Shown here in pieces: positions 1 through 64,000 of a DNA stretch of 64,000 nucleotides (position 1 is the stretch's first letter; every line of letters begins with the position of its first letter). This DNA comes from an uncultured Spirochaetota bacterium (lineage in GTDB: Bacteria; Spirochaetota; Spirochaetia; JAFGXN01): NCBI GenBank assembly GCA_944390005.1, contig CALXOJ010000002.1, positions 124,001 to 188,000 of the forward strand, read 5' to 3'. The notes under the pieces are model-generated. The model was not told the origin of the DNA. It was given only the letters and a program-made list of their open reading frames with translations, and did no database searches. A program made the position numbers and the translations under genes.

Positions 1-523
1 CTTCGCCGGCTTTGCACCGTTTGCGTAAATCGGGGCGCCTGTTTAACAACCACAAAAGGCGGGTTGAGGCGTGATCGGTTGTGAACTTCAGCATAGAAGC
101 CGCGGTGAGCATGGTGTCGCGCGTCACAAACGCGCCCGCCGCCGCCGCTGCCTGCAGCAACTTCCATTTCAGGGAGCGGTTCATTGCGTCGACCTGATCG
201 GCGGCGCGCACATCGGCCCAGCTGATCAGCGGCGTCAGCGGCTTTCCCGTCGCTTTTTCCCATAACATAAACGACGCCCTCTGTGCGCTGATTCCAATGC
301 CGGCAATATCTGAGGCTGAGCAGTTCGCCTTTTGCATCACATCGCGGACGGCTTTGACAAAAGCGTCGAACATCATTTGCGGATCATGCTCCTGCGCTCC
401 CGGTTCAGTCGATACCGACGGCGTCGGCACGGAAGCTCGAAAAACAATTTCTCCCTTTCTGTTAAACAAAAATGAGCGAAGACTGCGCCCGCCCGAATCG
501 ACAGCCAAAATCATTTTTTCCAT
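1..523 (-). CDS. FGGY-family carbohydrate kinase, N-terminal part (runs off the window edge)
   Basis: The minus strand reads open from an ATG at 523 to the window edge, giving 174 residues. The start MILAVDSGGRSLRSFLF is the phosphate-1 loop of the FGGY/actin-like sugar kinases. Further on come GIGISAQRASFMLW and PLISWADVRA, matching the family's IGIS.Q and I.W.D.R blocks. These enzymes phosphorylate sugars such as xylulose, glycerol or gluconate in the cytoplasm; the substrate cannot be told from this part. The start was chosen because a consensus promoter lies so close (-10 ends 6 bases upstream) that the message would be leaderless. The C-terminal ATPase domain lies outside the window. Confidence 0.88.
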   Translation of the reverse strand, partial: MEKMILAVDSGGRSLRSFLFNRKGEIVFRASVPTPSVSTEPGAQEHDPQMMFDAFVKAVRDVMQKANCSASDIAGIGISAQRASFMLWEKATGKPLTPLISWADVRAADQVDAMNRSLKWKLLQAAAAAGAFVTRDTMLTAASMLKFTTDHASTRLLWLLNRRPDLRKRCKAGE

Positions 524-529
524 AATAAA

Positions 530-558
530 ATTATCACACGGGATTCATCGTCTGTCAA
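530..558 (-). promoter_or_regulatory. Consensus promoter of the sugar kinase gene
   Basis: On the minus strand TTGACA (558-553) and GATAAT (535-530) are separated by 17 bases. The -10 ends 6 bases before the ATG, so the transcript should start at or next to the start codon. Confidence 0.75.
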
Positions 559-623
559 GTTTGAACCGCAAAAACAGACGGAAGCCGGAGCCTCCGTTTA
601 AGGCGCTCTCCGTTACCGCAGTC

Positions 624-1109
624 TCACTCCGGCGGATTGCCGAACCGGATAAAGGTCTCTCCGGCAGCCGCTTCCTTGAAACGGCTCGAAGAATCGCGGC
701 CGGATTCCGCGTCTTCGGCCAGCCGCCCGTCAAGCAGCTTTCTGACGGTCTGCGGATCGGACGTTCCGTTCAGAGAGCGGATGGAGTCGCTTTCTTTGCG
801 CGCAACGGTCTCCAAATAAATGCGGACGCTGCTTCCCGCCGCGAATTCGGCCTGAAAATACGGCTGTCCGCCGTCGATAGCCAAAAGGTAAAACGGGTAA
901 ACCACAATCAGCGGAAGTTCCGCCTCTTTTTCAGTCAGACGGTTGGAGCGTCCGTCCTCGGAAGCGCCGTCCTGTTCGGTGTACGAAAGCCGGACTTTCG
1001 TTCCCGGAGCGCCGTCCAAATACGCGGCGACGTCGAATTCGCCGTGCCCGACCGTCGGGCAGCCGCACAAAATCGCCGGCAGAAGCAGAAAAAACGGTAA
1101 TTTTTTCAT
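624..1109 (-). CDS. Small lipoprotein of unknown function
   Basis: 161 residues. The N terminus is MKK followed by a hydrophobic stretch and a lipobox-like LCGC, so it is probably exported and lipidated at about Cys16. An AGGAGG-type ribosome site lies just upstream of the ATG. The rest is soluble, with no recognised domain; I see a possible small beta-rich region followed by a charged C-terminal third. It is transcribed the same way as the sugar kinase but about 100 bases upstream, and divergently from the modF-like gene. Function unknown. Confidence 0.7.
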   Translation of the reverse strand: MKKLPFFLLLPAILCGCPTVGHGEFDVAAYLDGAPGTKVRLSYTEQDGASEDGRSNRLTEKEAELPLIVVYPFYLLAIDGGQPYFQAEFAAGSSVRIYLETVARKESDSIRSLNGTSDPQTVRKLLDGRLAEDAESGRDSSSRFKEAAAGETFIRFGNPPE

Positions 1110-1189
1110 GTCAACCTCCTCAAAGATTTTACCCCCCCCTCCCCGAATTTGTCAAGTTTCTTCCATCCGGTTTTTCTTTTCCTCAACTG

Positions 1190-1218
1190 CGGACAGAAAC
1201 CGCGGTTTTTTGTATAAT
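1190..1218 (+). promoter_or_regulatory. Promoter of the modF-like gene
   Basis: A weak -35 (CGGACA, 1190-1195), a 17-base spacer and a perfect TATAAT (1213-1218) end 6 bases before the ATG at 1225. There is no Shine-Dalgarno sequence, so the message is probably leaderless. Confidence 0.65.
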
Positions 1219-1224
1219 CGAGTT

Positions 1225-2691
1225 ATGGAAGAGATGCCGTCATTTGAAAACAGCCGCATTGAAAAAAACGAGCGGATTTTGATTGAAAGTCTGACGTGGA
1301 AACCGCGCAGAGGGGAAGTGTGGCTGATTATCGGCCCGAACGGCGGCGGAAAGTCGTTTTTGGCGGACGCCCTTTCCGGGGCGGCGGCTGTCGACGGCAG
1401 ACGGCTGCCTCAAGCGGAAAAAACGGCGGTCGTCTCATTGGAAGCGGCGTCGGCGTTGATTGAAGAGGAACGCAAAAACGACGACTCTGATTTTGTCGAA
1501 GGCGGCGTTGACATCGGCCGCACCGTTTACCGTTTCCTCGGCTGCAAAGAGACAGTCTCCGATCGGGCGCAGCGGATTATCTCCCTGCTTGGACTGGAAC
1601 CGTTAGCCAACCGCGGACTGAAATATCTGTCGACGGGAGAAATTCGGCGGACGCTCTTGGCAAAAGCGTTCCTTTCCGATAAGACATTTCTGATTTTTAG
1701 CGATCCGTTTGCCGGATTGGACGCCGATTCGCGTCGGACAGTCTCCGGATTTATCGAAGCGGCGGCGGCTGCCTGGAAAGAGGGCCGCAGTGATGTCTGT
1801 CCGTTTCTTTTTATGGAAAGATATTGTGAAGTTCCCGCTTCCGTCGACTGCGTACTGGAACTTTCCGGCGGAACGGTCGCCTTCAGCGGCCCCCGCAGCC
1901 GTTACGAAACGCGAACCGTTGCCGAAAATAACAGCGAAACAGTCGACGAAGCCGCCGTTCTGCGGTTGAAAAACGACAGCGGAGAAAATCGACCGCCGGC
2001 CGTGCTGGTCGAAATGAAGAATGTCACGGTTTCCTGGGACGGCGAAACGGTCCTGAAAAACCTGACGTGGACGGTGCGCGCGGGAGAACATACCTTGATT
2101 CGCGGTCCCAACGGCTGCGGCAAAACAACGCTGACGGAGCTCATTACCGGAGACAATCCGCAGCTCTACGCAAACGACATCACTCTTTTCGGACGGAAAC
2201 GCGGAACAGGCGAATCGATTTGGGAGGTCAAGCAAAAAATCGGTGTCGTTTCGTACCGTCTTCACCTCGAATACCGCATGGTCGGCGGCTGCGATTTGGA
2301 AGCGGTCGTTATCTCCGGTTTTCACGACTCCGTCGGACTTTACTGTCTGCGCACCGACAGCGAACGGAAAGCGGCCGCTGTTTGGCTTGAGTTCGGCGGA
2401 TTTCGAGGACGAGAAAACGAACCGTTTTCGGCTCTCACTTACGGCGAACAGAGACTGCTGCTGATATTGAGGGCGCTGGTCAAATCTCCTCCGTTATTGA
2501 TTTTGGACGAACCGTGCCACGGGTTGGACGAATCCAATCGTGCGAAAGTGCTCTCTTTGCTGGAAAAAATTGCCGAAAAGAAAATGACAACGCTGCTGCA
2601 CGTTACTCACGAACCGGATGAAGTTCTGCCGTGCGAACACCGCATTTTGGAAATGGAGAAGGGCGGCGTTTACCGCCTGCTGGAAAGATAA
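1225..2691 (+). CDS. modF: ModF/PhrA-like tandem ABC ATPase
   Basis: 488 residues with two ABC ATPase domains and no membrane segment. Domain 1 has Walker A GPNGGGKS and signature YLSTGE; domain 2 has Walker A GPNGCGKT, signature LTYGEQ and Walker B LLILDEPCHGLDE. The segments KYLSTGEIRRTLL, NDITLFGRKRGTGESIW and the closing GGVYRLLER correspond closely to E. coli ModF as I remember it, as does the length (ModF is about 490). ModF is a cytoplasmic ATPase linked to molybdate transport and photorepair loci; its precise role is unsettled. The start at 1225 is chosen because the promoter leaves no room for an upstream start. The stop codon is followed directly by the next ATG. Confidence 0.85.
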   Translation: MEEMPSFENSRIEKNERILIESLTWKPRRGEVWLIIGPNGGGKSFLADALSGAAAVDGRRLPQAEKTAVVSLEAASALIEEERKNDDSDFVEGGVDIGRTVYRFLGCKETVSDRAQRIISLLGLEPLANRGLKYLSTGEIRRTLLAKAFLSDKTFLIFSDPFAGLDADSRRTVSGFIEAAAAAWKEGRSDVCPFLFMERYCEVPASVDCVLELSGGTVAFSGPRSRYETRTVAENNSETVDEAAVLRLKNDSGENRPPAVLVEMKNVTVSWDGETVLKNLTWTVRAGEHTLIRGPNGCGKTTLTELITGDNPQLYANDITLFGRKRGTGESIWEVKQKIGVVSYRLHLEYRMVGGCDLEAVVISGFHDSVGLYCLRTDSERKAAAVWLEFGGFRGRENEPFSALTYGEQRLLLILRALVKSPPLLILDEPCHGLDESNRAKVLSLLEKIAEKKMTTLLHVTHEPDEVLPCEHRILEMEKGGVYRLLER

Positions 2692-3579
2692 ATGGAAAAA
2701 CAGGATTTGTATCGACTGACAAACGGACTCTGCCGCGGCTGTCCCGTATGCGACGGTCTTTTGTGCGCGGGAGAACTTCCCGGCTGGGGCGGCATTGACG
2801 GCGGCAGCCGCTTTATCGCCAATGTTCGTTCATGGAATGAGATTGCCGTCAAACCCGCCGCGGAGTTTCCCGCTGTCGCTTTTGCTCCCGTAACGGGAGC
2901 TGTTCAAAATCTCGGTTTGAGTGAAGAAGCTCCGTTTTACTTCGCAGCGGCCGAAAGCGCAAAGGCAGCCGGCATCGGTTTTTGTATCGGAGACGGATTT
3001 CCCGACATCAAACTTGAATCGGGAATTGCAGCGGCAGAACGGTTCGAACTGAAAGCTGACGTTTTCATTAAACCGTATCCCGACAGACAGTGGCTGGAAC
3101 GTGCCGAACGCGCTGCTTCTATCGCCGGATTCATTGGAATCGACATCGATTCGTGGCAAATTGCTACCATGGCGGGACAAACCGTCATGGAACGAAAAAC
3201 CGCCGCCCAACTTAAAACGCTGAAAAAAAGCATCAAGTCGCCGTTTGTCATCAAAGGAATTTGCGACCGCGAAACTGCCGCCCTTTTGGAAGAAGTGCGG
3301 CCCGACGCGGCAGTGATTTCCAATCACGGGGGGCGCGTCGCGTCGCCGCCGGAAGGAACAGCCTACCTTCTGCAGCGTTTTGCATCGGCCGTGCGCAAAC
3401 AAAGCGGTTCTGTTTGGGTTGACGGCGGACTGCGCACGGGCGTTCACCTCAAAAAAGCCGCCGCGCTCGGCGCCGAACGGGTTCTCATTGGACGGCCTTT
3501 TATTCAAGCGGTCATCATCAACGGCCGCGACGGCGTCCGAACTGCACTGCAGACCGATTACGGTTTTTCGAATTTCTGA
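2692..3579 (+). CDS. FMN-dependent alpha-hydroxy-acid oxidase/dehydrogenase family protein
   Basis: 295 residues. The TIM-barrel end of the FMN alpha-hydroxy-acid oxidase family is visible: FVIKG (flavin-contacting Lys), AVISNHGGR (catalytic His and substrate Arg), VWVDGGLRTG and VLIGRPF (phosphate binding). The N terminus has a Cys cluster, CRGCPVCDG, followed by CAGELPGWGG, as I recall from related proteins of anaerobes, where it may hold a metal. It probably oxidises a 2-hydroxy acid such as lactate; the substrate is not predictable. The ATG follows the modF stop with no gap, so the two are co-translated. Its 3' end overlaps the convergent transporter gene by 22 bases. Confidence 0.82.
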   Translation: MEKQDLYRLTNGLCRGCPVCDGLLCAGELPGWGGIDGGSRFIANVRSWNEIAVKPAAEFPAVAFAPVTGAVQNLGLSEEAPFYFAAAESAKAAGIGFCIGDGFPDIKLESGIAAAERFELKADVFIKPYPDRQWLERAERAASIAGFIGIDIDSWQIATMAGQTVMERKTAAQLKTLKKSIKSPFVIKGICDRETAALLEEVRPDAAVISNHGGRVASPPEGTAYLLQRFASAVRKQSGSVWVDGGLRTGVHLKKAAALGAERVLIGRPFIQAVIINGRDGVRTALQTDYGFSNF

Positions 3580-4238
3580 ATGCGTACGGCTGCGTACACA
3601 ACCGGTGTATCGCACAGCGTTACAAACGCTTTGATAAGATACGTTGTCAGAAAAATTTCAAAGACCGTCGCCGTTTCGTACAGTCCGAAAAACGCGACAA
3701 AGACGAAAACCGCCGAATCCAGTGCCTGACTGACAAGCGAACTCATGTTGTTGCGGACAAAAATCCACCGCTTGGCGGGTAAAAGCCGCTTCCAAAAGTG
3801 ATATGCCCAAACGTCGTGCGTCTGCGACACCGCAAACGCGCACAGCGACGCCGCAATCAGACGCGGCATCAACGTGAACAGTCCCGCCATGGAACTTTGC
3901 GCGACGTCCGTCGGCGCCGGCTCAAACAAAAGCGTTGTTTGAAAAACCAGAGTCGAAAAGATCAGGGCAAAAAAACCGACGGCGACTGCTTTCTGAGCCT
4001 CCCGTTTGCCGTAATTTTCCGAAAGAATATCAGTCACCGTGAACGATGACGCGTAAAGGACGTTGCCGAGCGTACACGTCAGCCCGAACAGCTCCACCGT
4101 TTTTTGAACCTGAATGTTCGCAACAATCACCGAAATCGGAATCCAAGCGAACAATCCCGCTTTCCCGAAAAGACGGTAAGTCAGCAGCAACGCCGCAAAA
4201 CAGCCGGCAATCATCGTCAAGCCGAGAATTTCATTCAT
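3558..4238 (-). CDS. yhhQ: Queuosine precursor transporter (VUT family, DUF165)
   Basis: 226 residues with about six hydrophobic segments. The family signatures are present: ANIQVQKTVELFG near the N terminus, DILSENYGKREAQKAV, SQTHDVWAYHFWK, and RNNMSSLVSQALDSAVF. YhhQ proteins import 7-cyano-7-deazaguanine-type precursors for queuosine tRNA modification across the inner membrane. The start MNEILG is chosen over an upstream ATG because a CGGAGG ribosome site sits about 6 bases before it. It overlaps the end of the convergent oxidase gene by 22 bases. Confidence 0.9.
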   Translation of the reverse strand: MNEILGLTMIAGCFAALLLTYRLFGKAGLFAWIPISVIVANIQVQKTVELFGLTCTLGNVLYASSFTVTDILSENYGKREAQKAVAVGFFALIFSTLVFQTTLLFEPAPTDVAQSSMAGLFTLMPRLIAASLCAFAVSQTHDVWAYHFWKRLLPAKRWIFVRNNMSSLVSQALDSAVFVFVAFFGLYETATVFEIFLTTYLIKAFVTLCDTPVVYAAVRIQKFEKP

Positions 4239-4326
4239 ATAAAACCTCCGGTTTTGTGCGGGTTTTCCGGCACCGCGGCTCATTTTATCACTTTTGTTAA
4301 AAAAAATCACTTGTCCGGAAAAAGAT

Positions 4327-4355
4327 TTGACAACCGCTGCATTTTATGGCATAGT
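4327..4355 (+). promoter_or_regulatory. Promoter of lipoprotein gene at 4375
   Basis: TTGACA (4327-4332), 17 bases, CATAGT (4350-4355). A GGAGG ribosome site follows before the ATG. Confidence 0.6.
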
Positions 4356-4374
4356 GAAAAATGCGGAGGAAATA

Positions 4375-4833
4375 ATGAAAAAAATTCTGTTGTTTATCGG
4401 TGCGGCTGCTCTGCTGTTCGGATGCGAAGCGGCAGCTGTAAAAGAAGTGAAAGCGACGGCGGTTCCCGATACGCAGAACGGCGTTACAATGGGCGATGTG
4501 TTTGACACGGCGCTGCAGAACGCCTCGTGGAAAGCCGGTTCGGACGAAGCCGGAGCCGAAACCGTAACAGTTACCGGGTTGTTCGATTGGCAGAACGGCG
4601 GCGGTTTGGCCGAAACAGCGTTCACCTTTGCGAAAAATGCCGAATCCGGCATTTGGGAACCGGTTGCGGTGTCAGCCGGCGGAGATACGGCCGACAATGC
4701 GTTTTCCGTCGGACTGGCGTTTCTGATGGTTTACGCCGTTTACGGAGAGGCGGTTGCGTCGGAAGCGGACGGAAATCAAGCAGACAAAACGACAGCGGAA
4801 GAGACAGAAACTTCTCTTGAACCAATGCTGTAA
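4375..4833 (+). CDS. Small lipoprotein of unknown function
   Basis: 152 residues beginning MKKILLFIGAAALLFGC, a typical lipoprotein signal with the lipid Cys at about residue 17. The start is fixed by GGAGG 6 bases upstream. The mature part is Ala-, Thr- and Glu-rich, with a short acidic tail and no recognised domain. It has its own promoter and lies upstream of another lipoprotein gene in the same direction, about 160 bases away. Function unknown; an envelope lipoprotein is the only supported statement. Confidence 0.72.
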   Translation: MKKILLFIGAAALLFGCEAAAVKEVKATAVPDTQNGVTMGDVFDTALQNASWKAGSDEAGAETVTVTGLFDWQNGGGLAETAFTFAKNAESGIWEPVAVSAGGDTADNAFSVGLAFLMVYAVYGEAVASEADGNQADKTTAEETETSLEPML

Positions 4834-4993
4834 AAAAATAAAAAATATGAACTGTCTCCGGCAGTTGTGTCGGAAGCTGAGTTTGATAAGAAAAATTGCA
4901 GGATCGGCAATGCGGATTTGAAACAGCGTGTCGGTCATTAACAAAAAAGAAAATAAACGGGAACCGTTTAAAGAGAATAAAAGTGAGGTTTAT

Positions 4994-6244
4994 ATGAAAA
5001 AGAGAATTTTTGTTTTTTTATCGGTATTACTGTTGGCTGCTTGCGATCCGGCGACGGTCGTCATTACGTTTGATTCCAACGGAGGCAGCGGAGAAATGTC
5101 TCCGCAAACGGTTGAAGTTGGGGTTGAAACCAAGCTGGCGGACGTCAAGTTTGTAAAGGAAGGCTTTGTTTTTACCGGTTGGAACGACAAAGCTGACGGA
5201 ACCGGAAAGTTTTATGAAAACGGCGCTGCCGTCACACCGATGGCGGATTTGACGCTGTATGCCCGATGGCGAGAAATTCCGAATGAAGATGATCCTTCAG
5301 TTGAAAACGATCCTCCTGCATGGTCTGACGCAATGGTATTGTCGGTTGACAACTTTTCTCTGATTGAGGGTGAAACGGCATCTGTTTCGGTTACGGGAGT
5401 TTCCGATGTGACAATGACTGGGGCGTTTTACAGTGTTCAAGGCTCCGAAGCAAAACCGTTGACGCTCGGTGAAGACGGTTTGTCTTTTACGGCGCCTGAT
5501 GTCGCTGATGTGACAACGGTCTCCGTGACAGCAACATTTTCAAAAGCCGGAGAAGAAGAAACCGCCTCTCTAACGTTGGAGGGAGAGTTTGTTTTTTATC
5601 CGGATACTTATGTCCGTTTTGACGATGCTATCTTTGCTCCGGTTAAAGCATTCGATTTTACGGATGTTGCCAGCTTGGACGGCGTAAAATATTTGAGTCA
5701 CGATAGTACTGAAGGAGAATCAATATCCTCAACCGCCTCCGACGGTTTTGCTATTACTGTACCAGAAGGTGAAAAATACAAACTCGAATTTCCGAGAGAC
5801 ACCTTTGCGGAGGCTGAACTTATTTTGGTGAATTTAAAATTCGACAATCCGCAGAATGCGAATGTTTACATTGCTCAAGGCGATGTAGATTACGGATATT
5901 CACTTTACAAAGATATTCGAAATAACCACCAATGCATTAAGTATGGCTCTTTTCTCCTCGGTGCTCTGGGAGGGAACGCCCCCTGGAATCCCGTTAAAGG
6001 TTCCTCGTTTCAGTTTGAAGCGGCAAGTGACGTTTTTAACACATTTGCGATACTTGATAACGGCGTCGATCCCCCCGTTTTGGGATTCAATGATGAAATT
6101 TATCATGTTGAAGCCGATATCGAAGGGTCGACGACCAAATTAACAGCTATTGACCCGTTTCAAATCACGTTTGAAGAGAACGGCGAGAATATTGAGGTTG
6201 GGTATACGGTTGCCGCTGTTAAATTTTACAAACCTGTAAACTAA
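4994..6244 (+). CDS. Lipoprotein with an InlB B-type (Listeria-Bacteroides) repeat
   Basis: 416 residues. The signal MKKRIFVFLSVLLLAAC predicts lipidation at Cys17. Residues about 20-90 form one InlB B-repeat: FDSNGGSGEMSPQTV, EGFVFTGWNDKADGTGKFY and LYARW are diagnostic. A linker rich in Asp, Glu and Pro is followed by a Ser/Thr/Val-rich beta-sandwich-like region (about 110-195) and a unique C-terminal domain. B-repeats occur in surface proteins of gut bacteria, often in adhesins. The start with AGTGAGG upstream is preferred to an earlier in-frame ATG, which would bury the signal peptide. A strong terminator follows. Confidence 0.82.
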   Translation: MKKRIFVFLSVLLLAACDPATVVITFDSNGGSGEMSPQTVEVGVETKLADVKFVKEGFVFTGWNDKADGTGKFYENGAAVTPMADLTLYARWREIPNEDDPSVENDPPAWSDAMVLSVDNFSLIEGETASVSVTGVSDVTMTGAFYSVQGSEAKPLTLGEDGLSFTAPDVADVTTVSVTATFSKAGEEETASLTLEGEFVFYPDTYVRFDDAIFAPVKAFDFTDVASLDGVKYLSHDSTEGESISSTASDGFAITVPEGEKYKLEFPRDTFAEAELILVNLKFDNPQNANVYIAQGDVDYGYSLYKDIRNNHQCIKYGSFLLGALGGNAPWNPVKGSSFQFEAASDVFNTFAILDNGVDPPVLGFNDEIYHVEADIEGSTTKLTAIDPFQITFEENGENIEVGYTVAAVKFYKPVN

Positions 6245-6260
6245 ATCAGCTGTAAAACAG

Positions 6261-6283
6261 GCGCCCTTTCGGGCGCTTTTTTT
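6261..6283 (+). terminator. Rho-independent terminator
   Basis: GCGCCC (6261-6266), loop TTTC, GGGCGC (6271-6276), then seven T residues. It ends the B-repeat lipoprotein transcript. Confidence 0.9.
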
Positions 6284-6304
6284 GTTGACGGATACAGGTA
6301 ACAG

Positions 6305-6334
6305 TTGCGTTTTCCGTCGATTTCGGTGTAAAAT
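6305..6334 (+). promoter_or_regulatory. Promoter of the sulfatase gene
   Basis: TTGCGT (6305-6310), 18 bases, TAAAAT (6329-6334). A GGAGG ribosome site follows at about 6341. Confidence 0.55.
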
Positions 6335-6353
6335 GAGTGCGGAGGTTGACAGC

Positions 6354-7910
6354 ATGTTGAATTTTAAAAAAGCTGCCGCATCGCTTCTGATTTCCGGTGC
6401 ATTGCCGGCGTTCGCTGCGGAAGATATGAATATTGTCTTGTTTATGGTTGATGATATGGGGGTAAACGATACGTCGGTGCGTTTTTTGCGCGACGGATCT
6501 CCGCTTAACGGTTATTATCACACTCCGAATATGGAGCGGCTGGCGGAAAAGGGGGTTCGTTTTACGAGAGCGTATGCGCATCCCGTCTCTTCTCCGTCGC
6601 GTGTCAGTCTGATGACCGGCGTCAATCCGGCGCGGCACAAGGTGACCAACTGGACGTTGGAACCCGATACGCCGACTGATACTTTTCCCCGCCGCAGCAA
6701 AACGGCTCCGCAGCCGTGGAATTGGAACGGCATTACCCCGAATGCGGCGGATGACGCCGTTCAAAGCAATCTTTTTGAAGCGACTTGTTTCCCGGAAATT
6801 CTGCGGCAAAACGGGTATAAAACCATTCATGTCGGAAAAGCGCATTGGGGAGCTGTCGGCACAACGGCGGCCGATCCGCTCAACCTCGGATTTGATGTCA
6901 ATATTGGCGGCTGTGCGGCCGGCGGGTTGGCAAGCTACACGATTGACGACTCTTCGCAGCTGTATGCGTTTAACGCGGCGGGTGATTATCCGTTTCCGTC
7001 GCTCAATGAATACGCCGAAGCCGATACCGGATTTCATATCACCGACGCAATTACCGCCGCCGCCAAATCCGAAATCGACAAAGCCGTTGAGGAAGACCGG
7101 CCTTTTTATCTTTACGTTTCTCATTATGCCGTTCATACGCCGCATCAAAGTGATAAACGCTTTTCTGACGACTATAAAGGCTCCCGTTCCGCGTATGCAA
7201 CCCTTGTTGCCGGAATGGATCGATCTCTTGGAGAATTGATGGATCATCTTGAGGCGAAGAATCTCTCCGATAAGACGATTGTGATTTTTATGGCCGATAA
7301 CGGCGGTCATCATTCGACGGGGAATGCGCCTTTGCGCGGATCGAAGGGAGCGTTGTTTGAAGGAGGCATCCGCGAACCGCTCATTGTTTGCTGGCCGGGA
7401 GTGACCGATGCGTATGCCGGCGGCGTTAACGATTCGCCCGTTATTATCGAGGATTTTTATCCGACAATTTTGGAGATGGCCGGCGTAGGAACCGTTCCTG
7501 CTGAGATTAAACAAGGGCGGTTAGACGGTATCAGTTTTGTTTCTGCGATTAAAACCGGCAGTACGTGCAACGCTGACCGCAGTCTGGTTTTTCATTACCC
7601 GAATTGGTGGGGAGAAGAAGCGAGCGCATCTCGAAAAATGCGTGTACCTGTTGGCCGTCCGGCATCTGCACTCATTAAAGACGGAAAGAAAATCATTCAT
7701 TTTTACGAGACCGGAGAAACGCGGCTTTACGATCTTGACGCCGACGAAACCGAAAAACGGGAGATTGAAGACGATGTTCTGAAGGCTGAGCTCGCCTCCG
7801 AATTGACGGCGTTTCTCAAAAATGCCGGTGCTTCCATGGTGTATGACAAAAAAACACAAACCATCAGGTGGCCGGACGGTTCGGTGGAGAAACTTCCCGA
7901 AAAGCCTTAA
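6354..7910 (+). CDS. Exported sulfatase, Ser-type
   Basis: 518 residues. A signal peptide ends near ALPAFAAE. The mature part opens with NIVLFMVDDMGVND (metal-binding Asp pair), followed by the sulfatase signature S-S-P-S-R-V-S-L-M-T-G. Here the residue converted to formylglycine is Ser, not Cys. Later metal and substrate blocks are HVGKAHWG, MADNGGHHSTG and GSKGALFEGGIREPLIV. It should remove sulfate esters from polysaccharides or mucins outside the cytoplasm. Ser-type enzymes need an anaerobic sulfatase-maturating radical SAM enzyme, which is not seen in this window. GGAGG upstream fixes the start. The substrate cannot be predicted. Confidence 0.9.
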   Translation: MLNFKKAAASLLISGALPAFAAEDMNIVLFMVDDMGVNDTSVRFLRDGSPLNGYYHTPNMERLAEKGVRFTRAYAHPVSSPSRVSLMTGVNPARHKVTNWTLEPDTPTDTFPRRSKTAPQPWNWNGITPNAADDAVQSNLFEATCFPEILRQNGYKTIHVGKAHWGAVGTTAADPLNLGFDVNIGGCAAGGLASYTIDDSSQLYAFNAAGDYPFPSLNEYAEADTGFHITDAITAAAKSEIDKAVEEDRPFYLYVSHYAVHTPHQSDKRFSDDYKGSRSAYATLVAGMDRSLGELMDHLEAKNLSDKTIVIFMADNGGHHSTGNAPLRGSKGALFEGGIREPLIVCWPGVTDAYAGGVNDSPVIIEDFYPTILEMAGVGTVPAEIKQGRLDGISFVSAIKTGSTCNADRSLVFHYPNWWGEEASASRKMRVPVGRPASALIKDGKKIIHFYETGETRLYDLDADETEKREIEDDVLKAELASELTAFLKNAGASMVYDKKTQTIRWPDGSVEKLPEKP

Positions 7911-7921
7911 CGGTCTTTTTG

Positions 7922-7957
7922 AAAGCGGCTCTCATTTTGCGGGAGCCGCTTTATTTT
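7922..7957 (+). terminator. Rho-independent terminator after the sulfatase gene
   Basis: AAAGCGGCTC (7922-7931) pairs with GAGCCGCTTT (7943-7952), followed by ATTTTT. Confidence 0.85.
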
Positions 7958-7971
7958 TCACATAAAACGTA

Positions 7972-8000
7972 TTGAATAAAACGGTTTTTTTCAATATGAT
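7972..8000 (+). promoter_or_regulatory. Promoter of the oadGAB operon
   Basis: TTGAAT (7972-7977), 17 bases, TATGAT (7995-8000). An AGAGGAGA ribosome site follows before the oadG ATG at 8037. Confidence 0.7.
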
Positions 8001-8036
8001 GAGAAAGGTGAAACAGTTTCATTAGAGGAGAAAAGA

Positions 8037-8255
8037 ATGTTACTAAACGGATTGATCTTAATGGTCATGGGCATGGGAATCGTTTACGTCTTCCTGGTCA
8101 TCTTGATTTATTCATCCAAGCTGACATCGTGGTTGATTACGAAATTTTTCCCGGTCAAAGAGGTTCCGGTTCAGCCGATTAAAAGAGCCGGAGGCAGCAG
8201 CGGTTCCGATGCCGAAGTGGCTGCGGCTGTTGCCGCCGTTCGGGCGAGGAAATAA
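8037..8255 (+). CDS. oadG: Oxaloacetate decarboxylase gamma subunit (sodium pump)
   Basis: 72 residues with one N-terminal membrane helix (about residues 4-27, GLILMVMGMGIVYVFLVILI) and a short charged cytoplasmic tail ending AAAVAAVRARK. This matches the small membrane subunit that holds the decarboxylase complex together. It is the first gene of oadG-oadA-oadB, with 14 bases before oadA, and has a good ribosome site. Identification rests on size, topology and gene order, since gamma subunits are poorly conserved. Confidence 0.88.
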   Translation: MLLNGLILMVMGMGIVYVFLVILIYSSKLTSWLITKFFPVKEVPVQPIKRAGGSSGSDAEVAAAVAAVRARK

Positions 8256-8269
8256 GGAAGAGGTTAAAA

Positions 8270-10069
8270 ATGAAAAAGAAGATCAATTTTATGTGCACGG
8301 CGTTCCGTGACGGTTTCCAGTCTGCTTACGGTGCGCGTGTTTTGACAGAAGATTTTATGCCTGCGGTTGAAGCGGCAGCTAATGCCGGAATCACGCATTT
8401 TGAAGCGGGCGGCGGTGCGCGTTTTCAGGCGCCGTTTTTTTACTGCAACGAGAATGCGTTTGACATGATGGATACATTCCGCAAAAAAGCGGGTCCCGAT
8501 GCCAATCTTCAGACTTTGGCAAGAGGCGTTAACGTCGTCGGTTTGAGTTCTCAGCCGAGCGACATCATCAAACTCCATGCTCAGCTGTTCAAAAAACACG
8601 GCATGACGACGATCCGCAATTTTGACGCTCTCAATGATGTCAACAATTTGATTTACTCCGGGAAATGCATTAAAGACGCCGGTCTTCGCCATGAAGTCAC
8701 CGTGACGATGATGTCGCTGCCTCCGGGAGCGACCGGTGCGCACGATCCCGAATTTTATATGAATGTGCTGAAAAAAATTCTTGACGCCGGAATTCCGTTT
8801 GACTCGGTTTGTTTCAAAGATGCGTCGGGAACCTCCGTTCCGAAAGTGGTTTATGAAACAATTAAACAGGCGCGGCAAATGCTGCCGGAAGGAACTCCGA
8901 TAGCGTTCCACAGCCACGAAACGGCCGGTGTTTCCATTAATCAGTACATGGCTGCTATTGAGGCCGGTGCGACTCAGGTTGACCTTTCGTTGGCTCCTGT
9001 CAGCGGCGGAACCTGCTCCCCCGATATTTTGACGATGTGGCACGCTTTGCGCGGTACCGATTTTGATTTGGGAATTGACCCCGATAAAATCATGGAGGTC
9101 GAGGAAGTTTTCAAAGATTGTATGAAGGAGTACTTCTTCCCGCCCGAAGCAACGATGGTCAATCCGATTATTCCCTTCTCTCCGCTGCCCGGCGGCGCTC
9201 TGACGGCGAATACGCAGATGCTGCGTGACAACGGTTTGATGGATAAATATCCGGCGATTGTCGAAGCAATGAAAGAGTGTGTGGCGAAAGGCGGTTACGG
9301 AACATCGGTTACGCCGGTTTCTCAGTTCTATTTCCAACAGGCTTTTAACAACGTGATGTTCGGTAAATGGGAGAAGATTGCCGATGGTTACGGCAAGATG
9401 GTTCTCGGTTACTTCGGTAAGACTCCGGTTGCGCCCGATGCTGAAATCGTTAAAATCTGCGCCGATAAGTTGGGTCTGCAGCCGACGACGAAAACCGTTC
9501 TTGAACTGAACGACGCTAATCCCGCGCTCGGAATCGAAGCGGCGAAAAAACGCCTGAAAGACGGCGGCATCACCGATTTCTCCGACGAAAACATCTTTAT
9601 CTCTGCTTGCTGTGAAGACAAAGGCATTCTTTTCCTGCAAGGCAAAGCGAAAGTCAATGTAGCGAAGAATAAACCCGCCGCGGCTGCCGCAAAATCCGCT
9701 TCGGCCGGCGATGGTTATACTGTGACGGTCAACGGCAAAAAATACGGCGTGAAGCTGGATGGCAACAAAGCGACGGTTAACGGAAAAGTGTATGACATCT
9801 CCGTGACGGAAGGAATAGACGCTGCCGCGGCGGCTCCGTCAGCGGCTGCCGGCGACGGAACACCGGTGAATGCTCCGATGCCCGGTTTGGTTCTGCGTAT
9901 TCCGGTGGCGGTTGGCGATACGGTTGAAGAGAATCAGGAAGTCATCGTTTTGGAAGCAATGAAAATGGAAACGCCGATTTACGCACCGGCTGCCGGTACC
10001 GTAAAGAGCATTCTCGTTTCTAACGGCGATCAGGTCACTTCCGGTCAGATTTTAATGGAAATCGGTTGA
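8270..10069 (+). CDS. oadA: Oxaloacetate decarboxylase alpha subunit (carboxyltransferase and biotin carrier)
   Basis: 599 residues. Residues about 1-270 form the HMGL-like carboxyltransferase barrel, with [22 protein letters not shown] and FHSHETAG (metal-binding HxH). The conserved carboxylase middle domain follows. An Ala-rich hinge near residue 465 leads to a biotinyl domain with EAMKMET, the Lys being biotinylated. It transfers CO2 from oxaloacetate to biotin, and the beta subunit then decarboxylates it to pump sodium. Pyruvate carboxylase subunit B is a related possibility, but the flanking oadG and oadB make the decarboxylase far more likely. Confidence 0.95.
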
Positions 10070-10088
10070 AAAAAGGAGATTTGAAAAG

Positions 10089-11744
10089 ATGAAAAAAACA
10101 TTCGGAATTGCCATCCTTCTTTTGACATCCGTTTTTCTGTTTTCATGTGCGGCGCAGACCGATACGGTTGAACCCGCCGGAACCGACGCTAACGGCGTTG
10201 CTTATTTCGAGTGGGACGGTCAGACGGAAAAACCGTGGATTGCTTTCCGCTTTGAAAAAGGCGGTTCGGCAGTTACGTACTGGCAGAACATCAAAATGGA
10301 CAATGTCCGCAAAAATGCAAAAGTGTACGATTCAACGGAAGCGTTTCTTGCCGAGCCGAACAAATCTTCGATTTCAAGGATCGGAGACGGCATTTATTTC
10401 TTTTCCTATCAACCGTCCGAAGTTGATGCTGATCTGGAAGGCGAATTAACGCTGAATTTGAGTCAATACTCAACGATGAGTATTTCTCTGCTTCAGTTGT
10501 GGCGTTCGACCGGAATCTATGGCTTTTTGCAGACGACGACCGATAAAATTCTTTATAAAAAAGCTGAAGCTGCCCAGTTGGCTGCCGAGGCCGCGGCCGA
10601 AGCGGCGGCTCCGCAGCCGGATCCCGTCGGCGGTTGGGGCAACTTTGTAATGATTTTGGTCGGTATTTTACTGCTCTTTTTGGCTATCAAAAAAGGGTTT
10701 GAACCGTTGCTGTTGGTTCCGATCGGATTTGGTGCGATTTTGGCAAACATTCCGTTTGCGGGAATTGCCGACGTTACGGTTAACGGTTTTATCGGCGTTT
10801 TGTATGACGCCGGTGTGGAACGGGGACTCTTCCCGCTGCTGATTTTCATGGGCGTCGGTGCGATGACCGACTTCGGTCCGCTGATTGCGAATCCGAAAAC
10901 TCTGATGTTGGGAGCAGCTGCTCAGCTCGGTATTTTCTTCGCTCTTATCGGCGCGTTGCTGCTTGGCGATTGGATCGTTATCGACGGAAAACCGTTGTTC
11001 GATCTTTACGACGCGGCTTCCATCGGTATTATCGGCGGTGCCGACGGACCGACAGCTATTTACGTCACCTCCCGCCTTTCACCCGATTTGTTGGGACCGA
11101 TTGCGGTGGCAGCGTACTCGTATATGGCTCTCGTTCCGATCATTCAGCCTCCGATCATGCGGCTGCTGACAACCAAAAAAGAGCGGATGATTAAAATGGA
11201 TCAGCTGCGTTCCGTTTCTCAGCGCGAGAAGATTGTTTTCCCGCTGGCGGTTCTTTCACTGTGTATCCTGTTCTTGCCGTCGGCGACGCCTCTTGTCGGT
11301 GCATTGATGTTCGGTAATTTGGCGAAAGAGTGCGGTGTTACCAATCGTCTTTCGGACACTATGCAGAATGCGCTGATCAATATCGTAACGATTTTCCTCG
11401 GACTTTCTGTCGGATCTAAAATGGAGGCGGAGAAATTCCTCTCTCTTCAAACGCTCGGTATTTTGCTGCTCGGTTTGATTGCCTTCTCAATCGGTACGGC
11501 AGGCGGTGTTCTGTTTGGAAAAATCATGAACAAGTGCAGCAAGACTCCGATCAACCCGTTGATCGGTTCCGCAGGTGTTTCCGCTGTTCCGATGGCCGCA
11601 CGTGTTTCCAACAAAGTCGGACAGGAAGAAAATCCTCAAAACTTCCTGATGATGCACGCGATGGGACCGAATGTGGCCGGCGTTATCGGTTCGGCGGTTG
11701 CAGCCGGTGTTCTGTTGGCATTGGTTCCGTTCCTGGCTTCCTGA
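10089..11744 (+). CDS. oadB: Oxaloacetate decarboxylase beta subunit with an N-terminal lipoprotein-like extension
   Basis: 551 residues. From about residue 185 it is a standard OadB: many membrane helices, [15 protein letters not shown], the sodium-site block [17 protein letters not shown], and the closing [18 protein letters not shown]. It decarboxylates carboxybiotin and exports sodium. The first 185 residues are unusual. They start [20 protein letters not shown], a lipoprotein-type signal with Cys20, and continue with an apparently soluble exported domain, an Ala/Glu-rich linker and then the first pump helix. Usual beta subunits have about 370-440 residues. The coding sequence is continuous, so the extension looks like a real part of the protein. 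Confidence 0.92.
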
Positions 11745-11757
11745 GCGGCATAACGGA

Positions 11758-12756
11758 ATGGAATTGACATTTCAGAAACCCTTTGACGCGCACCTTCATT
11801 TGCGTCAAGGGGCTGTTTTAAGCGGCTACGCACGGCGCGCGGCCGCTTTTTTCGAATCGGCTTTGGTGATGCCGAATACGAAACCGCCGATTTTAACGGC
11901 GGACGACCTCAAACGCTATCGGGCGGCGATAACGACGGCGGTTCCGAATTGGCGGCCGTTGATGTCGTTTCAGATTCATTCGCATGCCGATATTCCGGCG
12001 TTGAAAGCGGCAGGCGCTGTTGCCGGAAAATATTATCCTGCCGGATTGACCAACGCCGACAGCAGTTCCTGTCAAACTCTCGCCGACTTTGATTCGGTTT
12101 TGGCCCAAATGGAAGAGTTCGGCATTGTTCTGAGCGTTCATTGTGAAGCGCCGCTTTACTCCGAAGAAGTCAGGCACCGCGTTCTGGATGAGTCTTTGGA
12201 AGTGTCCGTGCGTTTTCCAAACCTGAAAATTGTTTTGGAGCACATTTCCCTTGAGAGGGAAGTTGAAGCGGTTCGTTTGGCGGGAGAGAATGTTGCTGCG
12301 ACGTTAACGGCTCATCATTTGACTTTTACGGCAGCTGATTTTATCGGTTCAAAGCTAAATCCGCATCTGTTTTGCAAACCGATTCTCCAAAACGAAAAAC
12401 ACCGCGGCGCATTGCGGGCGGCCGCTGTTTCGGGAAATCCGCGGTTTTTTTTCGGCAGTGACAGTGCGCCGCATTTGCCGGAATTTAAAACCGGCACGGC
12501 TGTTTCTCCCGGAATTTATTCCATGCCTGTAACTTTGCCGTTACTGGCGTGTTTATTTGAAGAAGCGGATTCTCTGACCGCTTTGGAGTCGTTTGTTTCC
12601 GTTTTCGGACGCCGGTTTTACGGAATTCCTGAAACGTCTGAAAAAATAACGATGATAAAAAAGAAACTGAAAGTTCCTTTCGAGACGGACGGCGTTGTTC
12701 CGCTATGTGCGGGCGCAGAGCTTCCATGGAGTGTAAAGGAATCGGAGGAAAAATGA
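11758..12756 (+). CDS. pyrC: Dihydroorotase, class II
   Basis: 332 residues. FDAHLHLRQG holds the two zinc-binding His residues and the substrate Arg. GKYYPAGLTN carries the Lys that becomes carboxylated. LSVHCEAP, VLEHIS and FFFGSDSAPH give the remaining metal ligands and the catalytic Asp. It closes N-carbamoyl-aspartate to dihydroorotate in pyrimidine synthesis. The start MELTFQ at 11758 is preferred because upstream in-frame ATGs lie inside oadB. It starts 13 bases after oadB, so it may be transcribed with the pump genes, and its stop overlaps the next ATG. Confidence 0.93.
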   Translation: MELTFQKPFDAHLHLRQGAVLSGYARRAAAFFESALVMPNTKPPILTADDLKRYRAAITTAVPNWRPLMSFQIHSHADIPALKAAGAVAGKYYPAGLTNADSSSCQTLADFDSVLAQMEEFGIVLSVHCEAPLYSEEVRHRVLDESLEVSVRFPNLKIVLEHISLEREVEAVRLAGENVAATLTAHHLTFTAADFIGSKLNPHLFCKPILQNEKHRGALRAAAVSGNPRFFFGSDSAPHLPEFKTGTAVSPGIYSMPVTLPLLACLFEEADSLTALESFVSVFGRRFYGIPETSEKITMIKKKLKVPFETDGVVPLCAGAELPWSVKESEEK

Positions 12757-13832
12757 AGAAAAAGGTTTTGTGTGTTTTATGGGCGCTGACCGCGTCGGCT
12801 TTGTGTGCTTCTCCGCTGGATGACGCTGATGTCGCTTTTTACGTTCAAGATTATCAAAAGACAATTGATATTGTTTTGGCTGAAGAGGCCTCTGCTGCAC
12901 AGCAGTCGTTTTTGGCGGCCTGCCGCATTCGTCGCGCCGCTGCCGCTTTGGCGTTGGCAGCTGACGGACAAGAAGCGGTCATGACAGACAAAGAAGGCGA
13001 AGAGAAGGCCTTTTCTCCCGAAGAAACGGTTGAATGGGTCGGAGAGATTGCCGTTGAAGAAGCCGGCGCCGGCCGTGTCGATTTTTGGAACTATACGGCG
13101 CTTTGCTGCTTTTTCGCCGCAAAATATTATGCTGAAAAAGATCCTGCGCTGATGAAGGAAGCTCTGACTGCCGCCGACGAGGCATTGAGCCGCAGCGCCC
13201 GCATGAGCGCGCACAACAAACAGCTGTGGTATTTTGCTTCGTTGGTTTACGGTGACAGTGATTTTGATCCGGAGTTTCACAACGTTTCGTTTGCCGTTTC
13301 GTTTATGCGCCGTTATTTGATGATCAGCGGACAGGAGGCGGACGTTCTCGGTTTGAATCGTCTCTCCGTATTGCTGCGCAAACGGAATTTTACATTAGAA
13401 GAGAAACGGGCAGCCTTGGTCGAAATCAACAAAAATTTGCGCCAACTCTCCGATCCGTATAAAAAGTACCGCTATGTGGAAGGATATATGCCGACGACCT
13501 GCTGGTACAATTATGCATCGAACCACGTCTTCAAAAACGTCAGTGATCAAACAGAAGCCGATTTGATTGATGTCTATCTGAAACGAAAGATCAATCCTAA
13601 TACAGAGATTGGTGCTTACATTGAATTGAGACTGGATCCGGCAAAAGCGGCGGAAGCGGAGGCTGCCAAAGAGGCGGCAGAAGCGGAAGCGGCAAGTGAA
13701 GCCGAAATTCTCACTGAAGCGGTGGAAGGAGAGATTTCCGATGCCGATGAACAGGCAGCGGAAGACGAAGAGACAGAAACCGCAGAAGAAAGCGGCGATG
13801 GAGAAGCGGAGCTCTCAGAAACGGAAAATTAA
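12753..13832 (+). CDS. Exported protein with helical repeats, unknown function
   Basis: 359 residues. A signal peptide (MKKKVLCVLWALTASALCAS) is followed by an Ala-rich helical region (to about 300) that looks like TPR-type repeats: paired helices with Ala/Leu/Tyr spacing, such as VAFYVQDYQKTIDIVL and NYTALCCFFAAKYYAEKD. The last 60 residues are almost entirely Ala, Glu and Asp. ATG overlaps the pyrC stop (ATGA) and GGAGG lies just before it, so translation is coupled to pyrC. The stop interlocks with that of convergent dgkA (TTAA). A periplasmic scaffold role is a guess. Confidence 0.75.
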   Translation: MKKKVLCVLWALTASALCASPLDDADVAFYVQDYQKTIDIVLAEEASAAQQSFLAACRIRRAAAALALAADGQEAVMTDKEGEEKAFSPEETVEWVGEIAVEEAGAGRVDFWNYTALCCFFAAKYYAEKDPALMKEALTAADEALSRSARMSAHNKQLWYFASLVYGDSDFDPEFHNVSFAVSFMRRYLMISGQEADVLGLNRLSVLLRKRNFTLEEKRAALVEINKNLRQLSDPYKKYRYVEGYMPTTCWYNYASNHVFKNVSDQTEADLIDVYLKRKINPNTEIGAYIELRLDPAKAAEAEAAKEAAEAEAASEAEILTEAVEGEISDADEQAAEDEETETAEESGDGEAELSETEN

Positions 13833-14194
13833 TCAAATACGGCAATGATTTTCGGAATGAAAATCAAAATCCCGGCAATAGCGCTGCCGATTGAGGTGAT
13901 GAGAACCGCTCCGGCAGCGCAATCTTTGATTCGCCTGACTTTTGTGTGATAATGCGGGCAGAAGTGATCGGCCATGATTTCGATTGCGGTATTGAACAAC
14001 TCTGCTGCAACAACGGCTGCGATACAAAGTGAGAGAAACATCCATTCTGTTAGTGAGATTTTTAAGAAAAAACCGGCAAGAACAACCAAAACCGTTGCGG
14101 CCGCATGAATTTTAATGTTTGTTTGCGTCGCAAACGCAAATCCGATTCCTCTAAACGCATTCAAAAAACTGAAAATCCGATCCAAATGTTTCAT
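13829..14194 (-). CDS. dgkA: Diacylglycerol/undecaprenol kinase family membrane protein
   Basis: 121 residues with three membrane helices. The signature AELFNTAIEIMAD matches the active-site ExxNTAIE...D of DgkA, and FRGIGFAFATQTNIKIH is the amphipathic N-terminal block. In Gram-positives the enzyme recycles undecaprenol; in E. coli it phosphorylates diacylglycerol. The start at 14194 lies one base after the stop of the TraB-family gene, so the two are probably translated together. Confidence 0.92.
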   Translation of the reverse strand: MKHLDRIFSFLNAFRGIGFAFATQTNIKIHAAATVLVVLAGFFLKISLTEWMFLSLCIAAVVAAELFNTAIEIMADHFCPHYHTKVRRIKDCAAGAVLITSIGSAIAGILIFIPKIIAVFD

Positions 14195-14195
14195 T

Positions 14196-15431
14196 TTAAA
14201 TAATTCCCCGCAGAAAATCAGCAATTTCTTTAATGATATTGCCTAAAAGCGGTGCAAGCGAGGCTGCGCCGACGAAGGTGCCGATTGACGCTCCGACACT
14301 TGAAAGCAAAAAAACGAGAAAGATGCGGGTTACCCGATTGCGGTAGAATCCTTTAAGCGAGGCAATATCGTCGTTCAGGCGGTTAAAATCGCTGACACGT
14401 GGTTTGCGCAAAACCGCTTCCGATAAACCTGTCACCATTCCGACACCGATAAACGGGTTCAGCGTCGTAATCGGCGCGGCAATGAATGAAAGTAAGACTG
14501 TCAGCGGGTGAGCCAACGCCAGAACCGATCCGATAGCCGCAAGCGAACCACTGATGAGAATCCACTGAATCAGTTTTTCCAAGGTTTGTTCGCGCGTTCC
14601 GGCAATAAAAAAACCGCCGATAAAAACAGCAATGATGATTCCCGGTAAAATCCACGGTGCAATTTTTTCGGAAAGGCGTTTTTGAGGTACAAAATCAACA
14701 GAAGAGACGTCGGTCGATTTTTCTCCCGTTTCGAACATCTCCAAATTTTTCAAAATGCCGGGAACGTGACCGGCTCCGACCACCGCAATCAGATTGCATC
14801 CTTCAGCTTCGTATATTTTTGCCGCCAAATAAAAATCCCGTTCATCGATGAGGACCGTTTTGACAGAGGGCAGGTATTCGGCCAGTTCATCCATCATTCC
14901 GTCCAGTGCTGTTTTTTCCTTCATATTTTCAATATCTTCATCGGAAATTTTTTCCCGTGTAAACGCCGATCCCAGCAGCGCGCTCAACAGCTTCATCTTT
15001 TTCCAAAACGAAGAGATGCGCCAAGCTCGCTGCAGCGTGACCTGAATTTCTCTGTCGATAAGCGAAAACGGAATGTTTCGTGTTTGTGATAAAGCAACGG
15101 CTTCTTTCATATCCGCGCCGGGGTTGACGCCGACGTCGCTTCCCATCCGTTTTTGAAACGACGAAAGAACGAGGTTTGCCAGCAACAGAAAGCCTTTTTT
15201 TTCTTTCAGAACTTTAATGATGTTCATATCTTCCCAACGGCGGTTTTCCGAAACGGTTTTGAACCGAGATTCGTCCAGTTCAATGCAGATGCGGTCCGGA
15301 GTGAGTTCATCGATGACTTCGTCAATCTCTTTGACGCTGTCGCCGGAGATGTGTGCCGTTCCGATAATTGTTACGGTCTTATCTTTCAGTTTAACGGTGG
15401 TTCTGGTTTGAGAGTTGCGAACGATTTCCAT
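14196..15431 (-). CDS. TraB/PrgY-family membrane protein
   Basis: 411 residues. The N-terminal domain has VTIIGTAHISGDSVKEI, CIELDESRF, DREIQVTLQRAW and VVGAGHVPGI, all characteristic of TraB (PrgY/Tiki-like), thought to be metalloproteases. The His residues in GTAH and GAGH are the likely metal ligands. The C-terminal 170 residues hold about four membrane helices. PrgY acts in pheromone shutdown in Enterococcus; the role in other bacteria is unknown. The start at 15431 lies 7 bases after a TATACT -10 box, so the message is probably leaderless. Confidence 0.87.
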   Translation of the reverse strand: MEIVRNSQTRTTVKLKDKTVTIIGTAHISGDSVKEIDEVIDELTPDRICIELDESRFKTVSENRRWEDMNIIKVLKEKKGFLLLANLVLSSFQKRMGSDVGVNPGADMKEAVALSQTRNIPFSLIDREIQVTLQRAWRISSFWKKMKLLSALLGSAFTREKISDEDIENMKEKTALDGMMDELAEYLPSVKTVLIDERDFYLAAKIYEAEGCNLIAVVGAGHVPGILKNLEMFETGEKSTDVSSVDFVPQKRLSEKIAPWILPGIIIAVFIGGFFIAGTREQTLEKLIQWILISGSLAAIGSVLALAHPLTVLLSFIAAPITTLNPFIGVGMVTGLSEAVLRKPRVSDFNRLNDDIASLKGFYRNRVTRIFLVFLLSSVGASIGTFVGAASLAPLLGNIIKEIADFLRGII

Positions 15432-15438
15432 GGTTTTC

Positions 15439-15467
15439 AGTATACTCGGAATGCCGTAAATCTTCAA
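15439..15467 (-). promoter_or_regulatory. Promoter of the TraB-family gene
   Basis: On the minus strand TTGAAG (15467-15462), 17 bases, TATACT (15444-15439), then 7 bases to the ATG. It lies back to back with the cheR promoter. Confidence 0.7.
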
Positions 15468-15510
15468 TAAAAAACAAGAATATTGATAACGAAAACAGAA
15501 GGGAAAAGAG

Positions 15511-15539
15511 TTGAAATGAAGCGGAATTCTGTGTAGTAT
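15511..15539 (+). promoter_or_regulatory. Promoter of the cheR operon
   Basis: TTGAAA (15511-15516), 17 bases, TAGTAT (15534-15539), then 6 bases to the cheR ATG. No ribosome site is visible, so the message is probably leaderless. It is sigma-70-like rather than a flagellar sigma-28 type. Confidence 0.7.
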
Positions 15540-15545
15540 GTTGTT

Positions 15546-16367
15546 ATGGGAGATAAATTATGCAGCGATCAAATCTTTGATCTTTATCGAAATTTGATCG
15601 ATAAGGCGAGTGGTATTCAGTTTTCTTCTGCCAACAGAGTCATTTTTGAGAGTAAGCTGCGGGAATTACTGAGGATTCGAAAAATGACTCCGATGGAGTA
15701 TTATCGTTATCTGCAGCATGATTCCGAAGAAGTAAAATTTTTTTTGGATACGCTGACAACCAATTTAACCAGTTTTTTCAGGAATCAAAGTAACTGGGAT
15801 TCATTAATTTATGAAATTATTCCCGATTTGATGAAAAAAGTCGGACAACAGAGGGAAATTCGCATTTGGAGCGCCGGTTGTTCGACGGGAGAAGAAGCAT
15901 ACACGCTTGCGATGGTTTTTGAACGGACTTTGCAGCCGGGCTATACTTACAAAATTATCGCCTGCGATCTTTCTTTAAAGTCGCTTCATACTGCATCGGA
16001 AGGTTTATATGCGTTTGATAAAACCGAAAAAGATGTTCCGCCTGATTTTTTGAATGAGTTCTTTGATCGTGAAGCTGACGGGTATCGCGTAAAACCGCTG
16101 ATAAAAAACCACATCGTTTTTAATTATCATAACTTGATGAATCCGATGCATTCCGGACATTTTGATTTGATCGTATGTCGAAATGTTTTGATTTACTTCG
16201 ATAAAGAGTCTTTTTTAAAGGTAATCCGTCAATTCTATAACGATTCAATGCCGTATGCCTATTTGATACTCGGGCATTCTGAAACATTGTTTAATTTGAA
16301 TACAGGATTTCATTTGCGGAAGGGAAAATATGGCTGTTATTATGTAAAAGAAGGAATTTTGTCATGA
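15546..16367 (+). CDS. cheR: Chemotaxis protein methyltransferase CheR
   Basis: 273 residues. An N-terminal all-helical CheR domain is followed by the methyltransferase with TNLTSFFRN, IWSAGCSTGEEAYTLAM (S-adenosylmethionine loop), IIACDLS and FDLIVCRNVLIYFD. It methylates glutamates of chemoreceptors at the membrane. Its substrates may include the two receptors at 57-61 kb. The stop overlaps the cheB start. Confidence 0.96.
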   Translation: MGDKLCSDQIFDLYRNLIDKASGIQFSSANRVIFESKLRELLRIRKMTPMEYYRYLQHDSEEVKFFLDTLTTNLTSFFRNQSNWDSLIYEIIPDLMKKVGQQREIRIWSAGCSTGEEAYTLAMVFERTLQPGYTYKIIACDLSLKSLHTASEGLYAFDKTEKDVPPDFLNEFFDREADGYRVKPLIKNHIVFNYHNLMNPMHSGHFDLIVCRNVLIYFDKESFLKVIRQFYNDSMPYAYLILGHSETLFNLNTGFHLRKGKYGCYYVKEGILS

Positions 16368-17563
16368 TGGGGCCTGTAAACGTCTTAATTTGTGATGATT
16401 CTGCATTAATCAGAAAAGCGGTCTCTCAAATTTTGGGCGAATGCCGTTTAGTGACAATCGTTGGGACGGCTATAAACGGTCGTTTCGGTTTACAGAAAAT
16501 AGACGCTCTTAAACCGGATCTTGTACTTCTCGATATAGAGATGCCGGAAATGAACGGAATTGAGGTTCTAAAGGAAGTTCGATTGCGAAAAATTGATGTG
16601 CCAATCATCGTTTTTTCATCATTAGCCAGGCGTGGAGCACGCATCACAATGGAAGCGTTGGCACTGGGAGCGGTTGATTATGTCTTTAAACCGAGCGGAA
16701 TCGATTCGGCGGCCTTAAAAAAGAGCGTTCGACAGCTTTTGAATCAGATTTTGATTTACGGATATCGTTACAAGGCGGCAAAAACAGGGAATTCGGAATA
16801 TTTGAAATTGGCCCAACCGATTTACGATGAAGAGAATTTTTCGGGATTTCGAAAAAAAAACTCCGATGCGTCTTCCGCTTCAAAAAAATTGTCTATTAAG
16901 CCGAAAGATTTACAGGCATTGGGAATTCGAAAAAAAGTTATTCCGCCGCCTTTGCCTCCTTCTGAGCGTCCGCCCCGTATCGAACCGCCCCGTTTGATTG
17001 CCATCGGGATTTCCACCGGAGGTCCCAATGCATTAAGGAAAATTATTCCGTTTATTCCGGGCGATATGCCTGTTCCGATTGTGATTGTGCAGCATATGCC
17101 GGAAGGTTTTACAGCCGAATTTGCGAAGTCGCTGAACGAAATTTCGAATTTGACCGTTAAAGAGGCAGCCGACGGAGACGAAATTCTTCCCGGAATGGTT
17201 TTTATTGCTCCCGGTGATGCGCATGTTAAAATTCAATCGGGGATGAGAATTCGTTTGGAACGGAGCGAGCCGGTCAACGGTCACCGTCCGTCAGTCGATG
17301 TTTTGTTTGAATCGGCAGCTCGGGTTTGCGGCGCCGCCGTAACGGGAATCATTATGACGGGAATGGGGCGCGACGGAGCCTTAAAATTAGGCGATATTTA
17401 TAACAGCGGCGGGCTGACAATCGCTCAGAGTAAAGAATCTTGCGTCATTTTCGGAATGCCCGGAACGGCTGTCGAATACGGATACGCAGACGTGGTTTAT
17501 TCTCTGGAAGAAATATTGAAATATTTCAAAAATCTTTGCAAAGGAACGGAAGATGTTTTTTAG
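16364..17563 (+). CDS. cheB: Chemotaxis response regulator protein-glutamate methylesterase CheB
   Basis: 399 residues. The receiver domain has DD at 11-12 and phospho-acceptor Asp57 in LVLLDIEMPEMNG. A long linker (about 125-200) with a Pro-rich end leads to the methylesterase, whose catalytic triad is visible as GISTGGPNA (Ser), QHMPEGF (His) and IIMTGMGRDGA (Asp). It removes methyl groups added by CheR. ATG overlaps the cheR stop and its own 3' end overlaps the next gene by 11 bases, so all three are translationally linked. Confidence 0.97.
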   Translation: MMGPVNVLICDDSALIRKAVSQILGECRLVTIVGTAINGRFGLQKIDALKPDLVLLDIEMPEMNGIEVLKEVRLRKIDVPIIVFSSLARRGARITMEALALGAVDYVFKPSGIDSAALKKSVRQLLNQILIYGYRYKAAKTGNSEYLKLAQPIYDEENFSGFRKKNSDASSASKKLSIKPKDLQALGIRKKVIPPPLPPSERPPRIEPPRLIAIGISTGGPNALRKIIPFIPGDMPVPIVIVQHMPEGFTAEFAKSLNEISNLTVKEAADGDEILPGMVFIAPGDAHVKIQSGMRIRLERSEPVNGHRPSVDVLFESAARVCGAAVTGIIMTGMGRDGALKLGDIYNSGGLTIAQSKESCVIFGMPGTAVEYGYADVVYSLEEILKYFKNLCKGTEDVF

Positions 17564-18305
17564 AAAAAAGGAAAAAGATAGTGAAATCAAGACCTTGGAA
17601 AACGAACTGAATTCTTTGTATGACGAATATATAGAATATTATCGCGGATCAAAAGACGCTTTTGTCGCCTATCATGATCGATATGTTCAGGCTATAAAAA
17701 AAGACATTGATCTTGTTGAATTTTTGAAAGCAGAGCGGAATTTTGTTCGTCAGTTGATTGAACAGTTTCAGAAAAGTGAAGAGCGCGAGGAAGAGAAAAT
17801 TTCATTAATGTCGGTCATTGCCTTAAAACGACAAGAGTCGATTTCCGCTTATCCCGAAATTTCTTATTTTCCCGAGATGGATTACGAACTGCGGAAATTT
17901 TTCGGTGTTATGAAACAATTGACAGAGGTTGATTTTCCGGAAATCGAAAAAATTCTGCGCTACAAACACGGACGCGCACTGGATTCTCAGTTGGATAAAA
18001 TTCAATCGGAATTGGCGGCGTTTGTCCCTCGTGTGACGGCAACTGTTCCTGCGGCGTTGGTTCGGTATAAAATTTTTCTGACCGGCAGTGCTTCGGATTC
18101 AGAAACGGAGAAAGAGAAAAATCAGATTCTGCAAAAGGGAGCCTCTCTCCTGAAGGGAATTTACCAATTTTTACATCAGGAGATGAGAAAAAATCAGACA
18201 CTCGAGCTTTCCGAACGGAAAATCATCATCAATAAGGAAAATTACATCGAGCAGATTTTAAACGATTTCCGTATCCGCGACATTTCGGCGGCAACCGTTT
18301 TTTAA
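17553..18305 (+). CDS. Conserved-looking coiled-coil protein coupled to cheB
   Basis: 250 residues, soluble and highly charged, with no signal peptide or membrane segment. Heptad-like stretches are seen at about 8-90 (ENELNSLYDEYIEYY, LIEQFQKSEEREEEK) and again near 180-230. I recognise no domain. The ATG lies inside the end of cheB (11-base overlap), which argues for a chemotaxis-related partner, perhaps one that binds CheB or CheR. Its stop interlocks with that of the convergent hydrolase gene (TTAA). Function unknown. Confidence 0.75.
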   Translation: MFFRKKEKDSEIKTLENELNSLYDEYIEYYRGSKDAFVAYHDRYVQAIKKDIDLVEFLKAERNFVRQLIEQFQKSEEREEEKISLMSVIALKRQESISAYPEISYFPEMDYELRKFFGVMKQLTEVDFPEIEKILRYKHGRALDSQLDKIQSELAAFVPRVTATVPAALVRYKIFLTGSASDSETEKEKNQILQKGASLLKGIYQFLHQEMRKNQTLELSERKIIINKENYIEQILNDFRIRDISAATVF

Positions 18306-19132
18306 GAAAAGGAAATTGTCATTCCTTCGCGCAGAAAAGAGAGATCGAGTTTTGAAAATCGTTTTTTCAGCAGTTGTTCTCGGGCCGTTAGTGTATTGTC
18401 GTCGGCTGTTGGGCTGTGATGTGAAATTCCAAGCTGTTTAATGAAAAATCGTTCGGCAAAAACCGCTGCTGTCTCTGCGGCGCTGTGACCGAAACCACGG
18501 CGGCCGTTTTCATACTCTTCAGCGGTGTACGTTCCGTCGGCAATCAGCAAATCCGAACCTTCAATAAGGCGGCCGATTTTTTCGGTTTCATCCGCGGAGA
18601 GCGCTTCCAATTCGGCGTCAAAGCAAAATGCGGCGGTGTGATTTCCGATTTTCAGTCGGCAGCCCAAAGTCGTGCAGGAGTGCGGCAGCCGGAACGCCCG
18701 AATTTCGGCGCCGTCGAAAACGGCTCGTGTTCCGTCGGCAAAATCGGAGAAACGGATGTTTGCGGGAAACTCATTCCAGCAGACGGGAAAGAAGGCCGGC
18801 GCAAAGAGAGTGGTCATAATGTCTTTGATGCCGGCACCGTAGGCGGCGACGGGTCCGCAGATTGTCAGTTCAAAGCCTTTCTTTTGCAATGCCGGCAGAA
18901 ACGGAAAGCCGACAATGTGATCCAGATGGGTGTGAGTGAAAAAAAGAACGGCTTTACGAATCGAATCGGGAAGTACCGCGTTGCAGATGCCGGTGCCGGC
19001 ATCGACAAAAAACGCCGTTTCACATTCGGGCGACAGAATGCGGTAGGAGGTTGTATGACCGCCGAATGCGGAGAATTTCGGACCCGATACGACATGCGAG
19101 CCGCGGCAGCCGAAGCAAGTGATTTCCATCAT
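18302..19132 (-). CDS. Metallo-beta-lactamase-fold hydrolase
   Basis: 276 residues. FFTHTHLDHIVGFPF is the HxHxDH zinc motif. FFVDAGTGI precedes it, the third metal region is FRLPHSCTTLGCRL, DGTYTAEEYE supplies a later Asp, and GISHHSPT is near the C terminus. The layout resembles the CpdA/phosphodiesterase-like and RNase Z-like MBL proteins. The substrate is unknown. Two ATGs overlap the stop of the upstream gene (ATGATG), so it is translated with the LamG/fibronectin gene. Confidence 0.85.
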   Translation of the reverse strand: MMEITCFGCRGSHVVSGPKFSAFGGHTTSYRILSPECETAFFVDAGTGICNAVLPDSIRKAVLFFTHTHLDHIVGFPFLPALQKKGFELTICGPVAAYGAGIKDIMTTLFAPAFFPVCWNEFPANIRFSDFADGTRAVFDGAEIRAFRLPHSCTTLGCRLKIGNHTAAFCFDAELEALSADETEKIGRLIEGSDLLIADGTYTAEEYENGRRGFGHSAAETAAVFAERFFIKQLGISHHSPTADDNTLTAREQLLKKRFSKLDLSFLREGMTISFS

Positions 19133-20628
19133 GGCTGTTTATGAATCAATCCCGGTCGGGCAGAAATTTCATCGGAAAACTCTCCGTATTGTCTGACCGG
19201 CGCATCATCAAAAGATTGCACAGAGAAGTAATAAAGCACATCGTTTTGCAGTCCTGTAATGGTAAACTGTTGATGGCGGTTCGGTGTAAACGGCGGATTG
19301 TCGATGTCTATGAAATCGGTATAACGGCCGGGGGCTGTGCCGTACGAAATACGGTAGCCGCGCGTGCGAATATCGACGGCCGGAATCCAATCGAGAGTCA
19401 CTGCTTCGTTGCCGGCAATTGCTGTCAACGCAATCGGCGGCAGAGGCGGGAGGTTTGGTTCATAAACCACATCGGCGGATTTAAACTGCGGCGAAATTCC
19501 GTCAACGGTATCGGGTAGAAGCTGGACGGCTACCTGAAGATAGCGGCCGCGCACGTTTTGCGGAAAGTCGTTCGAACGGAACGGAATCCATCCGTTTTCA
19601 CTGAAGTATCCGTCGCTGTCGTCAATTTTCGCTTCGTTCCACCGGATGGAGTCCAAGCGGTTTTCGCTTATACGAAAGTACCCGTTAACAGCGCTGCTGC
19701 CTTCTGTTTGAACATCCGTCACAATATTTTCGATTAACGAATTTGAATAGCCGGTATCGACACAACGGAAAAGAATCCGTCCTTCGTCTTTCAAAAGTTG
19801 CGGAACGGCAGCCGAATCTGTTGCCTGATTTAAAATCGTCAGTTCATCCATTTTTCCGCTGAAGCGTCGGCAAACAGTTAGAACGCTGTACGGTCGGCTG
19901 CCGATAATCGGCGGAGTATCGATTCCCGATTCGCTTCCTTCGGGAGAGAGATAAACGATTTGCTCCGCACGGCCGTTCATTGAATATTCGAGAAAATTCA
20001 AATCGCGGTTGTATGAGAGAGAGTGAAAACTCCACTCTCCCGCTTTAATTTTTGATTTACCTTTGATTTCGATTTGAGGCGCGGCGTTTTTAAAGAGACG
20101 TTCAAAACTCCAAACGAGACGGCGGTCTTCGATTCCGCAAATGACGCTCTGATAATCGAAACGGTCGCCGTTTTGAGTCGTATTTGACCAATAAATCAAA
20201 ATTTCGTTGTTTTCGACAACAGTCGGTTTGATGAAAAATCGGATGGTAAAACTCCCCGGCTCATTTTTCGAGGCAAAAAGAGCATTTGTCAACGGCTGCA
20301 ATGAAAGCGCGCTTTGGTCGATGTAAAAGCGTCCCGATGCGTTGCCGGCTTTTTTATCATCGGCAGATGTGATAATCGATCCATTAATCAGGCGGTAGTT
20401 TCCTTGGGGTACTTCTTCGTCCGCATCAAAATGAATCAGTAAATCAACGTCGTCCCCCGGCTCAACAACAGATTCGGGAATAGTGACGGCGTCTCGGTTT
20501 CCTTGCGGCTTGCGGACGGAAACGGCGGAGAGAAAATCAGAACCGTCCAACGTGACGGTTACCGATTCAGAAAAAAGAGGAAGCGCTGTCATCAGCGGGA
20601 AAAGTGCGGTCAGAAAAATCCGTTTCAT
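19129..20628 (-). CDS. Exported LamG-like and fibronectin type III domain protein
   Basis: 499 residues with a signal peptide (MKRIFLTALFPLMTALPLFSE). Residues about 60-260 resemble a LamG/concanavalin-type jelly roll (LIHFDADEEVPQGNYRL, SFTIRFFIKP, MDELTILNQA). Residues about 392-490 form one fibronectin type III domain, with PPIALTAIAGNEAVTLDW, YRISYGT and FTITGLQNDVLYYFSVQ. It is probably a periplasmic or surface carbohydrate- or protein-binding protein. It lies upstream of and overlaps the MBL-fold gene. Confidence 0.78.
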   Translation of the reverse strand: MKRIFLTALFPLMTALPLFSESVTVTLDGSDFLSAVSVRKPQGNRDAVTIPESVVEPGDDVDLLIHFDADEEVPQGNYRLINGSIITSADDKKAGNASGRFYIDQSALSLQPLTNALFASKNEPGSFTIRFFIKPTVVENNEILIYWSNTTQNGDRFDYQSVICGIEDRRLVWSFERLFKNAAPQIEIKGKSKIKAGEWSFHSLSYNRDLNFLEYSMNGRAEQIVYLSPEGSESGIDTPPIIGSRPYSVLTVCRRFSGKMDELTILNQATDSAAVPQLLKDEGRILFRCVDTGYSNSLIENIVTDVQTEGSSAVNGYFRISENRLDSIRWNEAKIDDSDGYFSENGWIPFRSNDFPQNVRGRYLQVAVQLLPDTVDGISPQFKSADVVYEPNLPPLPPIALTAIAGNEAVTLDWIPAVDIRTRGYRISYGTAPGRYTDFIDIDNPPFTPNRHQQFTITGLQNDVLYYFSVQSFDDAPVRQYGEFSDEISARPGLIHKQP

Positions 20629-20685
20629 TAGTGTTTTATCGGAAAAAAAGCGTTAAAGGTTGAGAATTTTCCGCTGCTGCGGTCG

Positions 20686-20714
20686 TTGTCAAAACCGCTG
20701 AAACGGGATATGAT
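20686..20714 (+). promoter_or_regulatory. Promoter of the short-chain dehydrogenase gene
   Basis: TTGTCA (20686-20691), 17 bases, TATGAT (20709-20714), then 6 bases to the ATG, so probably leaderless. Confidence 0.7.
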
Positions 20715-20720
20715 AATTTT

Positions 20721-21380
20721 ATGGAAAAGTGGGCAGCTGTGACCGGTGCAGCCGTCAGAACAGGACGTGCGTGCGCATTGCATTTGGCAGAATGCGGATA
20801 TCATTTGATTCTTCATTGCCGCCGCTCGACAGAAGAACTTCAAACGCTGGCAGCCGCCCTCAACGCAAAAGGGCTGCAAACCTGCACGATTACCGCCGAT
20901 TTTTCACAAGACGACGGTGTCTGCCGTTTTTGGAATGCGGCAAACATTCCCGGGTTGAGAGTCATTGTTAACAATGCGGCGGTTTACTGTCCCGATACGA
21001 CCGACACCGCCTTGTTTCGTCGGCAGTTGAAAATCAATTATGAAACGGTTTATGAAATCATGTGCCGAACAGAGGCGGAACGCAGCGGCTGCACCGTTGT
21101 CAATTTTTTGGATGGACGGTTGGAGGCGGCGAAAGGGAAATTTTCCGGATACTATCTGAGTAAACGTTTGGCGGCTGAGGCGACGGCTTGTTTTGCGGCG
21201 GTTTCCGAGCGCAACCGTTACTACGGAATTGCTCCGAAAGCGTTGCTGCCTCCCGTCATTGCGGAAAATGTTCCCGATTCTCGGAAAAAATGGTGTTTTA
21301 CCGGAACCGATGTGCTGAAGCCGGTATTTGATGAAATTCTGGCGGGGCATTCGCCGAGCGGAACTGTCTTTACGGTTTAG
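20721..21380 (+). CDS. Short-chain dehydrogenase, pteridine reductase (FolM)-like
   Basis: 219 residues with a Rossmann fold. The cofactor loop AAVTGAAVRTG has the TGxxxRxG form typical of pteridine reductases and FolM rather than the usual TGxxxGxG. VIVNNAAVY is the NNAG-type motif, and YYLSKR holds the catalytic Tyr and Lys. It probably reduces a pterin or small carbonyl compound with NADPH. FolM-like dihydromonapterin or dihydrofolate reductase is a reasonable suggestion, not proven. The endonuclease IV gene follows after 9 bases. Confidence 0.75.
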   Translation: MEKWAAVTGAAVRTGRACALHLAECGYHLILHCRRSTEELQTLAAALNAKGLQTCTITADFSQDDGVCRFWNAANIPGLRVIVNNAAVYCPDTTDTALFRRQLKINYETVYEIMCRTEAERSGCTVVNFLDGRLEAAKGKFSGYYLSKRLAAEATACFAAVSERNRYYGIAPKALLPPVIAENVPDSRKKWCFTGTDVLKPVFDEILAGHSPSGTVFTV

Positions 21381-21389
21381 GGGGATTCA

Positions 21390-22241
21390 ATGAAAAAAGC
21401 AGGAGCTCATGTCAGCATTGCCGGAGGTCTTTTTCATGCGCCGGATGAAGCAAAAGCGCTCGAAGCTGATGCCTTCGGAATGTTTGTCAAAAATCAGCGG
21501 CAATGGTTCGCCCCTTTGCCTGATGACAATGCGGTCAACTGGTTTCGCTTTCACTTGGCATCTTCCCGCATTCGGCCGGAAGATGTGTTGGTTCACGGCA
21601 GTTATTTGATTAATTTGGGGAATGCCGATCAAGAGCGTTTTCAAAAATCCTTTGATTCGTTTTTGGCAGAAGCGAAAACGGTTGACCGATTGGGTTTAAA
21701 GCTTTTTAATTTTCATCCCGGAGCGCATGTCAACCTTTCAACGCCGAAAGAGGCTATTTCCCGAATTGCCGGCGCTGTCAATCGTGCAGCCGAAGAAACC
21801 GAATCTGTTGTTTTTGTTTTGGAGACCATGGCCGGTCAAGGAACGGTGATCGGCAGCCGGTTTGAAGAGCTGGCAGAAATTCTTTCACAGCTGAAAGATC
21901 CGACGCGTGCCGGCGTTTGTATTGACACTTGCCACATTTTTTCCGCCGGGTACGATTTGCGCACCGAAGAAGAATTTGAAAAGACAATGGAAGAGTTTGA
22001 TCGTCTCATCGGATTTTCGTTTCTAAAAGGAATGCATCTGAACGATTCGAAAAATCCGCTGAACAGCCGCTGTGATCGTCATGAATCTCTTGGGAAAGGC
22101 CATTTAGGGCTATTTCCGTTTGAAAAAATTGCTTCAGACAAGCGTTTTGACAATATTCCTCTGATTTTGGAAACCCCAAATCGGGAGATTTGGAAGGATG
22201 AAATCCGGTTTTTGCATGATAAGGCGGCGGCTGGAAAATAA
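21390..22241 (+). CDS. nfo: Endonuclease IV (AP endonuclease)
   Basis: 283 residues, the family's usual length. The zinc-binding blocks are all present: GAHVSIAGGL, VHGSYLINLG, NFHPGAHV, VLETMAGQGTVIG, GVCIDTCHIFSAGYD, HLNDSKNPL, DRHESLGKGHLG and LILETPN. It cuts DNA at abasic sites in base excision repair. GGGGG upstream gives a ribosome site. It probably shares the transcript of the short-chain dehydrogenase. Confidence 0.97.
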   Translation: MKKAGAHVSIAGGLFHAPDEAKALEADAFGMFVKNQRQWFAPLPDDNAVNWFRFHLASSRIRPEDVLVHGSYLINLGNADQERFQKSFDSFLAEAKTVDRLGLKLFNFHPGAHVNLSTPKEAISRIAGAVNRAAEETESVVFVLETMAGQGTVIGSRFEELAEILSQLKDPTRAGVCIDTCHIFSAGYDLRTEEEFEKTMEEFDRLIGFSFLKGMHLNDSKNPLNSRCDRHESLGKGHLGLFPFEKIASDKRFDNIPLILETPNREIWKDEIRFLHDKAAAGK

Positions 22242-22339
22242 TACTTTTTTTTCATTATTTTTTCATAAAAAATCGGTTATGATAACTTGCGTCATAAAAA
22301 ATATTTCAGACCGTACAAAATTGATTTCGGAGGTTAACA

Positions 22340-23014
22340 ATGGATCGAATTTTGATAATTGAAGACGAAAAACAGATGGCTCAAATGCTTTCTGATTATT
22401 TAAAAGCAAATGATTTTGATACCGATATTGCTTACGACGGTTTCAGCGCCGTAAGACACATCAGCGAGGAAGATTACAATTTGATTTTGATGGACGTCAT
22501 GATTCCCGACATGGATGGATTTGACGTGCTGAAAATTCTCAGACGGAACAAAAACACACCGGTTATTTTTTTGACGGCGAGAACCGAAGAGGCTGATAAA
22601 ATTGCCGCATTGGAACAGGGCGCCGACGATTACATTGTCAAACCGTTCAGTTTTCGCGAATTGGTTGCGCGTATCCGGGCCGTTCTTCGTCGTATGGGAC
22701 CGAGAACCAATAAAATGCTGATTTGCGGTGATGTTCGGCTGGATGGGCAGAGAAAAAAATGTTATGTAGCCGGCGTACCCCATGATTTGACAGCGGTTCA
22801 GTTTGCGATTGTTGAAAAACTGATGAGTCAGCCGGGAAGAGTTTTTTCTCGGCAGGAGCTGGTTTCGGCATTTTCAAACTCGTTTTGTGAAGAGTATTCG
22901 CGCAACGTCGATGCTCACATTAAAAATATTCGCAAGATTTTAAGCAAAAATAACGACGGCGCCTCTTACATTGAAACGGTTCGCAGCATGGGATACCGCT
23001 TCCGCGAATTTTGA
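22340..23014 (+). CDS. OmpR-family response regulator
   Basis: 224 residues. The receiver domain has EDE at 8-10, phospho-acceptor Asp52 in LILMDVMIPDMDG, and IVKPF with the conserved Lys. The C-terminal winged helix (about 128-223) ends with NVDAHIKNIRKIL and YIETVRSMGYRF. GGAGG lies 7 bases upstream. It is co-translated with its histidine kinase, with the genes 11 bases apart or overlapping. The target genes are unknown; the adjacent convergent lipoprotein gene is only a neighbour. Confidence 0.96.
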   Translation: MDRILIIEDEKQMAQMLSDYLKANDFDTDIAYDGFSAVRHISEEDYNLILMDVMIPDMDGFDVLKILRRNKNTPVIFLTARTEEADKIAALEQGADDYIVKPFSFRELVARIRAVLRRMGPRTNKMLICGDVRLDGQRKKCYVAGVPHDLTAVQFAIVEKLMSQPGRVFSRQELVSAFSNSFCEEYSRNVDAHIKNIRKILSKNNDGASYIETVRSMGYRFREF

Positions 23015-23025
23015 TTTTCCGTGAA

Positions 23026-24459
23026 ATGAAAATCAAACGGAAACTTTTGGTCGAAATTCTCGTTACTTATGCGCTTTTGATTCTCTTTCTGACAAGCGCG
23101 GTGGTTGGGGTATCGTTAATCAGCTATTTCCGGGACGGAAAGCGGTGGCAGCGAGAACGCGATATCGATTTTGCCGTTCACGTCGGCGATTTTATCCGCT
23201 CGCATTATCAAAGAACCGGCACTCTGGATGGTTTGGAGGAAGCCCTCGACCGGTTTGTCGAACGGCGGATGCGCGTTCTGAAGCGGGAAAAACGGAGTTC
23301 TTCCTATCCGAAAGAGTCTGAGAATTTCCGGATACCGAAACTGATTGTTCTGAATGCGGAAAAAACCGATATTCTGTATCAAACCTTCCCTTATCTTGAA
23401 GGAGTGCCGCCGCTCTGCGATGTTTTCGGAGCGGAAGCGGTTTCCGACGACACGCCTCTTGCCTGCGTTTACGTCGGCGGCATGATTCCCGGCGTCGGCA
23501 ACCGTTTTTCCGTTTCTCCGGCGGCGCGGCAAACCGTCATCATTTTGATTTCCTTTTCCGGCGTGCTGATTGTTTTTTCGGTTGTGCTGGGGATTTTGTT
23601 TTCCGTCCGCCTCAGCCGCCCTCTGAAAGATTTGATACAGGCGTTTGAGCAGGCCGCCGGCAACAGGTTTTCGGTTCGCCTTCAAAACCGCTCAAACAAC
23701 GAGTTGGGAATCCTGATCGATTCGTTCAACTGCATGATGCAGAAACTGGAAGAGAACGAAAAGGCGCGCCGTCAGCTGACTGCGGATATTTCTCACGATT
23801 TACGCACTCCGTTGGCGTTGATTACGGCACGGTTGGAGATGTTGAAAGAAGGCGTTTATCGTCCCGATTCCGAACAATTTGATTTTTTGATACAGGAAAC
23901 CGATCGGCTTTCCGCGTTTATTGATTCGTGGCGGCAGATTTCCCGTTTGGAAGCCGGTTCTTTGGAACCGCGGATTAATACAAAAATCGAAATCAATGAA
24001 TTTCTTCGGAATCTTTTTGAATCATTTGCCCCGATGGGAGCAGCCGACCGGCTGAGTTTCGAATTTTACCCTTCGCCGCAGCCGCTGTTTGTTTGGGGCG
24101 ATCAGGAGAGTTTGACAAGAGCGTTCGGAAATCTGATTATGAATGCGGTTAAATTTTCCCGCAGCGGAGGCTTGATTCGTTTATCGATTCGCCGGGAAGG
24201 CAATGAGGCTGTTTCCGAGCTGTACGATAACGGAATCGGTATACCGAGAGAAAAACTCAAATATATTTTTGACCGTTTTTACAAAGCGGACGATTCTCGT
24301 AACCGCAATCGGGAAGGCAGCGGTTTGGGTCTGGCTATTTGTAAAACCGTTGTTTGTGCGCACGGAGGAACGGTCGCTGTCGATTCAAAAGAAGGAGAAT
24401 ACACCGTGTTCACCATTCGGCTTCCGTTATTAGAAAAGGAGTCGAACCGTTCTCATTGA
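23026..24459 (+). CDS. Sensor histidine kinase with HAMP domain
   Basis: 477 residues. Membrane helices at about 10-34 and 170-195 enclose a periplasmic sensor of about 135 residues. A HAMP domain follows (SRPLKDLIQAFEQAA), then the phospho-acceptor block ISHDLRTPLA with His257. The ATPase domain has NLIMNAVKFS (N box), DNGIGIP (G1) and GSGLGLAI (G2). ATG at 23026 is preferred; a TTG at 23011 overlapping the regulator stop would add five residues. Its 3' end overlaps a convergent lipoprotein gene by 50 bases. Confidence 0.95.
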   Translation: MKIKRKLLVEILVTYALLILFLTSAVVGVSLISYFRDGKRWQRERDIDFAVHVGDFIRSHYQRTGTLDGLEEALDRFVERRMRVLKREKRSSSYPKESENFRIPKLIVLNAEKTDILYQTFPYLEGVPPLCDVFGAEAVSDDTPLACVYVGGMIPGVGNRFSVSPAARQTVIILISFSGVLIVFSVVLGILFSVRLSRPLKDLIQAFEQAAGNRFSVRLQNRSNNELGILIDSFNCMMQKLEENEKARRQLTADISHDLRTPLALITARLEMLKEGVYRPDSEQFDFLIQETDRLSAFIDSWRQISRLEAGSLEPRINTKIEINEFLRNLFESFAPMGAADRLSFEFYPSPQPLFVWGDQESLTRAFGNLIMNAVKFSRSGGLIRLSIRREGNEAVSELYDNGIGIPREKLKYIFDRFYKADDSRNRNREGSGLGLAICKTVVCAHGGTVAVDSKEGEYTVFTIRLPLLEKESNRSH

Positions 24460-25129
24460 CGTAAAGTGAAAGTCTCTGTCCCGTTTCAAGATTCAGAAAC
24501 AACTCGTAACCGAGGGGCAGTTCCGTTTCAAAAATTCTGCTCTCCGGAACAGTCACTTTTTCATGCGGCCAGCGATTAATCCAAACACCGGCGGGAACGT
24601 CTTTCAACACAACTTTGTAAAGCGGTTTTTTCTTGATGCTGTAACGATTGATTGTCCGAGTTTCCAAAGCGCTGCGCAGAGCGTTTTCGTCGTTGTGCCA
24701 CGGATTGCCGTTTATCCGTTCCAAGAGCGGTTGCGGATTCCAGTTTTTGCGCAAGGCAGCGTCGGTTTTGTAGATAGTTTCAACCAAAAAACCGCCTTTC
24801 CACGTCATTTGCAGTATCGATTCTCCTGTAAAAAAACCGCCGTAAGGCCGCAGTGAAAACGGCGGATAAAGCAAAACCGGACTGTTTTCCCGTTTAAAAA
24901 TTTCCAACGACGCAGTTTGTGTGTAATCGATTTCTTTTTTACAAATGTTGCCGTTATCGTTTTCATAGAGAATCAAACAACGGTTGTCGGCGCCGTTTTG
25001 CAGACGGTCTTTAAAACTGTCGGGGAGCGGCGGCAATTTCAATATGACATCGACCGTCGGAGACAGAACCGTGCAGCCGCAAAAAACGCCTGCCCCCAGC
25101 AGGGCAGATTTCAAAACTCTTGTTTTCAT
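24410..25129 (-). CDS. Putative lipoprotein of unknown function
   Basis: 239 residues. The N terminus MKTRVLKSALLGAGVFCGC looks like a lipoprotein signal with an atypical lipobox (FCGC). The mature part is rich in Pro, Leu and Lys with no recognised domain; PSFSLRPYGGFF-like and WINRWPHEK segments suggest a beta-rich fold. A TATAT sequence lies only 4-5 bases before the ATG and there is no ribosome site, so it may also be leaderless. The last 50 bases overlap the convergent histidine kinase gene. Confidence 0.65.
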   Translation of the reverse strand: MKTRVLKSALLGAGVFCGCTVLSPTVDVILKLPPLPDSFKDRLQNGADNRCLILYENDNGNICKKEIDYTQTASLEIFKRENSPVLLYPPFSLRPYGGFFTGESILQMTWKGGFLVETIYKTDAALRKNWNPQPLLERINGNPWHNDENALRSALETRTINRYSIKKKPLYKVVLKDVPAGVWINRWPHEKVTVPESRIFETELPLGYELFLNLETGQRLSLYVNENGSTPFLITEAEW

Positions 25130-25162
25130 ACTTTATATAATGGGTAAAAAAGCGTTTTTTGA

Positions 25163-25684
25163 CTATTTTTTGCGGAATTTTAATGTCAAACGAATTTTTT
25201 CTAAGTCGGCAAGAACGGATTCGCTTCGATAGTCGGCGTAGGTCCAGGGAAACGGTCGAAAACGGCCGCGGACAAACAAAAGCGTCAGCTCTCCGTAAAT
25301 GCCGTCGGTCAGAGGAATGCGGTGACCGCGATTTTTGGTTGTCGCCAAAATGAATCGGTTGAAATCCAAAATCCCGGGGTCAAGGTTAATGCGGCGGCAG
25401 CCGTTGACGGCTGATTCAGCCTCGATTTCATTTGTGCGCCGTTTTACAGCTGAGAGTGTTTGAGGGTCGATTTTCCGTTCAAATGAAATGAGCTGTTTTG
25501 TCAAATCGGTTCCCATCTCCGATTCGTAGTAGTCGGTAAACGAAAACGGGTACGGCTCGCCGTAAACGTCAATCGGCCCGAATTCTCTCTCCAGTCGCTG
25601 CCAAACGGAATGTTCGCCGATTCCGCGGCTGAAAGTCACCGCGATCACTAACTTTTCGGGAGTGAAAGTTATTTCGGCGCCCAC
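25163..25684 (-). CDS. DUF4416 family protein
   Basis: 173 residues, soluble. The pattern KLVIAVTFS, FGPIDVYGEPYPFSFTDYYESEMG, LTKQLISFE, RRINLDPGIL, LATTKNRGHRIPL and YGELTLLF is the hallmark of DUF4416 proteins of unknown function from spirochaetes and other anaerobes. Its start overlaps the end of malQ by 16 bases, so it is co-translated with the glucanotransferase. No catalytic role is known. Confidence 0.85.
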   Translation of the reverse strand: MGAEITFTPEKLVIAVTFSRGIGEHSVWQRLEREFGPIDVYGEPYPFSFTDYYESEMGTDLTKQLISFERKIDPQTLSAVKRRTNEIEAESAVNGCRRINLDPGILDFNRFILATTKNRGHRIPLTDGIYGELTLLFVRGRFRPFPWTYADYRSESVLADLEKIRLTLKFRKK

Positions 25685-27204
25685 GGCAGTCGTCCGTAAA
25701 GATCCGTTAAATCACGCAGTCGGCGCAGCGGATTCAAAATATCTGTTTGCCGAGAGAATCGCCAGCTCCAGTTTCCGCCGATTGTCGCCGGAGTGTTCAT
25801 GCGGGCGTCGGAATCAAGCGAGAGCAAGTCCTGCAACGGAAAAATGCAATAGCGGGCCCTTGATGCCGAAGCGGAACGAATCAAATCCCATGCGATATCT
25901 TCTCCGCTGATGCCGTAATACCGTCGAATAACATCGCGAATCGGTTCGGAAAGCGTTCTGTACCAGCCGACTGTCGTATCGTTGTCGTGAGTTCCGGTAT
26001 AAACAACGGAATCTGTTTCGTAATTATGAGGAAGAAATCCATTTGCGCTGTTGAAACGGCCGTCGCCTGTGAATTCAAACGCAAACTGAAGAATTTTCAT
26101 TCCCGGCAGGTGCAATTTTTTCCGTAAAGCTGTCACATCTTCGGTGATTAATCCCAAATCCTCGGCGATGATTTCTGCATGCGGCAACGCTTTTGCGACA
26201 GCTGCGAACAGTTTTTCACCTGGCGCCTTCACCCACTTTCCCTTTTCGGCTGTTTTTTCGGTTCCCGGAATTTTCCAAAAAGCCCGCAGTCCGCGGAAGT
26301 GATCGATTCGGATAATGTCGACCTGTTCGGCAGTTCGCTGAATGCGGCGCACCCACCAATGAAAACCGTCGGCTTCCATCGCTTTCCAATCGTAAAGCGG
26401 ATTTCCCCAACGCTGTCCCGTCGGGGAAAAATAGTCCGGGGGAACGCCGGCGACCGAAGTGTAACGGCACTCGCTGTCGGTTAAAAAGAGGTGTCGATTA
26501 GCCCAAACGTCGGCACTGTCGGGAGAAACAAAAATCGGAATGTCGCCGATGATACGCACATTTTTTTCGTTAGCGTAGATCTTGACCGCTTTCCATTGAA
26601 AATCGAAAAAGAATTGAATGACCTTAACTTGTTCTGCCGAATGTTTCAGATATTGGGACCACTTTTTGACCGCTGACGGCTCTTTCCGCATGATATCGCG
26701 ATCCCAGGCTGAGTTCCATGCTGTTTCTCCGAATTCTTTGCGGAGAGCTGTAAACAGAGCATAATCATCAAGCCAATCGGCGTTGTCGCGGCAGAATTTC
26801 TCCCAGTCGGTTTTCAGCTTTGCCGGAATTTTCTTTAGAAACGCATCAGCCGCTTTTTCAAGCAACGGACGTTTGAATGATCGGACGGCTTCGTAGTTGA
26901 CACGATTCTCATCAAAGGCGGGAGCCGCATTTAAATCGCTTTCATCCAGCAAGCCCAACTCAGCCAATCCATCGAGACTGATGAGAAGGTCTTCTCCGGC
27001 AAAGGTTGAAAACGGCGAGTAAGGAGACTCTCCGTAGCCGATTGGGCCGAGCGGTAAAATTTGCCACAGCGTTTGTCCGCCCTCGGCCAGTGCGTCAACA
27101 AAAGCGAAAGCCTCTCTGCCAAAGTCGCCGATTCCGTATTTTCCTGGAAGCGAAGTCGGATGAAGCAGAATGCCGGAAGCGCGGCGGTTTGTCAAAGCGT
27201 CCAT
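25669..27204 (-). CDS. malQ: 4-alpha-glucanotransferase (amylomaltase)
   Basis: 511 residues, standard length. GILLHPTSLPGKYGIGDFG, WQILPLGPIGYGESPY, DIPIFVSPDSADVW, VAGVPPDYFSPTGQRWGNPLYDW, RIDHFRGL (catalytic Asp nucleophile), IIAEDLGLIT (acid/base Glu) and YTGTHDNDTTVGW (third carboxylate) are all intact GH77 blocks. It transfers maltodextrin units in glycogen or maltose metabolism in the cytoplasm. CGGAGA lies 6 bases before the ATG. It is divergent from carD. Confidence 0.97.
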   Translation of the reverse strand: MDALTNRRASGILLHPTSLPGKYGIGDFGREAFAFVDALAEGGQTLWQILPLGPIGYGESPYSPFSTFAGEDLLISLDGLAELGLLDESDLNAAPAFDENRVNYEAVRSFKRPLLEKAADAFLKKIPAKLKTDWEKFCRDNADWLDDYALFTALRKEFGETAWNSAWDRDIMRKEPSAVKKWSQYLKHSAEQVKVIQFFFDFQWKAVKIYANEKNVRIIGDIPIFVSPDSADVWANRHLFLTDSECRYTSVAGVPPDYFSPTGQRWGNPLYDWKAMEADGFHWWVRRIQRTAEQVDIIRIDHFRGLRAFWKIPGTEKTAEKGKWVKAPGEKLFAAVAKALPHAEIIAEDLGLITEDVTALRKKLHLPGMKILQFAFEFTGDGRFNSANGFLPHNYETDSVVYTGTHDNDTTVGWYRTLSEPIRDVIRRYYGISGEDIAWDLIRSASASRARYCIFPLQDLLSLDSDARMNTPATIGGNWSWRFSRQTDILNPLRRLRDLTDLYGRLPWAPK

Positions 27205-27347
27205 AAAATCTCCGTCATGTAAAAATGGGTTAAATCATAATAACACGCTTTATTTTCGTTTTCAAGAAATTTTTGGAGGAGATCAAAAAATGCGGCTGCC
27301 TTCAGACGGAACGTGCGTGCTGTGTTTGCGATTTCCGATTATTTTTG

Positions 27348-27376
27348 TTGAAAATTTTTGCCGTTCGGAGTATAAT
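27348..27376 (+). promoter_or_regulatory. Promoter of carD
   Basis: TTGAAA (27348-27353), 17 bases, TATAAT (27371-27376), then 6 bases to the ATG. A near-perfect leaderless promoter. Confidence 0.8.
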
Positions 27377-27382
27377 CAAATT

Positions 27383-27883
27383 ATGGAATGTGAAGTGAAA
27401 TTTAAAATCGGGCAAAAGATTGTTTATCCGTTGCAGGGCGTCGGCGAGATTGTCGGTATTGACGAACAGATTTTCAAAGAGGTTTTGACGCCATATTACA
27501 CCATTTATATCCCGGTTTCGGATATGACCGTAATGATTCCGGTTTCCAATACCGAGACGTTGGGAATCCGCGCGTTGGTTGACAAGGATCGAGCTCAGAA
27601 AACACTGGAATCAATTGCGCCGCCGGCTTCACCTTCCCATTCGGACTGGAAAGAACGGTATCAGGGGAATATGGACATGCTGAAAACCGGCGATATTGAC
27701 GATATTGCTTCCGTTGTCAGCACGCTTTATTACAGGAGCAAAAACAAACCGCAGCCGTTGCCTGTTATGGAAAGAAAACAGTACGACAGCGCATTGAAGC
27801 TGTTGATTGACGAGCTTTCATTGGTCCTCGAAACAGATAAAGAAGAAATTAAAGAGCGGATTTTCGCTAAACTGGAAATGTGA
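27383..27883 (+). CDS. carD: CarD-family transcription regulator
   Basis: 166 residues. The N-terminal RNA-polymerase-interacting domain has FKIGQKIVYPLQGVGEI and YYTIYIPVSDMTVMIPV; the C-terminal helical DNA-binding domain runs from about 80 and includes MLKTGDIDDIASVVSTLYYR. CarD/CdnL proteins stabilise promoter open complexes through the polymerase beta subunit. The start MECEVKF is fixed by the promoter just upstream; an in-frame ATG further 5' would precede the promoter. The ispF start overlaps its stop. T. pallidum has carD next to ispDF, as far as I recall. Confidence 0.94.
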   Translation: MECEVKFKIGQKIVYPLQGVGEIVGIDEQIFKEVLTPYYTIYIPVSDMTVMIPVSNTETLGIRALVDKDRAQKTLESIAPPASPSHSDWKERYQGNMDMLKTGDIDDIASVVSTLYYRSKNKPQPLPVMERKQYDSALKLLIDELSLVLETDKEEIKERIFAKLEM

Positions 27884-28356
27884 TGCGCATCGGACAGGGA
27901 TGGGATCTTCACCGCTTAGAGAAGGGGCGTCCGCTGATTATCGGCGGAGTGACAATTCCGTTTGAGAAAGGGTGTGCGGCTCATTCCGACGGCGATGTTT
28001 TGATTCATGCGCTGATTGACGCTCTTCTCGGTGCAGCAGCGGAAGGCAATATCGGTATTCTTTTCCCCGACAGCGATCCTCAATATAAAAATGCCGACAG
28101 CCGCGAACTGCTGCGGGAAACGGTCAAGCGCCTTTCTCCGCGGTGGAAAACGGTTAATGTCGATGCCACCGTCGTTCTGCAGGCGCCGAAACTAAATCCT
28201 TTTATCGATGAAATGCGTTCCCGATTGGCTGCTGATTTGAATCTCGATACTGCAGCCGTTTCAATTAAACCGAAAACACATGAAAAGATCGGCAGTGTCG
28301 GACGCGGTGAGGCTGTCGAAGCGTTTGTATCGGTTTTAATAACGCCGGCGGAGTGA
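27883..28356 (+). CDS. ispF: 2-C-methyl-D-erythritol 2,4-cyclodiphosphate synthase
   Basis: 157 residues, full length. MRIGQGWDLHR carries the zinc-binding Asp and His, AHSDGDVLIHALIDALLGAA the second His and the trimer core, and THEKIGSVGRGE the product-binding loop. It forms the cyclic diphosphate in the MEP isoprenoid pathway. ATG at 27883 overlaps the carD stop (TGATG). IspD is often fused or adjacent; here it is neither, so it must lie elsewhere. Confidence 0.96.
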   Translation: MRIGQGWDLHRLEKGRPLIIGGVTIPFEKGCAAHSDGDVLIHALIDALLGAAAEGNIGILFPDSDPQYKNADSRELLRETVKRLSPRWKTVNVDATVVLQAPKLNPFIDEMRSRLAADLNLDTAAVSIKPKTHEKIGSVGRGEAVEAFVSVLITPAE

Positions 28357-29292
28357 ATGCAACCGGAAAAACTTTCCCCTTATCTGAAAAATCTCATTGA
28401 TCGGACAGATTCGCCGGCTTTAAAGCGGCAATTTTTGCCATCGGAGGATGAAAAAATACTTTCTCCTTACGATACGGGAGATCCGTTGGCTGAGGAACGC
28501 TTTTCACTGACGCCGTTTTTGGTTCATCGCTATCCGGATCGGGCGTTATGGCTGACAACTCCGCAGTGCGCCGCCGCTTGCCGCTACTGTTTCCGTAAAC
28601 ATCGCCTTTGCGGTGCCGGCGAACCGACAGAGGCCGATGTCGATGAAGCGTGCGCCTGCTTGAAAAGCCGTCTTGGAATCGAGGAAATTCTTCTTTCCGG
28701 AGGCGACCCGCTGACGCTTTCCGACGAACGTTTAACGGAACTGCTGCATCGTTTCAGCAGCGTGCGCCCGTTTCGTTTCCGAATTTGCACACGGATCCCG
28801 ACGGTTGCTCCTCAGCGGATCACCGACGCGCTTTTGCGGGCGCTGAGACTGTACCGCGTGCGGTTTTCGGTTCATATCAACTGTACCGATGAACTGACGG
28901 AAGATGCCGTCGCCGCTCTGAGAGAAATCCGCAGTGCGGGTTTTGAAATTTTGACGCAGACGGTTCTGCTGCGCGGCGTCAACGATTCGGAAAAGGAACT
29001 GTCCGCTCTGTTTAAACGGTTTTCGGAGATGGATTTGACGCCGTATTATCTTTTTCAAGGCGATTTGGCGGCGGAAACGGCAGCGTACCGCGTTTCGATT
29101 CAAACGGGACGGCGGTTGTACCGCCGGGTCCGGCAGCGGCTGTACAGGGAAAAAATTCCCCGGTATGCGGTTGATTTACCCGACGGCGGCGGAAAAGTTT
29201 GCATTGAGGCGAATCGGATTATCGGTGTGCGCGGGCGGAGAGTGTTGTTTCGTTCCGATTCAGGGCGGCTTTTTGCCTATCCGATTGAATAA
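28357..29292 (+). CDS. KamA-family radical SAM protein (lysine 2,3-aminomutase or EpmB-like)
   Basis: 311 residues. TPQCAAACRYCFRKH holds the CxxxCxxC iron-sulfur motif. ILLSGGDPLTLSD and RFRICTRIPTVAPQRIT are the aminomutase-family SAM and barrel blocks. VDLPDGGGKV keeps the Lys that binds pyridoxal phosphate in lysine 2,3-aminomutase. The protein is shorter than true KamA (about 415) and closer to EpmB, which makes beta-lysine for elongation factor P. No EF-P or epmA gene is visible here. ATG follows the ispF stop directly. Confidence 0.85.
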   Translation: MQPEKLSPYLKNLIDRTDSPALKRQFLPSEDEKILSPYDTGDPLAEERFSLTPFLVHRYPDRALWLTTPQCAAACRYCFRKHRLCGAGEPTEADVDEACACLKSRLGIEEILLSGGDPLTLSDERLTELLHRFSSVRPFRFRICTRIPTVAPQRITDALLRALRLYRVRFSVHINCTDELTEDAVAALREIRSAGFEILTQTVLLRGVNDSEKELSALFKRFSEMDLTPYYLFQGDLAAETAAYRVSIQTGRRLYRRVRQRLYREKIPRYAVDLPDGGGKVCIEANRIIGVRGRRVLFRSDSGRLFAYPIE

Positions 29293-29361
29293 TTTCATTA
29301 ATTATTTTTAATTTATACCGATAATGATACAAAGCAGAAACTCTGTTGACAGGATAGGGCT

Positions 29362-32193
29362 ATGAAAAAAAAATTCTTAATGGCAATGGCGTTCGGCATT
29401 CTGGCAATGCTGATTTCCTGCGCGACAACTCAGAATCAGTACTCAATTCAGGAGATGGTCGAAAAAAAAGATTACGCCGCTCTGCGTAATTTGATGTTCG
29501 ACGAAAGTGTCAACGTCAACGATCTCGCAAGTTACGGTGAAACGGCTTTGGCAATTGCCGTCAAGAATAATTATAGAGACATCATTGATTTTCTTTTCAC
29601 TATCGGAGCGGATCCGAATATTGCCGATACAAACGGTGAAACGCCGATTTTTCACGCTGTCCGCGCCAATAATATCGAATTGACGTCGCTGCTGATTTCT
29701 AAAAATGCTGATGTCAACGTCAAAAACAATAAAAACGAATTGCTGCTGAATATTCCTGTTCTCAATGATCAGTCGGAAATGACGGCTTTATTGGTTAAAT
29801 CCGGCGCCGATACGCGGATGGTCGATGTTTCCGGAAAAACGGTAATGGAAAACGCGGTTGAAAAAGGTGAAAGCCTTGTTCAGGCTATTGTTACCGCGGA
29901 GAACATCAATCAAATGACAAGCGACGGGCAAACGATTTTAAACTTTGCGGTGGAGAATGCCCGCCCTGGAATCGTTGAATATCTTTTGAAGACGGGATCT
30001 TACATTCACCCCGGTTTTTGCCGTCCCGATAAACTCAATAACGTTGATTTTGCTTTGAAGCATACTGACAAGGTAACATACGCGCAAATTATTATCGACT
30101 TTGTGAAAGCCGGGGAAGATTTGACCGGGACCGATTATGAGTATGTTCAGGATTACGTGACGTCGCCAGACATTAGCGGATTCTACAATCAGGGAGGTTT
30201 TCCGCTTCACCATTCGGCGGCTAAAGGTCACCGCGGTTTTGTCGAATACTTTATTCTGAAAGATCTTGATTTGAACCGTTTTAACCAAGACGGACTGACG
30301 CCGCTTCACTTAGCTATTAACAATAATCATCAGGAAATCATCGATATGCTGGTTGCCCGCGGAGCCGATGTGAATATCACAACGCCTGACGGAGACACGG
30401 CGCTCCTGCTCATGCTGGAAAAATCGTATCCAAAAGAAGCGATTTTGGCGTTATTGGAAACCGATGTTGATATTAATGCGCGCAATAACTGGGGAGATAC
30501 GCCTCTGCTGATGGCTGTCGGGAAAAATTATGACTCCGATATTGTGGCGCGGATGATTCAAAACAACTCTGATATCAATGTCTGCAACAACTCCGGCAAT
30601 ACGCCGCTTCATTTAGCGGTTGCCAACGATAACCGCGAAACAATCGAACTGCTGCTTAATAAAGGCGCTAACATTCACGCCGTCAACAACGAATTGGTTA
30701 CTCCATTTACTGCCGGTTTGGAGCGCGGTTTTGAATATGTTTCTTGGCTTTGCGGTTATATCGATCCCAAAAGTCGAGATAACGCCGGCAATACGCTGCT
30801 TCATTTAGCGCTGTTAAACGGATCCAATGTTGATATTGTCAAATTGCTGCTGCTGAAAGGAACGCCGCTCAATCAGAAAAATATCGACGGAGACATTCCT
30901 CTGCATATTGCGATCCGGAACAAACAGGAAGAGGCAGTCAAACTTTTAATTGACAGCGATTCGGACCTCTTTGTGGAAAATAAAAAAGGTGAAACGCCGA
31001 TTGTCATGGCGTTGGCGACACAGTGGGGCGATCCTTCGTGGTTGGCACAGGATAAATTCCTGAAAGCTCGCGACGCTGCCGGAAATACGCCGCTTCATTT
31101 TGCCGTTCAGTATGATTTGACGGCTGCCGCGCAGAATTTAATTGCTTTGAATGCGGAAACGGACGTCAAGAACCACTTGGGACGAACCCCGCTGCACGTT
31201 GCCATTATTTACAATAACAAAGAGATGCTGGATCTGCTGCTTTCCAACGGCGTCGACGGTTCTGTTCGCGACAATGCCGGCAATTCGGCGTATCACTACG
31301 TTGTTCTTAATAATCGAATTGATTTGATTCCGTATCTGGTCAGATACAAACTCGACTATAATGTCGCCAATACTTACGGAAAAACGCCGCTTCACGAAGC
31401 GGTCAGCTACAAACGCAATCAGATTGTCGATATGCTGCTGAAACAGGGAGCCGACGTCACCATTCGCGACAACTGGGGCCGCCAGCCGCTGCATGATGCC
31501 GTAAAGGCCGGCAATATTGAAGGTATTCAAATGCTGATTGCTGCCGGAGCTCCCATCGGTGAGCGTGACAACGCCGGCAATACGCCGCTTCACCACGCTA
31601 TCAAGGAGAAATATGAAGTTATTTCCCGGTATCTGCTGAACATCGGCAGCGACGTTTACGCCGTCAATAAGGAAAATATGTCGCCGCTTTCGATGGCGTT
31701 GTTGGATCCGAAAGTGACGGAGTGGTTCATCGATAAATCGTTGCTGGCCAGCGTCGACAACAAAGGACGTTCGCCTCTTCATATTGCTATTGAAGAGAAG
31801 AGTCCTGAAGCGATCATTCAGATTTTGGTCAAAAAAGAGGCCGAACTCGATAAAAAAGATATGGACGGAAATACACCGCTGCATTATGCGCTGAACAACG
31901 GCAACTACGGAGCCGCGAAGGTAATTGTCAATGCCGGTGCCGATATTTTCATCCGCAATAAAGATGGAATGTCGCCGCTTTACATCGCAATGAGCAAAGG
32001 CACCGAAATCCTCGATTGGCTTATCACCGATTACAATATTAATCTGTGTGACAATCAAGGCAATACTCCGCTGCACATCGCTGCTATCAAAAAGGATTCG
32101 TACATTTACGATTACCTGATTCGCCGCGGTGCATCGCCCGGTCTGTTGAATAAAGACGGTTACACCGCTTTGCAGCTGATGCAGCTGCGGTAA
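29362..32193 (+). CDS. Giant ankyrin-repeat lipoprotein
   Basis: 943 residues. MKKKFLMAMAFGILAMLISC is a clear lipoprotein signal with Cys20. Almost the whole mature part is ankyrin repeats, about 25 units. At least thirteen have a clear TPLHxA core, for example TPLHLAINNN, TPLHVAIIYN, TPLHEAVSYK and TPLHIAAIKK, joined by NAGN or NWGD turns; the first units and some in the middle are degenerate. It should sit in the periplasm or on the outer membrane as a protein-binding scaffold. AGGATAGGG gives a ribosome site. A terminator follows. Confidence 0.92.
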   Translation: MKKKFLMAMAFGILAMLISCATTQNQYSIQEMVEKKDYAALRNLMFDESVNVNDLASYGETALAIAVKNNYRDIIDFLFTIGADPNIADTNGETPIFHAVRANNIELTSLLISKNADVNVKNNKNELLLNIPVLNDQSEMTALLVKSGADTRMVDVSGKTVMENAVEKGESLVQAIVTAENINQMTSDGQTILNFAVENARPGIVEYLLKTGSYIHPGFCRPDKLNNVDFALKHTDKVTYAQIIIDFVKAGEDLTGTDYEYVQDYVTSPDISGFYNQGGFPLHHSAAKGHRGFVEYFILKDLDLNRFNQDGLTPLHLAINNNHQEIIDMLVARGADVNITTPDGDTALLLMLEKSYPKEAILALLETDVDINARNNWGDTPLLMAVGKNYDSDIVARMIQNNSDINVCNNSGNTPLHLAVANDNRETIELLLNKGANIHAVNNELVTPFTAGLERGFEYVSWLCGYIDPKSRDNAGNTLLHLALLNGSNVDIVKLLLLKGTPLNQKNIDGDIPLHIAIRNKQEEAVKLLIDSDSDLFVENKKGETPIVMALATQWGDPSWLAQDKFLKARDAAGNTPLHFAVQYDLTAAAQNLIALNAETDVKNHLGRTPLHVAIIYNNKEMLDLLLSNGVDGSVRDNAGNSAYHYVVLNNRIDLIPYLVRYKLDYNVANTYGKTPLHEAVSYKRNQIVDMLLKQGADVTIRDNWGRQPLHDAVKAGNIEGIQMLIAAGAPIGERDNAGNTPLHHAIKEKYEVISRYLLNIGSDVYAVNKENMSPLSMALLDPKVTEWFIDKSLLASVDNKGRSPLHIAIEEKSPEAIIQILVKKEAELDKKDMDGNTPLHYALNNGNYGAAKVIVNAGADIFIRNKDGMSPLYIAMSKGTEILDWLITDYNINLCDNQGNTPLHIAAIKKDSYIYDYLIRRGASPGLLNKDGYTALQLMQLR

Positions 32194-32213
32194 ATGCCGC
32201 CGAATGCGGTAAG

Positions 32214-32248
32214 CGCCGGCAGTTCCGTTTGGAGCGCCGGCGTTTTTT
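32214..32248 (+). terminator. Rho-independent terminator after the ankyrin gene
   Basis: CGCCGGC (32214-32220) pairs with GCCGGCG (32236-32242) around a 15-base loop, followed by six T residues. The 130 bases beyond it, up to the methyltransferase gene, show nothing else recognisable. Confidence 0.75.
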
Positions 32249-32379
32249 ATTAACAAAGCATTGCGCAGGTATTTAAACCAAGAGTTTTTCATTATTAGTG
32301 CCGGCGAACAGCGAACGGAAAGAGATTTATCGAAATTCTGTTGAAATAAATCTTTGCATCGAAAGTTTACGTAATTTTT

Positions 32380-33486
32380 ATGGAAGAAAGCAAAGTATAT
32401 TTGACCGAACAAATTATCACCTATATTGGCAATAAACGGGCGCTTCTTTCTCCGATTGAAGAAGAGGTTAAAACGATTCGAGCTAAAATCGGCAGACAGA
32501 AACTGCGCTGCGCGGATCTGTTTTCCGGCTCGGGAATCGTTTCCCGAATGCTTAAGCAGTATAGCGAAACTTTGATCGCAAATGACAGGGAAAATTATTC
32601 GTTTATCATCAACGACTGCTATTTATCGAACAAAAGCAGCTATCCGCAAGCAAAATGCGATTTTCTGCGGGAGAAGATCATCGAATTGTGTCGGAATGAA
32701 AGACGACCTGGCATCATTGCGGAACATTATGCTCCGCAGGACGATAACAGCATCCGTGCCGGTGAACGGGTTTTTTACACACACGAGAATGCGGTTTTAA
32801 TCGACACCTATCGGGCTTTGATTGACGAATGGGTAACGGAAGAGGGTTTGAAGAAATTCTTTTTAGCGCCGCTGATTACCGAAGCATCAATCCATGTGAA
32901 CACAAGCGGCGTTTTTAAAGGGTTTTATAAAGACAAGCGTACCGGAATCGGCTGTTTTGGCGCAAGCGGCAAAAATGCACTGAAACGGATTTTAGGCCGA
33001 ATCGAACTGAAAGCGCCGGTGTTCAGTCGCTTTGAATCGGCGATTGAATTGTATCGGGAAGATGCGGTTGCCCTTTCAGAAAATCTCAAAAGAATTGATA
33101 TCGCTTATTTGGATCCGCCGTATAATCAGCACCCTTACGGTTCCAATTATTTTATGCTGAACCTCATTTTAAAAAACAAACTGGACGTCGCAGTCAGCAG
33201 CGTCAGCGGAATCACGCAGGATTGGAACCGCTCGGTGTTTAATAAACCGCATTCGGCGCTCGAATCAATGGAAAAAATCGTCTCGGTATTGGACGCAAAG
33301 TTCGTCATTGTTTCTTACAATTCGGAAGGATTTATCGCTTTCGACGAGATGGTGCAGATGCTGAAAAAATACGGCAAAGTCAAAACCGTCGAGATTCCTT
33401 ACAACGTGTTTCGCGGAAGCCGTAATTTAAAGAACCGCAGCCTCCGCGTTTCGGAGTATCTGTTTGTTTTGGAGAAGCGTTGCTGA
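32380..33486 (+). CDS. Site-specific DNA adenine methyltransferase (orphan)
   Basis: 368 residues. ITYIGNKR near the start and CADLFSGSG (about 44-52) form the S-adenosylmethionine site, and AYLDPPYNQHPYGSNYF (DPPY at 245-248) is the catalytic N6-adenine motif. The order matches Dam-like, D12-class enzymes. No restriction endonuclease lies next to it, so it is either an orphan regulator or protector, or a remnant of a type II system. There is no clear ribosome site before the ATG. It marks the left side of the accessory region. Confidence 0.88.
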   Translation: MEESKVYLTEQIITYIGNKRALLSPIEEEVKTIRAKIGRQKLRCADLFSGSGIVSRMLKQYSETLIANDRENYSFIINDCYLSNKSSYPQAKCDFLREKIIELCRNERRPGIIAEHYAPQDDNSIRAGERVFYTHENAVLIDTYRALIDEWVTEEGLKKFFLAPLITEASIHVNTSGVFKGFYKDKRTGIGCFGASGKNALKRILGRIELKAPVFSRFESAIELYREDAVALSENLKRIDIAYLDPPYNQHPYGSNYFMLNLILKNKLDVAVSSVSGITQDWNRSVFNKPHSALESMEKIVSVLDAKFVIVSYNSEGFIAFDEMVQMLKKYGKVKTVEIPYNVFRGSRNLKNRSLRVSEYLFVLEKRC

Positions 33487-33539
33487 CGGTTTCCGACTAT
33501 AAAAGTCCGCTGTGCATTGCGGCTGAAAGGAAGTGCGTG

Positions 33540-33568
33540 TTGCGGAAAAACGAATTTTGGGGTATACT
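33540..33568 (+). promoter_or_regulatory. Promoter of the fic gene
   Basis: TTGCGG (33540-33545), 17 bases, TATACT (33563-33568), then 8 bases to the ATG, so the leader would be one or two bases at most. Confidence 0.6.
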
Positions 33569-33576
33569 GAAAGAAA

Positions 33577-34752
33577 ATGACGGAAGAATTTCGAGATTCG
33601 GGATTTACCCCAGGCTTTAATTTTGATGAATATATTCGTCAGTCGGAACCTTCGAAGAAAGAAAAGGGAAAGGCATGGGCAACAGCTATCGGTCTGCAGC
33701 AAGTGGACGGTCTGGAACCATCGGCTTATCTGTATGAAACGGCTCGGCGAAATATTGAAGGCGAAATTTCGATAGATGAAGCCAATCGCCTTGTTAACAA
33801 CTATTACGAAACAAGATCTGATTTGAACGGTGAAGAACGGACCGAAGAAGCCGACAAAGTTTCTGCAAGGATTGCCCGAATTCTGAGCGAAAAATCATTT
33901 CGGTTTTCGCCTTCTTATCTGATTGCAATACACAAAGAGTTATTTGACGGGATTTATCGGTTTTCCGGTGTGCTGAGAGATTACGATATCACCAAAAAAG
34001 AGTGGGTTCTGCGAGGTGATACGGTTTTATACGGAGCCGCTTTCGAACTGCGGTCGGCATTGGATTACGATTTTGAACAGGAACGCCGGTTCAGTTACAA
34101 AGATCTGACTCCTCGGGAAACGGTCAGTCACATTGCGTTTTTTGTTTCCCGGCTTTGGCAAATTCATCCGTTTGCGGAAGGCAATACCCGCACCACGGCG
34201 GTCTTTACCGTCAAATATTTACGGACGCTCGGATTTGAGGTTCATAACGGACCGTTTGAAAAAAACAGTTATTATTTCCGCAATGCTTTAGTCAGAGCCA
34301 ATTACACCAATCTCAATAAGGGGATTCGGGAAACTCCCGTTTTTTTGGAGAATTTTTTCGATAATCTGTTGTTTGACCGGCATCACGAACTGAAAAACCG
34401 GTATCTTCACATCGATTACAAAAAAAATCCGCAATCAGTCGAGGATCTCTCCGTTCACTACGGAAATTCGCACCGATTTCCCCAAAGCAAAAAAAACAGC
34501 GCAAATGACAGTGTAAATGACAGTGTAAATGACAGTGTAAATGACAGTGTAAAATTAACCGCCGGTCAGCAGGCTATTCTGAACCGCATCAAAGACAATC
34601 CCTTCATCACGCAAAGCGAACTGGCGCAGCAAACCGGCCTTTCCGTCAGCACCGTCATCCGTCAGATGAAAAAGTTGCAGGCCGTCGGCCTTCTGCGCCG
34701 GGTCGGTGCCGACAAAAACGGCTACTGGCAGGCGGAAGAAAGCCGCCGGTAA
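33577..34752 (+). CDS. Fic-family protein with C-terminal winged helix
   Basis: 391 residues. An N-terminal helical region is followed by the Fic core with IYRFSGVLRDYDI and the active loop HPFAEGNTRT (His197), which fits the HPFxxGNxR motif for AMP or other nucleotide transfer to proteins. RRNIEGE near residue 60 lies where class II Fic proteins carry their inhibitory (S/T)xxxE(G/N) motif, but the Ser/Thr is Arg here. After about residue 308 come four NDSV repeats and then a winged-helix domain (about 328-391, LTQSELAQQTGLS-like), suggesting autoregulation or DNA targeting. It is a stand-alone gene with no antitoxin seen. Confidence 0.92.
   Translation: MTEEFRDSGFTPGFNFDEYIRQSEPSKKEKGKAWATAIGLQQVDGLEPSAYLYETARRNIEGEISIDEANRLVNNYYETRSDLNGEERTEEADKVSARIARILSEKSFRFSPSYLIAIHKELFDGIYRFSGVLRDYDITKKEWVLRGDTVLYGAAFELRSALDYDFEQERRFSYKDLTPRETVSHIAFFVSRLWQIHPFAEGNTRTTAVFTVKYLRTLGFEVHNGPFEKNSYYFRNALVRANYTNLNKGIRETPVFLENFFDNLLFDRHHELKNRYLHIDYKKNPQSVEDLSVHYGNSHRFPQSKKNSANDSVNDSVNDSVNDSVKLTAGQQAILNRIKDNPFITQSELAQQTGLSVSTVIRQMKKLQAVGLLRRVGADKNGYWQAEESRR
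34503..34550 (+). repeat. 12-bp tandem repeat, four copies, inside fic
   Basis: The unit AAATGACAGTGT is repeated exactly four times. It is in frame and encodes NDSV each time, in the linker between the Fic core and the winged helix. Copy-number change would alter linker length without a frameshift. Confidence 0.95.
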
Positions 34753-34849
34753 ACGGCCGGCCGCAGGGTAAGAGAGAGATATAGTATCTGTTAAGTATAT
34801 ATAGAAATTCAACCTAAGAACCTCTCAGAGTGAAACAGAAAGTGTCAGA

Positions 34850-34876
34850 TTGACAAATCATAAAAAAACTTATAAT
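34850..34876 (+). promoter_or_regulatory. Possible promoter of the HNH/AAA module
   Basis: TTGACA (34850-34855) and TATAAT (34871-34876) are each perfect, but the 15-base spacing is short. The transcript would start about 50 bases before the ATG at 34935. Confidence 0.45.
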
Positions 34877-34934
34877 ACATTATTGTATGTAATTGTTTGA
34901 AAAGTGTTATGATAAAATATCGGAGAGGAATGAG

Positions 34935-36590
34935 ATGTCTAATGAAAATGAATATGCCTATTGTGAGACAGATGAGGAAGAAGTTTTTTTTAAACTGGAT
35001 GAACTCGAGTCAAATCTCGAAGAGAATATAGAAAAAGATTTAGCAGAGCTCGAAATTTTAAAACAACAGGATTATATGTTGGGTAATCCCGATGAACTCG
35101 GCAAGGTTGTTACCAATGTTATCTGGGAGCAATTTCAGAATCAAATCGGAGTGAAGTCAGGTGAAGATTTTATTAAAAAAAATAATAACCAAACGCTGGA
35201 TTTAAGAAATTCGGCTCATATCCAAACAACGGAAAATTTCGAAAAGGGGAAAATCGCAACTCATAATCGTGAAATTGATTACCAAAAGAAATATGATGAG
35301 CGTCAAGCCTGTTTTCAAAAAGATGCTGACGGAAATATCATAACACACGAAACAAGAAGTGGACGACGAGAAGCCACTCTTGTCAAGGATGCTCGCAAAC
35401 CTTTTGATGTTAACAGACCTACCGGGTCCGCCGAGAAAGGAACCGATATTGATCATATTATATCTGCGGGAGAGATTATTCGAGATTCGGAAGCAAATGC
35501 ACATTTATCGAGGGAAGAGCTGGTCGCATTTGCTAATAGTGATATTAATCTGCAGGAAATTCCTAAAGAATGGAATCGATCAAAGGGAGATAAACCGGTA
35601 GAGGAATGGCTTGACTATTCGAACAGTAAAGGACAAACGCCAGCCGAGATTTTTGATAATTTAGATAACGAAACACAAAAGACGCTTAGAGAAAAAGACA
35701 AAGCAGCACGTGCTGCATATGAAAGAGAAAAGCAAAAAGGCATAGAACGTTCCATAAAAACAGGACGAAAATCCCAAAGACAGGAAGCATTCCGGATAGG
35801 AAAAAGCGCAGTCAGAACGGTTGTGATGCAGCTCTTGGCAGAATTGGTCAAAGAAATTATTGCCAAATTAGTAAAATGGTTTAAATCAAGCAAAAAGGAG
35901 TTGCGATCATTAATTGATTCGATTAAATCAGCCATTAAGTCGTTTGTAGGGGATTTAAAAAAGAAGTTACTTAATGCAGGCTCTTCGGTTATGACGACAA
36001 TAGTATCGGCTATTTTCGGGCCGATTGTGAGAACCATAAAAAAAGTATGGATGCTGTTAAAGCAGGGGTGGAGTTCTCTTAAGCAGGCTATTGCTTTTTT
36101 ACGTTCACCGGAAGCCAAATCAAAACCTTTCGATTTGGTTATGATGGAAGTCGGCAAAATATTAATCGGAGCACTGACAGCGGGCGGGGCCATAATTTTA
36201 AGTGAAGTTATAGAAAAAGGGCTTTCCGCTGTAGGTCTCGGGATTGAGATTCCGTTATTGGGAAGCTTGGCTAATATTCTGGGGATCTTTTTCGGAGCCG
36301 TTGTTTCCGGAATAATAGGTGCAATAGCTTTAAATATAATAGATCGTGCTATCAGTAAACGACAAAAATTGGAATTGCATACTCAAATCGCGCAAAAGAC
36401 AAATATCGTACTTAAAGAAATAGAGAATTCAACGTGGGAAAAATTAGGAGCTGCATACGAGTCTGTTAAAAATATTTCGGAAAAAACAGTCGCGAGCTTG
36501 CAAGAATCGGAGGAAAGAGAAGCCGAATCTTTTCGCCAGCTGGAAGATGCATTTGATGAGTTTGAGAAAATGATTCAGAGAAGAAAATAA
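34935..36590 (+). CDS. HNH-motif protein with membrane-inserting C-terminal region
   Basis: 551 residues. Residues 1-45 are acidic. An HNH-type nuclease signature appears at about 171-220: DIDHIISAGEI (Asp173, His174), NLQEI (Asn205) and WNRSKGDK (Asn214, Lys217). A basic helical stretch follows (about 250-345), then a strongly hydrophobic region (about 400-480), then a coiled coil to the end. The combination of a nuclease-like domain with a membrane or pore-like region is not one I recognise. The start is set by GGAGAGG 6 bases upstream; an earlier ATG has no site. It is the first of three same-direction genes. Confidence 0.72.
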   Translation: MSNENEYAYCETDEEEVFFKLDELESNLEENIEKDLAELEILKQQDYMLGNPDELGKVVTNVIWEQFQNQIGVKSGEDFIKKNNNQTLDLRNSAHIQTTENFEKGKIATHNREIDYQKKYDERQACFQKDADGNIITHETRSGRREATLVKDARKPFDVNRPTGSAEKGTDIDHIISAGEIIRDSEANAHLSREELVAFANSDINLQEIPKEWNRSKGDKPVEEWLDYSNSKGQTPAEIFDNLDNETQKTLREKDKAARAAYEREKQKGIERSIKTGRKSQRQEAFRIGKSAVRTVVMQLLAELVKEIIAKLVKWFKSSKKELRSLIDSIKSAIKSFVGDLKKKLLNAGSSVMTTIVSAIFGPIVRTIKKVWMLLKQGWSSLKQAIAFLRSPEAKSKPFDLVMMEVGKILIGALTAGGAIILSEVIEKGLSAVGLGIEIPLLGSLANILGIFFGAVVSGIIGAIALNIIDRAISKRQKLELHTQIAQKTNIVLKEIENSTWEKLGAAYESVKNISEKTVASLQESEEREAESFRQLEDAFDEFEKMIQRRK

Positions 36591-36601
36591 GGCGTAGAGT
36601 A

Positions 36602-37909
36602 ATGGGAAATGATTTATTATTTCAAGGTGAAAAAAAGAAAACATTTGTTGTTAAGCGAGTTTTAAAGATTAAAGAAGAAATACAAAGTTCCTATAATGCT
36701 TTGCAGGAAGCTAAGAGAGATCTTGAACAGGCAAGATATGATTACAATTCGACTTCAAAAATCCGAATTTTTAAGAAAAGAAGACTTAAAAGGGAATATG
36801 AAGAAGCTAATCGTAAACTTATTGTGGCAAATGCTGAAGCGAATATTCAAATATTTAAAATTTTGGGTTATACATTGGAACTGATTGTTTTATGTTTTTT
36901 GCTTCCGATGGACCTAATTCAACGAACCAAACAATGGTGTAGGGCCGGATTTGAAAAAAGAGACGCAAGAATGACCTCTATGATCAGGTCATTAATTCCT
37001 ATTCTCAACGAAAACGGTCACCACGGGAAAAAGGGAAAAAGTAAAAGTAAATATAATATTTTGGAAGGTGTTTTACGTATTTTGATTGCAATATTGATTG
37101 GCGGCGGTGTTTTGTTTGGGATATACAGACTGTTTATATATGATTCAACTCCCGAGAAAGAGAATACGCCGGCAGTCGCAACGAAAGTTGATTCGTCCGA
37201 AAGCGGAACAATTAACAGTTTGCAAAAAGAAATAGAGTCACTTAAAGCAAGTTTAGATGATCTGAAAGCAGTAAAACCAAATCCGAAAGATTCGGGAAAT
37301 GCACTGCACGATACTAACCCGGCAGATTCGGTAACAAATGATATGTTAAAAACCGGTTCGGATGCTTTATCGGATTCGGAGACGACTATCGAGACAGAGA
37401 AAGAATCTGCTATAAATATTCAAGCAGAGGCAGTGATTGACAGTTCTGCGGATACTACGGTAGAGACCGGTAAAGCAGATGATGTAAACGCCATAGAAAA
37501 TATTTCTGCAACAAATAACATAAAGAATAGTTCGGTGATCGATGCATCGATACAAGAAAGTGTAAATAAGGTAGACGAAGATAATAAAACTTTGAGCAAT
37601 ACTGACGAGGTTCGTGATGTATCATCCAATCAAAGCACTTCGGTAATACAATCGATGGAAAATGAGTCGAATGCAAATGCGCTGGTGGATGAGAATTTAG
37701 AATCAGATATCGGAGTTAGTCAGGATTCGATTAATAGTGATGCTATAGAAAATTTTTCTAACGAATTAGCTGCGGACGAGCATCGGACAGACGTAACGGG
37801 AGGTTTAGCGCAAAATCGTATCGAAAATAGTATAAATTATAAGTCGAAGACACATAATACGCAGAACGAAAATTTTTTAGAGAATCAAACAAATTTCGGA
37901 AAAAATTAA
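36602..37909 (+). CDS. Coiled-coil membrane protein with long acidic tail
   Basis: 435 residues. Residues about 20-85 form a charged coiled coil (EEIQSSYNALQEAKRDLEQA). Two membrane helices lie at about 86-105 and 157-179. The C-terminal 255 residues are low-complexity, rich in Ser, Asn, Asp, Glu and Thr, preceded by a short coiled coil (LQKEIESLKASLDDL). I recognise no domain. It follows the HNH-motif gene by 11 bases and precedes the AAA ATPase, and is likely part of one complex with them. Confidence 0.72.
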   Translation: MGNDLLFQGEKKKTFVVKRVLKIKEEIQSSYNALQEAKRDLEQARYDYNSTSKIRIFKKRRLKREYEEANRKLIVANAEANIQIFKILGYTLELIVLCFLLPMDLIQRTKQWCRAGFEKRDARMTSMIRSLIPILNENGHHGKKGKSKSKYNILEGVLRILIAILIGGGVLFGIYRLFIYDSTPEKENTPAVATKVDSSESGTINSLQKEIESLKASLDDLKAVKPNPKDSGNALHDTNPADSVTNDMLKTGSDALSDSETTIETEKESAINIQAEAVIDSSADTTVETGKADDVNAIENISATNNIKNSSVIDASIQESVNKVDEDNKTLSNTDEVRDVSSNQSTSVIQSMENESNANALVDENLESDIGVSQDSINSDAIENFSNELAADEHRTDVTGGLAQNRIENSINYKSKTHNTQNENFLENQTNFGKN

Positions 37910-37989
37910 AATAAAAATGATTCTCTCGTTTTGAGACAATTTTAAGAATAACAGAGAAACAAGAAAAGATTTATTCTCGGAATACCATA

Positions 37990-39096
37990 ATGGAAAAATA
38001 TCAGTTCGAATTAATGGATTATGCATCAAAATTGGATGCGATTTCATCCGGTGCCGGTGAAATAGTCGAATATACAAAAAAAATTGTAAATGAATGTGAT
38101 GACTCAGCCATAAAATGGCTGCTTGCCAAGATAGATGCCGTTTCTCGGAACTCCGATAAACGGCTTAAATTTATCGGAAAACAGTTGTATGATTCATTGC
38201 TGTTGTTTCTTGGAAATTTAAGGCTTTCCGAAATTGTTGAAGATACATCACAATGCGATAACGGGAAAACGTTGGAAGAGTTACGGAATGAATTGGATAG
38301 TTATATCGGATTGGATAGCGTAAAGCAAAAAGTTTACAGTTTAATTTCATTTCATAAAATTCAGCAATTAAGAGAAAAATCAAATTTAAAAAATACAAAA
38401 TGTACTTTACACATGGCTTTCTTGGGAAATCCCGGTACAGGAAAAACCAGTGTCGCCCGTATTGTCGGTCAAATGTATAAAAAAATAGGTCTATTATCGA
38501 AAGGTCATTTCATAGAAGCTTCGAGAACAGATTTAATTGCAGGATATCAGGGACAGACAGCCTTAAAAGTCAAAAAAATAATTGATAAAGCAAAAGGTGG
38601 TGTTTTGTTTATTGATGAAGCATACAGTATTACCGAAAATGCCAACAGCGATTCTTACGGTCGGGAGTGTTTAACGGAATTAACAAAAGCCCTGGAGGAT
38701 TACAGAGAAGATTTGGTTGTTATCGTAGCCGGATATGAAGCCCCTATGAAACAATTTTTTGAATCAAATCCCGGATTAAAATCACGTTTTAATACTTATA
38801 TTTATTTTGACGATTATAATGCAGATCAACTTATGTCAATATTGGAAAAAATGTGTAATGATAATGATTATATTCTATCCGATGCCTTGAAAAACAAAAT
38901 GCATGATTATTTTATGCAAAAAATTAATGAAAAAAAGGATCACTTTTCCAATGGACGTTTAGTCAGAAATTTATATGATGATTTGATAATGAACCATGCA
39001 AAGAGATTGGTTGAAACAGAAGAATTTTCTGCTGCTGCTTTAGCATTATTGGAAGAAAAGGACTTTGACGAATTGCAGTTTATTTCAGAAAGGTAA
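37990..39096 (+). CDS. CbxX/CfqX (SpoVK)-type AAA ATPase
   Basis: 368 residues. An N-terminal helical domain (about 1-95) is followed by one AAA module with Walker A GNPGTGKT (146-153), a pore-loop-like GYQGQT, Walker B GGVLFIDEAYS (Asp209, Glu210), VIVAGYE as sensor 1 and an Arg finger in NPGLKSRFN. CbxX-type ATPases remodel proteins, as with CbbX on Rubisco or EccA in type VII secretion. Neither partner is present; the neighbours are the HNH-motif and coiled-coil membrane proteins, so it probably acts on them. Confidence 0.9.
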   Translation: MEKYQFELMDYASKLDAISSGAGEIVEYTKKIVNECDDSAIKWLLAKIDAVSRNSDKRLKFIGKQLYDSLLLFLGNLRLSEIVEDTSQCDNGKTLEELRNELDSYIGLDSVKQKVYSLISFHKIQQLREKSNLKNTKCTLHMAFLGNPGTGKTSVARIVGQMYKKIGLLSKGHFIEASRTDLIAGYQGQTALKVKKIIDKAKGGVLFIDEAYSITENANSDSYGRECLTELTKALEDYREDLVVIVAGYEAPMKQFFESNPGLKSRFNTYIYFDDYNADQLMSILEKMCNDNDYILSDALKNKMHDYFMQKINEKKDHFSNGRLVRNLYDDLIMNHAKRLVETEEFSAAALALLEEKDFDELQFISER

Positions 39097-39214
39097 CGCT
39101 TAGAAATCATTAAGTGAAATCCTTCGGGACTACCTGAAAATGTCCTACGTTTTTTAGAAATTCTGAGAGTTTCCGGAAAATAACCTGTCTTTTAAAACTT
39201 ATGAGTTCTTTACC

Positions 39215-39243
39215 TTGACAATTTGTTGAAAGTGTGGTATATT
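39215..39243 (+). promoter_or_regulatory. Promoter of the Cys-rich peptide cluster
   Basis: TTGACA (39215-39220), 17 bases, TATATT (39238-39243). A leader of about 25 bases ends with AAGGGGG (39261-39267) before the GTG start. The rest of the 178-base gap after the AAA gene shows nothing else clear. Confidence 0.75.
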
Positions 39244-39274
39244 TAATAATCATATGAGTTAAGGGGGAAAATTC

Positions 39275-39442
39275 GTGATTCGTATAGATTCTATTGCATA
39301 TGAAGTACTACTGGGTAATATTTGTAAAGATGTACTTTCACATGATGTCTATTATATTGGTCAGTGTGCAGGTTGTATGTGTAATTGTCGTTGTTCTTGC
39401 TCTGGGGGGCGTTTTTCTGGTTTTAATTGGGAGGTAATTTAA
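39275..39442 (+). CDS. Cys-rich precursor peptide 1 (putative RiPP)
   Basis: 55 residues from a GTG start with AAGGGGG 7 bases upstream. The N-terminal leader-like part contains YEVLLGNICKDVL. The core contains CAGCMCNCRCSC, with Cys at 17, 31, 34, 36, 38, 40 and 42, and the peptide ends with Gly- and Phe-rich residues. The leader resembles that of peptide 2 (pattern Y-x-x-L-[LF]-G-x-I-C), so the two are paralogues. The gene lies one base before peptide 2 and just upstream of a radical SAM/SPASM maturase. I infer a ribosomally made peptide whose cysteines are cross-linked. No known peptide family is claimed. Confidence 0.8.
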   Translation: MIRIDSIAYEVLLGNICKDVLSHDVYYIGQCAGCMCNCRCSCSGGRFSGFNWEVI

Positions 39443-39443
39443 A

Positions 39444-39596
39444 ATGAGCGCCAATAATGATCAATATATGAAACTTTTTGGATTAATTTGTAATAAAGCT
39501 GTTGTAATGGCACGTTGTGCTTGCGTGTCCTGTAATTCCTGTACTTGTGCGTGTTCTTGTCGTGCAATTCCTAAGACAGGGGTAATTGAATGGTAA
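39444..39596 (+). CDS. Cys-rich precursor peptide 2 (putative RiPP)
   Basis: 50 residues from an ATG with GGGAGG 9 bases upstream. The leader contains YMKLFGLICNKAV, and the core CACVSCNSCTCACSC has Cys at 25, 27, 30, 33, 35, 37 and 39 (also Cys16 in the leader). Its stop overlaps the maturase start by 7 bases, which ties peptide and enzyme translation together. The Cys-x-Cys ladder resembles substrates of thioether-forming radical SAM enzymes. Metal binding, as in a metallothionein, is an alternative, but the adjacent maturase makes it less likely. Confidence 0.82.
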   Translation: MSANNDQYMKLFGLICNKAVVMARCACVSCNSCTCACSCRAIPKTGVIEW

Positions 39597-40978
39597 ATAT
39601 ATCTCGTTTTACTCATATTTATGATTTAGGTGATGCGGTTGCGCTTTACCATTCATTGAGAATGAAACCGGTATATTTAACAAAAAATGCATTTAAGGGC
39701 TTGCAAGCATGGCTTGCGAGTCCTTTTTGTGATAAAATAGAGAATGCTCCAGAAAAAATTCGAACAGAAATCCATGAGCTAACAAAGTTTAAGATTCTTA
39801 CTCAAAATGAATTTGAAGATGATAAGGTTTTGCAATTTGTAAAATCAAAAATACCTGCTCCTGCTGTCAATGTATGTTATATGATTTTAAGTGAACAATG
39901 CAATTTAGCTTGTAAATATTGCTTTCTTGGTAATAACGACAGTGCTAAACGGGGCAATTTTTTGCGGGAAGATATGTCCCCAGAAATAGCAAATAGGGCT
40001 ATTGATTTTTTTATTCGCCAAATAAAAGCGTCAGGTTTAGATGTAGAGGGTAATAAACCTGTTTTGATTTTTTATGGTGGCGAGCCAATGATTAATTTCA
40101 AAGTATTAGAACTTGTTGCCGCAAGAATTAATAAGCTTCGTAAAAAGGAGCAATGTATTCACAATATAGAAATGTCAGTCGTAACAAATGGTTTGTTGTT
40201 AGATCAGGAAAAGGTGAGAAAGTTACATGATCTTGGTGTTGCAATAGCGATTTCTGTTGATGGCTTTTCAGAGAAAGCAAACAGTATGCGAGTTGACGTT
40301 GCAGGACAACCTGTTTTTTTAAGGATTTTAGAGAAGCTCAATATGTGTAAAGCAATGGGGGTTGATGTTTCTCTTTCAGTTACCTTGAGTGAAGAAACTA
40401 TAAGAAATACAAAAGATATTTTAAAATTAGTTGATGTATATGGTATTAAAGCATTTGGATTTAATATTATGATGTCAAGTGACACCTTCGTTCTACCTCA
40501 TAGTTATAACGAAGCGGCGGCAAAGTTCATTATAGATGAATTTATAGAACTGCGCAAACGTGGAATATATGAAGACCGAATGATGCGCAAGTTGAAATCA
40601 TTTACCAATGCTCAAATTTATTTTTCTGATTGTGCGGCAACTGCCGGAGGGCAGATTGTTATTGCCCCGAATGGACAAGTTGGTATATGTCATGGATGTT
40701 TGCATAATAAACAATATTTTATAGCTCATATTGATGATGATAACTTTGTCGCTGTAAAAGATAAAAATTTTATTGAATGGTCGCAGATAACCCCTGTTAA
40801 TCATCAGGAATGTATGAATTGTCCGGCTTTAGGAATTTGCGGCGGAGGTTGTCCTATTAATGCAATGCATCTTAAGTCCGGAAATACCATACATTCTATT
40901 GACGAACGGTTTTGTGCGCATTCCAAAAAAACACTGGAATTTTTTATCAAAGATTTATATCGTATTATCAATGAATAA
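39590..40978 (+). CDS. Radical SAM/SPASM peptide maturase
   Basis: 462 residues. An N-terminal region of about 90 residues may bind the peptide leader. The radical SAM core has CNLACKYC (Cys104, 108, 111), IFYGGEP and SVDGF. The SPASM domain for auxiliary clusters has Cys at 348, 367, 370, 408, 411, 417, 421 and 442, including CPALGICGGGCP. Such enzymes form sulfur-to-carbon thioether or carbon-carbon links in Cys-rich peptides. It overlaps peptide 2 and is followed by a UvrA-like gene. Base composition here is A+T-rich, unlike the backbone. Confidence 0.92.
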   Translation: MVNISRFTHIYDLGDAVALYHSLRMKPVYLTKNAFKGLQAWLASPFCDKIENAPEKIRTEIHELTKFKILTQNEFEDDKVLQFVKSKIPAPAVNVCYMILSEQCNLACKYCFLGNNDSAKRGNFLREDMSPEIANRAIDFFIRQIKASGLDVEGNKPVLIFYGGEPMINFKVLELVAARINKLRKKEQCIHNIEMSVVTNGLLLDQEKVRKLHDLGVAIAISVDGFSEKANSMRVDVAGQPVFLRILEKLNMCKAMGVDVSLSVTLSEETIRNTKDILKLVDVYGIKAFGFNIMMSSDTFVLPHSYNEAAAKFIIDEFIELRKRGIYEDRMMRKLKSFTNAQIYFSDCAATAGGQIVIAPNGQVGICHGCLHNKQYFIAHIDDDNFVAVKDKNFIEWSQITPVNHQECMNCPALGICGGGCPINAMHLKSGNTIHSIDERFCAHSKKTLEFFIKDLYRIINE

Positions 40979-41079
40979 AAAAACGAGAAATTCATTAAAT
41001 TGTTTTATGTGCAAATGGGAATTACTGTTACAGATAATTATAATTTGAAGATTATGTAGATTAATCGAAAGAGATGCTC

Positions 41080-43224
41080 ATGAATAAATTAATCAATATT
41101 TGGGGTATTGAAACAAATAATTTAAAAAATATTGATGTAAAACTTAATAATAATGGAATAAATCTTATTGTAGGCCCTTCTGGGAGTGGAAAATCTTCTC
41201 TCGCTTATGACACAATTGCGCAGATTGGACAACATGAATTTATGTCAATGTTTTCTGATGATATTTCTGAGCCGACTTATCGTGTAAAAGGGTATGAAAA
41301 TATGCAACCCGCAGTTCCGATTAAACAGTCGAATTTTAATAACAATATCCGATCAACGATTGGAACCTATTTCGGAATCAATAGAAGTATCATCTTGATT
41401 TATTCAGCCGTTTTAGATCTAGATGAAGATTTTTTTGTACTTAATAAGGAAGAAAATCTTTGTGAAAAATGTCATGGTATTGGCTCGTATAAAGTTATTG
41501 ACCCCAACAGGGTTGTTGATTTTAATTTACCATTAAAGAGGAACCCCATTCGCTGTTGGAATCGATATAAGGATTTTTATATTCAAATAATTCAGCAGTT
41601 TTGTTTAGATCATGGGATAGATTCTAAAAAAAATTTTCGTCAACTTTCTGCGGAAGAGAAGCATCTTATCCTTTATGGACAGAGTGTGAAAAAATATTCT
41701 ATACAATATAAGAAAAACACGGGATATTCAAGAAGAAGTACACAATATCTTGGAGTGATGACAGAAAAACCTATGATTTTAAAATTTACTCCATCAGAAC
41801 AGTATTTTTCAGATATAACATGTGAGTGTTGTCATGGGAAAAAATATTCGTCTAAATATGACCGATATCAGATTTTAGGAGTGTCAATAGGTGACTTCAT
41901 GTTGATGCCATTTAATCAACTTCTGCATCACATGAAAAGTCTGGCATTATCTATAAAAGATAATAATCTAATTTTTGCCTTGAATAATATAAATAACTTT
42001 GTTAAAAAAGCTTGTGAACTTAATTTAGGACATTTATGCTTTCACAGATCAATTCCAACTCTTTCAGGTGGCGAACTTCAACGATTGAGAATGGTGCAAG
42101 TTCTCAATACTCAACTGTCCAACTTGCTGCTGATTTTGGACGAACCACTGGCTGGCCTGTCTGGCAAAGAAAAAGATTCCGTTTTTAATTGTATTACGAA
42201 TTTATCTGAAAAACATGCTGTTGTAATTGTCGATCATAGCGATATCTTTGTGGATAGTGCAAAAACAATTATTGCATTGGGAGAGAAAGGCGGCTCACAA
42301 GGTGGACATCTTATTGACGTAGATTCTTATTTAAAAAAGCAACATATTATAAAAAAACTGGATGTAGCGAAAGCTAAGAGGATAATTCATGTTTCAGTAA
42401 ATAACTCAATATATGCGTATAATGGCGTGGATATTTGTATTGGAGAAGGTTGTTTGAATTTGATAACGGGTCATTCTGGTGTTGGAAAATCGACGCTTTT
42501 GCGCGAATATTTGCCACAGTATTTCGAACAATATTTCTATATTAATCAAAAGCCTTTATTAGGGAATAGGAATTCATCAGTTGCCACAGCGTTGGATATT
42601 TTTGTTCAAATCTCAAATCTGTTTGCATACAAGCATAAAAAAGATAGACGGTTTTTTTCAAATTTAACAGGAAATGATGGAATGTGTCCTGTTTGCATGG
42701 GGGCGGGATACATAGAATTGGGTATTGGTTATGGCTCCAAAGTGCAACTGCAATGCAAAGAATGTATTGGTACAGGATTCAATAAAATGCTTCAAAAATA
42801 TAAAGTCAACGGTAAGAGTATATTCGATATTTGGACAATGACAGTAGATGAAGCGAAGGATTTTTTTTCTTTAGATGATAAAATAATGCATGCATTAAGA
42901 GAAGCATCATCATTGCTTTTAGGACATTTAAAAATCGGACAGCCTATATCAACACTTTCTGGAGGAGAGAACATTCGAATTAAAATTCTGAAAGCAATGA
43001 ACTCGAAAGCTTTTGTATTGGGCGTTGATGAACCCTTTAAAGGTTTGAGTTATAATGAGAGTTTCTGCGTTATACAATATTTAGATCGTCTCAGACAGAA
43101 AGGAAAAACTATAATAGTAGCAGACCATTCAGAGGCAATTAAACAATATTTCGCAAATCACATCGAACTATCAGTGCATAGTGACGGTGTCTTAAGGAGC
43201 GTTCATGTATCATCTGCACAATGA
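41080..43224 (+). CDS. Short UvrA-like ABC ATPase of the peptide cluster
   Basis: 714 residues, against about 940 for housekeeping UvrA. The first nucleotide site has Walker A GPSGSGKS (32-39) and later LSGGELQRLR and LLILDEPLAGLS; the second has GHSGVGKST, LSGGENIRIK and GVDEPFKGLS. Zinc-finger-like pairs are CEKC, CECC, CPVC and CKEC. The missing length is in the insertions that bind UvrB and DNA. Such paralogues are known for resistance to DNA-damaging drugs in some producers; here it may protect against, or help export or process, the modified peptides. A second ATG 6 bases downstream of the first fits the GAAAGAG site best. It lies about 100 bases after the maturase. Confidence 0.85.
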   Translation: MNKLINIWGIETNNLKNIDVKLNNNGINLIVGPSGSGKSSLAYDTIAQIGQHEFMSMFSDDISEPTYRVKGYENMQPAVPIKQSNFNNNIRSTIGTYFGINRSIILIYSAVLDLDEDFFVLNKEENLCEKCHGIGSYKVIDPNRVVDFNLPLKRNPIRCWNRYKDFYIQIIQQFCLDHGIDSKKNFRQLSAEEKHLILYGQSVKKYSIQYKKNTGYSRRSTQYLGVMTEKPMILKFTPSEQYFSDITCECCHGKKYSSKYDRYQILGVSIGDFMLMPFNQLLHHMKSLALSIKDNNLIFALNNINNFVKKACELNLGHLCFHRSIPTLSGGELQRLRMVQVLNTQLSNLLLILDEPLAGLSGKEKDSVFNCITNLSEKHAVVIVDHSDIFVDSAKTIIALGEKGGSQGGHLIDVDSYLKKQHIIKKLDVAKAKRIIHVSVNNSIYAYNGVDICIGEGCLNLITGHSGVGKSTLLREYLPQYFEQYFYINQKPLLGNRNSSVATALDIFVQISNLFAYKHKKDRRFFSNLTGNDGMCPVCMGAGYIELGIGYGSKVQLQCKECIGTGFNKMLQKYKVNGKSIFDIWTMTVDEAKDFFSLDDKIMHALREASSLLLGHLKIGQPISTLSGGENIRIKILKAMNSKAFVLGVDEPFKGLSYNESFCVIQYLDRLRQKGKTIIVADHSEAIKQYFANHIELSVHSDGVLRSVHVSSAQ

Positions 43225-43273
43225 AGGATAAACTTGTAAAATTTTCATATTCAAATTTCAGTAAGGAGTTTTT

Positions 43274-43966
43274 ATGGAATCGGAAAAGAAGTATGACGAA
43301 CGATTTAAATCGATTGACGGTTTGAAATGGCTGCCGTGGGTCGGTAAAAACTACGATAAGACCGGAGTCCTCATTATTGCCGAATCTCATTACGGAGGAA
43401 AAACGGAATTTGAAGCGGACGGATCGGACAACACCAAGGAAGATTTTACCAGAGAAGCATTTGTAAAACGGCATGCAGACGGCGAGAATATGTGGAAAAT
43501 GCCGAATAATCTGATGCGAGCCGTTTGGAAAGGAGATTGTTCCGTCGGAAATCGGAAAATATTTTGGGGAAATGTTGCCTTCTATAATCATGTCCAGAAA
43601 CTGATGGAACTGGCAACCTGGCAGAGACCTTCCGATGAAGATTTCAGAAACGGATGGGATGTTTTCCCCGAAGTGGTCAAAATTTTGAAACCGGATTACT
43701 GTCTTTTTGTCGGTCTTCAAGCTTTCAAATCGTTCGGCGACAAGATGCAGGAGAAGGGATTGTCATTTGAAGGGAAAGGTTTCGAGAAGATAAACAGAGT
43801 CTGGCCCAGACGCTATACGTTAACGGTTGACGGCCATAAAACGGAGATAACGGGGATTAAACACACTTCCAGATATTTTTCATGGAAAAAATGGTACGAT
43901 TTTTTGAGTAATAAGAATAATAACTGGACCGAACCACTGGAACGGTGCCGTTCCAAACCTCAATAA
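43274..43966 (+). CDS. Uracil-DNA-glycosylase-superfamily-like protein
   Basis: 230 residues. GVLIIAESHYGG lies where this fold has its first active-site loop (compare GESxxG), and KILKPDYCLFVGLQAFKSF matches the core strand with a following helix. GIKHTSRYFSWKKW ends with the position of the usual HPS loop, here HTS. Catalytic identity is not certain, since the usual Asp/Asn are not obvious. It may act on DNA or on another nucleoside. AAGGAG fixes the start. A hairpin follows directly. It is less A+T-rich than the peptide cluster. Confidence 0.5.
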   Translation: MESEKKYDERFKSIDGLKWLPWVGKNYDKTGVLIIAESHYGGKTEFEADGSDNTKEDFTREAFVKRHADGENMWKMPNNLMRAVWKGDCSVGNRKIFWGNVAFYNHVQKLMELATWQRPSDEDFRNGWDVFPEVVKILKPDYCLFVGLQAFKSFGDKMQEKGLSFEGKGFEKINRVWPRRYTLTVDGHKTEITGIKHTSRYFSWKKWYDFLSNKNNNWTEPLERCRSKPQ

Positions 43967-43971
43967 TCCCC

Positions 43972-44007
43972 CAAAGGCCGGAGCTTTCCGGCCTTTGCTG
44001 TTTTCGG
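43972..44007 (+). terminator. Strong hairpin, copy A of a 34-bp repeat
   Basis: An 11-bp perfect stem (43972-43982 with 43987-43997) has a GCTT loop and is followed by GTTTT. It probably terminates the gene at 43274. Bases 43974-44007 match 47105-47138 at 32 of 34 positions. Confidence 0.8.
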
Positions 44008-44073
44008 GTGTGTTTTATGCCGTCATTTTTTCGAAACAACAATTTTTGAGAATATATTTTTTATGTATTTTTA

Positions 44074-44103
44074 TTGCATAAAAAATATATTACATGATAT
44101 ACT
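44074..44103 (+). promoter_or_regulatory. Promoter of the AbiL-like pair
   Basis: TTGCAT (44074-44079), 18 bases, TATACT (44098-44103), then 9 bases to the ATG, leaving a leader of about 2-3 bases. Confidence 0.6.
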
Positions 44104-44112
44104 GTTATCGTC

Positions 44113-45372
44113 ATGTTGGTGAGTGTTACATTTAATAATGCATTTATTTTTTCACAGGAAGAACGGTTTTCACTGAAAGCGGATTTACGCAGTAAAAAAT
44201 TACTTTCCAATGTTATAAAAACGGAAACGGACAATGTTGTTAAGTCGGTCTGTATTTACGGTCCCAATAATTCGGGAAAAACCTGTCTTATCAAGGTTCT
44301 CCGGGCAATTTGGAGCGTGATTATGAATCAGCCCGGTTCTGTAATGCCGAATTTGTTTACGGAGAATCGGGTTGTTGCTATTGCGTGTCGTTTCATAGAA
44401 GATAGCAGAGAATGGGAGTATGCTTTTAAGTTTGATGCCGGAAACAATGTTTTTATATATGAAAAATTCAGCCTGATAGAATTTGATGATCATCATAATG
44501 AAAAATCAACACCATATTACGAACGCGATTTCGAAAAAAATGTTTTTTACAGTAAAGACGATAAATTACGGGCCAGTTTAACACTTATGGGTAAAAATAA
44601 TATTTTACTTCACGTCGTTGATTCATCGTCATTGCCTTATTTGCAGGAAGCCAAGGAGATTTTATCGAAATTTGCATCACGCATTGTGATTGTGGATATG
44701 AATAATATTCCGTTGAATCAAACGATAGAGATACTGAAAAATCATGACAATATTCAAAATGATATTGTCGATTTCATCAAAAATGCAGATCTCGATTTGG
44801 AAGATTACAAATATCTTGAAACAGATCAAATTCGGGCGGAAGCGGTTTCGTTAAACAGGCAGCAGCCGACGGAAGAGTTAATAGCCATGAAACTTCAAAA
44901 ATCCATAGAGGACACTTTTCGTCTTGTATCGGTTTACAAAGGATTAAGCGTGCCCAGTCTGTTGTTCGATTCTACCGGAACAAAAAAAATTGCGGCACTG
45001 GCAAGCTATGTCGTTTCGGCTTTGAAATATGGTCATATTTTGGTTATCGATGAATTGGATTCCAGTATCCATTTTAAATTGACCCGTTCCATTGTTTCCA
45101 TGTTTAACAATGAATTAAACGATCGTGCCCAGCTTATTTTTACTGCTCATGATGTCAGTTTACTGGATTGCAAAAAGCTTTTTCGAAAAGAACAGATTTG
45201 GTTTGTTCATAAAGATAAAGAACGAACCTATTTATATTCTCTTGCAGCTTTTACGGCACAGGACGGGGTGCGGGATAACACCGATTTATGGGAAAAATAC
45301 AAACGGGGTGTTTTGGGTGCCGTTCCGGAGCCGGATATGCTGGAAACATTGATACGGATAAAAAATGAGTAA
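44113..45372 (+). CDS. AAA15-type ATPase, AbiL/RloA-like
   Basis: 419 residues. Walker A is GPNNSGKT (50-57) after an N-terminal strand typical of SMC/OLD-like ATPases. LLFDSTGTKKIAAL resembles the ABC signature region, HILVIDELDSSIH is Walker B with its Asp-Glu, and LIFTAHDVSLL is the switch His. Paired with a TOPRIM/RloB-type gene, this matches the AbiL or RloAB phage-resistance layout, where the ATPase senses infection and the partner is the effector. PARIS (AriA-AriB) is a related alternative. The partner's start overlaps its end by 8 bases. Confidence 0.8.
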   Translation: MLVSVTFNNAFIFSQEERFSLKADLRSKKLLSNVIKTETDNVVKSVCIYGPNNSGKTCLIKVLRAIWSVIMNQPGSVMPNLFTENRVVAIACRFIEDSREWEYAFKFDAGNNVFIYEKFSLIEFDDHHNEKSTPYYERDFEKNVFYSKDDKLRASLTLMGKNNILLHVVDSSSLPYLQEAKEILSKFASRIVIVDMNNIPLNQTIEILKNHDNIQNDIVDFIKNADLDLEDYKYLETDQIRAEAVSLNRQQPTEELIAMKLQKSIEDTFRLVSVYKGLSVPSLLFDSTGTKKIAALASYVVSALKYGHILVIDELDSSIHFKLTRSIVSMFNNELNDRAQLIFTAHDVSLLDCKKLFRKEQIWFVHKDKERTYLYSLAAFTAQDGVRDNTDLWEKYKRGVLGAVPEPDMLETLIRIKNE

Positions 45373-46012
45373 ACCAAATTTTCTGTTACATTCAAAAAGA
45401 AAAATCTGTCTCATTTGCGAAGGTCACGAAGAGTATGAATACATACAAAAACTGCTGTCTTTGAAAGTTTGGGCTGACTGTTATCAATTTTATTTGGTTA
45501 ACGCAGAATCCAACGGGAACATATCGGCCAGATATCAGGATAAATACCAGAGTGACAGCTATGATATTGTTTTTGCTGTTTGCGATACCGACAGAAGGCC
45601 GGACGGCGATTTTGAGTCTATTCGTCAAAAAATTAATAATATTTTCGGAAATCAAATTGCTGCCGATAAAGTAATTATTTTTGCTAATCCCTGCACAATG
45701 CAGGTTATTCTTATGCATTTCGGAGAGACTGCTCTCAAAACTCAAAATAAGCATAAAAACTCTTCCGAAATTCAACGATTGACAGGATTGGATGTATCGA
45801 AAGATTACAAGGCAAAATCCGACCAAAGGAATTTTATTTTTTCAAAAATCACTTGTGAAAATTACCGTGAAATGAAAGCCCGCATTCGCAAATTTTCGAT
45901 GGATTACAGAGAAACTCCTTCCTCCAATTTCCTGTATTATTTAAATCGTTTTGAAAATCTCGATACATCTTGGATAGAGGAAGTTAACAAAGAAATAGAA
46001 ACGGAAAAGTGA
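45365..46012 (+). CDS. RloB/TOPRIM-like effector protein
   Basis: 215 residues. ICLICEGHEEYEYIQKLL has the E-G-x-x-E start of the RloB (TOPRIM-like) fold, and VFAVCDTDRRPDGDF supplies the Asp-x-Asp metal site. FANPCTMQVILMHF follows the order of RloB proteins. Such effectors are thought to be nucleases that act on tRNA or other nucleic acid, as in PARIS, though RloB itself is not well studied. It overlaps the ATPase gene by 8 bases and is plainly its partner. Confidence 0.75.
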   Translation: MSKPNFLLHSKRKICLICEGHEEYEYIQKLLSLKVWADCYQFYLVNAESNGNISARYQDKYQSDSYDIVFAVCDTDRRPDGDFESIRQKINNIFGNQIAADKVIIFANPCTMQVILMHFGETALKTQNKHKNSSEIQRLTGLDVSKDYKAKSDQRNFIFSKITCENYREMKARIRKFSMDYRETPSSNFLYYLNRFENLDTSWIEEVNKEIETEK

Positions 46013-46079
46013 GAAGCGGATTTCCGTTTATTTAAATTAAAAATCTGTATTACCGGGTTTTAAAAGTAAGGAGAAGAGG

Positions 46080-47081
46080 ATGAGTGACACAAGCAAAATA
46101 GCTGTATTTTTCGATGCCGAAAACGTTTCCGCAAACTATGTTCCCGGAATCATTTCGTATTTATCAAAACAGGGCGATGTGTTGTATCAGAGAGCTTATG
46201 CCGACTGGTCTAAGCCTAACATGAAAAGTTGGGAAAAACAGATTTCCCGGACTCCCATTACCGCCATCCATCAGTTTCACCACAAACAGGAACAGGCTGT
46301 CGATAAAATGCTGATGATGGATGCCATAGAGCTATCCATAGAACACGACGAAATCGATATTTTTGCCATCGTAGCTTCCGATAACGGATATCATACCCTC
46401 AGCCGTAAACTCAGAAACCGGGGAAAAAAAGTAATTGGTGTGGGAGATAGAAAGATATTATGCAAATCGGAAACGAAGTCGGAATCGATTTGGGTTCGGT
46501 CATGTAACGAATTTCGTTATTTTGATGAATTGGAAGATCTCAATGAAGATATTTTATCGCAAGATAAATCGGAAGATGCGGAAATGACAGGTTTTGCAAT
46601 GGAAAAATTTCTGGAGCAGGCTTTCGATATGACGCCGACGTATAACAACAGTAATGCGGTACTCATGAGCCGATTGTGGGAATCAATCAAGAAAAAGAAG
46701 CCCGATTTTAATGTTGAAAATTACGGAGCAAAAAATATTCAATCATTTATTGCTTCCTTTAAAAACTTCAAAATAACCGACGACGGGAAACAGCCGCCGA
46801 CCTATTTTGTGGAAAAAGATGAATCATTCGTTTCCGATTCGGAACGGAAGATAGGAGTCGTCAAACGATATGTTAACGCATTCCGTATTATTGAGTCGGA
46901 CGGTGAAGATTATTTCTTCTATATAGGAGAGATCAATAAAGAGTTTAAAGGAGACAAACTTAAAGTCGGCACGAAGGTTGATTTTCTGGTGGTAAAGAAA
47001 CCCGACCCTGCCGGAGTTGATTCCCGGGAGAGAAACGGCAGGGCAACCGATGTTCGGGTTTTGAACGGGAGAGATTCATAA
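46080..47081 (+). CDS. NYN nuclease-LOTUS-cold-shock-like domain protein
   Basis: 333 residues with three domains. Residues about 6-150 form a NYN/PIN-like RNase domain (IAVFFDAENVS, MLMMDAIELS, IVASDNGYHTLSRKLRNRGKKVIGVG) with the acidic metal residues intact. Residues about 175-240 resemble a LOTUS (OST-HTH) RNA-binding domain (PDFNVENYGAKNIQSFI). The last 80 residues look like a cold-shock fold (KIGVVKRYVNAFRII, YFFYIGEI). It probably cuts or regulates RNA. Its position after the AbiL-like pair and before the second hairpin repeat suggests a shared defence role. AAGGAG fixes the start. Confidence 0.82.
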   Translation: MSDTSKIAVFFDAENVSANYVPGIISYLSKQGDVLYQRAYADWSKPNMKSWEKQISRTPITAIHQFHHKQEQAVDKMLMMDAIELSIEHDEIDIFAIVASDNGYHTLSRKLRNRGKKVIGVGDRKILCKSETKSESIWVRSCNEFRYFDELEDLNEDILSQDKSEDAEMTGFAMEKFLEQAFDMTPTYNNSNAVLMSRLWESIKKKKPDFNVENYGAKNIQSFIASFKNFKITDDGKQPPTYFVEKDESFVSDSERKIGVVKRYVNAFRIIESDGEDYFFYIGEINKEFKGDKLKVGTKVDFLVVKKPDPAGVDSRERNGRATDVRVLNGRDS

Positions 47082-47100
47082 ACAGTGATATTTTATTATG

Positions 47101-47138
47101 AACGAAGGCCGGAGCTTTCCGGCCTTCGTTGTTTTCGG
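47101..47138 (+). terminator. Strong hairpin, copy B of the 34-bp repeat
   Basis: A 13-bp perfect stem (47101-47113 with 47118-47130) has a GCTT loop and is followed by GTTTT. It terminates the NYN gene. It is almost identical to the hairpin at 43972. Confidence 0.85.
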
Positions 47139-47191
47139 TTGCCTGATGTAACCGGACGGGAAGCGGCTGACCGCCCCGCCCGGGGGGAATG

Positions 47192-47683
47192 TTATTTGAA
47201 AAAGCGCAACTGATCTTTGCTTAAAGGGGTGAAACGGTTCTGTTCGGAAGCGGGAACCCGTGTCCAGGTCAGCGTTTTACCGAAAAGACCGGCACCGTCT
47301 ATCGTGGCTTTGATGTTCAGCCGGTTGCCGTCGTCGGACAGCGAAGCTTTGGCGTAGTAGATTTTGCCCGATTCCGGATTGTAAATCTTGCCGCCTTTCC
47401 AACTGTCTTTCGAAAAAGCGAGATCAAAGAGGTAGACCAGCCCTTTGAGCGGCAAACCGCGCATTTGCGGATCGGGGTTGTTGTCGTCGTTGAGACCGGC
47501 ATCGCCCTCTTTGTAACCGAAAGAATAGGCGTAAAAAAGCCCGTTTTCCTCAAAAATTTCGACCACCGGAACCCGGCCGGCACTGTCGGCCTGACCGTAC
47601 CAGAGCCCGGTAATATCGCCCGCTTCCCGGGCAAACAGCCCGGCCGATAAAAACATCATCAGTAAAATCACCGTTTTCTTCAT
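47192..47683 (-). CDS. DUF2147-domain exported protein
   Basis: 163 residues. A signal peptide (MKKTVILLMMFLSAGLFARE) is followed by DITGLWYGQADSAGRVPVVEIFEENGLF and KGGKIYNPESGKIYYAKASL, the DUF2147 pattern seen in periplasmic proteins of unknown function. The start is chosen for the signal and a GAAGGAGA site 7 bases upstream; a longer reading frame has neither. The nearest minus-strand neighbour upstream is the oxidoreductase gene, 63 bases away. Confidence 0.88.
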   Translation of the reverse strand: MKKTVILLMMFLSAGLFAREAGDITGLWYGQADSAGRVPVVEIFEENGLFYAYSFGYKEGDAGLNDDNNPDPQMRGLPLKGLVYLFDLAFSKDSWKGGKIYNPESGKIYYAKASLSDDGNRLNIKATIDGAGLFGKTLTWTRVPASEQNRFTPLSKDQLRFFK

Positions 47684-47745
47684 TATAATATCTCCTTCTC
47701 TCTCAATTTGAAACGGCTTGCGATGAAACCGTTTCCCGATTCCGA

Positions 47746-49386
47746 TTAAAAAAACATTTTGACCCAACGGATCAGAGCCGGAACCCACAAATGCGCCGTT
47801 CCCACCGTTGTGCCGAACAGAGCGCACAAAAGCGTTTTTAAGATGACGTAAGCTGTTGCCGGAAAAAGCATATTGCGGGCCGTGAAGTATCCGCCGATAA
47901 TCGCACCGGTAAAGCCGCCGCCGGGAGCGCCCCAGGCGCTTGCAAAATGGAGGTTTTTGACGGTCGGCGAAGTTCTGCCGACGCGGCTGTGTCTCATGTA
48001 GCGGTTTTGAACATAGCCGTAGGCGGTTCCTTCCGGGGTGCGGATGTACCGTTTGATGGTTTTGGGAGTCGACACCTCGTAATATTCAATCAGATCTTTA
48101 AAACCGGGGTAATGCTCTTCCATGCGGTCGAACAGGTGGCGGGCAAGCGCTTCCTTCTTGGCTTTGTATTCTTCGTCGCTCAAAGATTCCCACTCATCCA
48201 GGTAGGAGGTTCCTGTCAGCACACCGAACCCGCGCTCGTCGTTTTCCTCGGTTAAGCCGCTGTCGATGACCGAATAGTCGACAAAGACAAAGTTACGTTC
48301 TTCGACCGGCGTCTTGCGCAAGCCTTCGGCCGTTTCCCGAAACGGCGCATTGAGTGTTTTTTCCGTTGTGATAAAGGTGGAATAGGCGTTCCCGGGGTAG
48401 ACCTCTTTCGGTTTTTTCTTGAAGATGAGGTAAACGGTGTAGAGGGAAGCGGAATTTTTGAGCCGGCGCAGGGAGGTGTCTTCGAACTCTTTGGGTAACA
48501 GCTCGTTGTAGACCATTTGCGGAGCGGCGTTGGCCACCACCCGTTTGGCGTCGACGCTCACCTCTTTTCGTTCGCGTTTGTCGTAGTAGGTAACGCCCGT
48601 AGCGACATTTCCTTTTAAGTTGATTTTTCTGACATCGCAAATGGTTTTCACTTCACCGCCGTTTTCGCGAATGATGGCGGCGAGGGCGTTTGACAGTTCC
48701 TGACTGCCGCCTTTGACAAATGTCGACGATTGGTAGTAGGCGCCTTGTGCGCAGGCGTGATAATACCAGCTGAATTCGTACGGGTTGTCGTGGTAATAGC
48801 TGATGTTGATGTTCAGAATCCGTTTGAGTTTATCATTTTTAATGATGGAATCGAGCACCGTTCCGACATTTTTTTGGGTGAAATAGTGGTAGATGTTCAG
48901 GGGGAGTGTCGTTATCGGGTAGAAAAAGAAGTCGAAAAACTTGAGATCGTACGGAGGACGCCGAATCATGTAGAGCATGCGCGAGAGACCCGCGAAATAT
49001 TTTTTCAGTCCGGCTTTCTCTTCGGGGAATTCCTCTCCCAGAACGTTGATGATATTTTGATAGCCGTCCGGAACCGTGATGTCGGTTGCTTCGCTTTTGA
49101 TTCGCCACACATGGGGCAGCCGAACCAGATTGATTTTATCATAGACGCCCAGCTTTTTAAAAATGCAGTGTTTAATATTTCGGCTTTTCCGCGGCATGTC
49201 CATTTCGTGCAGGCCGACTTCGAATTTGACCCCTTTACGCGTGTAAACGGTGGCGCACCCGCCGACAAGATTGTGACTTTCCAAAACAAGCACTTTCTTT
49301 TTCTTTTTGGCCAAATAGGCGGCACAGGTGAGACCGCCCAATCCGGAACCGATAATTACCGCATCATAAGAAGACTTTTGTTTCAT
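47746..49386 (-). CDS. FAD-dependent oxidoreductase, CrtI/carotene isomerase-like
   Basis: 546 residues. The dinucleotide loop is AVIIGSGLGGLTCAAYLAK with VLVLESHNLVGGCATVY, typical of the phytoene desaturase, CrtISO and retinol saturase family. HFASAWGAPGGGFTGAIIGGY near the C terminus is the second FAD contact. A hydrophobic tail (about 505-540) may anchor it to the membrane. No other carotenoid genes are in the window, so the substrate (a lipid or isoprenoid) is unknown. GGAGG lies 5 bases before the ATG. Confidence 0.85.
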   Translation of the reverse strand: MKQKSSYDAVIIGSGLGGLTCAAYLAKKKKKVLVLESHNLVGGCATVYTRKGVKFEVGLHEMDMPRKSRNIKHCIFKKLGVYDKINLVRLPHVWRIKSEATDITVPDGYQNIINVLGEEFPEEKAGLKKYFAGLSRMLYMIRRPPYDLKFFDFFFYPITTLPLNIYHYFTQKNVGTVLDSIIKNDKLKRILNINISYYHDNPYEFSWYYHACAQGAYYQSSTFVKGGSQELSNALAAIIRENGGEVKTICDVRKINLKGNVATGVTYYDKRERKEVSVDAKRVVANAAPQMVYNELLPKEFEDTSLRRLKNSASLYTVYLIFKKKPKEVYPGNAYSTFITTEKTLNAPFRETAEGLRKTPVEERNFVFVDYSVIDSGLTEENDERGFGVLTGTSYLDEWESLSDEEYKAKKEALARHLFDRMEEHYPGFKDLIEYYEVSTPKTIKRYIRTPEGTAYGYVQNRYMRHSRVGRTSPTVKNLHFASAWGAPGGGFTGAIIGGYFTARNMLFPATAYVILKTLLCALFGTTVGTAHLWVPALIRWVKMFF

Positions 49387-49588
49387 AATCCTCCGCCAGC
49401 GACAGCCGGGAAGCGCCGATTGATTTCTTTGCGAATTCCGGCTGTCTTTTCTTTTGTTATATAATGCCCATTATATCATAAAAAAAAGAAATCGGACAAG
49501 TAGGAGCGGTTTTTTCGCCTTTTTCCGAACGGACGGAGCGTCAAAGAAAACAGAAAGGAAAGAAAGACGGCGGTTTCGGTGTGTGCGG

Positions 49589-49616
49589 TTGAAAAAATCG
49601 GCGAAATGTGTACAAT
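49589..49616 (+). promoter_or_regulatory. Promoter of the pyrF-pyrE fusion gene
   Basis: TTGAAA (49589-49594), 16 bases, TACAAT (49611-49616). An AAGGAG ribosome site (49624-49629) precedes the ATG at 49635. Confidence 0.65.
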
Positions 49617-49634
49617 CGGGAGTAAGGAGTCGTC

Positions 49635-51038
49635 ATGAATTTTTACGAAAAACTGGAAGCGCAGTGCCGCGCGAAAAACTCTCTCTTGTGTGTCGGATTA
49701 GATCCTGTTGTAAAAGGAGTCAATCCGTATGAAGAGATTATCGCCAAAAACCGCCGAATCATCGAAGAGACGATCGATTTTTGCGTGTGTTATAAACCGA
49801 ACAGTGCGTTTTATGAAGCGTACGGTGAAGAGGGAATGAGAGCGCTGCAGGCGACTCTCGATTTGATTCCGAAAGAGATTCCTGTTTTGCTTGATGCTAA
49901 ACGCGGCGACATCGGCAATACAGCTCAGGCTTACGCCAAAGCCGTGTTCGACGTCGAAAAAGCCGATGCGGTCACTTTAAGTCCGTACATGGGAAAAAAT
50001 TCAGCCGAACCGTTTCTGTCATATACAGACAAGGGCGTTTTTGTGCTGTGCCGAAACTCCAACCCGGGAGCGGAACGCATTCAAAAACTGACAGCTGCTG
50101 AAACCGGCGAGCCGTTGTTTGTGACCGTTGCGAAGGAAGCGTGTTCCTGGTCGCCGCAAGTCGGTTTGGTGGTGGCCGGAAACGACCCCGAATCGCTGGC
50201 GGCGGTGCGCCGCGAACTGCCGAACGTCTGGTTTTTGGCGCCGGGAATCGGGGCGCAGGGCGGTTCGATGACCGAGGCGATAAAGGTTTCATTGAGAAGT
50301 GACGGCTTGGGCGTTTTGCCGGTGGTGGTGCGCGCCATTTGCGAAGCCCCCGATATCCGCAAAGCGGCGGCCGACTTTTGCGACGAACTCAACCGTGCCC
50401 GCGAGGCGGTTCTCAAAGAAGGCCGAACGGCGGCGCCCGATATGCTGAAACAGCAGCTGTTGAAGGGGCTCATCGACACGGAATGTTTCCGCCTCGGCGA
50501 GTTTATTCTCAAAAGCGGAATCAAATCGCCGTTTTACATCGACTTGCGCCGCACCTCTTCCGATCCGCGGTTGATGAAAATCGTCGGTAAAGCGTATGCG
50601 CGGCTCATCGGCGCACTGCCGCAAAAACCGGATCGGGTAGCGGGCATTCCCGTAGCGGCGGTTTCTCTGGCAACGGCCGCTTCAATGGAAACCGATATTC
50701 CGATGATTTATCCCCGTATCAATAAAAAAGAGCACGGTACAGGCAATCTCATTGAAGGCAATTTTCGACCGGGGGAGCGGGTTGTTCTTCTTGATGACTT
50801 AATTACCACCGGAAAAAGTAAAATTGAAGCAATTGAAATTTTGCGCGCAGCCGGACTGATTGTTGAAGATTTAGTCGTTCTGTTGGAGCGGGGGGAACAA
50901 GGACGCCGCGATATGGAGAGCGTCGGCGTGCGGCTGCATTCATTTTTCCCTGTCGAAGATTTGTTCGGTATGTGCCGCGATTTGGGAATTATCGACGAAG
51001 CCGGATACAAGAAACTGACAGATTTCGTCCATCAATAG
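49635..51038 (+). CDS. pyrF: Orotidine 5'-phosphate decarboxylase-orotate phosphoribosyltransferase fusion
   Basis: 467 residues, two enzymes in one chain. Residues about 1-265 are the decarboxylase with LLCVGLDP and VLLDAKRGDIGNT (Asp87, Lys89, Asp92), the long group II PyrF type. Residues about 270-467 are PyrE with YIDLRRTSSDPRL, VAGIPVAAVSLA and the PRPP motif VVLLDDLITTGKSK. It carries out the last two steps to UMP. The order (decarboxylase first) is the reverse of the animal fusion. pyrC lies far away at 11.8 kb. Confidence 0.95.
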   Translation: MNFYEKLEAQCRAKNSLLCVGLDPVVKGVNPYEEIIAKNRRIIEETIDFCVCYKPNSAFYEAYGEEGMRALQATLDLIPKEIPVLLDAKRGDIGNTAQAYAKAVFDVEKADAVTLSPYMGKNSAEPFLSYTDKGVFVLCRNSNPGAERIQKLTAAETGEPLFVTVAKEACSWSPQVGLVVAGNDPESLAAVRRELPNVWFLAPGIGAQGGSMTEAIKVSLRSDGLGVLPVVVRAICEAPDIRKAAADFCDELNRAREAVLKEGRTAAPDMLKQQLLKGLIDTECFRLGEFILKSGIKSPFYIDLRRTSSDPRLMKIVGKAYARLIGALPQKPDRVAGIPVAAVSLATAASMETDIPMIYPRINKKEHGTGNLIEGNFRPGERVVLLDDLITTGKSKIEAIEILRAAGLIVEDLVVLLERGEQGRRDMESVGVRLHSFFPVEDLFGMCRDLGIIDEAGYKKLTDFVHQ

Positions 51039-51050
51039 ATTTTAAAAGAC

Positions 51051-51078
51051 TTGATTTTTCCGACGGATGACGTATACT
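51051..51078 (+). promoter_or_regulatory. Promoter of the DRTGG-CBS-PHP operon
   Basis: TTGATT (51051-51056), 16 bases, TATACT (51073-51078). The leader is about 10 bases, with a GAGGG site before the ATG at 51095. Confidence 0.6.
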
Positions 51079-51094
51079 GAAAACGAGGGTTGCT

Positions 51095-51421
51095 ATGACG
51101 TTTAAAGATTTGATTGAGAAAAATAACTGCAAAGTTTATCATCTTGAACCGAAATTGGAAAATCAACAGGTCGTCAATGTGATCGCCGGCGATTTGATGA
51201 GTGAAGTTTTAGTTGAAGATGAAGAAAATCTCCTTTTGATTACCTCTTTGAACAGTGAACAGGTGCTGAACACCGCCAACATCGTCGACGCCGCATGCGT
51301 GCTTTTGGTGAACGGGAAAATTCCGCAGGCTCCGATGGTCAAAATGGCGCAGAATTTCGGGATCAGTCTTTTGTCAACTTCTCTGCCAATGTTTGAAGCG
51401 TGTAAATCCATCGATAACTGA
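51095..51421 (+). CDS. DRTGG-domain protein
   Basis: 108 residues. VNVIAGDLMSEVLV, LLITSLNSEQVLNTANIVDAACVLLVNGKIP and FGISLLSTSLPMFEACKSI follow the DRTGG fold, a ligand- or phosphoprotein-binding domain of unclear function. TGATG overlap with the next gene ties translation together. In anaerobic Firmicutes such genes often occur with CBS-kinase and PHP genes near [FeFe] hydrogenase genes, as far as I recall. Confidence 0.85.
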   Translation: MTFKDLIEKNNCKVYHLEPKLENQQVVNVIAGDLMSEVLVEDEENLLLITSLNSEQVLNTANIVDAACVLLVNGKIPQAPMVKMAQNFGISLLSTSLPMFEACKSIDN

Positions 51422-52410
51422 TGCGCACCATTCCTTTTTCAGAGGGCAAATCGCCTCTCGTCCTTGTTGATTTGATTCATAGCACCCGGGTCAAAGACGT
51501 CGTTCAGAGCGAATACTGCACTGCCAAAAAAGCGGATACGCTCTACGATATTCAGGTTTTAATGAAGGAACATCATGTCGGCGGCGTTCTGATTACCGAT
51601 AAAACCGGCAAGCGGTTGTTGGGAATTTTGACTGTTGCCAACATCATGCGTGCGTTTGAAGAAGGCACGATTCAGGAAACAGCAGGTCTTCATATGACTA
51701 AAAATGTCGTCACTCTCGATGCCGAAATGCCGCTTTCGTTTGCTGTCGAAATGTTCGATAAATATTCGTTCAATATGCTGCCTGTTCTCAACGACGAAAA
51801 ACTGATTGCCGGAGTCATTACACCGCGCGATATCATTATGTATCTGCTTTCAAGCATGAACGAAGAGGTTGCTAAACTCGAAGAGAGTGTCAAGCAGGCT
51901 CAATCGCTGATCGACAAAACGGCCGGTGCTGATTTAGAGGGTTTTGCGCAGAACAAAAGCCGCGTTCTGCGTTACGTAACTATTCGTAATGACTTTAACA
52001 CCGCCGGAAAAATTTCCAATGAAATCAAAACGGTTCTGAAAAACATGGGGATCGATAAAAAAATCATTCGGCGAATCTCTGTGGCCGCTTACGAATTGGA
52101 AATCAATCAGGTGGTTCATTCATACGGCGGCGAGATGATTTTCATCATTACTCCCGAGAAGGTGGAAATTCTGGCTCACGACAAAGGTCCCGGAATCGAA
52201 GATGTGGACAAAGCGATGAAGGAGGGTTTTTCAACGGCGACCGATTGGGTTCGTTCTCTCGGTTTCGGAGCGGGAATGGGGCTGCCGAATTCAAAGCGGG
52301 TCTCTGATCTGTTCATCATCAACTCGGCAAAGGGACAGCCGACTGATGTGCGCGCCGTTATCTTCCTCGACGACAAAAACAAGGAGAAGGATGCGAATGA
52401 AAGTCAGTGA
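51421..52410 (+). CDS. CBS-domain protein with C-terminal HATPase (anti-sigma-like) domain
   Basis: 329 residues. Two CBS motifs lie at about 18-145 (VGGVLITDKTGKRLLGILT and LPVLNDEKLIAGVITPRDII), a linker to about 190, then a histidine-kinase-like ATPase of the RsbW/SpoIIAB type (ISVAAYELEINQVVHSYGGE, ILAHDKGPGIEDVD, GFGAGMGLPNSKRVSD). It probably senses adenine nucleotides and acts as a Ser/Thr kinase or regulator. It overlaps the genes on both sides (1 base, and 14 bases with the second DRTGG gene). Confidence 0.9.
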   Translation: MRTIPFSEGKSPLVLVDLIHSTRVKDVVQSEYCTAKKADTLYDIQVLMKEHHVGGVLITDKTGKRLLGILTVANIMRAFEEGTIQETAGLHMTKNVVTLDAEMPLSFAVEMFDKYSFNMLPVLNDEKLIAGVITPRDIIMYLLSSMNEEVAKLEESVKQAQSLIDKTAGADLEGFAQNKSRVLRYVTIRNDFNTAGKISNEIKTVLKNMGIDKKIIRRISVAAYELEINQVVHSYGGEMIFIITPEKVEILAHDKGPGIEDVDKAMKEGFSTATDWVRSLGFGAGMGLPNSKRVSDLFIINSAKGQPTDVRAVIFLDDKNKEKDANESQ

Positions 52411-52726
52411 TTTAAAAACGAAATTGAATTATGAAGAGGTGTGCGCCGGCGATTCCGATGCCGATATCCGAAGCGGTTACACATCCGACTTGCTTAGCGA
52501 TGTGATGGGGAATGCCTTGGATGATTCGGTTTTGATTACGATTCAGGCGCATAAAAATACGATTGCGGTGGCTACGCTCGTCGGTATGGCGGCCGTCGTC
52601 ATTTGCAATAATCGGGAAGTGCCGCAGGATATGATTGATGCGGCCAACGATGAAGAGGTCGCGGTTTTCAGAACGGGGAAAAATCAGTTTGCCGTTTCCT
52701 GTGAAATCGGAGCGCTTTTGAATTGA
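52397..52726 (+). CDS. Second DRTGG-domain protein
   Basis: 109 residues. YEEVCAGDSDADIRSGYTSDLLSDVM, VLITIQAHKNTIAVATLVGMAAVVI and FAVSCEIGALL match the short DRTGG proteins of this operon type. The start at 52397, inside the end of the CBS gene, has AGGAGAAGG in range; an ATG two codons earlier is also possible. It is probably a partner of the other DRTGG protein and the kinase-like protein. Confidence 0.85.
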   Translation: MKVSDLKTKLNYEEVCAGDSDADIRSGYTSDLLSDVMGNALDDSVLITIQAHKNTIAVATLVGMAAVVICNNREVPQDMIDAANDEEVAVFRTGKNQFAVSCEIGALLN

Positions 52727-52727
52727 C

Positions 52728-53444
52728 GTGAAAGCGGATCTTCATATTCACTCTTGTTTGAGTCCTTGCGGAGATTGGGAAATGTCGCCGACAGCGATTG
52801 CGGCGCGCGGATTGGAAGAGGAATTGGATATGATGGCTCTTTCCGATCACAATGCGGTCGGCAATTTGCCGGCTTTTTTTTGCGCCTGCGAAGCGGCCGG
52901 CATTGTTCCTCTCGGCGGAATTGAAGTGACATCCGAAGAGGAAGCGCACGTGCTCTGCCTTTTTCCCGATTTGGAAAAAGCGATGGAATTCGGAGCTTGG
53001 GTCCACGATCGGTTGCCTGATATTCCCAATGATCCGGACCGCTTCGGCGATCAGGTTGCCGTCAACGAAAATGAAGAAGTTCTTTACGAGGAAGAGAAAC
53101 TGCTGATTTCGGCAACCACTCTGAATTTGGATGAGATTTTAAAGCGGGTGAGGGCTGCGGACGGTCTTTTCATTCCCGCGCATGTCAATAAACCGGTTTT
53201 CAGTTTAACATCGCAGTTGGGTTTCATTCCCGACATTGATTACGATGCGTTGGAAATCTCCGATTTAAACGCCCGCGTTTTAGCAAAACGAAAAATTCTT
53301 ATCAGTAACTCCGACGCTCACTACCTTTCGGATGTCGGCAAACGCTTCACCGAGTACGATACGCGGGAGGTTTCTTTTGAAGCGCTGAGAGCGTGTCTGC
53401 GAAACGGCCGTCTGAAACCCGGCTCCCGCCCTTACCGTTTTTAA
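52728..53444 (+). CDS. PHP-domain metal-dependent phosphoesterase
   Basis: 238 residues from a GTG start one base after the DRTGG stop. KADLHIHSCLSPCG holds the first HxH, LSDHNAVGN the next His, GGIEVTSEEEAHVL the Glu, IPAHVNKP and ISNSDAHYLSDVG the later ligands. PHP proteins hydrolyse phosphate esters with a three-metal site; the substrate here is unknown. It is the last gene of the operon starting at 51095. Confidence 0.9.
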   Translation: MKADLHIHSCLSPCGDWEMSPTAIAARGLEEELDMMALSDHNAVGNLPAFFCACEAAGIVPLGGIEVTSEEEAHVLCLFPDLEKAMEFGAWVHDRLPDIPNDPDRFGDQVAVNENEEVLYEEEKLLISATTLNLDEILKRVRAADGLFIPAHVNKPVFSLTSQLGFIPDIDYDALEISDLNARVLAKRKILISNSDAHYLSDVGKRFTEYDTREVSFEALRACLRNGRLKPGSRPYRF

Positions 53445-53477
53445 GCGGCTGTTCTCAAATGAGGCAATTTGCCGGGT

Positions 53478-53945
53478 TTAAACTTCATCGGGCGGCGTTT
53501 GCTGCGATGTGAAACATCCCTGACTGCAGCCGGTGCACTCCGGCGGAACGAAACCGTCAACGATTTCTGTGATTGTCGGACGGAACCGGTCGGATTTTTT
53601 CATTGCCGACAGCGAGGCAACCATGGAAATCGCACCCGCCGCCAGTGCCGCCGCCGTACCGAATATCGGTGCGCTCGGAAACGACAGCTGAGCAGCAATA
53701 AAAACCGCCGCAAAAACCGACAATGGCAAAATGAATATTAAAAAAGATGAAAGAATCGAAAGTCCGGTCGGCAGTAAAATTCTTACCGCGTCATTTGGTT
53801 TTAAGTCCAAATTTTGAGGACGGGAAACAGTGAATTCGTGCGGCTTTGGAGCGAACAGTTGACTGCCGCCGCAGCCTCCCGGTTTCGGCATACGCAGCAA
53901 AACACGGTCCTTTTCGACGGAAACCACAAAGGCGCTCGTCAGCAC
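53478..53945 (-). CDS. rseC: RseC/MucC-family (SoxR-reducing system) membrane protein
   Basis: 155 residues. It has the N-terminal Cys/Gly block PKPGGCGGSQ, two membrane helices (about 62-85 and 92-112), and a Cys-rich C-terminal tail (CTGCSQGC) beyond what usual RseC carries. RseC proteins occur with the Rsx/Rnf electron-transport complex that reduces SoxR. It overlaps the degenerate YmdB gene by 7 bases. The nearby NusG-II, Gx and ApbE genes point the same way. Confidence 0.8.
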   Translation of the reverse strand: MLTSAFVVSVEKDRVLLRMPKPGGCGGSQLFAPKPHEFTVSRPQNLDLKPNDAVRILLPTGLSILSSFLIFILPLSVFAAVFIAAQLSFPSAPIFGTAAALAAGAISMVASLSAMKKSDRFRPTITEIVDGFVPPECTGCSQGCFTSQQTPPDEV

Positions 53946-54754
53946 TCTTCCTCCTCCTTGGCGATATCGGCGACGGTTACGGGACGACGGAGAATTTCCG
54001 CCGAAAGACAGCGGTTCCCTTCGACTTCAAACAAAACGCCTTGAATTTCGGTGCCGGCAACGGTTTCGCGGGAACGGGCGGGCACGCCGGTTAAAAATTT
54101 TTCGATTTCGACGGACGGTAAAAATCCTCCAACCGATTGAAGACTGCCGCAACGGCCGTTGTCGGTAAGCCTTCCTGTTCCTTTCGGTAAAATTTCCGCA
54201 TCGGAAGTCAGTGCTTTCGAATGGGTGCCGACAACGGCGGCTGCTTTTCCGTCTACGAAAAATGCCATCGCTTGTTTTTCCGCCGTTGTTGCTGCATGAA
54301 ATTCGATTAAAAACGTATCGATATCTTTCAGCTTTTCAAAAAGGCGGTCGATGGTCTGAAACGGGTTATTCAGATGAATGCGTGTAAATCCGTTTTGCCC
54401 CAAAAGCGAAATGACTGCAATCTTTTGTCCGTTGATTTCCATAATGCGAAAACCGCGGCCCGGGACTTCCGGCGAAAAATTGGTCGGTCTTAACAGAAAC
54501 GATGATTTCCCCATCAACTCAAGTAAATCTTTTTTGAAAAATCCCTTTTCACCGACAGTCACGACGTCGACGCCCAGCTTTCGCAGGTAAAGGGCGTGAT
54601 TTTTCCCCAAACCGAATCCTCCGGTCGTTCCCTCGCCGTTGGCAATCACTAAATCGATTTTTTCCTGAGTCCGGAACGCGGGTAAAAATTTTTTAACGGC
54701 GGTCAGACCGGCGCGTCCGACGATTTCCCCCAAAAACAGTACTTTCAAGGACAA
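53939..54754 (-). CDS. YmdB-family metallophosphoesterase-like protein with lost metal ligands
   Basis: 271 residues, the full family length, with the usual order of blocks: VLFLGEIVGRAGL, LVIANGEGTTGGFGL, VDVVTVGEKGFFKKDLL, IEFHAATTAEKQAMAFFVDGK, VVGTHSKALTSDAEILPKGTG. In active YmdB-type phosphodiesterases the first block has GD, the third GNH and the last GTHTH. Here these are GE, GEK and GTHSK, so four of the metal ligands are changed. It is probably no longer catalytic, or has changed metal. The frame is intact. Confidence 0.85.
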   Translation of the reverse strand: MSLKVLFLGEIVGRAGLTAVKKFLPAFRTQEKIDLVIANGEGTTGGFGLGKNHALYLRKLGVDVVTVGEKGFFKKDLLELMGKSSFLLRPTNFSPEVPGRGFRIMEINGQKIAVISLLGQNGFTRIHLNNPFQTIDRLFEKLKDIDTFLIEFHAATTAEKQAMAFFVDGKAAAVVGTHSKALTSDAEILPKGTGRLTDNGRCGSLQSVGGFLPSVEIEKFLTGVPARSRETVAGTEIQGVLFEVEGNRCLSAEILRRPVTVADIAKEEEEC

Positions 54755-54769
54755 AACACACTCCTTCGC

Positions 54770-54799
54770 TTGCTATCGTTTAATTATGTGTAGTATAAT
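54770..54799 (+). promoter_or_regulatory. Promoter of the NusG-domain-II/Gx genes
   Basis: TTGCTA (54770-54775), 18 bases, TATAAT (54794-54799), then 10 bases to the ATG at 54810. The leader would be about 3-4 bases. Confidence 0.6.
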
Positions 54800-54809
54800 A
54801 CAAACGTTC

Positions 54810-55172
54810 ATGAAAATCAATTTACCAGACGCAATAATCGCCTTATTCGTTTTGATTCTGATCGTTTTGACGGCGTTTTTTTTATATCGAAACCGAGCAT
54901 CTGCAGTCAGTGTTTCGATTCATACGACCGACGGTGAGGAAATTTATCCGATCGGAGAAAATCGAATTTGGGAGAGAAGGGACGAAAACGGCGTCGTGCG
55001 CATCGAAATTCGTGACGGAACAGCGGCTTTTGTTGAATCGTATTGCCGGGGGAAAGACTGCGTGAGGACTGGAGATATTGTCGGCGGAAGCGGAGCGGCT
55101 GCCTGCCTGCCTGCGCGCGTTTGGATGGAAGTCGAAGGGGCGGAAAACGGTGCCGACGCGCAAACCTATTGA
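54810..55172 (+). CDS. NusG-domain-II-containing membrane-anchored protein
   Basis: 120 residues. One N-terminal membrane helix (about 7-26) is followed by a NusG-II-like beta domain with VSVSIHTTDGEEIYPI, CRGKDCVRTG and AAACLPARVWMEV. The two Cys before the conserved CLP are characteristic of the family linked to Gx and Rnf genes. The start at 54810 is chosen because the -10 box would lie inside a longer version. It overlaps the Gx gene by 23 bases. Confidence 0.85.
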   Translation: MKINLPDAIIALFVLILIVLTAFFLYRNRASAVSVSIHTTDGEEIYPIGENRIWERRDENGVVRIEIRDGTAAFVESYCRGKDCVRTGDIVGGSGAAACLPARVWMEVEGAENGADAQTY

Positions 55173-56223
55173 CAGTGAAATTCAAAAACGCGGAGCGTTG
55201 TTTACGGCGGCGTTTTGCGTGTATTTAAGCGCGGTTGAAGCGGTTTTGCCCCATCCGCTGCCTTTTCTGCATTACGGATTGAGCAACATTCCGTTGCTGG
55301 CAGCGCTTCCCCAACTGCGGTTCGGATGGTTTTTGGCTGCCGCTTTAATCAAAGCTCTCGGGCAGAATCTCATCGGCGGGATGTTGTTTTCTCCGCTGGC
55401 GTTGATTTCCTTTTGCGGTTCGTTGACCGCCGCGTTGGTCATGCGGGGCGTTTACCGCATGGGGCGCCGTTTTCTGACCGTTATCGGCGTCGGTGTAGTC
55501 TCGGCATTTGTCTCCGATTGCGTTCGTTTGGCGGCGGCTTCGGTTTTTATCGGACAGGCGGCAGCCTCTGCAGCCGCTGTGCCGTTTTTGCTGTGCGGTT
55601 GGATTTGTTCGATTTTAACGGGAGCCGCTGCGGTAAAACTGTCTTCTTTGAACCGTCTTGATTCACTGCCGCCGATTTCTGCGTCCGTCGCTTTTCAGCC
55701 GCTGCAGACTCCGAAAAGCGTTGCTCGAATGGTTCCGTTTGCGGCGGCAGTCGCGGCGACGATTTCCGCAAATGCTGCATTATGTGCAGCGGTGTTTGTG
55801 TTAACGATTGCAGCCGCAATTATTTTGAAAGTAAAAAATCGTTGGCGTTCAACGGCGGCGGTTTACGTTTTTATTTTTGTGTTTGCGCTTTTTTCTCCGG
55901 AAGGAGAAGTTCTGTTTCGCTTTGGACAGTTTCGACTGACGGCGGGCGCCGTCGAAACAGGAATTTGCCGCGCTTCGTCATTCTGCGCTTTGGTTTTGAG
56001 TTCCAAAATAGCTGTCGGTGAGGTGAAACGGCTTTTCCGTTTTCGGTTTTTGGGTGAGTTTTTTGCGTGGTTCGAGGCTCTCTGGTCTTTGCCTTTTGAC
56101 GGAAAACGGATTTTTTCCCGTTCGTATACGGATGAAGCGGCTGCGGTTTTAACGGAAAAAGCGACCGAACGCGCTACGGAGTGCGGATCGTCGTCGTCCA
56201 ATGGGAGCTTTCAATCGGAGTAA
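55150..56223 (+). CDS. Gx transporter family protein (Hpre_diP_synt_I)
   Basis: 357 residues. The first 190 hold about five helices with LPFLHYGLSNIPLLAALPQLRFG-like family blocks, including GLSNIP and the LIGGMLFSPLALISFCGSL segment. This is the membrane part annotated as heptaprenyl diphosphate synthase component I or Gx. The rest adds three to four helices and a charged tail with an amphipathic region. GTG at 55150 is the start that fits a GGGGCGG site, inside the NusG-II gene. Its 3' end overlaps convergent apbE by 50 bases. It is probably an ECF-like or quinone-related membrane factor for Rnf. Confidence 0.75.
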   Translation: MPTRKPIDSEIQKRGALFTAAFCVYLSAVEAVLPHPLPFLHYGLSNIPLLAALPQLRFGWFLAAALIKALGQNLIGGMLFSPLALISFCGSLTAALVMRGVYRMGRRFLTVIGVGVVSAFVSDCVRLAAASVFIGQAAASAAAVPFLLCGWICSILTGAAAVKLSSLNRLDSLPPISASVAFQPLQTPKSVARMVPFAAAVAATISANAALCAAVFVLTIAAAIILKVKNRWRSTAAVYVFIFVFALFSPEGEVLFRFGQFRLTAGAVETGICRASSFCALVLSSKIAVGEVKRLFRFRFLGEFFAWFEALWSLPFDGKRIFSRSYTDEAAAVLTEKATERATECGSSSSNGSFQSE

Positions 56224-57241
56224 ACAAAGTGTCTTTTCCCGCAGCAGCCGTCAATCGATTTTCCTGCGACATAAAAATCAGAGTGACATCGGTATTTTTC
56301 TGCTGCCAAACCGATGCTTTTTTTTCGCCGGCGGCAAAGAGGGCGGTGGAGAGGATGTCGGTTTCGGCACCGCTGCGGCGGGAGACGACAGTTACGGAAC
56401 GCAAACCGCTGTCGGTCGGTTTTCCGGTTTTCGGACTTAGAATATGGTGGTATTTAGCACCGTCTTCGTAAAAGAATTTTTGATAGTCGCCCGAAGTTGA
56501 AATCGACCACTCTCCGCGCAGCTGCAGCGTTCCGACTGAAACCGGACCGACGGTCAGCGGCGATTGTACGGAAATGATCCATGGCTCACCGTTCGGTTTT
56601 TCTCCGACAGTCTGAATATTTCCTCCGAGGTTGATTAAAGCGACCGCGTTTGACTCTTTGCACAGCCGTTTGACCGCGTCGGAGGCAAACCCCTTTCCGA
56701 CCGCGCCGAAATCAAACGCACACAGCGGCTTTTCTCCGAAAGCAGCCGCCGTTCCGTTGCCGGCTCGTTTTAACGGCGGCAGAACCGAAAGCCGCAGAGC
56801 TTCGGCAATTTCATCATCGGCTGGCTTTCGCGGTGCTTCGCCGGAAAAGCCCCACAACGCGGTCAGCCGCCCCAACCCCGGAGAAAACAATCCGTCAAAC
56901 TGCGCAGCCGCTTTGTAAGAAATTCCCATCAGTTCGGAAAGAAGCGGTGAAAACGGATGCATTTCCCCCTGATTCAGGAGCGAAACTTCGCTTTGAGGAT
57001 CGGTTGCGGAAATTGTCTGTTCGATTTCCCGAATCGCATCGAAGCAGCGTTTCGGCAGCCGCGGATCATATTTGCCGTAAAATCGAATCGAACAGTGCGT
57101 TCCCATCAGCCACTCGCTGTAAACGACACTTTCGGATCGGCAGGAAAAAAATAAAAAGACCGCCGCGGCAACGAAAATCACGATTTTCGGACGGCGGTTC
57201 TTTTTACTGTGTATAAATCGATCTTTAAGAAACAGATACAT
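56174..57241 (-). CDS. apbE: FAD:protein FMN transferase (ApbE lipoprotein)
   Basis: 355 residues. After a basic N terminus, a hydrophobic stretch ends LFFSC, a lipobox. The ApbE core has MGTHCSIRFYG, FDFGAVGKGFASDAVKR, ALINLGGNIQTVGEKPNGEPW, SISTSGDYQKFF and HHILSPKTGKPTDSG, with TDILSTALFA binding magnesium. It attaches FMN through a phosphodiester to Thr of Rnf/Nqr-type subunits outside the cytoplasm. Its start overlaps the stop of the chemoreceptor gene by 17 bases. Confidence 0.95.
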   Translation of the reverse strand: MYLFLKDRFIHSKKNRRPKIVIFVAAAVFLFFSCRSESVVYSEWLMGTHCSIRFYGKYDPRLPKRCFDAIREIEQTISATDPQSEVSLLNQGEMHPFSPLLSELMGISYKAAAQFDGLFSPGLGRLTALWGFSGEAPRKPADDEIAEALRLSVLPPLKRAGNGTAAAFGEKPLCAFDFGAVGKGFASDAVKRLCKESNAVALINLGGNIQTVGEKPNGEPWIISVQSPLTVGPVSVGTLQLRGEWSISTSGDYQKFFYEDGAKYHHILSPKTGKPTDSGLRSVTVVSRRSGAETDILSTALFAAGEKKASVWQQKNTDVTLIFMSQENRLTAAAGKDTLFTPIESSHWTTTIRTP

Positions 57242-59114
57242 TGAATGCGTCTTCGATTTCGATCAATGTTTGTTTTGACTGAGAGAGATTTTCTTTAATC
57301 ACGTTTGTGGTTGATTGCAGATTTTTAGTCATTTCACTTTCAGCCGCCAAAAGTTGACGCATACGGTCGGCAATGTCAATAATCAATGTAACCGTCTCTT
57401 CAACGTTGATAGCCGCTTCTTTTTGAGTTTGGAACTGTGTCTTTATTCCTTGTCCGACAGCAATAACCGAAGCAATAGCCGTTGCGGTGTCCTGAGCGGC
57501 CGATTCTTCTTCGTTCATCGCATTAAAAATCGTTTCGATTAATTCGGTATTTTCATTGATATTTTTTTGGATGGAAGAGAAAATTTTCGTCGTAGAAACA
57601 ATCGTTTGAATTGCGATTTGAATTTGTTCGTCCATTTCACTGATGTAATTTTCGATTTTCTTCGAGCTCTTTGTCGATTCATCGGCTAATGTGCGGACGC
57701 TTTGAGCAACCAACGCAAATCCCGTACCCGATTTTCCGGCATGGGCAGCTTCGATTGAGGCGTTCATGGAGAGGAGGTTGGTTTGAGCCGCAATTCTTTG
57801 AATAACAGCCAAAATCTCGGAAACGGATTGAGATGCATCCTTAATTTCATCAATAGCAAGACGGGCTTCTTTGATAGCACGGCTTCCCGTTTCGCTGTAG
57901 TTTTTTAGTTTATCTGCCAATTGCGAGGCTGTTTGAATTGTTTGGATAATCGCTGCAATTGATGATGACATTTGTTCAATTGCCGACGAGGTTTGATCGA
58001 TTGAATATTCTTGTGAATGAATTTGTTTTTCCATTCTTGAAACAATATCCGTCAGATGATGTACGGTTTTATCGGATTGAGCGAGTGAAAAAATTTGGGC
58101 ATTTGCTTCAAATGCTTCGAACGATAAATTGTTGATTTTCAAAAGGGTTGAAGCGGTTTTTTTAAGAATGACTCTTGTTTCTTTCAATGAATTTTGCAGC
58201 TGATCCGTTCTGAGTTTAAAGTCAAAGGCGCCGCTCTGTACATTTTTGAGGATTTGACAGAAGTTTTCGGAAAGATCGTCAAACTCGTCAAAATTCAAAA
58301 TTTCGACGGTTTCGTTGACGCGGTTTTCAGTTGAAATTGTATCCAACAGCTTAATGATTCGTCCGATTTTTCGATCTTGCAAGTTTTGGAAAACACGGAA
58401 ATATAAGTTAATAACAATGAGCAGGAAAACTGCAGAAACAGCTGCCGTAATGAGCAGCGATTTCAAATCTTCTGCGCCGGGATTGGTAATAATCGTTTCC
58501 GCAAAGAAAGAACCGATTGATAAAAAAGTGGTGGCCGTTAAAAGCAATCCTTGCAGGATTCCTAAAAAAATGATGATTCCGAAGCTGATTCTTTTTCGTT
58601 TTTGCAAATAAATTTTTTTAATGGACGATACTTCGGTAATCCGCTCGAGTTTCATGGAGAAAAAGGTAAGCGTCAAAAAAGAGACAGCAATCCATAAAGT
58701 CGCGGAAGCAAGAAAATCGAAAACAAATCGTGAGAAAAACGCATAAGTGGAATTGACGTCAATAAAGAATAGACCCGTTATTTGCGGAAGCATAATCATG
58801 ATAAATAAAGCGATAACGGTCAAAATAGCGATTGCGCGCATCGATTTAGCGAAACTGATTGCTTTAAATTCGTTGGATAACAAATTGTCGGACGTGATCG
58901 ACGCTTCCAATCTTCGCAAAAACGAAAACGAAGGGATCATCAGCAAGATGTATCCTGTGGAAAAAATGCAGAAAGCTTGAAATAAATGCATCCAAGGAAA
59001 ATCAGCAATAGAAGAGACGGTCAACGAAAACCGTAATTCATTGAAAATTGAAGCCATGAATGCAAGAGGCGAAATGATTAAGAAATAAGATGTAAAAATT
59101 TTTTGTTGTTTCAT
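57225..59114 (-). CDS. Polytopic methyl-accepting chemotaxis protein (receptor 1)
   Basis: 629 residues. About six membrane helices lie in the first 250 residues, with no large periplasmic domain. The cytoplasmic signalling domain has the hairpin tip [37 protein letters not shown]. The many-helix N terminus is like a membrane-embedded sensor, unlike the usual two-helix receptor, so it may sense membrane state or energy. Its start overlaps the stop of receptor 2 by 4 bases (ATGA). CheR and CheB at 15.5 kb are candidates for its adaptation. Confidence 0.93.
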
Positions 59115-60973
59115 TCTTGCCCCTCCGCTAAAGAAACGTTTCTGTTTGATAAAATAAAATTGAGCATTCCTTTTGCGGTTTCTTGATCGCCTTCAATGAG
59201 AGTGAAAGCTTGCTGCGAAACATCCGAAAGAACGTTCAGTTCGTTTTGCTGTGAGGTAATGTTTTTATTGATATGATCGGCTAAAATAACTACTTCGTCC
59301 ATGATTTTTTTGATGCTTTGTGTATATTGATTTTGCTTTTCTGATAATAAAGAAATTTGATTCGTTGATTTCACGATATCAAAAGTCAATTCCAGTGTTG
59401 ACTGCGTTGTTTTTTGCTGGGTCGACATACTTTCGGAGATGCGGTTCATTAAATCGAAATTTTCGTCGATGCTGCTGACTATATCGCTGAATGCATTTCC
59501 GGCAGCCGTAATGGCGTCGACACCGCGGTTGACTTTTTCAATCATCATTTCAATGTGCGTTTCGATTTCTTTTGCGTTTTTATTGGAAAGCGCTGATAAC
59601 GAACGGACTTCGTCGGCAACAATGGCGAATCCGCGTCCGGTATCGCCGGCGTGCGCAGCTTCTATAGAAGCGTTCATCGACAACAGATTGGTTTGCTTGG
59701 CAGTTTTCTGAATCGATTGCAGAATGGTTTGAATGTCCAGCGACGCGGCTTGAATTGATTTAATCATATCAGTGGTTTGATTCAGCGTCAGCCGACCCGA
59801 TTCGCTGGCCTCTTTCATGACCGTCGAAGTAATGGTTGCCTGTTTTGTCATTTCAGTGATTGATGAGACGGCAGCGCTGATTTCCGAAACCGAAGCGGAA
59901 CTCTGCTGAATCGATTGATTTTGTTTCAAAACCTGTCGGATCATATCGGACGCACCGGAAACCAATGAGTTGACTTCGTTGTCCGTTAAATCAATCAATT
60001 CCTTTTGGCTTTCTGCGGATTCGCAAATTTGAGAAAGCGATTCCGAAATGACGGTTAAAGATTGCGAGGAAGACTCTTTTTGTCGCGATAATTCTTTTTT
60101 TTCGGCGATGATGTCGCTGGATTTTTTTTCAAGGAAAATCAATGAGTGGTGAATTTGGTTCATGAATTGATTGATTTTATCCTCTAAAATGATCATGTCG
60201 AAAGTAAAGCAGTAAGAAAGGCGCTCCGAAAATTCGCGGGTCTGTCTTCGGTTATGAACCCATTGTAAAAGTTTATTTGTCTGACTGCGTATATCTGAGC
60301 AGTACAATGCAATCGGAAACAGAGTCAGAAGCAGCGAGACCAGAACTCCTCCTGTCGCCGAAAGCAAATAAAATTGATAGTTAAAATCGCTGTCAGTGGT
60401 TATAATGGTTACAACAGTCTCAAGCGGCATAAGCCAGATCAGGATTGTACCTGTAATGAAAAAACGAAGAAGCCAGTTTCTCCGTGCGTTCAGCAAGTTG
60501 CGGTCCGATTGGGAGACAGGATCTTGAGGATTGCGGTAGTGGCAAATTTTTTTAATATAATAGGCGTTTGAGTAAAGAATCAATATCCCGGAAATCAAAG
60601 AGAATAAAATAGTATCCGAGAAACTGAATGCATAACCAAAATAGTAGATTAAAAAAAGTTCAATGCATATCGCTGCGAACGGAAAGAGAAAAAAACATGC
60701 GATCGTAACGCCAATGGATAATAACTTTTCAAACTCTGCGAACCGTTTTTCTTCAGAGAGATACTTGTTGGAGACTATAGAACGAAAAGACGGAAGCGTT
60801 AAAAGCGCGGTTGCCGCAATCGTTAAAATTGAAAATACGATTGTAACTGCAAGCGTCAATAATGCTGTCCCTATCGAAGCGGTTTCATATAAACTTCCGA
60901 AAAACGAAAAAAACGAAGTTCCTGCAAGCGCGGAAAGAGACAGAAACAGGATAAATTTACGGTAAATACGCAT
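59111..60973 (-). CDS. Polytopic methyl-accepting chemotaxis protein (receptor 2)
   Basis: 620 residues, a paralogue of receptor 1 with the same layout: about six N-terminal membrane helices (to about 230), coiled coil, then the tip [20 protein letters not shown]-type block ([22 protein letters not shown]). The tandem pair shares one transcript. GAGGGAG lies 7 bases before the ATG. The two N-terminal halves are only distantly alike, so the ligands or stimuli may differ. Confidence 0.94.
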
Positions 60974-61040
60974 GAAAATACTCCCTCTCTCTACTATCGG
61001 AAAGAAAAAGTATATAATTTACAACAAGAAAGAAAAGGAA

Positions 61041-61112
61041 AGCCACTCATGGGATTTGAACCCACGACCTACGCATTACGAGTGCGTTGCTCTACCCCTG
61101 AGCTAAAGTGGC
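61041..61112 (-). tRNA. tRNA-Thr (anticodon CGT)
   Basis: On the minus strand, acceptor GCCACTT pairs with GAGTGGC (one G.T pair). The D loop has AGCTCAGGGGTAGAGC, the anticodon stem ACGCA/TGCGT encloses loop CTCGTAA with anticodon CGT, and the T arm is GTGGGTTCAAATCCCAT. The discriminator is T and CCA is not encoded. It reads ACG codons. Confidence 0.96.
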
Positions 61113-61123
61113 ATACCGTTTCA

Positions 61124-61152
61124 TATTTATATTATAATGTAAGAAATGTCAA
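61124..61152 (-). promoter_or_regulatory. Promoter of tRNA-Thr
   Basis: On the minus strand TTGACA (61152-61147), 17 bases, TAAATA (61129-61124). The start of transcription would be about 5 bases before the mature tRNA. Confidence 0.6.
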
Positions 61153-61164
61153 GTATTTTTTCGA

Positions 61165-61193
61165 TTGAAATATTTGTAAAGGTTTGTTATAAT
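61165..61193 (+). promoter_or_regulatory. Promoter of the SPL-family gene
   Basis: TTGAAA (61165-61170), 17 bases, TATAAT (61188-61193). A CGGAGCG ribosome site precedes the ATG at 61240. Confidence 0.75.
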
Positions 61194-61239
61194 AAAGAAA
61201 TAAATAATTTTCCGTTGAAGTCGGAAGGATCGGAGCGAA

Positions 61240-62448
61240 ATGAAGGCGGCGGAATTTTTATCCGAAATCGAATCGGAATACAGACTGACGTTTCAGGAAA
61301 AAAAACGATTGGAAACAATGGTCGGCGATTTGATTCAGTGGGGAGAAGATCCGCGGGAGTTTTGGAATCCGGAACTTGCCGGAAAGGCGATCGGAAAAAC
61401 AGCGGTTAAAAAAGTCTTGGACGGATTTACACGCCGTTATGAAGCTGTTCGATCGACGGAAAAACATTACGGCGCGCCGCCGCCATTCCGTCCGATGCCG
61501 TTTGAGTGCGTTTCGGTTCAAGGGAAAACAAAAATCATCGGACGGTGCCCTGTGTATTCGCCGAAAACGCGGTGCTGCGGGTTGTTGACTCTGGATGCGG
61601 TGATGCAGTGCGGATTCGACTGCACTTATTGTTCCATTCAATCGTTTTATCACGGTAATCGCGTCGCTTTCCGTTCCGATTTACGGGAACGGTTGGCTGA
61701 GTGGGAGAAGGAAATTGAGCCGAACCGATTGTATCACATCGGAACCGGGCAATCTTCCGATTCGCTGATGTGGGGAAATCGCGACGGCATTTTGGAAGCT
61801 CTTTTTGAATTTGCGCGGCGCCATCCGAATGTACTGCTGGAATTGAAAACAAAAAGCGACCGCGTTTCCGAATTGTGCGCACTTTCACCGCCGATCAATG
61901 TTTTTGCGACGTGGAGCCTCAATACGCAATCGGTTATCCTTAACGAAGAGCGTTTGACGGCCGCGCTCCCGCAGCGGCTGGAAGCCGCCCGCCGCGCCGC
62001 TGACAGTGGAATTCGAGTGGGATTTCATTTTCATCCGATTGTCTGGTACTGTGGCTGGCAGGAGGAGTACGGCGCGGCGGTGCGCCGCATCACCGAACTG
62101 TTTTCACCGGAAGAGACGGTGACAGTTTCATTGGGAACGCTGACTTTTATCAAATCCGTGATGCGGCGCATACGGGAGCGGGGAGAATTGACAAAAATTC
62201 TGCAGATGGAAACAGAAGAAATCGCCGGTAAATTCTCTTATCCTTACGATAGAAAAAAGGAGTTGTTCCGAACCGTTTACGATTTTTTCCCCGATTCGTG
62301 GAAAAAATCGGTTTTTTTCTATCTTTGTATGGAAGACGGACGGCTGTGGAACGATGTCTTCGGATTTGAATACAGCACTAACGAAGAATTTGAGGATGCC
62401 ATGAAGACGGCGTACAAGAAAAAACTTTTCGGAGAAGTCGATGGGTGA
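61240..62448 (+). CDS. SPL-family radical SAM protein (spore photoproduct lyase-like)
   Basis: 402 residues. MQCGFDCTYCSIQSFY holds the CxxxCxxC iron-sulfur motif. HIGTGQSSDSL, VLLELKTKSDRV, VFATWSLN and GFHFHPIVWY match the spore photoproduct lyase family, which lies beside DNA photoproduct repair. True lyases repair thymine dimers in spores; this organism shows no sporulation genes here, so the DNA or other substrate is uncertain. A Cys pair (RCCG) lies before the motif. It overlaps the next gene by 8 bases. Confidence 0.88.
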   Translation: MKAAEFLSEIESEYRLTFQEKKRLETMVGDLIQWGEDPREFWNPELAGKAIGKTAVKKVLDGFTRRYEAVRSTEKHYGAPPPFRPMPFECVSVQGKTKIIGRCPVYSPKTRCCGLLTLDAVMQCGFDCTYCSIQSFYHGNRVAFRSDLRERLAEWEKEIEPNRLYHIGTGQSSDSLMWGNRDGILEALFEFARRHPNVLLELKTKSDRVSELCALSPPINVFATWSLNTQSVILNEERLTAALPQRLEAARRAADSGIRVGFHFHPIVWYCGWQEEYGAAVRRITELFSPEETVTVSLGTLTFIKSVMRRIRERGELTKILQMETEEIAGKFSYPYDRKKELFRTVYDFFPDSWKKSVFFYLCMEDGRLWNDVFGFEYSTNEEFEDAMKTAYKKKLFGEVDG

Positions 62449-63949
62449 AGTCAAAGTTAAAGTCGCCAAACGCGGGTCGTTTCAAGTTGAGCTGAAAATT
62501 GACTATCCAATTGCACGTAAGAAAAAAATTGAAACAAATACGTATGACGTCACTGCATACTTTTTTGTTCCTTCACAGTTGGGAATCAATTCGTCGACTT
62601 ATTCGGCTGAAGATTTTTTTGACGACTATTTTTCTTACACCCGATTTACCATTCTCGATTTTTCGTTGGATGATTTGCTTAACCACCATATTAAAACCAA
62701 TCCTCTGTGGCGTCTGGAATCGCTGATTGACGGATACGGGGAAGGGAATATCGGAAATAAAGAGTCGATCATTTATGAATTGAAGACCTTTTGCAACATT
62801 TTTCGCGATCGTATGGAGATTTTAAAGTCGGAATTCCGGAAGCTGAAACATAAAATTGACGAAGACGATTATCATCCCGTTGAGATTTTTGTCTCTTATC
62901 GGGAAAAAATTGAAGCCGTATTTGGATATTTTCGTAAGTACCGCAGCTTTTTTTATGGCGAGGCGGCGGATGAGGAGCTTCTGTGGAGTTACCGCTGGGT
63001 TGATGAAGGCGTCAGTCTCGATTTTGAAAATTTGCTGTGGTACGTTTATGATACGGCATTAATCGGTCATGAAGAAGAACTGGCGGTGCTTTGTACGGAG
63101 GCCATCAAAAAAAACATTAGCTATAGAAAAGAGCAGGAATATCTCCATTATACATATAAATACAACAACAAAAAAAACGAGGCATTTATTTTTCGTGAAC
63201 ACAGCATTCGTAAATGGTCGGAGTTAAATCTTCATATGACGAGGACCAATTCCCGAAATCCGAAGCAGATCAGTTTTGTTTTGATTTCTGTTTCAACCGG
63301 AATTGCTATGTTCATCTTTCTTCTTCTGTCGATGCTGATTGTCAATAAATTTTCCAATCAACCGATTTTGTGGCTCCTCAGCGGTGTATTAGCTTACGTT
63401 TTGCGTGATCAGATTAAAGACAATCTGAAAGAGTATTCGAAAAAAATTTCTCCGGTTTTTACAGCCGATCGCGAACAGCATTTAATCGATCCGAAAAGCC
63501 GCAAACGCAGCGGTTTTACTCGAGAGTGGGTTTCGTTTGTTTCTTTTAAAAAAATTCCGGCTGCGATTAGGGATTTGCGGGAACGGGGAAAGAATAAATT
63601 GGATAAGTATTTGCTTTCCGAGGATATTTTGTGCTTTCAAAAAAAGACGAGCTTTAAAAGCCGGCGTCTGACTCAAAACCATCCGCGGCTGCCGAGTGTC
63701 ACCGACATTTTGCGGTTTGATTTACGGCGGTGTTTTTATAAAATGGACTCGGCGGTCGAAGAACTTTTTGTCCTTAACGATGAAGATCGTTTGGAGTCGG
63801 TTCCGGCGGGGCGGGTTTATCATATCGGCTTGATTTTACACATAAACGAGAAAGCATCCGGTATGAAAGCGGTCGGCTGCCGTGATGAGAGGTTTCGGAT
63901 TGTGGCGTCGCGGGAAGGAATTGTTCGCATTGAAAGAGTCAGAAGCTGA
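62441..63949 (+). CDS. Membrane protein of unknown function
   Basis: 502 residues. The N-terminal 280 residues are soluble, charged and aromatic-rich, with no signal peptide. Two membrane helices lie at about 285-310 and 312-330 (VLISVSTGIAMFIFLLLSMLIV, ILWLLSGVLAYVL). The C-terminal 160 residues are again soluble, rich in Lys and Arg, and end with a short beta-rich segment. I recognise no domain. It starts inside the SPL-family gene (8-base overlap), so the two are translated together and may work together. Confidence 0.75.
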   Translation: MGEVKVKVAKRGSFQVELKIDYPIARKKKIETNTYDVTAYFFVPSQLGINSSTYSAEDFFDDYFSYTRFTILDFSLDDLLNHHIKTNPLWRLESLIDGYGEGNIGNKESIIYELKTFCNIFRDRMEILKSEFRKLKHKIDEDDYHPVEIFVSYREKIEAVFGYFRKYRSFFYGEAADEELLWSYRWVDEGVSLDFENLLWYVYDTALIGHEEELAVLCTEAIKKNISYRKEQEYLHYTYKYNNKKNEAFIFREHSIRKWSELNLHMTRTNSRNPKQISFVLISVSTGIAMFIFLLLSMLIVNKFSNQPILWLLSGVLAYVLRDQIKDNLKEYSKKISPVFTADREQHLIDPKSRKRSGFTREWVSFVSFKKIPAAIRDLRERGKNKLDKYLLSEDILCFQKKTSFKSRRLTQNHPRLPSVTDILRFDLRRCFYKMDSAVEELFVLNDEDRLESVPAGRVYHIGLILHINEKASGMKAVGCRDERFRIVASREGIVRIERVRS

Positions 63950-63954
63950 TTCCG

Positions 63955-63983
63955 TTGACATCCTCCGTTCCTTGTGGTAATCT
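63955..63983 (+). promoter_or_regulatory. Promoter for a gene beyond the window
   Basis: TTGACA (63955-63960), 17 bases, TAATCT (63978-63983), right after the last gene and pointing off the right edge. Confidence 0.6.
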
Positions 63984-64000
63984 AAAAAGACGGTCGGATC

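Follow-up and report, generated by a model that had tools for sequence, protein, structure and literature searches.

The window, a 64,000-nucleotide stretch of DNA from an uncultured Spirochaetota bacterium, carries four genes at positions 39215-43224, encoding two short cysteine-rich peptides (pepA and pepB), a radical SAM/SPASM maturase and a UvrA-like ATPase. The positions of the peptides, the maturase, the UvrA-like gene and the promoter were all as described in the first-pass annotation, and its view of the locus as a RiPP cassette, in which two precursor genes precede one radical SAM/SPASM maturase gene, was likewise right. The features of the locus and its surroundings were as follows:

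34767..46977, no strand: variable segment around the cassette (context, not cassette), with other, partly defence-related genes there in the sister species
39215..39243, plus strand: sigma-70-type promoter, TTGACA-17-TATATT, with TG before the -10 box
39275..39442, plus strand: pepA, precursor peptide 1, 55 aa, GTG start, core IGQCAGCMCNCRCSCSG
39444..39596, plus strand: pepB, precursor peptide 2, 50 aa, core RCACVSCNSCTCACSCR
39590..40978, plus strand: FibroRumin radical SAM/SPASM maturase, 462 aa
39695..39725, plus strand: terminator-like intragenic hairpin with covarying pairs, a 14-bp stem (one G-U pair) followed by TTTTTGT, within the maturase ORF
41074..43224, plus strand: UvrA-like ATPase, 716 aa, conserved start probably ATG 41080, with two ABC ATPase domains, zinc modules 2 and 3 and an insertion domain

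The gene for pepB begins 1 base past the end of pepA, the maturase gene overlaps pepB by 7 nt, and a 95-nt gap separates the maturase gene from the UvrA-like gene. The promoter had been called perfect, which was true of the TTGACA -35 box, but the -10 box matched at only 5 of 6 positions (11/12 in total). Promoters of such quality are expected in ~0.4% of random 178-bp stretches, and most of the related cassettes that were inspected also have a TTGACA box about as far upstream of pepA.

The first-pass annotation had left the family unnamed. Searching NCBIfam with the peptides and the maturase, however, gave FibroRumin (TIGR04135 for the peptide, TIGR04136 for the maturase). The maturase scored 768.8 bits, far over the cut-off of 400, and pepB scored 58.6 bits against a cut-off of 45, while pepA stayed under the latter with 38.3 bits (E 9.7e-10). 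Judged by these profile matches, the cassette belongs to FibroRumin; scores for the SCIFF, PapB, CefB and geopeptide systems were all far under their cut-offs, and these were rejected. No paper on FibroRumin was found in the library searched, nor did any model or paper turn up that covers the UvrA-like gene; on the Campylobacter plasmid NZ_CP012551.1, this gene is annotated as a 'hypothetical protein'. The FibroRumin name is already curated, and what is new here is the exclusive UvrA-like partner, the anatomy of this ATPase, its relatives in a ThiF cassette, the covarying hairpin and the mobility of the cassette.

To place the locus among its relatives, we defined close loci as those with a maturase at least 54% identical, which gave 19 besides the window, from several phyla and one plasmid. 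Homologous peptides were found next to every close maturase, and both cores were present in 19/19 close loci, as separate peptides in 16 and as a single fused peptide in 3. Comparison of the window with the three cassettes closest to it gave a dN of 0.15-0.19 against a dS of 0.9-1.6 for pepA, and 0.07-0.16 against 0.8-1.4 for pepB where dS was computable. Since dN was far under dS and homologous peptides adjoin every close maturase, pepA and pepB are real genes. The peptides had been considered too short for most gene finders, but both are annotated on the Campylobacter plasmid. The proposed leader motif Y-x-x-L-[LF]-G-x-I-C did reflect a pattern shared in the family, Y-x-x-[ML]-[LFY]-G-x-I, although its terminal cysteine was not conserved. 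The Cys-x-Cys ladders of the cores were dense and invariant, with almost no variation across phyla in the pepB core; the pepA of the window had two substitutions at nearly invariant core positions in the family alignment (C27 to Y and T32 to A).

The maturase carries the radical SAM CxxxCxxC motif (cysteines 104/108/111) and SPASM cysteines (348, 367, 408, 411, 417, 421 and 442) expected of ranthipeptide and sactipeptide maturases, and these were invariant in 20 sequences. In the structure model (pLDDT 88.4), residues 8-86 were predicted to form an N-terminal winged-helix recognition domain of three strands and three helices. The nearest solved structures were CteB, which forms thioethers, and TigE, which comes from a cyclopropylglycine system. 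Because of the likeness to CteB, the cross-links in the mature peptides would most likely be cysteine thioethers.

The hairpin inside the maturase gene had no match close to the gathering score of any known RNA family. In three loci (L014, L053 and L019), a terminator sits between pepB and the maturase gene instead. The hairpin is a clean example of a terminator-like element that lies within a gene's coding region, and other lineages have an intergenic element in its place.

The prediction that close maturase homologues adjoin both similar Cys peptides and UvrA-like genes was borne out at 19/19 loci, while the UvrA-like gene was found beside 0/14 more distant maturases. Among 579 genomes, UvrA-like proteins at least 50% identical occurred only within cassettes, the next match being 31% identical, and the same pattern was seen on plasmids at this identity. 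The maturase and ATPase are co-inherited (identity correlation 0.73, Mantel p 0.0002). The cassette is rare, with a maturase match in 2/393, 2/391 and 5/188 genomes. In a sister clade of two loci (L019 and L048), similar peptides were accompanied by a helicase-HNH protein, and no UvrA-like gene was present within the flanks read; two further samples, of 83 and 6 genomes, yielded no members of this clade beyond these two.

The UvrA-like ATPase retains both Walker and signature motifs, i.e., both ATP sites, as well as Zn2 (C128, C131, C248, C251), Zn3 (C536, C539, C559, C562) and the DNA-binding insertion domain PF17755. The UvrB-binding domain is absent, with query residue 111 followed by residue 119 aligning at UvrA 265. 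A canonical DNA repair role was rejected: the protein scored 339.4 bits against TIGR00630, under the canonical UvrA cut-off of 729.8, it lacks the UvrB-binding domain, and a canonical-type UvrA is encoded separately in most of the hosts searched. Its domain anatomy is that of the class II UvrA/Ecm16-DrrC type. Ecm16 (7SH1) was the second-best PDB sequence match, with an alignment rmsd of 3.6-3.7 and a TM score of 0.81-0.82 by own length. In the tree, the cassette clade grouped tentatively, on long branches, with Ecm16 and with UvrA-like proteins of Gram-positive bacteria, and separately from most canonical UvrA (95/86). The nearest relatives outside the cassettes lay in another RiPP-like cassette, composed of a Cys-rich peptide, two ThiF enzymes and the ATPase.

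The locus is a genuine mobile four-gene FibroRumin cassette with two Cys-rich peptides predicted to be modified. Many loci had a mobile context (MobA/MobL, relaxase, Mob_Pre, integrase, serine recombinase, IS110 or a plasmid), and the cassette is mobile cargo, the window copy of which lies in a defence-gene hotspot. PDC-M40B-like and AbiLi/AbiLii-like genes surround it, along with an MTase and Fic (PDC-S72), and the corresponding segment of the sister species holds PDC-M30A/B, restriction-like and Csx1/CARF genes. A viral origin was rejected, as viral contigs contained no close relative of the maturase or the UvrA-like protein, and phage relatives were at most 26.5% identical among the matches listed.

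These surroundings could be read as those of an anti-phage or anti-plasmid system, in which the matured peptides stay intracellular and work with the ATPase, which would sense foreign DNA or act on it; in the sister clade, the helicase-HNH nuclease would take its place. Defence genes also adjoin L019 (a type III restriction system and Wadjet), L013 (which precedes HsdR) and the ThiF cassette (BREX brxL); no dedicated exporter or protease was conserved in the flanks of the cassettes, and the cores are almost invariant. The helicase-HNH protein in place of the UvrA-like gene in L019 and L048 looks more like defence than immunity. However, most other cassettes had no obvious defence neighbour in flanks read by eye, and both defence and bacteriocin genes travel on mobile elements. 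When the ATPase and the maturase were scanned with PADLOC, no specific defence model covered the cassette; the former matched only ATPase components of other systems (mad3 and others) and the latter only general radical SAM models (viperin, pVip). We consider this reading unlikely. A bolder version makes the cassette the founding example of a class of peptide-based immune systems that act inside the cell against foreign DNA. In it, a ribosomally made peptide pair, cross-linked by a radical SAM enzyme, would work with a DNA-acting ATPase module that can be exchanged: a UvrA-like protein in the window, a helicase-HNH protein in the sister clade, and a UvrA-like protein together with ThiF enzymes in the parallel cassette. 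We regard this version as distinctly unlikely.

Mobility and the missing exporter would also fit an addiction cassette resembling a toxin-antitoxin pair, whose product poisons the DNA of its own cell and whose UvrA-like ATPase is the antidote, so that the mobile element is kept. Such an antidote would be a large and costly ATPase that nothing indicates to be less stable than the product, and a toxin that depends on radical SAM chemistry could be produced only where iron-sulphur and SAM are supplied; we find this quite improbable.

The reading that we favour, at a likelihood a little short of even, is that the cross-linked peptide pair acts on DNA and that the cassette is a mobile means of antagonism, with the UvrA-like ATPase as its immunity gene. 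It is the partner gene alone that suggests DNA as the target, because the cassette always comes with an ATPase like the DNA self-protection proteins of antibiotic producers. Both precursors would be driven from one promoter, with a leaky terminator at the start of the maturase gene presumably keeping the maturase and ATPase transcripts below those of the peptides; a U-tract that is not strong in some loci counts against this step. The N-terminal recognition domain of the maturase would bind the shared leader, and its radical SAM and auxiliary iron-sulphur centres would cross-link the Cys-ladder cores. Fusion of the two cores into a single peptide in three loci suggests that they work jointly or as one product. 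This near-invariant product would bind nucleic acid, and the ATPase would recognize product-bound DNA and clear it by an ATP-driven step without UvrB, like Ecm16 does for echinomycin; in Ecm16, the insertion domain is required and UvrB is not (PMC10192343). Against antagonism, competing bacteriocins usually have cores that vary far more than this one, and the cassette holds no exporter or leader peptidase, leaving product release unexplained.

The dense Cys-x-Cys ladders, and the two cores that are always together or fused, might instead mean that the mature peptides serve as a metal- or redox-active cofactor or chelator, while the ATPase works in repair or as a chaperone and has only a loose link to DNA. 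We regard this as very improbable, as it leaves the UvrA insertion domain and zinc modules unexplained, and a cassette for a housekeeping cofactor would not be so rare and so mobile.

With its drug self-resistance anatomy, the exclusive UvrA-like partner gives FibroRumin its first testable target, DNA. If true, the cassette would encode a ribosomal cross-linked DNA-targeting peptide with its own immunity gene, crossing phyla on mobile elements. UvrA-like genes have been used to find intercalating natural products (PMC10413001); our literature search for UvrA with RiPPs found no relevant paper. An ATPase of this type also accompanies Cys-rich peptides modified by ThiF enzymes, which suggests that UvrA-like genes could likewise serve as finders of DNA-acting RiPPs.

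Compared with known systems, the radical SAM and SPASM arrangement of the maturase is similar to that of SCIFF/CteB and other thioether-forming systems, and the ranthipeptide maturase CteB (5WGG, 5WHY) is its best solved relative in sequence and fold, although with just 21% identity over the fold match. The maturase scored only 115.4 bits against the SCIFF model TIGR03974 (cut-off 425), and SCIFF systems have one peptide, whereas the cassette has two short Cys-x-Cys peptides. Like the self-resistance proteins Ecm16 and DrrC, the ATPase lacks the UvrB-binding domain and zinc module 1, and shares with them zinc modules 2 and 3, the insertion domain, two ATPase domains and a similar fold. It differs in its ~24% identity and its separate long-branched clade, and its partner product is a ribosomal peptide, for which a resistance role is putative. 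The ThiF-ThiF-UvrA-like cassette (Acinetobacter pXBB1-8, Moraxella pNP7-2) also combines a short Cys-rich peptide with enzymes of peptide-modifying type, and its ATPase groups with the window cassette clade, tentatively because of the long branches; it has ThiF-family adenylating enzymes in place of the radical SAM enzyme, and its ATPase is ~30% identical to the window protein. Within FibroRumin itself, the window cassette stands out by its substituted, sub-threshold pepA, but shares the tandem peptide-peptide-maturase layout that is annotated as such on Campylobacter plasmid NZ_CP012551.1.

The first-pass annotation had described a compact peptide cassette at window positions 39215-43224, and its account of gene content and packing was accurate, with all coordinates re-found. 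The promoter, which it had called perfect, has a perfect -35 box and 17-bp spacing but only five of six matches in the -10 box. A site of this quality is expected in approximately 0.4% of random 178-bp stretches; most related loci also carry TTGACA at about the same position. The genes are as follows:

39275-39442, pepA, first precursor peptide gene
39444-39596, pepB, precursor peptide gene, after a 1-nt gap
39590-40978, radical SAM/SPASM maturase gene, overlapping pepB by 7 nt
41074-43224, UvrA-like ATPase gene, 95 nt downstream of the maturase gene

Right behind the cassette, a 230-aa ORF (43274-43966) gives a weak uracil-DNA-glycosylase-superfamily match (E 0.027); it showed no conservation with the cassette in the other loci. 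Both pepA and pepB evolve as coding genes, since dN is well below dS. The family, which the first-pass annotation could not name, was identified by an NCBIfam search, in which the maturase scored 768.8 bits against TIGR04136 (cut-off 400) and pepB 58.6 bits against TIGR04135 (cut-off 45), with pepA just under the latter cut-off at 38.3 bits. It is therefore near certain that this is a RiPP cassette of the FibroRumin family, a name that our literature search found in no paper.

The family consensus core sequences of pepA (IGQCTGCMCNCRCSCSG) and pepB (RCACVACNSCTCACSCR) are almost invariant across phyla, the window's pepA being the odd one out (C27 to Y, T32 to A). A shared leader pattern does exist, although what the family's leaders have in common is only Y-x-x-[ML]-[LFY]-G-x-I, rather than the proposed Y-x-x-L-[LF]-G-x-I-C. 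When 10 genomes were scanned whole, two and only two peptides exceeded the search threshold in each. Three related loci encode instead a single peptide of 65-67 residues with both cores in tandem:

L016, 9798-10001, fused-core precursor
L017, 9798-10001, fused-core precursor
L049, 3715-3912 (minus strand), fused-core precursor

This fusion argues that the two cores would work together. In the L016 locus, the maturase clusters with that of the other fused type (94/87, moderate support) but the UvrA-like gene with the R. albus type (97/99), and thus one ATPase type seemingly serves both peptide formats. Another locus has a further pepB-like ORF, its third peptide ORF, between pepB and the maturase gene (L053:9748-9906); this one is degenerate and has four cysteines.

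The comparison set was 19 further loci with maturases sharing 54-86% identity with that of the window (L003-L018, L031, L049, and L053; L004 is partly masked and L010 stops at a contig edge). Among their sources, going by record title and lineage, are Bacillota, a Synergistaceae MAG, Fretibacterium, Coriobacteriales, a Bacteroidales MAG, Kosakonia, and a Campylobacter plasmid. In the neighbourhood check that the first-pass annotation had proposed, similar peptides lie upstream of the maturase and a UvrA-like gene downstream in 19 of 19 loci; a frameshift adjoining a T run in L008 may be an assembly error. Searching 579 genomes with the UvrA-like query gave matches of at least 50% identity only in cassettes (next best, 31%), and the single plasmid match above 50% was the Campylobacter cassette (next, 30%). 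No UvrA-like gene was found within the flanks examined, some of them short, of 14 more distant maturases (~30-43%). Six distant loci (L020, L021, and L024-L027), among them several of CPR origin and one in a Bathyarchaeota MAG, have maturases of 30-36% identity, lack the UvrA-like gene, and carry single Cys-rich peptides with other patterns upstream of the maturase; a GN[IL] motif is frequent in the leaders of these peptides. In a sister clade (L019, from Desulfosporosinus, and L048; maturase 41-43%, related peptides), a helicase protein, 51% identical between both loci, is encoded directly upstream; the L019 protein gave a match to an HNH domain, over which the L048 sequence can be aligned:

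L019, 6954-9398, helicase-HNH gene upstream of peptides and maturase
L048, 4594-7014, helicase-HNH gene upstream of peptides and maturase

The maturase ORF itself contains a terminator-like hairpin:

39695-39725, maturase ORF +106, 14-bp stem and 3-nt loop, then TTTTTGT

Present here and in 14 of the related loci, the hairpin ranks first or second in strength among local hairpins across the ORF in 14 of 18 loci; L017 also has it. In the alignment of 14 loci, 95.4% of cells pair (0/500 shuffles). Two pairs alternate between A-U and G-C in many loci, one of them by a synonymous change at the third position of a serine codon (AGC with GGC/AGC; AGT with GAC in L012, L013, and L015). The U-tract is weak in L007 and L009-L011, and L014, L053, and L019, without the ORF hairpin, have a terminator-like hairpin and T-run in the peptide-maturase gap instead. 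We infer that the hairpin is a partial terminator setting the peptide-to-enzyme ratio. More speculatively, maturase output could follow translation, because a translating ribosome would melt the stem.

Across 20 maturase sequences, neither the radical SAM motif nor any of seven SPASM cysteines varies. In the maturase model (pLDDT 88.4), the N-terminus forms three strands and three helices, which we read as the RiPP recognition element fold. Among solved structures, the maturase is closest to CteB, which forms thioethers, and to TigE, which belongs to a cyclopropylglycine system (compare PMC9062424). Given TigE as a relative, thioether bonds are likely but not certain.

The window maturase is closest to that of an Anaeromassilibacillus cassette (86%), compared with 56% for a same-class cassette, and horizontal acquisition is therefore most likely. 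The cassette has 33-37% G+C versus 45.7% for the window. Mobility genes flank related cassettes: MobA/MobL (L003, L013), relaxase (L012), serine recombinase (L007), IS110 (L018, L053), Mob_Pre (L009), and an integrase (L016), with similar mobility genes recognised by eye in L016 and L017; L031 is a plasmid. In a same-genus sister species (L097), the left flank is 99% identical through 34766 and the match resumes near 46978-47103, with other genes in between, including PDC-M30A/B, restriction-like, and Csx1/CARF proteins. The corresponding segment here is:

34767-46977, variable segment, containing PDC-M40B-like and AbiLi/AbiLii-like genes

The segment is a defence-gene hotspot; genes for a methyltransferase and a Fic protein lie immediately beyond it. 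That location, like that of L019 with a type III restriction system on one side and Wadjet on the other, would fit a cassette that serves in defence. However, most other cassettes have no obvious defence neighbour in their flanks by eye, so the setting is suggestive only, and we consider a defence function unlikely; an addiction or cofactor role is less probable still.

The best-supported reading, held tentatively at somewhat under even odds, is that the product acts on nucleic acid and the UvrA-like ATPase confers immunity. Its nearest relative outside the cassettes is on Acinetobacter plasmid pXBB1-8, and a Moraxella plasmid protein is 52% identical to the pXBB1-8 one. On both plasmids, the order is a Cys-rich 63-66 aa peptide, ThiF, ThiF, and UvrA-like:

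L087, 2502-7097, ThiF-ThiF-UvrA-like plasmid cassette, adjoining BREX brxL
L090, 3550-8154, ThiF-ThiF-UvrA-like plasmid cassette

For the second ThiF, a model of thiazole/oxazole-type peptide maturases also gave a weak match (45.7 bits against a cut-off of 187.65). This cassette type is possibly an undescribed RiPP class. The presence of UvrA-like ATPases beside two unrelated peptide-modifying chemistries supports a role that would lie with the product rather than its synthesis. In the cassette ATPase, the two ATPase domains, the insertion domain, and zinc modules 2 and 3 are all intact, and the UvrB-binding domain and zinc module 1 are absent; a second, longer UvrA is encoded separately in most of the hosts searched. 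In the tree, cassette ATPases form one clade (100/100), joining the Ecm16-like side on long branches. Ecm16, the UvrA-like self-resistance protein that guards the echinomycin producer without UvrB and requires its insertion domain for DNA binding (PMC10192343), has the same domain anatomy, and the ATPase model (pLDDT 86.5) superimposes on it with an rmsd of 3.6-3.7 Å and a TM of 0.81-0.82 by Ecm16 length.
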